IMG/VR virus record: IMGVR_UViG_3300035701_005183 | Location: 1 to 22,264 of that record | DNA from: a virus | Direction: 5' to 3' (one strand) | Length of the DNA stretch: 22,264 nucleotides | Shown here: in pieces, positions 1 through 22,264 of the stretch | How the letters are laid out: the number at the start of each line of letters is the position of its first letter | How positions within the stretch are numbered: the first letter of the stretch is position 1 | The notes under the pieces: generated by a model | The model's input: only the letters and a program-made list of their open reading frames with translations | What the model was told of the DNA's origin: nothing | Databases searched by the model: none | Made by a program: the position numbers and the translations under genes

Positions 1-843
1 TTTACTTGCCCTAAATGCAATCACCATAAGCCAAAACTAGAAGTAAACATGCATACCAATGAAAAAGGAGAGAATCCTTTCGAATGCTGGGTATGTGGGT
101 TTAAAGGACGTACAATCAAGTCTTTAGTTAAACAGTTACAAGTACCTGCCGAACAAGCGTATGAAATACTTAAATACGTAAGAAAAGGAGATGAAATAGG
201 GTATGCTCCTACATCTACCGTAGAATTACCTAAAGAGTTCCAAGCTCTTTATACAGCATCAACCACATCTATTATAGCAAATAAAGTAAGAAAGTACCTG
301 TATAAGAGAGGATTTACCGATAGAGACTTCTTAAAATACAATATAGGTTACTGTACATCGGGAGAATACAGTGGAAGAGTGATTGTTCCATCGTATAACG
401 AGAATAACCAGTTAAACTTCTTTGTAGGTAGAACATATGAGGATGCTTACCATAAATATAGAAACCCAGAGTGTTCTAAGGATATAATAGGGTTTGAGAA
501 CTTAATTAACTGGTCACAGCCCATAATTCTAGTAGAAGGGGTATTTGATGCAATAGCAGTAAAAAGAAACGCAGTACCGATACTTGGTAAGTCTTTGTCG
601 AAATCTTTGATAAAAAAGATAGTATCAAGTCAGGTAGAAGATATATACGTAGCCCTGGACAGGGATGCATTTAAAAAAGCACTTTCATATACAGAACAGT
701 TTCTGAATATGGGAAAGAAAGTATATCTAGTAGATATGCAAGATAAGGATCCAAGCGATATGGGCTTTGCAAGCTTCACTCGTTATGTACAACAGGCAGA
801 GGAAATGGACTTCGGAAAGTTACTCCGCTACAAACTATCATAA
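1..843 (+). CDS. DNA primase (T4 gp61/DnaG-type), 5' truncated by the window edge
   Basis: The reading frame is open from base 1, so the true start lies upstream; 280 residues are visible. At the N-terminus a CHC2-like zinc finger is seen: C3 and C6 (CPKC), then C29 and C32 (CWVC). A Toprim domain follows, with the catalytic glutamate in LVEG (E179) and the DxD pair in ALDRDAF (D220, D222). By family knowledge this protein lays down RNA primers for lagging-strand synthesis with a replicative helicase. The visible length is close to that of phage primases (T4 gp61 is ~340 aa), so little is probably missing. The next gene starts 1 nt after its stop codon, which suggests co-transcription with the nuclease gene. 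No helicase domain is present, so this is the stand-alone primase form. Confidence 0.9.
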   Translation, partial: FTCPKCNHHKPKLEVNMHTNEKGENPFECWVCGFKGRTIKSLVKQLQVPAEQAYEILKYVRKGDEIGYAPTSTVELPKEFQALYTASTTSIIANKVRKYLYKRGFTDRDFLKYNIGYCTSGEYSGRVIVPSYNENNQLNFFVGRTYEDAYHKYRNPECSKDIIGFENLINWSQPIILVEGVFDAIAVKRNAVPILGKSLSKSLIKKIVSSQVEDIYVALDRDAFKKALSYTEQFLNMGKKVYLVDMQDKDPSDMGFASFTRYVQQAEEMDFGKLLRYKLS

Positions 844-844
844 T

Positions 845-1627
845 ATGATACAAAAAGGACAAAATGTTCTATCAGAACATGCCAAAAAAAGATTAGATTT
901 TAAACCTGAACTTAAACAGATTAACTTCTTAGATAGAAGGGTTTATCAACGATCAGAAGGAGTATATTATCCTTCAGTTACTTCAATTTTACAGTATATG
1001 CCAAAGAATAGGTTCTTTGAAAGCTGGTTGAAAGATGTAGGTCACAACTCAGACATTATAATGAGAAGAGCCGGAGATGAAGGTACTCAAACTCACAATG
1101 CAATTGAAGAGTTGTTAGAGGGTAAAGAAATTACTTGGATGGATGATTACGGTAATGCTCGGTACAATGAATTAGTATGGGGAATGATTATGAAGTTTAA
1201 AGAGTTTTGGGCAGCAGCTAAACCTGAACTAATCTTTACAGAAGAATTTACCTACTCAGATACACATAAGTATGCAGGAACAGCCGATATAGTTGTAAAG
1301 ATAAACGGAGAGGTTTGGTTAATTGATTTTAAAACATCAAATCATTTACATAAATCATATGACTTACAATTAGCAGCTTATGCTAAATCAATTGAAGAAA
1401 CAAAAGGTATCAAAATAGATAGAACAGCTATTCTTTGGTTGAAAGCTTCAACTCGAGGAGCTGATAAAGCTGGTAAGAAATTACAAGGTAAAGGATGGGA
1501 GTTAAAAGTGGTAGATGAGATAGAAAAAAACTTTGAATTATTCAAGTTGATCTATAAATTATATGAGATTGAGAATCCAACAACTGAGCCTAAGTTCTCT
1601 TCATATCCAACTACTATCAAACTTTAG
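845..1627 (+). CDS. PD-(D/E)XK exonuclease, RecB/Cas4-like
   Basis: A 260-residue protein. Visible motifs match the RecB-family nuclease core: GTQTH near residues 80-84, an acidic FTEEF stretch (131-135), GTAD (D148), LIDFKTS (D161, K163) and QLAAYA (Q175, Y179). This is the order of motifs I, II, III and QxxxY in RecB C-terminal, AddB and Cas4 nucleases. It probably degrades or processes DNA ends in recombination or replication; the polarity cannot be read from sequence. The ATG at 845 lies 1 nt after the primase stop. An in-frame ATG at 767 would add 26 residues overlapping the primase gene and has no support in motif content, so I chose 845. No iron-sulfur cysteine cluster is visible, unlike Cas4. 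Confidence 0.87.
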   Translation: MIQKGQNVLSEHAKKRLDFKPELKQINFLDRRVYQRSEGVYYPSVTSILQYMPKNRFFESWLKDVGHNSDIIMRRAGDEGTQTHNAIEELLEGKEITWMDDYGNARYNELVWGMIMKFKEFWAAAKPELIFTEEFTYSDTHKYAGTADIVVKINGEVWLIDFKTSNHLHKSYDLQLAAYAKSIEETKGIKIDRTAILWLKASTRGADKAGKKLQGKGWELKVVDEIEKNFELFKLIYKLYEIENPTTEPKFSSYPTTIKL

Positions 1628-1628
1628 T

Positions 1629-1637
1629 ACTATTTAT
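1629..1637 (+). promoter_or_regulatory. ACTATTTAT motif upstream of the nucleotidyltransferase gene
   Basis: This is an exact copy of the 9-mer that recurs in the intergenic gaps of this window. Here it begins just after the preceding stop codon and lies 60 nt before the next ATG, further than the 18 nt seen at the head genes. It may be a phage promoter element, or it may only be part of the AT-rich gap. Confidence 0.4.
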
Positions 1638-1649
1638 TTAATATAATAG

Positions 1650-1680
1650 TTGCATAATAGAAGTATTGTGCGTATCTTTA
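1650..1680 (+). promoter_or_regulatory. Candidate Bacteroidota-type vegetative promoter
   Basis: TTG at 1650-1652 is followed, after 20 nt, by TATCTTTA at 1673-1680. This resembles the Bacteroidota sigma-factor pattern of a TTG box near -33 and TAnnTTTG near -7. It sits 17 nt upstream of the ATG at 1698. The last base of the -7 box deviates from consensus, and short AT-rich matches occur by chance. Confidence 0.35.
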
Positions 1681-1697
1681 GGTAAATAGAAAGCAAC

Positions 1698-2606
1698 ATG
1701 GGAGGAAACGTATTTGATAGTACAGCGCCAATAAAAAAAGAACATATTAAACCCACTCTATTAGAGTTTTTTAAACAGTTCAAAACTATATTTCCAAAAG
1801 CAGAACCATTCTTTAGAGAGATGAAAACTCTAGGATCTGTAGGAAAAAAAGACTATTCAGGGGATATTGACCTAGCACTTGCCGGGTCATCCTTTGATGA
1901 TATAAACGATTGGGGTCTGGATGAGAAACACGTTCAAGCTTTGTTTGAAGGATTTAAGAAAAGAGCTAGAACATCTACCGATGATCAGTTAATGAAAAGA
2001 GCTGTAATTGTAGCAGTAGCACAGAAGATACTGGAAGCTGATACAGAGATTATAGCAGATGTAAAAGGATCAGGAGCAGGAGCTTTATTCCTCCTATTCC
2101 CACAATATGATGAGAATAACGAAGTAGTAGGGCAAAATGTTCAAATAGATGTAAATGTAGGAGATGTAGATTGGCTTTCCTTTGCTTACCACTCAGCCAC
2201 TTACTCAGGAAACGTAAAAGGTCTTCATAGAACACAATTACTTGTATCTTTATTCTCTCAGAAAGGATATACATTCTCTCATAACTATGGAGTAAAAGAT
2301 AAAGAATCTCAAGAGATTGTAGCAAATCAACCACAACAAGCAATAGACCTTTTAAATAAGGTATATAGTTTAAATCTAGATAGAGATACGATAGGAGATT
2401 ACTTTAAATTAATGGAAGTACTAGAAGCAGGACTATCTCCACAGGATTTAAACGCTGTATACGATACTTATCTTAAGATATTAGATAGCACTAGATGTGA
2501 TATACCAGAAGACTTACAAGCTTATTGGATAGATAATCAAGAGAGATTAGCATTAAAAGGTAAGTTTTTACCGGATAATTCAAATTTAACACAATACAAA
2601 GTATAA
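1698..2606 (+). CDS. Nucleotidyltransferase-fold protein
   Basis: A 302-residue protein. It carries the pol-beta-type nucleotidyltransferase signature: G46-S47, then DYSGDIDLAL with D56 and D58, and a possible third carboxylate in QIDVNVGD (D151). By family knowledge such enzymes transfer NMP to RNA, protein or small molecules, but the substrate is not readable here. The C-terminal ~120 residues look helical and match no motif I recognise. The gene follows a 70-nt gap with candidate promoters and is followed after 1 nt by another gene that also starts with a nucleotidyltransferase motif. That layout suggests a duplicated or cooperating pair. The start codon is preceded by GAAAGCAAC, with no strong Shine-Dalgarno. 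Confidence 0.72.
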   Translation: MGGNVFDSTAPIKKEHIKPTLLEFFKQFKTIFPKAEPFFREMKTLGSVGKKDYSGDIDLALAGSSFDDINDWGLDEKHVQALFEGFKKRARTSTDDQLMKRAVIVAVAQKILEADTEIIADVKGSGAGALFLLFPQYDENNEVVGQNVQIDVNVGDVDWLSFAYHSATYSGNVKGLHRTQLLVSLFSQKGYTFSHNYGVKDKESQEIVANQPQQAIDLLNKVYSLNLDRDTIGDYFKLMEVLEAGLSPQDLNAVYDTYLKILDSTRCDIPEDLQAYWIDNQERLALKGKFLPDNSNLTQYKV

Positions 2607-2607
2607 T

Positions 2608-5334
2608 ATGTCAGGAGTAGCAGGAGGAAATAGAATAGAAAGAGGGGATGTACAAGCTACATTCAATAAATACGTAGAAGAAGTTCTAAGTAAAATACTA
2701 GGCTTTAAGAAAGCTTCTCTATCAGGATCTGTAAAAGTAGGTTCGAAAGCCGATTACGGAGATCTAGACATAATTGTATGGTTTGAAGGAGATGATAAGA
2801 GAGAAGTAAAGCAAAGAATTATCGATGCAGCTTTATCTCTTCCACAGAATATAATTGTACCTTTTAAATCAGAAAAGTATACCGGAAGAAGGTACTACAA
2901 TTCAGGAGAACTAATCTCAGTACTTTATCCAATTGTAGGTAAAGAAGACGAATATATACAAGTTGATAATATTATCTCCCTTACTGAAGAAGAACATGCT
3001 TTTAAAGGATCGTTCTTAGACCTACCGGCTGAAAAGCAAGGTATACTAATAGGACTAGCAAAAGTAATTTTATTGGAGCAAGACCTACAAGACGTATTTA
3101 GAAGAATGGGTATTTCAAATATGCCTAAATTGAAGAGAGGAGAAGAGTTTGAATTCAACCTATCATCAGTAAAACTATCTCTTAGAAAAGTACAACTTGA
3201 AGGATTTAAAGAAATAGCAAGAGAAGAGGTATGGTCAACAACAGCTTGGGGAACTATCAAAATACTGTTTCAAGGCTTTAATATAGACGGTTCTTTTGAA
3301 GATTTATTAGATGATGTTGCTAAAAAACTTACAAATACTAGATCTAAAAATAGAATAGCAGGTATCTTTAAATCAATGGTAACTGTTAAATCAGGAGAAG
3401 TAGGAACAGCTAAAGGAAAAGGTAAGGAAGATGCTTTAGAAAAAGTAGCACAAAGACTTTCAGAAGCTTTAGATGACGGATCTGAAGTAGTAGCTCTATA
3501 TGCTGGAGGTTTTAAACCACCACACCTTGCTCACTTTGAAAATGCTAAATTCCTCTCTACTAAAGCAGATAAGATTGTAATCTTTATCGGACCAAAAATT
3601 AGAGAAGGAGTAAAGATTACAGCAGAACAATCAAAAGCAATTTGGGAAATCTATGCAAAGTACATAAACGTACCAATGGAGATTCACATTAGTAAAGTAA
3701 CTCCAATCTTAGACACTTATGAATGGATTGATGCAAATCAAGACAAAGTAACAGAGATTATTACTGGAGCTATGGCTGATGAGATGAAAAAATTCTCAGG
3801 TATAGAAAAAAAGAAACAGCAAGGGGATTACAAAAACGTAGAAGTAAAAGAACTTCCCGTTATTACAAACAAAGAAGATGATAAATTCTCAGCAACTGAT
3901 ATCAGAAAGTCAGAAGAGTTTTTATTATCAGGTAAATGGATTCCTAAAGTAGTATCAAAAGAAGATAGACAAGCAATTGTTGATATCATAGCACCTCAAC
4001 AAGAGGATTCAGTAGAAGATAAGATGTTAACTGCAGTAGATAACGTATTTGAAAGCTTTTTTCCTAAAAAAACTAAGAAAAAAGTAATAAAAGAAGGATC
4101 TTCAGGAACACCTATACAGGCATCAGGTGCTATTCCATCAAAGGATAGAGCAGAACTAACACACCTTTTCAACGACCTAAGAAAGACTATCGATTCAGAT
4201 AAATTTACAGTAGTATTTAATCAGGATAGGATCGACATATACATTAAAACATATTCAGATGTAAGTTTTGACTATACACCATATCAGAAACATTTATCTG
4301 AAGGAGAAGGACAAGAGAAGTTTAACTATACTCCAAAAATAGCATCTATACTAGAGTATATGCTTGATCAGAAGATGAATATCACACCACTTCCAGAGAT
4401 AAAAGTAAGGTATGATGAAGATCAAGCTAACAACTTCTTCGGTAAAACAGCCTACTATGATCCAAACAATCAAGAAGTAGTACTTTTTGTACAAGGAAGA
4501 CATCCTAAAGATGTTTGTAGATCATTTGCACATGAAATGATTCATCATATGCAAAATATAGAAGGACGATTAGGTAATATACAGACTTCAAATACAAACG
4601 AAGATTCACACCTACAGGAAATAGAAGACGAAGCATACTTACAAGGTAATAGAGTCTTTAGAAACTGGGAAGATGGAGTTAAAAATGGTGAATCAAAAAA
4701 AAAAGTTATGGCAGAAGGGAGATACGACAAAATAAGTAACCAAGCATCTTCGGATTTATTTAGAACCTGGAAAACAGGTTACGATGAAGGAGAGAAAAGC
4801 TTAGGATTCGAAGATACTTATTCAAACAACGATGTAGAATTTGATGTAGAAGGGTACTTAATGCTAACACCTGGTACAGGTAAGATGGAAGTATTAGATA
4901 GTACAGGAGCAGGCTTTGATGACGATGGAGATTTTATTATAATAGACCTTGCAATAGATCCAGAACTATTACCAGAATTTTGGGAAGAGATTTCTATGAC
5001 TCTAAAAGATATCTTTAGACATGAAGTAGAGCATCTTACTCACAACATAGGAGGAGTATCCTCTAACCCTGCAAAAGGAATGCGAGGAGATCAAAAGAGA
5101 AGAGATAGAATGAAAGCAGGAGAATTACCTCTAAGCAATTATCTTAAACTTAAGAAAGAAGTAGATGCAATGATTCAAGGAATGCTATTCAGAGCTAAAA
5201 AAGAAAAAAGACCATTTGCAGATGTTGTAAATACCTATTTAAACTCTCAAAACTTTACCCCTGAGGAAATACAATCAATAAAAGCAATATGGCGTAAAAG
5301 ACTACCTGCATTAGGTATAAAACAATCATTATAA
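2608..5334 (+). CDS. Multidomain protein: nucleotidyltransferase + cytidylyltransferase/NMNAT-like + two zincin domains
   Basis: A 908-residue protein with at least four modules. Residues ~15-200 hold a second nucleotidyltransferase signature (G40-S41, then DYGDLDI with D52 and D54). Residues ~294-440 look like an HxGH-superfamily cytidylyltransferase: AGGFKPPHLAH (299-309) and FSATDIR (427-433), the pair seen in NadD/NMNAT-type adenylyltransferases. Residues ~500-700 contain a zincin motif HEMIH (642-646) with a downstream EDEAY. Residues ~704-908 contain another, HEVEH (805-809), followed by LTH. The joints at 494-497 (IKEG) and 701-704 (MAEG) follow Lys-rich stretches and resemble prohead-protease sites. 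The function as a whole is unknown. The NMNAT-like part may adenylylate NMN or another nucleotide; the zincins may cleave host or phage proteins. Confidence 0.78.
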   Translation: MSGVAGGNRIERGDVQATFNKYVEEVLSKILGFKKASLSGSVKVGSKADYGDLDIIVWFEGDDKREVKQRIIDAALSLPQNIIVPFKSEKYTGRRYYNSGELISVLYPIVGKEDEYIQVDNIISLTEEEHAFKGSFLDLPAEKQGILIGLAKVILLEQDLQDVFRRMGISNMPKLKRGEEFEFNLSSVKLSLRKVQLEGFKEIAREEVWSTTAWGTIKILFQGFNIDGSFEDLLDDVAKKLTNTRSKNRIAGIFKSMVTVKSGEVGTAKGKGKEDALEKVAQRLSEALDDGSEVVALYAGGFKPPHLAHFENAKFLSTKADKIVIFIGPKIREGVKITAEQSKAIWEIYAKYINVPMEIHISKVTPILDTYEWIDANQDKVTEIITGAMADEMKKFSGIEKKKQQGDYKNVEVKELPVITNKEDDKFSATDIRKSEEFLLSGKWIPKVVSKEDRQAIVDIIAPQQEDSVEDKMLTAVDNVFESFFPKKTKKKVIKEGSSGTPIQASGAIPSKDRAELTHLFNDLRKTIDSDKFTVVFNQDRIDIYIKTYSDVSFDYTPYQKHLSEGEGQEKFNYTPKIASILEYMLDQKMNITPLPEIKVRYDEDQANNFFGKTAYYDPNNQEVVLFVQGRHPKDVCRSFAHEMIHHMQNIEGRLGNIQTSNTNEDSHLQEIEDEAYLQGNRVFRNWEDGVKNGESKKKVMAEGRYDKISNQASSDLFRTWKTGYDEGEKSLGFEDTYSNNDVEFDVEGYLMLTPGTGKMEVLDSTGAGFDDDGDFIIIDLAIDPELLPEFWEEISMTLKDIFRHEVEHLTHNIGGVSSNPAKGMRGDQKRRDRMKAGELPLSNYLKLKKEVDAMIQGMLFRAKKEKRPFADVVNTYLNSQNFTPEEIQSIKAIWRKRLPALGIKQSL
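4695..4704 (+). repeat. A10 homopolymer at a domain joint
   Basis: Ten consecutive A residues lie inside the 908-aa reading frame, immediately before an in-frame ATG (4708) that begins the second zincin module. Such a run could allow transcriptional slippage, or could mark an old gene-fusion point. A-rich codon use here makes long A runs less surprising. Confidence 0.6.
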
Positions 5335-5346
5335 AATAAAAAGGTT

Positions 5347-5937
5347 ATGGGAAATTTAACAGACTTACTACTAGAAGAATCAGACTTCGTACCTAAATAT
5401 CAGATATACTGTGATATGGACGGCGTATTAACAGACTTTGAAAGAAGATTTGTAACATTACTAAGAAAAGAAGGTCCAAAATACTATTCAAAAGCAACAA
5501 TTGCACAAGTAACAAGACCTAAGCATTTCGAAAAGCTAGAAGGACAGACAGAATTCTGGAAATTTATTGATCAATACATAGGTTTAGAATTTTGGTCAGG
5601 AATGGAATGGATGCCAAACGGTAGACAGTTGTGGGATTTTATAGAACCTTACGGACCAAAACTTCTTACATCTCCTTCAAGAGATAATACCTCAAGATTA
5701 GGTAAAAGATTATGGGTAAAAGACAATTTAGTACCTGCTCCGGAAGTAATTTTTAGATTTGGAGATGCTAAGTCGGATTTTGCAAATGAAAACTCTATAT
5801 TAATAGATGATAAACCCTCCAACCTAGCTGCTTTTGCTGCAAAAGGAGGAATAGTAATAGAATGTAAAGACGGAGATGTCTTATCAGTTATAAATGAATT
5901 AATAGAACTTGGTTATGGCGAAAGAGAGCTTACTTAA
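5347..5937 (+). CDS. HAD-superfamily phosphatase, 5'-nucleotidase-like
   Basis: A 196-residue protein with clear HAD motifs: motif I DMDGVLTDF (D23, D25), motif II in LLTSPSRD (T108 or S109), a lysine in the GKRLWVK region (K120 or K125), and the acidic motif IV LIDDKPSN (D154, D155). The arrangement fits small HAD phosphatases such as 5'(3')-deoxyribonucleotidases; the substrate is not certain. The first ~15 residues (LTDLLLEES) precede the HAD core and form a short amphipathic helix ending in LLE-E, like a T4 capsid-targeting sequence. This suggests the enzyme may be packaged in the prohead. An AAAAAGG stretch 4 nt before the ATG is a possible weak ribosome binding site. Its 3' end overlaps the next gene. 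Confidence 0.83.
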   Translation: MGNLTDLLLEESDFVPKYQIYCDMDGVLTDFERRFVTLLRKEGPKYYSKATIAQVTRPKHFEKLEGQTEFWKFIDQYIGLEFWSGMEWMPNGRQLWDFIEPYGPKLLTSPSRDNTSRLGKRLWVKDNLVPAPEVIFRFGDAKSDFANENSILIDDKPSNLAAFAAKGGIVIECKDGDVLSVINELIELGYGERELT

Positions 5938-6499
5938 AAAAGAATTTACATCTAAGGATGTTAATAGAGCTAGGAATTTAGTTAAAAAAGACTTTAGTGC
6001 AAAGACAGTCGACGGAGTAGGTTACTCAAAAGCACACATAGCATATTCAGAAGGAGATATTTGGGAAGAAAGCGGAAGAACTTGGACTATTAAGAACGGT
6101 TTAAGACAAAACGTTACAAAGCTTGATGCAGCAAAAAAAGCTTTTCAAATACCATTACGATGTCCTAAATGCGGAGGTCCAATGAAGCATAATCTAGCTC
6201 AAAAAATGTATAAAATACACGGTTTTTGTTTTGATCCATGCACAGTAGAGTATGAAGCAGAGCTAAGAAAGGTAGGTTTATATGAATCATATGAAAAGAA
6301 TATGATGCAAGGAAGTATGAAAGCTTTTGCTAGAGATATTGAGCAATGGGTATTAGATAGTTTAGAGTATACAGATACATATGTAACTGAGCAAGGAGAT
6401 GTAGAGGATTGGAATAATAATGATACTAAATTCAAAACACAAATTAACGAAAAGCTACAAGAGTATCTTAAACACTTAAAGAGTCATATAGATTCGTAA
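5915..6499 (+). CDS. Zinc-ribbon protein of unknown function
   Basis: A 194-residue protein with a CPKCGG pair and a second cysteine pair about 25 residues later (CFDPC), giving a likely structural zinc site near residues 83-111. Upstream lies a conserved-looking stretch with GDIWEESGRTWTIKNG and QNVTKLD. The C-terminal third is helical. I recall similar proteins as hypotheticals in marine T4-like phages; the function is unknown. I chose the ATG at 5915, which overlaps the HAD gene by 23 nt; a TTG two codons upstream (5909) is a weaker alternative. Overlap suggests translational coupling. It could bind nucleic acid or act as an adaptor, but nothing in the sequence decides this. Confidence 0.72.
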   Translation: MAKESLLKKEFTSKDVNRARNLVKKDFSAKTVDGVGYSKAHIAYSEGDIWEESGRTWTIKNGLRQNVTKLDAAKKAFQIPLRCPKCGGPMKHNLAQKMYKIHGFCFDPCTVEYEAELRKVGLYESYEKNMMQGSMKAFARDIEQWVLDSLEYTDTYVTEQGDVEDWNNNDTKFKTQINEKLQEYLKHLKSHIDS

Positions 6500-6511
6500 T
6501 AAGTTTTCCTT

Positions 6512-6538
6512 ACTATTTATTTTTAAACAGTAAATAGT
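6512..6538 (+). promoter_or_regulatory. ACTATTTAT motif within a perfect inverted repeat
   Basis: ACTATTTA (6512-6519) is matched by its exact reverse complement TAAATAGT (6531-6538), separated by 11 nt. The left arm is the recurrent intergenic motif of this window. The gap opens the small basic protein gene, whose ATG is at 6548. The pair could be a promoter with operator symmetry, two opposed promoter elements, or a weak hairpin. Confidence 0.5.
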
Positions 6539-6547
6539 CTATAACTT

Positions 6548-6691
6548 ATGGCAAAAGTAAAATCAGCTCCTGCAGCAACTAAAACAGTAACAGTTAAAGT
6601 ATCAAGACCTGGAGTTCATGCAAAATGTAAAACCTCTTCTTTAAAGAGTTCTAAAAACTATAGAAAGCTTTATAAAGGACAAGGAAGATAG
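6548..6691 (+). CDS. Small basic protein, 47 aa
   Basis: This short gene runs from an ATG at 6548 to a TAG at 6691 and encodes 47 residues. It is rich in Lys, Arg and Ser, with the stretches VSRPGVHAK and KNYRKLYKGQGR. It fills the space exactly: the next gene starts 1 nt after its stop. I recall similar short basic proteins with RPGxHAK and a GQGR ending in marine T4-like phages, none with a known role. Its charge suggests nucleic-acid binding or neutralisation of packaged DNA, which is inference. It has no membrane segment. A single cysteine occurs near residue 27. Confidence 0.68.
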   Translation: MAKVKSAPAATKTVTVKVSRPGVHAKCKTSSLKSSKNYRKLYKGQGR

Positions 6692-6692
6692 T

Positions 6693-7463
6693 ATGATTAA
6701 ACTAAGTGATTTAATAAATGAAATGATGTTGCAAGAAGAGCTGGTTCAATCCGATGCTTGGAAAGCGATACAGAAGACTATTGAGACGTTAAAGAAGAAA
6801 AAGAAAGTACTTCTTCTAAGCTGCTCCAATAGGTACAACTGGGATAAGGATAATACCGATGTTCCAAAATCAAAAATGATTGCAATGTACCTACACAGTC
6901 AACTATTAAACAACTCAGTATTAATAGACGTACCAGAACTTAACATTTTTCCTTGTGAAGGAAACGTATCAAGAAAAGACGGGAATAGTTGTGGGGTACT
7001 AAAAGCAAAACTCAAAGACAAAGATAAGAATCCATCAGGACATCACAGATGTTGGGCAAGCCTTAATAATCCAAAAGATGAATTATGGAAAATATCAAAA
7101 GAATTATTTGAATCAGATACAGTAATATTCTTCAGCTCAATAAGATGGGGACAAACAAATATGTATTACCAAAAGTTAATTGAAAGATTGACTTGGATTG
7201 AGAATAGACACACAACCTTAGGAGAGTCAAACCTTATAAAAGATGTTCAATCTGGATTTATATGTGTGGGGCAGAACTGGAATGGAGAAGTTGTTAGTGA
7301 AACACAAAAAGACGTTCATAAGTTTTATGGGTTTAAACCAAATAATGACTTATACTGGAATTGGCAATACACTAAAAATGTAAATGACGAAAGACAGGAA
7401 TCATATAAAGCTTCTCATAACAAATTTATACAAGATACTAAAATACCAGATAACACAAAATAA
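6693..7463 (+). CDS. Flavodoxin/NADPH-dependent FMN reductase-like protein
   Basis: A 256-residue protein. After a ~35-residue N-terminal extension comes a flavodoxin-like core: beta strand VLLLSCSNRYN (39-49) as the phosphate-binding loop region, then SDTVIFFSSIRWGQTNMYYQ (141-160). The latter matches the position of the 'aD.iif.tPvYw' strand-loop of NADPH-dependent FMN reductases and WrbA-type proteins, followed by KLIERL. Four cysteines (44, 88, 100, 120) lie in the middle part, with HHRCW at 117-121. The phosphate loop is not canonical, so flavin binding is inferred from fold resemblance. The first residues, IKLSDLINEMMLQEE, look like the capsid-targeting-type ends of neighbouring proteins. 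The substrate is unknown. Confidence 0.58.
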   Translation: MIKLSDLINEMMLQEELVQSDAWKAIQKTIETLKKKKKVLLLSCSNRYNWDKDNTDVPKSKMIAMYLHSQLLNNSVLIDVPELNIFPCEGNVSRKDGNSCGVLKAKLKDKDKNPSGHHRCWASLNNPKDELWKISKELFESDTVIFFSSIRWGQTNMYYQKLIERLTWIENRHTTLGESNLIKDVQSGFICVGQNWNGEVVSETQKDVHKFYGFKPNNDLYWNWQYTKNVNDERQESYKASHNKFIQDTKIPDNTK

Positions 7464-7466
7464 AAT

Positions 7467-8033
7467 ATGAAAAAGAGTGTATTACAGGAAATAATTAGGG
7501 AAGTTGTAAGAGAGGAGTCTAAGAGCTTAGCAGCCATGAAAGAAATGACTTCCTCAGAACTAGACTCAGTAGAAAGACATGCTGATAACGAATTAGATCC
7601 AATTGATATTGAATTTGGAAGCCACTTCTTTGATAGATTAAACGATCCTAGAAACGGAAAAGAAATAACACCAGAAGAATTAGTATCATTCTTTGATAGA
7701 CTAGCTAAGAAGAAAGATGCTTTTATAGCCTTTATTAAAAAGTACCATGAATTTGTCGTAAAAGACAGAGGTAGCAGTATTAATATACCTTTTGTTAGTC
7801 AAGTAAATCAAGCACTTGCTAAAACTATCATGAGAAAACCGGGATTTATGACTCCTGACCCTACAATAGCTTTACAGGAAGGTGTAGATGATCCTGTTCA
7901 ACCAGGTATACTAAAAGACAGATTAGGAAAGCTATCCTGTACAAAAGTAAGAACAGCACATTCAGCATTAGATAATAAAGGTACTCATTATGGAAAAGCA
8001 TTGCAAAGGTACTTAAATTATCATTGCAAATAG
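7467..8033 (+). CDS. Conserved phage module protein (HFFDRxNDPRN type)
   Basis: A 188-residue protein. It starts with an amphipathic helix (KKSVLQEIIREVVREE), then a module around FGSHFFDRLNDPRNG (50-64) with ITPEELVSFF and, later, SSINIPFV. I recall this module as a recurrent domain in virion-region proteins of marine T4-like phages. The H..DR..D.R arrangement faintly resembles RelE/barnase-like toxin folds but I cannot confirm that. The C-terminal 45 residues (KDRLGKLSC to YLNYHCK) look like a separate basic module with Cys and His. The gene follows its neighbour by 3 nt. Function unknown; packaging as an internal head protein is a possibility from its N-terminus and location. Confidence 0.6.
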   Translation: MKKSVLQEIIREVVREESKSLAAMKEMTSSELDSVERHADNELDPIDIEFGSHFFDRLNDPRNGKEITPEELVSFFDRLAKKKDAFIAFIKKYHEFVVKDRGSSINIPFVSQVNQALAKTIMRKPGFMTPDPTIALQEGVDDPVQPGILKDRLGKLSCTKVRTAHSALDNKGTHYGKALQRYLNYHCK

Positions 8034-8068
8034 TAGAATAAAAGAAAATAAATTCATATCTTTAGAAG

Positions 8069-10306
8069 ATGGTAAAATACACTAAATTACAGCTTTCAAA
8101 AAAACTACTTCAAGTAGAATCAGCAATTGATACTTTAAGAAAAACTCAATATACGAAATCTAAACAAGGATTAGTTCAAGAGCAAATTAAACGATTAAAG
8201 GAAGCAAAAAGTAACCTTGCAGGATTATTAAAAGAGGAAATGACACCGGCTGAAGCACAAGCTAAGAAATCTAGTATAGCACTTCAACAGGAGAAAATAA
8301 AAGATGCTACAAAACAACTTCAAACAGCAAAATCTCCTTTAGAGAGAAAAGCAGCACAAGATGCTTTAGTAGCAGCAAAAGAAAACCTAGCAAAAGCAAC
8401 ATCAACACAAGAGAGTATATCAGAAGAAACTAGAAAGTATACTACAGAAGAATCTGCAGCAGTAGGTAAAGCAGTAGCTAAGTCTCTTTTAAAAGTTCTT
8501 AGAGCAGAAGGAGATGAAGTAGTGAATCTAAAGCTAACAGGACTAGGTGTAGATAGGTTTAATATTAGTGTTGAATATGGAAATGATAGAGGTAGAGACA
8601 CCTTTAAATTTAATCTAAACCCAGAAGGAACAGCAATCATATTAGATTTAGGAAACGAACCGATGGAACTAGTAGACTTTGTGATAACACAGGGTAATAC
8701 TGTCTCTCTACCTGCTCCTGAATTAGAAGATAAACTAAGTGATGCGATGAAAAAGTACGTTGGAGAACCATCGGATAATGAGTATGACCAAATGGCTGCA
8801 ATGGAGCCAGAATCAGATCCTTCTCAGATGAATAAATACATTTCAGAAGAAATGATAGAGGAAAGAGCTTTTAATATAACTGGATTAGGTACTTTTGAAT
8901 TCACAGGGATGAAAGACGGTTTAGTTATGGGATCTCAAAACAATGGACCTGTTAGAACTTTTAAAAAAGAAAGAGTTTTACAAGATAACCCAAGCTTTTT
9001 TGACAGACAGCCAAGAGAGAAAAAACCTCAAGGAGTTCGTCCCTATTCAGAAGCACAGTATAGAAGAGTATTACAAGGAGCAATCGATGATGCAGGTAGT
9101 ACAGAGTTTGCATACGATATAGCAGAATCTATGATATTAGATCCTCAAATCTTAGCTAGACTTGCAAAAGACTACCCAGGAGAATCAGCAAGAAAATTAC
9201 AACAAAGACTTCAATGGGATTTAGAAGCTTGTGATTCACCAGAAGATGATTATGATGATGATGATGATTACGAAGTAGCAGAACAAATCAACGAAGATGA
9301 TTATTTACAATCAGATGATGAATCTTCAATGGCTAAATCACAATTAAAATCTATTCAATCAAATGCAAGTAAGTTGATGAATATAATTGGAGATGATGAG
9401 CAATTAGATGCTTGGATTCAATCTAAGTTAACAAAAGCAGAAGATTATTTAGATGCAGCAGCAGGATATTTAGAATCAGAAGAAGATAAAGAAGGTCGAG
9501 CACCTATAACACTTGCAGTAGCATTAGACGAAGAGAAAGGAACTTGTTGTCATAAATGCGGACACGTTCATGTAAAAGGAACAGCACACCCTACCCCATA
9601 TTTAACAGGTAAGAGTAGTTGTAAGTTTAGAAAGAACGAAGCATTAGATGCAGTTGGAAAAGAAGATGACGATATCAATAATGATGAAAAAGTTGATAAA
9701 ACAGACAAGTATTTGAGACATAGAAGAGATGTTGTTTCTAAAAAAATAACTAAAGAAGAAGTACAAGCTCTTATGCTTGAAGCATATGTTGAAGTTCTTA
9801 GAGAGGAAGAAAATGCAGTATTAGAAACATCTTCAGATGAAATACTGGGAAAATTTCCTACAGTTAAAAAAACGATAGTATCACTATTCACACAAGAATA
9901 TAAGGAGTTTGTAAAAGATGTAAAATGGGTAGCACCTAAACCTTCTACATTTTCAGTAGAACTTGCCAACGGTCAATCATTTAATTTAAAATGGATGGGT
10001 AAAGGATTCGAAGCACAGATAGAAGGTAAGAAGTATTTCTTAAACGATCTTCCAAACTACCAACAAGCCTTGGATAAGATAAACGATATTCTTAAAAACG
10101 GACCGATTACAAATGGTGAAGAACCAGGAGGAGAGGAGTTCGGAGCAGGAGCAGCAACAGAACCAGCAGCCGGAGGCGGAGGTGGTGGAGAATTTCCAGG
10201 CGGAGAAGCCGGAGGAGAAGCAGCACCTGAATTTGGAGCAGAAGAAACACCAGCAGCAGGTGAAGAAGCAGCAGGTACAGAACCTGAAACACCTGAAGCA
10301 CTTTAA
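8069..10306 (+). CDS. Large mosaic protein with coiled coil, zinc site, dockerin-like Ca loop and Gly/Ala/Glu-rich tail
   Basis: A 745-residue acidic protein made of modules joined by acidic linkers. Residues 1-120 are Lys/Gln/Ala-rich and likely coiled coil. Beta-rich modules follow (~130-235 and ~265-310). A helical module begins [10 protein letters not shown] (421) and includes [10 protein letters not shown] and AEDYLDAA. A cysteine/histidine cluster (C493, C494, H495, C497, H499, H501, C518) may bind zinc. A loop with D535, N537, D539, K541, D543 and D546 matches the dockerin/EF-hand spacing 1-3-5-7-9-12, followed by KYLRHRR. The last ~60 residues are Gly/Ala/Glu-rich. I recall the QLDAWIQ and DxNxD...YLxxRR modules from marine T4-like phage virion-region proteins. 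Its location and modularity suggest an internal head protein. The gene starts 35 nt after its neighbour. Confidence 0.68.
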
Positions 10307-10318
10307 TAAAAATAAGTT

Positions 10319-11293
10319 ATGAGCGTAGTAGAAAAAGTAGTAAATGAATGGGCCTTTCGATGTAAAAAAGGGTATCCGGATATGAATAATCCTGACGATA
10401 TGAAAATATTAAAAGAGATTTATTCTGAATACGGAGTATTATTGGAGGAAGAAAAACCGGAAAAAGAGAAAGAGTCTGGAGTAACAGAAGAGGATTTAGC
10501 AATACTGAGAAATGCTTTTGAGAATATAAAAGTACCTTATTCAAAGTACTTATCTATCTTTAATTATTTTGATCCAAACTCTCTAGGAACAATATCGGAA
10601 GTACTCCTAACAAAACTACTAAATACCGTAGATAATGTACAAGCTCAACACGTTGGAGGAGCTCAAGGACTTGCAGATATTATAATAAACGGGCATCATA
10701 TCTCACTGAAAACAACTGCAAAAGGAAAACCTATAGGATTAGGCTCAGATGAAGTAAATATTAGTCCTTCTGATTCTAAAGAAGTAGTTAGTACGTTAAA
10801 TACAGTATACAAGCAAGACCCTACATTAAAAAACCTTACTATAAGTGAATTACAAGGCAAGATTCCTGATGAAACATATAATAATATTAATAAACGACTA
10901 TCATCTATTGCTAGAAAAATAGCAGGAGAGTTGAATAAAGAAGTTTTCGTATGGGTAGAGAAAGTATACAAACAGAAACTTCTTACAGGAATTGTGATAC
11001 ATGTAGTAAAGTATGATCTAAATAAAGCTTTAAACACATTCCTACAGAGTAAAATATCGGTAACAGAAAAAGCTTGGGGAGTAGTAGATACAGCAGGAAA
11101 AGCAATAATTAGTGCAGACACTTCAGGAAAACATCTAAACATAACACCAGAATTTGTATATAGCAGTTCAAGAGGTACTAATATACCTATTGATTTAGAA
11201 GTAAATCTAAAATATTCATCAGAAGAAGTTCAACAAAAAGTATCAGACAAAGTGTTTGGAGCTCTTAATACAATCTACTCTGAACTTTTTTAG
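10319..11293 (+). CDS. Putative PD-(D/E)XK-like nuclease, restriction-endonuclease-like
   Basis: A 324-residue protein. Residues 1-45 form a module (EWAFRCKKGYPD, then YGVLLEEE) followed by a charged linker. The main domain has E94 in SEVLLTKLL and the pattern GAQGLADIIINGHHISLKTT: D120 in a beta strand, then S129-L130-K131. This spacing fits a restriction-enzyme-like core (D...[D/E]xK) with Ser in place of the second acidic residue, a variant seen in some restriction endonucleases. The C-terminal half is mixed alpha/beta without motifs I recognise. It could be a phage-encoded nuclease packaged with DNA or an inactive relative. The catalytic assignment is inference from one motif. It lies 12 nt after the mosaic protein gene. 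Confidence 0.55.
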   Translation: MSVVEKVVNEWAFRCKKGYPDMNNPDDMKILKEIYSEYGVLLEEEKPEKEKESGVTEEDLAILRNAFENIKVPYSKYLSIFNYFDPNSLGTISEVLLTKLLNTVDNVQAQHVGGAQGLADIIINGHHISLKTTAKGKPIGLGSDEVNISPSDSKEVVSTLNTVYKQDPTLKNLTISELQGKIPDETYNNINKRLSSIARKIAGELNKEVFVWVEKVYKQKLLTGIVIHVVKYDLNKALNTFLQSKISVTEKAWGVVDTAGKAIISADTSGKHLNITPEFVYSSSRGTNIPIDLEVNLKYSSEEVQQKVSDKVFGALNTIYSELF

Positions 11294-11303
11294 TCAAAAA
11301 TAA

Positions 11304-11312
11304 ACTATTTAT
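11304..11312 (+). promoter_or_regulatory. Candidate late promoter motif ACTATTTAT, 18 nt before ATG
   Basis: This exact 9-mer continues as ATAA-type sequence and ends 18 nt before the ATG at 11331. The same motif and the same 18-nt spacing occur upstream of the portal gene and of the gene after it. Confidence 0.55.
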
Positions 11313-11330
11313 AAACAAAAATAAAACACA

Positions 11331-12194
11331 ATGGCAGATAATTTTAATTTAAGATCATTCTTAACAGAGAATAAACTTACAAAAAACGCAAAACTTCTTT
11401 CAGAAGGAGTAGAGTTTAACGGAAAACCAGTAGATGTTAGTTCAATCGAAATCGACGGAATAGACACAGAGGACTATCCAGACTTTGTAGATGCATACAT
11501 TATTGCAGCAGATTACGAAGATGGTACTCCATTAACAGATGACGAATTACAAGAACTTGAAGATCAAAATTACGGATTGACTAGTGAACTAATTCACGAT
11601 AGACAGCTTTACCTACAAGAAAAGAAGGAAGAATCTTGGGAAGAAGGAGTAGAAGAAGCTATACAAGAAAGTAGATTAACTGCTAACGAAAAACGTTTAG
11701 TAGAAATAGTAAACAAAGCTCTGAAAGAAGAAGAGAATGTAGACTATACAATGGGTCGTCAAGATGATCCAAATCAACTACCAAACCCGGCACCAGAATT
11801 GAATATCCCAGAAGGAGAAGAAAGCATTGAAGAAGTAAAACCTCTTCCAAAATACAATTCAATTGAAGAATTAATGAAAGAGATTGAGCACGGGACTAAC
11901 GAAGCAGCTCATAAATACAAAATGGATGAGATGAAAAGAGTTTACGAAGCACTAGAGGCTAAAGTAGGGTCTTTAGAAGAAGGAGAACATGCTGAACATA
12001 TTGATCAAAAAGCTGTTAAACAAATGCGTAAAGATATTGCAGCATTAAGAAAGGCAGAAGAAAAATTAAGAAAAGAATTTGATAAAAAATTCACAGGTAA
12101 AGAGAAAAAAGAAACGTCAGCTAAAAAAGAAACAGTAGAAGCTTTACAAGAAGGATTTGACTTAAGAAAATTCTTAGCAGAAAACAGAAAATAA
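11331..12194 (+). CDS. Acidic internal-head-like protein with matching N- and C-terminal motifs
   Basis: A 287-residue, strongly acidic protein. The N-terminus has FNLRSFLTENK and the C-terminus has FDLRKFLAENRK, two near-copies of one short motif at opposite ends. Residues ~27-95 form a module with IDGIDTEDYPDFVDAYI and GTPLTDDELQEL that I recall from marine T4-like phages, function unknown. The rest is Glu/Lys-rich and probably coiled coil (ALEAKVGSLEEGEH to KLRKEFDKKF). Several (L)xE-G/N sites (LTE at 11-13, LSEG at 23-26, LQEG near the end) look like prohead-protease sites. It ends just before a strong terminator and precedes the terminase gene, so it closes the accessory block. A prohead core or internal protein role is my inference. 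Confidence 0.65.
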   Translation: MADNFNLRSFLTENKLTKNAKLLSEGVEFNGKPVDVSSIEIDGIDTEDYPDFVDAYIIAADYEDGTPLTDDELQELEDQNYGLTSELIHDRQLYLQEKKEESWEEGVEEAIQESRLTANEKRLVEIVNKALKEEENVDYTMGRQDDPNQLPNPAPELNIPEGEESIEEVKPLPKYNSIEELMKEIEHGTNEAAHKYKMDEMKRVYEALEAKVGSLEEGEHAEHIDQKAVKQMRKDIAALRKAEEKLRKEFDKKFTGKEKKETSAKKETVEALQEGFDLRKFLAENRK

Positions 12195-12213
12195 AATTAC
12201 TAGATAATTAGAT

Positions 12214-12243
12214 AAGCCCACCCTATAAAGGTGGGTTTTTTTA
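12214..12243 (+). terminator. Rho-independent terminator after the accessory block
   Basis: Stem CCCACC (12217-12222) pairs with GGTGGG (12230-12235) around a 7-nt loop CTATAAA, followed by a run of seven T. AAG before the stem can pair with the first Ts. It is almost identical to the terminator at 19033-19057. Confidence 0.9.
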
Positions 12244-12251
12244 TATCCACA

Positions 12252-12258
12252 TATTTAT
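12252..12258 (+). promoter_or_regulatory. Candidate late promoter motif TATTTAT, 18 nt before ATG
   Basis: TATTTAT ends 18 nt before the terminase ATG, the same spacing as the full ACTATTTAT copies; the two preceding bases differ. It lies directly after a terminator, where a new transcription start is expected. Confidence 0.5.
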
Positions 12259-12276
12259 AATATATACTTATATAAT

Positions 12277-13851
12277 ATGCCACAACAAGATATCAAACAA
12301 ATAGTTGCACAAGAGTACATAAAGTGTGCAAAAGACCCGGCCTACTTCATGAAGAAGTATTGTTACATTCAACATCCAACTAGAGGTAGAATATTATTTA
12401 ACCTTTATCCATTCCAGGAAGGAGTGTTGCATTTATTCAGAGATGAAAAGATGTTAATAACTCTAAAATCAAGACAGTTAGGAATTTCTACACTAGCCTC
12501 GGCCTACGCTCTATGGTTAATGATCTTCCATAAAGATAAAAACGTACTAGCACTTGCGATTACACAAGCAACAGCTAGAAACCTTGTAACTAAAACGATT
12601 TTCATGTATGAGAATCTACCAAAATGGTTACAATTACCTTTTACAGAAAAGAATAAGTTATCTCTTAGACTTAAAAACGGTTCTAAAATAACAGCTAAAT
12701 CATCTAATGCAGATGCTGCTCGTTCAGAAGCAGTATCACTACTGTTAATAGATGAGGCAGCCTTTATTGATAATATTGAAGAAACCTTTACAGCAGCACA
12801 ACAAACCCTAGCAACGGGTGGTCAGTGTATGGCACTATCAACACCAAATGGTGTAGGTAATTGGTTTCATAAAACATGGGAAAGAGCAGAAGCAGGAGAG
12901 AATGGATTTGTACCTATTAAATTAAAATGGGATGTGCATCCGGAAAGACAACAAGACTGGAGAGATGAACAAACAAGACAATTAGGAGAGAAACATGCTG
13001 CTCAAGAGTGTGACTGTGATTTCATGTCATCCGGAGACTCAGTAATCGAAGTTGAGAATATGGCTTTCTATGAAGAGACATATGTAAAAGAGCCAATGGA
13101 AAAGAGAGGGGTAGATGGAAATCTCTGGATATGGGAATCACCTGACTATAATAAGTCATATATGGTAGTTGCAGATGTCGCTAGAGGGGACTCTACTGAT
13201 AACTCTGCATTCCATGTATTCGATATAGAAACTTGTACGCAAGTAGCAGAATACAAAGGTAAGATATCTCCTAAAGAATACGGAAACGTACTAGTAGGAA
13301 TAGCAACAGAATACTGCGATGCATTACTGGTAGTAGAAAATGCAAATATAGGATGGTCAACCATTGAACAAATACTATCAAGAGAATATAAAAACCTATA
13401 CTACTCATCAAGATCGGATACTGAAACAGTCGAATCTTATATGGCCAAGTATGAAAGAGATAAATTAGTACCAGGATTTACAATGTCTCTTAAAACAAGA
13501 CCTTTAGTTATTGCTAAGATGACTGAATACGTAAGAGAGAGATCAGTAATACTGCAGTCTAAGAGGTTATTAGGAGAGATGAGAGTATTCATATGGAGGA
13601 ATGGAAAAGCACAAGCACAGTCGGGGTATAATGATGATTTAGTTATGTCTTTTGCTACAGCTTTATATGTTAGAGATACTGCTATCCGTATGAGACAGCA
13701 AGGAATGGATCTTTCTAGAGCTACAATGTCTTCTTTTGTTAGTCTTAATCAAAGAAATACAGGAGTATATAACGTTGCTCCTATGCAGAATAATCCGTAT
13801 CTTATGGAAACACCGGGTGGCCAAGAAGACTTAAGCTGGCTATTAGGATAA
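12277..13851 (+). CDS. Terminase large subunit, T4 gp17-like
   Basis: A 524-residue protein that powers DNA packaging through the portal and cuts concatemeric DNA. The N-terminal ATPase has a Walker A-type SRQLGIS (65-71), Walker B LLLIDE (155-160, D159, E160) and coupling motif STPNG (188-192). The C-terminal RNase H-like nuclease has D300 in VVADVARGD, E354 in LVVEN and D453/D454 in YNDDLV. T4 gp17 is 610 aa, so this is a shorter but complete form. It follows a terminator and a candidate promoter, and the portal gene follows after 30 nt. No small terminase gene is recognisable just upstream; the preceding gene encodes an acidic modular protein. Assignment is firm. Confidence 0.96.
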   Translation: MPQQDIKQIVAQEYIKCAKDPAYFMKKYCYIQHPTRGRILFNLYPFQEGVLHLFRDEKMLITLKSRQLGISTLASAYALWLMIFHKDKNVLALAITQATARNLVTKTIFMYENLPKWLQLPFTEKNKLSLRLKNGSKITAKSSNADAARSEAVSLLLIDEAAFIDNIEETFTAAQQTLATGGQCMALSTPNGVGNWFHKTWERAEAGENGFVPIKLKWDVHPERQQDWRDEQTRQLGEKHAAQECDCDFMSSGDSVIEVENMAFYEETYVKEPMEKRGVDGNLWIWESPDYNKSYMVVADVARGDSTDNSAFHVFDIETCTQVAEYKGKISPKEYGNVLVGIATEYCDALLVVENANIGWSTIEQILSREYKNLYYSSRSDTETVESYMAKYERDKLVPGFTMSLKTRPLVIAKMTEYVRERSVILQSKRLLGEMRVFIWRNGKAQAQSGYNDDLVMSFATALYVRDTAIRMRQQGMDLSRATMSSFVSLNQRNTGVYNVAPMQNNPYLMETPGGQEDLSWLLG

Positions 13852-13854
13852 GTT

Positions 13855-13863
13855 ACTATTTAT
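13855..13863 (+). promoter_or_regulatory. Candidate late promoter motif ACTATTTAT, 18 nt before the portal ATG
   Basis: The 9-mer ends 18 nt before the ATG at 13882. Here it continues to form the 12-nt palindrome TATTTATAAATA (13857-13868), which also contains the T4 late promoter sequence TATAAATA (13861-13868). Confidence 0.58.
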
Positions 13864-13881
13864 AAATAAAACATTTTCAAA

Positions 13882-15738
13882 ATGGCAGAAAGAAATTTAT
13901 TCTCCAATTTACAGAGATTATTCTCAAGCGACATACTAGTTAGAAACGTAGGAGGAGACGAGTTAAAGATTGCTGACATCAATCATATTCAATCAACAGG
14001 GAAGTATCAAACCAATTCACTATTGGATAGATTCTCCCGACTATATATTTACAATAATAAAAATATATTTAATCCAAACCTTAATTACCAAACACTTAGG
14101 GTACAGCTTTACTCAGATTACGAAGCAATGGATACAGATGCATTAATAGCTTCTACTCTAGATGTATTAGCAGATGAATCTACACTGAAGAATGCAATGG
14201 GAGAGGTTCTTTCCATTAAATCTACAGATGAAAATATACAAAGAGTCCTTTATAACCTTTATTACGATGTATTAAACATCGAATTTAACCTATGGTCATG
14301 GGTTAGAAATATGTGTAAGTACGGGGACTTCTTTTTAAAATTAGAAATATCAGAACATTTTGGAGTTTACAATGTACTTCCGTATACGGTTTACCATATG
14401 GTAAGACATGAAGGGATGGATAAGGAAGATCCAACTAAAGTAACATTCTCAATCGATCCAGACGGATTAGCTTCTTCAGCAGATCCAAATTATATTCCAA
14501 ACAATAGTAAATCAGTAATTACTCTAGACAACTACGAAGTAGCACATTTTAGATTACTATCAGATACAAACTACCTTCCATATGGTAGATCTTATATTGA
14601 ACCAGCTAGAAAAATTTACAAACAACTAACTTTAATGGAGGATGCGATGTTGATTCATAGAATCATGAGAGCTCCTGAAAAGAGAATGTTCTACATCAAT
14701 GTAGGATCTATTCCACCAAATGAAGTTGAGCAGTTTATGCAAAAAACTATCAATAGTATTAAGAAAACTCCATACGTGGATCCACAATCAGGCCAATACA
14801 ACTTGAAGTTTAATATGCAAAACATGATGGAGGATTTCTACCTTCCAGTTCGTGGAGGAGATACTTCAACTCGTATTGAAACAACTAAAGGATTGGAGTA
14901 TGATGGTACCACAGATATTGAATACTTAAGAGATAAGATGTTTGCTGCTTTAAAAGTGCCAAAAGCATATTTTGGATACGAAAAAGACCTTACAGGTAAA
15001 GCAACTCTTGCAGCAGAAGATATTCGTTTTGCTAGAACAGTAGAAAGATTACAGAGAATTGTAGAAAGTGAATTAACTAAAATTGGTTTAGTGCATTTAT
15101 ATTCTCAAGGATTTGATAAAGAGTCTTTAGTAAACTTTGAAATTAAGTTAACAACTCCTTCTATTATTTATGAGCAAGAAAAAATAGCTCTTTGGAAAGA
15201 GAAAGTTGATTTAGCAACTCAAATGCAAGCAACTAAATTATTCTCTTCAGATTATATCTACGATATGGTATTTGATGTATCAGAGGATAAGTATAATGAG
15301 ATGAGAGATCTTATTAGAGAAGATGGTAAGAGAGCATTTAGATTATCTCAAATAGAAAACGAAGGAAACGATCCAGTAACAACAGGGCAATCTTTTGGAA
15401 CACCTCACGATTTAGCTTCAATATATGGAAGAGAGCAAGGTGAATTACCAGCTGGATACGACGAGAATGTACCTGTAGGAAGGCCTAGAGAAAAAATGTC
15501 AGTGATAGGAACCAACGCAGACCCGGTTGGTGGAAGAGATAGACTAGGAGTACATGGAATGAAAGGTGGATTTCCAAGTGATAATGAGAATGTAAGAGAA
15601 GGTATGAATAATACAATGTCAGTTTTCCTTAGAAATAAGAATATCTTTCCTACTAAAAAGCAAAATATCTTTGAAGAGGAAGTAGAAAAAGAATCAGATC
15701 TCTTAAATGAAGAGAATATTAAAGATTTAGATAACTAG
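13882..15738 (+). CDS. Portal (head vertex) protein, T4 gp20-like
   Basis: A 618-residue protein that would form the dodecameric portal at the packaging vertex, through which terminase pumps DNA and to which the tail attaches. Family features seen: an N-terminal region with RLYIYNNKN and YSDYEAMDTDALIASTLDVLADE, a wing region with YIEPARKIYKQLTLMEDAMLIHRIMRAPEKR split over 220-270, and GGDTSTRIETTKGL followed by DIEYLRDKMFAALKVPKAYFGYE, typical of gp20. T4 gp20 is 524 aa, so this one is longer, mainly by a C-terminal tail rich in Glu, Asn and Lys after about residue 500. Directly downstream of terminase, as in T4 (apart from missing tail genes). Confidence 0.95.
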   Translation: MAERNLFSNLQRLFSSDILVRNVGGDELKIADINHIQSTGKYQTNSLLDRFSRLYIYNNKNIFNPNLNYQTLRVQLYSDYEAMDTDALIASTLDVLADESTLKNAMGEVLSIKSTDENIQRVLYNLYYDVLNIEFNLWSWVRNMCKYGDFFLKLEISEHFGVYNVLPYTVYHMVRHEGMDKEDPTKVTFSIDPDGLASSADPNYIPNNSKSVITLDNYEVAHFRLLSDTNYLPYGRSYIEPARKIYKQLTLMEDAMLIHRIMRAPEKRMFYINVGSIPPNEVEQFMQKTINSIKKTPYVDPQSGQYNLKFNMQNMMEDFYLPVRGGDTSTRIETTKGLEYDGTTDIEYLRDKMFAALKVPKAYFGYEKDLTGKATLAAEDIRFARTVERLQRIVESELTKIGLVHLYSQGFDKESLVNFEIKLTTPSIIYEQEKIALWKEKVDLATQMQATKLFSSDYIYDMVFDVSEDKYNEMRDLIREDGKRAFRLSQIENEGNDPVTTGQSFGTPHDLASIYGREQGELPAGYDENVPVGRPREKMSVIGTNADPVGGRDRLGVHGMKGGFPSDNENVREGMNNTMSVFLRNKNIFPTKKQNIFEEEVEKESDLLNEENIKDLDN

Positions 15739-15740
15739 AC

Positions 15741-15749
15741 ACTATTTAT
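15741..15749 (+). promoter_or_regulatory. Candidate late promoter motif ACTATTTAT, 18 nt before ATG
   Basis: The exact 9-mer occurs in the 29-nt gap after the portal gene and ends 18 nt before the ATG at 15768. Confidence 0.55.
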
Positions 15750-15767
15750 AACAAAGACATACCTAAG

Positions 15768-16622
15768 ATGCGTATTAAACACAGTAAGTATAAAAACACA
15801 GGCTTAATATTTGAACTATTAGTAAAGCAAATAGCAGCGGATACCTTATCTAAAAGAGATTCCCCAGCATTATCGGTACTAAGAAAATTTTATACAGGAA
15901 ACACAACACTGGTAAGAGAGTTTAAATTATACGATTTTATATTAAAGAATAAAGGAGTAGGGCCAAAGAAAGCAGAATCAATCCTTAGCACTATTGTTGA
16001 GATTTCTAGAAAGCTAGACATTAAATCACTTAGTAAACAAAAATACGAATTAATAAAAGAGCTTAAAAGTCACTACGATTTAGAAGAATTCTTTTCTATT
16101 AAAGTTGAATCGTATAAACCATTAGCAGCTCTCTATTGTTTAATGGAAGCACAGTCAACAGCAGGTCTTGTAGACCTAGATGTATTTGTAGATAATAAAA
16201 CTACAATACTTGAGCACTTAACTCAAAGTAAATCAGCAGACAATCAAGTAAAGAATGCTTTAATTGAAGAGTATTCGAAATATGATAAAGATCTAAGACT
16301 TTTAACGTACAAAATCTTACTAGAAAAGTTTAACCACCAATATAAAGACTTACTTCCAGAACAAAAGAACATTTTAAAAGAGTTCATTGTATCTGTTAAC
16401 TCTTCTACAAGATTAAGAAATGTAGTAAATGAGGAAATGACTAAATTGCAAACACAAATTTCTAGATTAAAAAATAATGTTACTGATAAAGTAGTAAAAA
16501 TTAAATTAGAAGAAATTCAAAAAGCAATTGTCCCTGTAAAAAATACTCAAAAAGTAGACGATAATCATTTAGTTTCTTTAATGCAGTACTATGAATTAGT
16601 AAATGAATTAAAAGCTTTATGA
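15768..16622 (+). CDS. Head-region protein of unknown function, possible prohead core protein
   Basis: A 284-residue, Lys-rich, predominantly helical protein starting MRIKHSKYKNTGLIFELLV. It has no catalytic motif I recognise. The C-terminal part (RNVVNEEMTKLQTQISRLKNN to QKVDDNHLVSLMQYYELVNELKAL) looks like coiled coil. In T4 the genes between portal and protease are the small prohead core proteins 67 and 68, and this gene occupies that place, but it is much longer and I see no sequence resemblance. I recall hypotheticals with this N-terminus in the same place in marine T4-like phages. Its stop overlaps the next start by 4 nt (ATGA), indicating translational coupling. Confidence 0.65.
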   Translation: MRIKHSKYKNTGLIFELLVKQIAADTLSKRDSPALSVLRKFYTGNTTLVREFKLYDFILKNKGVGPKKAESILSTIVEISRKLDIKSLSKQKYELIKELKSHYDLEEFFSIKVESYKPLAALYCLMEAQSTAGLVDLDVFVDNKTTILEHLTQSKSADNQVKNALIEEYSKYDKDLRLLTYKILLEKFNHQYKDLLPEQKNILKEFIVSVNSSTRLRNVVNEEMTKLQTQISRLKNNVTDKVVKIKLEEIQKAIVPVKNTQKVDDNHLVSLMQYYELVNELKAL

Positions 16623-16966
16623 AACGGTCAGAAATACTAAAAGCAGTGCATGAGGTATTAGAAGAGATGAGCGTATCGGGAGATGCAGGAGGATATTCTA
16701 CACCATTTGCTTTTTCTAAAAAAGGAGCAGGAGCAAATGCAGCTACTAAAGCATCAGCAAAACTAGGATTTAAAGCAGCACCGAGACCAAAACATCCTTC
16801 ACATACTAAGATGTTTGATTATTTAGATGAAATGCATTTTGGAACACCACACGTCTTTGTATCAGAAGCAGAAATGGAAAACAGTGATGCAGTAAAAAAG
16901 ACGGAGGAAATGGGTTATAAATTAGTAAAGAAAACTAACAAAGCATCAGATAAAAAGAATAAATAA
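16619..16966 (+). CDS. Small head-region protein, 115 aa, unknown function
   Basis: A 115-residue protein. It begins with a short amphipathic helix (KRSEILKAVHEVLEEM), then GDAGGYSTPFAFSKKG, a motif I recall from small proteins near the head genes of marine T4-like phages. An Ala/Lys-rich middle and a basic C-terminus (KKTNKASDKKNK) follow. The start overlaps the previous gene's stop (ATGA) and the next gene begins 1 nt after its own stop, so it is embedded in the head operon. The amphipathic N-terminus ending LEE-M could be a capsid-targeting sequence. A prohead core role by position (T4 67/68) is possible but unproven. Confidence 0.62.
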   Translation: MKRSEILKAVHEVLEEMSVSGDAGGYSTPFAFSKKGAGANAATKASAKLGFKAAPRPKHPSHTKMFDYLDEMHFGTPHVFVSEAEMENSDAVKKTEEMGYKLVKKTNKASDKKNK

Positions 16967-16967
16967 C

Positions 16968-18251
16968 ATGAGAACATTACAAGAAAAATATAATGCAATT
17001 CAAGAAGGAAAGTTTTCGAAAGAACATTTCTTAGCTGAAGCTAGAATGCAACAACCACAAATCATAACTCGTTTCAACGGATACGATGATGCAGTTCAGA
17101 TCCTTAAAAATAAAGGAATGATTCAAGAAATAGCTAGCTTTGCAGAAAGATTCAAAGAGTACTCAAACGATGCACTTACAGATATGATTATAAATCTTTC
17201 AAGATACCAAGGTAACGAAAAAGAGATTGAAGAAGTTAAAGCTGAATTAGCAAGACGTAAGGAAAATATAAATGAAGCTACATCAAATACTAGAAAAGTA
17301 GGAGATAAAGTAAGCGTATACGGTACAAATAAATCTACACACCTATATTCAGGAGAGATCTTAAGTATAGATGGAGATAATATTACAGTAGGTAAATTTT
17401 CGGGAACTCGTCCTTCTACAGGAGAGAAGTCAATAACAGTGCCTTCTTCTAGAGTTAAAAGCGGTAAAGACTTATCCATAAAAGAAGCTAGACTTACAAA
17501 GAAGAACTTAACAGATTACAGATATAAACCAACTAACGATATGGACAAATATCCATACGAACAGATTCTTAGAGGAATCAGAGTTGAATTAGAAGGATTA
17601 GGAGTTCATGGAACACCAACAGCAGAAGAATATTCAAAAGCATTAGCAAAAGTTTCTAAAAACTTAGCAAAAGATTCAATCTACTATACAAATCAAGTAG
17701 CAGGTGTTAATCCAAACGTAGATCTTCATGACCAAATGGTAGACGCTACAGCAAAAAATACAGTTGACACTTTCAATGGTATGAAAAAAGCAGCTTTAAA
17801 AGAAGGATTTAAAAAACTAATTAAAAAAGTGCTAACTGAAACAGTAGTTGATGTTGAAGACTATAACGGAGAAGAAGATGAGATCTACGAAATGCAAGAA
17901 GCTAAAGAAGATTCATACTACAAAAGTGAATTAGCAGACTACTTAGACGATAATGGAATTTTTGGATTCACAAATAGAATTCACGATATTATGACCGGTC
18001 CAGATGAAGCAGAGAATGTAGATGAGCTGGTAAGGTATTTAGAAGATAATCAAATATATGGATATAATAGAGGAATCGAAGCAATCTATGCAGATTATCC
18101 ATACGATCAACATTGGATGAATCAACCTGATGAAAATGAGGCAGATGATATTTCACATCCAAGAGGATATGAAGAAGCTAGTGATGCAGAGACTGAAGAA
18201 GATCTTTATGAAACTAGAAAAGCAAAATCGTTATCTGAATTATTAAAATAA
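16968..18251 (+). CDS. Modular internal-head/prohead-core-like protein
   Basis: A 427-residue protein. The N-terminus reads MRTLQEKYNAIQEGKFSKEHFLAEAR; its FLAE-AR (21-26) closely resembles the T4 internal-protein targeting sequence, which as I recall ends FIAE-AR and is cut by gp21 after Glu. Then come a helical segment, a small beta module (VGDKVSVYG to KSITVPSSRV, ~108-162) resembling a KOW/SH3-like barrel, a helical module, a basic stretch (LKEGFKKLIKKVLTE), an acidic region, and a pair of similar segments, ADYLDDNGIFGFTNRIHDI and VRYLEDNQIYGYNRGIEAI. The C-terminus ends KSLSELLK. It lies directly before the protease gene (5 nt). A role as a packaged or core protein is inference. Confidence 0.65.
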   Translation: MRTLQEKYNAIQEGKFSKEHFLAEARMQQPQIITRFNGYDDAVQILKNKGMIQEIASFAERFKEYSNDALTDMIINLSRYQGNEKEIEEVKAELARRKENINEATSNTRKVGDKVSVYGTNKSTHLYSGEILSIDGDNITVGKFSGTRPSTGEKSITVPSSRVKSGKDLSIKEARLTKKNLTDYRYKPTNDMDKYPYEQILRGIRVELEGLGVHGTPTAEEYSKALAKVSKNLAKDSIYYTNQVAGVNPNVDLHDQMVDATAKNTVDTFNGMKKAALKEGFKKLIKKVLTETVVDVEDYNGEEDEIYEMQEAKEDSYYKSELADYLDDNGIFGFTNRIHDIMTGPDEAENVDELVRYLEDNQIYGYNRGIEAIYADYPYDQHWMNQPDENEADDISHPRGYEEASDAETEEDLYETRKAKSLSELLK

Positions 18252-18256
18252 ATAAG

Positions 18257-18835
18257 ATGAACAATTTATTAATAAATGTAACTCCTTTCAAAGGAATGCT
18301 TACCGAATCAAAGGTTAAACCAGGTGTATTTGAAGTATCAGGAATAATGCAAAGAGCAGGAGCTAAAAACCAAAACGGAAGAATCTACAAAAGAGAAATT
18401 CTTGAACAAGAAGTTCAAAATTATATAGAGAATTTTGTAAAGGTAGGAAATGCTTACGGAGAATTAGATCATCCAGAATCAGCAATCGTATCTTTAAAAA
18501 ATGCTTCACACGTAGTAAAAGAACTTTGGTGGGAAGGGCAGGATCTTATGGGAAAATTAGAATTACTAAATACCCCATCTGGTAACATTGTGAAAGAGAT
18601 TGTTAGAGCTGGACACACTATAGGAATCTCATCAAGAGGGACAGGATCAGTAACACAGACAAATGAAGGAACTCTAATGGTACAGCCGGATTTCGAGTTG
18701 GTTTGCTGGGATTTTGTAAGTAACCCATCAACACAGGGTGCATTTATGAATGCAATTTCTTTAAACGAAGGAAAACAAACAGTAGGAAAATACGATAGAT
18801 TAGATTCTATCATTAACAATATATTAAGAGCATAA
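18257..18835 (+). CDS. Prohead maturation protease, T4 gp21-like
   Basis: A 192-residue serine protease of the phage prohead protease group. Visible features are GELDHP with H72, and GISSRGTGS with S125/S126, the His and Ser of the T4 gp21 family; DFVSNPS (152-158) is also typical. The protease sits in the scaffold core of the prohead and cleaves scaffold, capsid and internal proteins after (L/I)xE. It carries matching sites near its own ends: MLTE-S (14-18) and LNE-G (169-172), fitting self-removal. T4 gp21 is about 212 aa, so the length is normal. The gene's stop codon overlaps the next ATG by 1 nt, and it lies two genes upstream of the capsid gene, as expected. Confidence 0.93.
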   Translation: MNNLLINVTPFKGMLTESKVKPGVFEVSGIMQRAGAKNQNGRIYKREILEQEVQNYIENFVKVGNAYGELDHPESAIVSLKNASHVVKELWWEGQDLMGKLELLNTPSGNIVKEIVRAGHTIGISSRGTGSVTQTNEGTLMVQPDFELVCWDFVSNPSTQGAFMNAISLNEGKQTVGKYDRLDSIINNILRA

Positions 18836-19023
18836 TGGAAAGAGATTTTGATATACATAAATGGCAAGCAAAGTTTTTAAAAGAAGAAATGGATTTTGAA
18901 TCATCAAGTCAAATACAAGCTGTCATAAATCACTTAATTGATAACGGAAGACAAGATGTACTAGATGTACTAGGAAAAATTCCAGAATGGAATAAACTAG
19001 TTAATCAAGCTGCAGACATATAA
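18835..19023 (+). CDS. 62-aa protein in the head operon
   Basis: A 62-residue protein, starting MERDFDIHKWQAKFLKEEM. It is mostly helical by composition, with a charged amphipathic start and IPEWNKLVNQAADI at the end. The ATG shares one base with the stop of the protease gene (TAATG), a classic coupled arrangement, which supports it being real. A terminator follows 10 nt after its stop, so it is the last gene of this operon. Function unknown; by size and place it could be a small prohead core component. Confidence 0.66.
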   Translation: MERDFDIHKWQAKFLKEEMDFESSSQIQAVINHLIDNGRQDVLDVLGKIPEWNKLVNQAADI

Positions 19024-19031
19024 AACAACAC

Positions 19032-19057
19032 ACCCACCCCATAAAGGTGGGTTTTTT
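19032..19057 (+). terminator. Rho-independent terminator after the protease operon
   Basis: Stem CCCACC (19033-19038) pairs with GGTGGG (19046-19051), loop CCATAAA, then six T. Stem and loop are nearly the same as in the terminator at 12214-12243. Confidence 0.9.
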
Positions 19058-19183
19058 ATGTTTTGAAAATATATGTATATTTATTTAAGAATATATCACG
19101 ATCCTTATGTGATATCTACTACAAAGTAAAACACTATTACGCTACTACTTAATAAGCGTACGACAATCAAAAAACAAATTAAA
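19058..19183 (+). promoter_or_regulatory. Gene-free leader before the scaffold gene with promoter-like motif and two inverted repeats
   Basis: I see no gene in this stretch. TATTTAT at 19078-19084 resembles the recurrent intergenic motif but lies 99 nt before the ATG. Then comes a 7-bp inverted repeat (ATATCAC 19093-19099 / GTGATAT 19109-19115) and a 6-bp one (TACGCT 19138-19143 / AGCGTA 19155-19160). If transcription starts near the motif, the scaffold/capsid mRNA would have a structured leader of about 90 nt. Confidence 0.5.
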
Positions 19184-20683
19184 ATGTCAAACAAAGATTT
19201 ATTAAAGCAAGCTATTGCTGAAGCGAAAACTATTCGTGAAGCTGCAATTGCAAATGCTAAAGAAGCCTTAGAAGAAACATTGACTCCACATCTAAAAGAA
19301 ATGTTAGCTCAAAAGCTACAAGAAATGGAAGATGCAGATGATATGGACGAATCTACAGTAAACCAAGCAGGATTTGAAGACTATTCAGAAGATCTAAAGA
19401 AGCACGGTAATATTGGAGACATAAACGAAGAGGAAGAAGAAGAAGCTCCTGAAGAAGAAGCAGAAGAAGGTGAAGAAGAAGAGGAATTAGAAATCGAAGA
19501 CATGTCAGTTGAAGATTTAAAAGACCTAATCAGAGACATCGTTGCACAGGAAACAGGTCATGATGAAGAAGCTGAAATGGAAACTGGTGAAGAAGCTCCT
19601 GAAGGAGATGACATGACTAGCATGGATGGTGATTCAGAAGAGATCGATATTAACGAATTATTAGCAGAATTAGAAGGAATGGACGAAACATCTTACAGTA
19701 AAAACCCAAAAGACTTAGACAAAAGTGGACCTAACGATGGATACACTACTCCTTCAAAAAGAACACCAGCAAGTTCTAAATCTGGAAACAGATACGAGCC
19801 AGGAAAAAGTCATAAACCAGGAAAAGAAACTTACACAAACGAAGGTGAAGAAATGGACGAAAGTGTAGATGTTATTTACGAACTTATCAATATGTTCCCA
19901 TTCTTAAACAATCAAACAGCTCAAATGGTAGTTGGAGCGTTAGGAGCAGCAGGACTTTTTGGAACTTCTGTAATTATTGCAAAAGTACAAGAGATGGCTT
20001 TAAACGGAGTTTTTGGAGAAAAAGCAAAATCATTCGCTCAAAATTTAGCACAATCAGGTAAAGATGCTTCAAATGTTACTCAACAAAGAGAAGGAGCAGA
20101 AGAAGACATGGAAGAAGGTTTAGGTTCAGCTATTAAAAATGCCGGAGCTAAATTTGACAGCTGGATCGACAGAACAAGTAACAAAATGAATGCTGCAGGT
20201 CAAAAAAGCAAATTTGTACAAGGTTTAGAGAAGGGAATTGATAAAGCTCAAAATAAAGCTAAAGACCTTGGAATTGCTGGCGGTGGTTGGAACAAAGGTG
20301 CTCACCTTGAAGAAGAAAACGAAGAATTAAACGAAGCTTTAAAAGCAGTTAAAATTTTAAGAAACCAACTTCAAGAAGTTAATCTTCTAAATGCAAAATT
20401 ACTTTATGTAAATAAAGTATTCAAATCAACTAACTTATCTGAAGGTCAAAAAGTAAATGTTATCGCAGCATTTGACAAAGCCGAAACAGTTAAAGAAGTA
20501 AAATTAGTTTTCGAAACAGTTTCTAAAAATGTAGTTGCTAAACCAGCCGCATTAAAAGAGCATAGATCTTTTGCTTCTAAAGCAACAGGTAACGCACAAA
20601 CAACTGCACCAAAACAGATCTTATCTGAAGTAGATGAGCAAGTTCAAAGATGGCAGAAGTTAGCAGGAATCATTAAATCATAA
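19184..20683 (+). CDS. Prohead scaffold (core) protein, T4 gp22-like, with hydrophobic insert
   Basis: A 499-residue protein. The N-terminus (EAKTIREAAIANAKEALEETLTPHLKEML) and the C-terminus (LSEVDEQVQRWQKLAGIIKS) fit T4-like scaffold proteins; between them lies a very acidic stretch (~83-165). The scaffold forms the core around which the capsid shell assembles and is then degraded by the gp21 protease, for which several (L/I)xE sites are visible. T4 gp22 is only ~270 aa; the extra length is a middle section including a hydrophobic, Gly/Ala-rich segment (AQMVVGALGAAGLFGTSVII, 246-265) and a basic stretch, unusual for a scaffold. It lies directly before the capsid gene, as gp22 does before gp23. 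The start is preceded by an A-rich leader. Confidence 0.85.
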   Translation: MSNKDLLKQAIAEAKTIREAAIANAKEALEETLTPHLKEMLAQKLQEMEDADDMDESTVNQAGFEDYSEDLKKHGNIGDINEEEEEEAPEEEAEEGEEEEELEIEDMSVEDLKDLIRDIVAQETGHDEEAEMETGEEAPEGDDMTSMDGDSEEIDINELLAELEGMDETSYSKNPKDLDKSGPNDGYTTPSKRTPASSKSGNRYEPGKSHKPGKETYTNEGEEMDESVDVIYELINMFPFLNNQTAQMVVGALGAAGLFGTSVIIAKVQEMALNGVFGEKAKSFAQNLAQSGKDASNVTQQREGAEEDMEEGLGSAIKNAGAKFDSWIDRTSNKMNAAGQKSKFVQGLEKGIDKAQNKAKDLGIAGGGWNKGAHLEEENEELNEALKAVKILRNQLQEVNLLNAKLLYVNKVFKSTNLSEGQKVNVIAAFDKAETVKEVKLVFETVSKNVVAKPAALKEHRSFASKATGNAQTTAPKQILSEVDEQVQRWQKLAGIIKS

Positions 20684-20707
20684 AAATAAAAAAACAAAAA
20701 CAACCAA

Positions 20708-22264
20708 ATGGAATTAAATCAATTATTCGAAGGTACCAGTAACTATAAGACTTTACAAGCTGACGCAGCTCGTTTGTCTGGTAAATGGGCCAAATCAGGT
20801 TTGTTAGAAGGAATTTCTAACGAAATCGAAAGAAACAACATGTCTATGATTCTTGAGAATCAAGCAAAACAAATTGTATCTGAAGCTTCTCAAACAGGTG
20901 GTGGTGCGATTGGAACTACAAATGGAAACACAGGTACAGGTGCTGAGCAGTGGGCTGGAGTAGCTTTACCATTAGTACGTAAAGTATTCGCTCAAATTGC
21001 AGCTAAAGATTTTGTATCTGTACAACCAATGAACTTACCATCAGGTCTTGTATTTTACTTAGACTTTAAATACGGTACAGGTACAGCAGGATTCGCAAAT
21101 AATGACAACCTTTACGGTAACGTTTCTACAGCTAACGACAAAATGTTAGTTGACGAAGAAGTATCAGGAGGTCTTTATGGAGCAGGTAGATTCGGTTATT
21201 CAATTAACTCTGCATCAGCTACTCCAAGTGCTATCACGCACACTTCAGCTACCTCAGCTTCTATCGGTTACCAGGACGGTCTTGCACCAGCATCTTTTAA
21301 AGTTGTACCAGTCGGTACAGGGAGTTTATCTGGAGCTGACTTTAAAGGCGTTAGAGCTTTTAGATTATTCTCTGCATCTTTAGACATTACAACTAACCCA
21401 GAGCTTACAGCTTATTCATCATCAGCAGCTGGAGAATTCGTAGTATTTGTAACAAGTGGTCTTGGAGCAGCAGCAACAGTTACTGCAACTATAAAATACC
21501 AAGTTCAACCAACTGATCAAACAAGAGGTGATTTTGAAGATAATACAACTAACACACCAATTAAGATTCCTGAAATCAACGTATCACTTGCTTCTGAAGC
21601 AATCGTTGCTAAAACAAGAAAATTAAAAGCACAATGGACTCCAGAATTCGCACAAGATCTTAACGCTTACCACTCAATTGATGCTGAGGCAGAATTAACT
21701 TCATTATTATCAGAGTACATCTCTATGGAGATTGACTTAGAATTAATGGATATGTTAATTCAAGATGCAGCTACAACTGAAAGATGGTCAGCAGCAAACA
21801 ACAAAACTTGGACTGGAACAGCTTGGACAACTCAAGCATCTGTTTTCTATAACACTCAAGGTCAATGGTTCGGAACTTTAGGTACTAAAGTACAAAAAGT
21901 ATCTAACAAAATTCACCAAAAAACTTTAAGAGGTGGAGCTAACTTCTTAGTATGTTCTCCAACTGTAGCTACAATCCTTGAATCAATTCCTGGATATGCA
22001 GCAGATACAAACGGTGATAAAATGGACTTTGCAATGGGAGTTCAGAAAGTAGGTAACTTAAATTCTCGTTTCAGAGTTTACAAAAACCCTTACATGACTG
22101 AAAACGTAATCTTACTAGGTTACAGAGGATCTCAATTCTTGGAAACAGGTGCAGTTTATGCTCCATATATTCCATTAATCATGACACCTCTAGTATACGA
22201 TCCAATTACCTTCACTCCAAGAAAAGGTATCATGACTCGTTATGCTAAGAAAATGATCAGACCA
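20708..22264 (+). CDS. Major capsid protein, T4 gp23-like, 3' truncated by the window edge
   Basis: 519 residues are visible in an open frame from ATG 20708 to the last base; the C-terminus lies beyond the window. Features of the gp23/HK97-fold family are QWAGVALPLVRKVFAQIAAKDFVSVQPMNLPSG (about 82-114, the T4 'LVRR...DIVGVQPM' region), LKAQWTPEFAQDLNAYHSIDAEAEL, and, near the end, TPRKGIMTRYAKKM. The N-terminal arm contains IVSE-A (56-60), a likely gp21 cleavage site comparable to the T4 cut after residue 65. The protein builds the hexamers of the head. It follows the scaffold gene by 24 nt with no promoter motif, so it is probably co-transcribed. T4 gp23 is 521 aa, so little should be missing. 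Confidence 0.96.
   Translation, partial: MELNQLFEGTSNYKTLQADAARLSGKWAKSGLLEGISNEIERNNMSMILENQAKQIVSEASQTGGGAIGTTNGNTGTGAEQWAGVALPLVRKVFAQIAAKDFVSVQPMNLPSGLVFYLDFKYGTGTAGFANNDNLYGNVSTANDKMLVDEEVSGGLYGAGRFGYSINSASATPSAITHTSATSASIGYQDGLAPASFKVVPVGTGSLSGADFKGVRAFRLFSASLDITTNPELTAYSSSAAGEFVVFVTSGLGAAATVTATIKYQVQPTDQTRGDFEDNTTNTPIKIPEINVSLASEAIVAKTRKLKAQWTPEFAQDLNAYHSIDAEAELTSLLSEYISMEIDLELMDMLIQDAATTERWSAANNKTWTGTAWTTQASVFYNTQGQWFGTLGTKVQKVSNKIHQKTLRGGANFLVCSPTVATILESIPGYAADTNGDKMDFAMGVQKVGNLNSRFRVYKNPYMTENVILLGYRGSQFLETGAVYAPYIPLIMTPLVYDPITFTPRKGIMTRYAKKMIRP

Follow-up and report, generated by a model that had tools for sequence, protein, structure and literature searches.

The T4 late promoter (TATAAATA), which depends on gp55, gp33 and gp45, is a lone 8-bp box without a -35 element. 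The first T of this box lies at -13 (PMC2988020). In gp55, Y97 stacks on A-12 and H95 contacts A-9, while A-12 and A-8 are the adenines held in deep pockets (PMC7892883). Cyanophages such as S-PM2 and Syn9 carry a T4-type lone box upstream of their late genes (NATAAATA), which retains an AAATA core, and these phages encode gp33 and gp45. At some cyanophage genes, early and late promoters are arranged in tandem (PMC2984593). The primary-sigma promoter of Bacteroidota follows the consensus TTTG / TAHHTTTG, and hosts of this type do not use Shine-Dalgarno sequences (PMC6847099). In the Far-T4 study, T4 transcription regulators went undetected and the transcription programme was left open (PMC4360716).

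The DNA analyzed here (the window) comes from a T4-like phage; the fragment spans 22,264 bases, has 34% G+C and carries nearly all of its genes on the plus strand. Its gene set includes the terminase large subunit (terL, 12277..13851, +), a gp20-like portal protein (13882..15738, +), a gp21-like head maturation protease (18257..18835, +) and a gp23-like major capsid protein (20708..22264, +). Among isolates, Flavobacterium phage vB_FspM_immuto_2-6A (NC_055915, hereafter immuto) is the closest, with a 160-kb genome and terminase and capsid proteins that are 94% and 75% identical to those of the window; Rhodothermus phage RM378 is related more distantly (37%). This phage type is abundant, with at least 600 matches each for the portal and for the sigma-like protein discussed below. 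The window and its relatives share a lone box, TATTTATA, which is very probably the late promoter of a large clade of distant T4-like phages (marine phages of Flavobacteriia and relatives), in which an early phase under host sigma would be followed by transcription from lone boxes through the phage protein gp118.

Placement and consensus of the box

The first-pass annotation of the window reported that TATTTAT ends exactly 18 nt before the start codons at 11331, 12277, 13882 and 15768, with the full ACTATTTAT in three of the four sites (11304, 13855 and 15741), and all of these coordinates are right. The corresponding plus-strand boxes lie before gene 11331 (ACTATTTATA, 11304..11313), before terL (TATTTATA, 12252..12259), before the portal gene (ACTATTTATA, 13855..13864) and before gene 15768 (ACTATTTATA, 15741..15750). 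The terL box is directly 3' of an intrinsic terminator (CCCACCCTATAAAGGTGGGTTTTTTT, 12217..12242, +) that closes the upstream unit. Further copies listed at 1629, 6512 and 19078 exist as well, but the copy at 6512 (ACTATTTAT, 6512..6520, +) does precede a start codon, lying 27 nt before a small basic 47-aa ORF at 6548 that had been missed; the gap is equally 27 nt in immuto. The copy at 19078..19084 (+) is doubtful. It falls within a possible ORF of 18 aa, downstream of the intrinsic terminator that follows the protease operon (CCCACCCCATAAAGGTGGGTTTTTT, 19033..19057, +), and is poorly kept: of 28 relatives, just one has a box before gene 19184. The T4 sequence TATAAATA is confined to the portal copy, as had been stated (13861-13868, plus strand). 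It was rejected as the real box, since the plus strand of the window contains no other exact match and immuto has few, in 6 of 116 gaps against 23 for TATTTATA.

The annotation had named equal frequency in shuffled sequence as grounds for abandoning the motif. The total count is indeed ordinary (15 copies of TATTTAT in the window against 13.2 in shuffles), but placement is far beyond chance. Raw overrepresentation being uninformative, positional tests were used instead. Seven of the eight plus-strand copies fall in the 569 noncoding bases that make up 2.6% of the 22,264 (binomial p 6e-11). A Markov model of the window gaps gave a mean of 0.43 noncoding copies and never more than 4 in 2,000 runs, and a fourfold identical spacing occurred in none of 5,000 null sets.

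The enrichment extends to whole genomes. A scan relative to start codons, as the first-pass annotation had proposed for this genome and related phages, found TATTTAT in 32 of 116 upstream gaps of immuto, each of 60 nt at most (null mean 3.9, maximum 9 in 300 simulations; 9 antisense). Three further genomes, related to differing degrees (identity of 74-93% for the portal or 80-88% for the sigma protein), carry it in 32/111, 38/110 and 35/129 gaps, with antisense counts of 7, 4 and 18. The consensus element reads [A/C]TATTTAT[A/T]A..AAA and is not accompanied by a -35 element. Across 76 aligned sites, constraint reaches beyond the seed, with A or C at -1 (0.45 and 0.53), A or T at +7, A at +11 (0.87) and +12 (0.80) and A-rich positions from +8 to +18, and no conserved base is present across the 35 nt upstream of the box. 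If the first T lies at -13 as in T4, the AAA of the element would occupy -2 to +1. Genome-wide, the box is about 11-31 nt from the ATG at most sites. A few boxes sit 1-5 nt from an annotated ATG, which conflicts with initiation 6 nt downstream unless these starts are misannotated.

Conservation among relatives

For the orthologue comparison, identical upstream sequences among 80 related loci were collapsed so that each distinct one counted once. On this basis, the box stands before every portal gene (69/69), before gene 15768 in all 68/68 cases and before gene 11331 in 9/11; the relatives share ancestry, so these counts are not independent events, and the informative part is the contrast with neighboring genes that directly follow another gene, at which the box occurs in 0/61 (16619), 0/39 (18257, the protease gene within its operon), 0/36 (10319) and 0/30 (capsid) cases. 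The boxless state of the major capsid gene is an observation that runs against the late-box reading. The 18-nt spacing is true at the four window sites, and equal before gene 11331 in immuto, but it is merely the mode and not a rule. Relatives place the box 14-32 nt from the portal ATG and 17-45 nt from that of gene 15768, with a mode of 17-18, and a fixed 18-nt rule was therefore rejected in general.

The terL gene is a natural experiment. Its box is found in 16 of 61 cases, including those with a GGTGGG-T7 terminator and a gap, and is missing where terL directly adjoins the reading frame before it. Box, gap and terminator go together.

A second comparison comes from phage Mel-JY01 (PP395634), whose recorded host is a cyanobacterium and whose sigma-like protein is 36% identical. 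The same box occurs in 10 of its 28 gaps, with 1 antisense. By a simple pattern, Shine-Dalgarno-like sequences precede 28/42 Mel-JY01 genes, compared with 20/233 in immuto and 0/22 of the boxed immuto genes. All ten boxed Mel-JY01 genes carry such a sequence nearer to the ATG than the box, and six of the ten boxes lie 33-37 nt from the ATG. Because the terL box depends on the terminator and gap, and because the Mel-JY01 box lies upstream of Shine-Dalgarno-like sequences, we conclude from these genome comparisons that the box marks transcription units, not start codons.

A putative early promoter class of host type

A second promoter class of host type, TTG-N-TANNTTTAG, marks a presumed early gene cluster. 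This class comprises 24 genes in immuto, where the sequence reads TTG-N-TATATTTAG, approximates the Bacteroidota consensus and lies mostly 23-27 nt from the ATG; nearly all of these genes fall within a small-gene cluster at 61-76 kb. The region from 79 to 160 kb holds 24 of the 35 late boxes against 2 of the 24 host-type promoters (Fisher p 3e-6). The window has one such promoter, TTG-N20-TATCTTTAG of the Bacteroidota -33/-7 type (1650..1681, +). The late box at 1629..1637 (ACTATTTAT, +) is the upstream half of a tandem late and host-type pair before gene 1698, which explains the different spacing of this copy. Tandem pairs are present in immuto at 106221 (equivalent to window 1698) and 114006, likewise resembling the cyanophage arrangement. 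Immuto appears to use the Bacteroidota primary-sigma promoter for its early cluster. The late box differs from the TAHHTTTG -7 element in lacking the TTTG end, and has no -33 element.

A candidate sigma factor

Immuto gp118 (78174-78872), annotated as 'hypothetical', was found, as were its relatives, by the gp55 profile phrog_234 and by Sigma70_r2. Its family is present on at least 600 viral contigs. Matches to phrog_234 are weak (E 4e-4 to 0.008). At a limit of E 0.1, this profile recovers 4 and Sigma70_r2 recovers 16 of the 34 members; the best Sigma70_r2 match (E 0.0017) lies below the Pfam cut-off. A profile-profile comparison (E 0.0085) aligns the family with gp55 collinearly, beginning at residue 1. 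Neither plain BLAST-type searches nor searches of PDB sequences linked the sigma-like family to a sigma factor, so the sigma link draws on family profiles and structure. The AlphaFold2 model of the whole protein is of moderate confidence (pLDDT 75, pTM 0.49). Its structural neighbors are mostly sigma region-2 proteins, T4 gp55 (7d7c_F) among them at Z 9.4 over 129 residues, a range of middling values that can also arise from helical folds; Foldseek alone gave no match with E under 0.001. Together, profiles and model predict a sigma region 2 fold, and gp118 is accordingly described here as a putative sigma-region-2 protein. Its C-terminal part is a helical domain of roughly 95 residues that was modelled alone at pLDDT 89, and for which no clear structural relative emerged (best Z 5.2).

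Alignment places gp55 Y97 at a Tyr that is invariant across the gp118 family and H95 at a Phe/Tyr position. The late box keeps A-12 and A-8 and is altered at -10/-9, which suggests a correspondence between residues and box, with the Y97/A-12 pair kept and the H95/A-9 pair altered.

Gene order is also informative. In 4/4 genomes examined, the sigma gene has host-type promoters on one side and the boxed region on the other. A box occurs within 90 nt after the stop codon of this gene at 71/71 distinct loci and before its start at 0/69. This arrangement fits an early-made factor that would switch on what follows; gp118 is a candidate reader of the box.

Two further phages bear on the range of this pairing. 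Phage LR756508 encodes a sigma-like protein that is 40% identical, and TATTTAT is not clearly enriched there (1/43 gaps in the 50 kb examined). With no clear box in that stretch, it was rejected as a further example, and its combination of a gp118-like protein with a single boxed gap is an observation against the late-box reading. In RM378, an upstream motif, TTATTTAA, was found, with TATTTAA in 23/55 gaps against a high antisense control (10) that arises partly from divergent gaps, along with a weak gp118-like ORF (E 5.8e-4). The RM378 motif has TATTTA in common with the box and TATTTAAA in place of TATTTATA; no description of it was found in the literature.

Discussion

The late box resembles the T4 late promoter in several respects. 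Both are lone 8-bp boxes without a -35 element, at a -10 position that is predicted here, and both are followed directly by an AT-rich segment. In both phages the box lies on the coding strand before head, tail and lysis genes, lateness in the present case being judged from gene function, and both encode a sigma-region-2 protein, here the predicted gp118. The differences lie in the box, which reads TAT-TT-ATA instead of TAT-AA-ATA, and in the factor, as the gp118 family lacks the C-terminal LDFLY clamp motif of gp55 and has the helical domain instead. The cyanophage promoter is likewise a lone box upstream of late genes, but it is set apart by its AAATA core and by the gp33 and gp45 encoded alongside it. 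The first-pass annotation had proposed a late promoter of a new type. Its late-promoter reading is well supported by positional enrichment, conservation, operon-start dependence, a separate early class and a cognate sigma candidate. Novelty of class does not follow, since two of eight positions differ and the lone-box architecture is kept, and the element is better described as a diverged late promoter of T4 type.

In the proposed programme, the RNA polymerase and primary sigma of the host would first transcribe the early cluster from its TTG-N-TANNTTTAG promoters. An operon at the end of this cluster would then make a small phage sigma factor (gp118 and relatives), which on the host core polymerase would open the TATTTATA boxes. 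These boxes start right after the gp118 gene and lie ahead of most structural and lysis transcription units. With the box at -13 to -6 as in T4, RNA would start about 6 nt downstream, near 11318-11319 for gene 11331, and the leaders at the four 18-nt sites would be about 12 nt long. Such leaders would be workable because the hosts do not use Shine-Dalgarno sequences.

Other explanations account for parts of these data. The annotation had also raised a role in translation initiation for a host that does not rely on Shine-Dalgarno sequences; an element acting in this way on mRNA would explain the 18-nt spacing. The hosts do lack such sequences (PMC6847099) and two conserved genes favor a spacing of 17-18 nt, but operon-internal genes are boxless (0/61, 0/39, 0/36 and 0/30), the terL box is lost once the gap closes, spacing varies from 14 to 45 nt, and each Mel-JY01 box accompanies a Shine-Dalgarno-like sequence closer to the ATG, six of them at 33-37 nt; we regard this role as extremely improbable. 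Chance copies in AT-rich intergenic DNA would agree with the unexceptional total count in the window, yet this idea is already refuted by all of the positional tests and by conservation in distinct upstream sequences (69/69 and 68/68), and its probability is negligible.

The element could also serve RNA processing or decay as an AU-rich site, or be bound by a phage regulator as an operator; its AU-rich, intergenic and plus-strand-biased character would agree with such functions. A promoter better fits the constant A-rich pattern downstream, the location right after terminators and the rarity of the box at host-type promoters, and an operator would need a nearby promoter, whereas host-type promoters accompany just one or two of the boxed genes in each genome. 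Such functions are highly improbable. Finally, the box may be a promoter read by a host alternative sigma or by a phage-modified host sigma, with gp118 serving another purpose. This is unlikely, although the link between gp118 and the box is inferred and LR756508 has the protein with no clear box in the examined stretch. Against it, the same box and a gp118 orthologue recur in Mel-JY01, with its Shine-Dalgarno-like genes and cyanobacterial recorded host, the host-type promoters form a separate class, and the putative sigma-region-2 protein gp118 is placed exactly between early and late units. The best reading is thus a late promoter that would work like the gp55 system of T4, in which both the box and its factor have diverged.

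A profile search of immuto and three relatives found no gp45-type, bacterial DnaN or PCNA clamp; remote homologues may escape such a search, in which the gp45 profile scored 3e-86 on T4 itself. As a tentative extension, the Far-T4-like clade might use a single-protein, clamp-independent sigma that combines a gp55-like region 2 with a new C-terminal domain, the latter perhaps replacing gp33 and the clamp, so that late transcription would be unlinked from replication and the box would drift with its factor (TATTTATA here, TATTTAAA in RM378). If no clamp is involved, this would contrast with the coupling of late transcription to replication in T4.

No paper was found that joins TATTTATA with a late promoter and phage, or Far-T4 with a promoter and a sigma factor. 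Divergence of the factor would explain why regulators went undetected in the Far-T4 study. What our analysis adds for this clade is a late box with a candidate cognate sigma, and a class of early promoters. These enable transcription units to be predicted in many uncultured phages and make the co-evolution of sigma factor and box testable.

Together with TAAATAGT, which follows after an 11-nt spacer, the putative late promoter box at 6512, ACTATTTA, makes up a perfect inverted repeat of 8 bp (6512-6538), upstream of a small ORF at 6548 encoding a basic 47-aa product. The same inverted repeat occurs at 111027 in Flavobacterium phage vB_FspM_immuto_2-6A (immuto; NC_055915), the nearest isolate, which also carries, at 125506, a close counterpart of the leader of gene 19184. 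This leader of ~100 nt (19058-19183) is bounded by a terminator on one side and the gene on the other, and contains a possible 18-aa ORF (MYIYLRIYHDPYVISTTK). At 8034-8068, TTGCAAATAG...TATCTTTAG ends just a few nt upstream of the ATG at 8069, a proximity that would imply either a leaderless mRNA or a true start further downstream.

The 908-aa protein encoded at 2608-5334 combines an adenylyltransferase-like part, which immuto's annotation names NadR, with two motifs of the HExxH type (AHEMIHH and RHEVEHL). Its PHROG comparison gave no match. It may be an enzyme fusion that includes metallopeptidase parts.

In the distantly related Rhodothermus phage RM378 (sequences L180 and L210), many genes are preceded by TTATTTAA(A), a candidate late box of this thermophilic phage. 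In immuto, a queuosine-pathway gene set together with DpdA (sequence L084, 18607-37015) suggests that its DNA is 7-deazapurine-modified.
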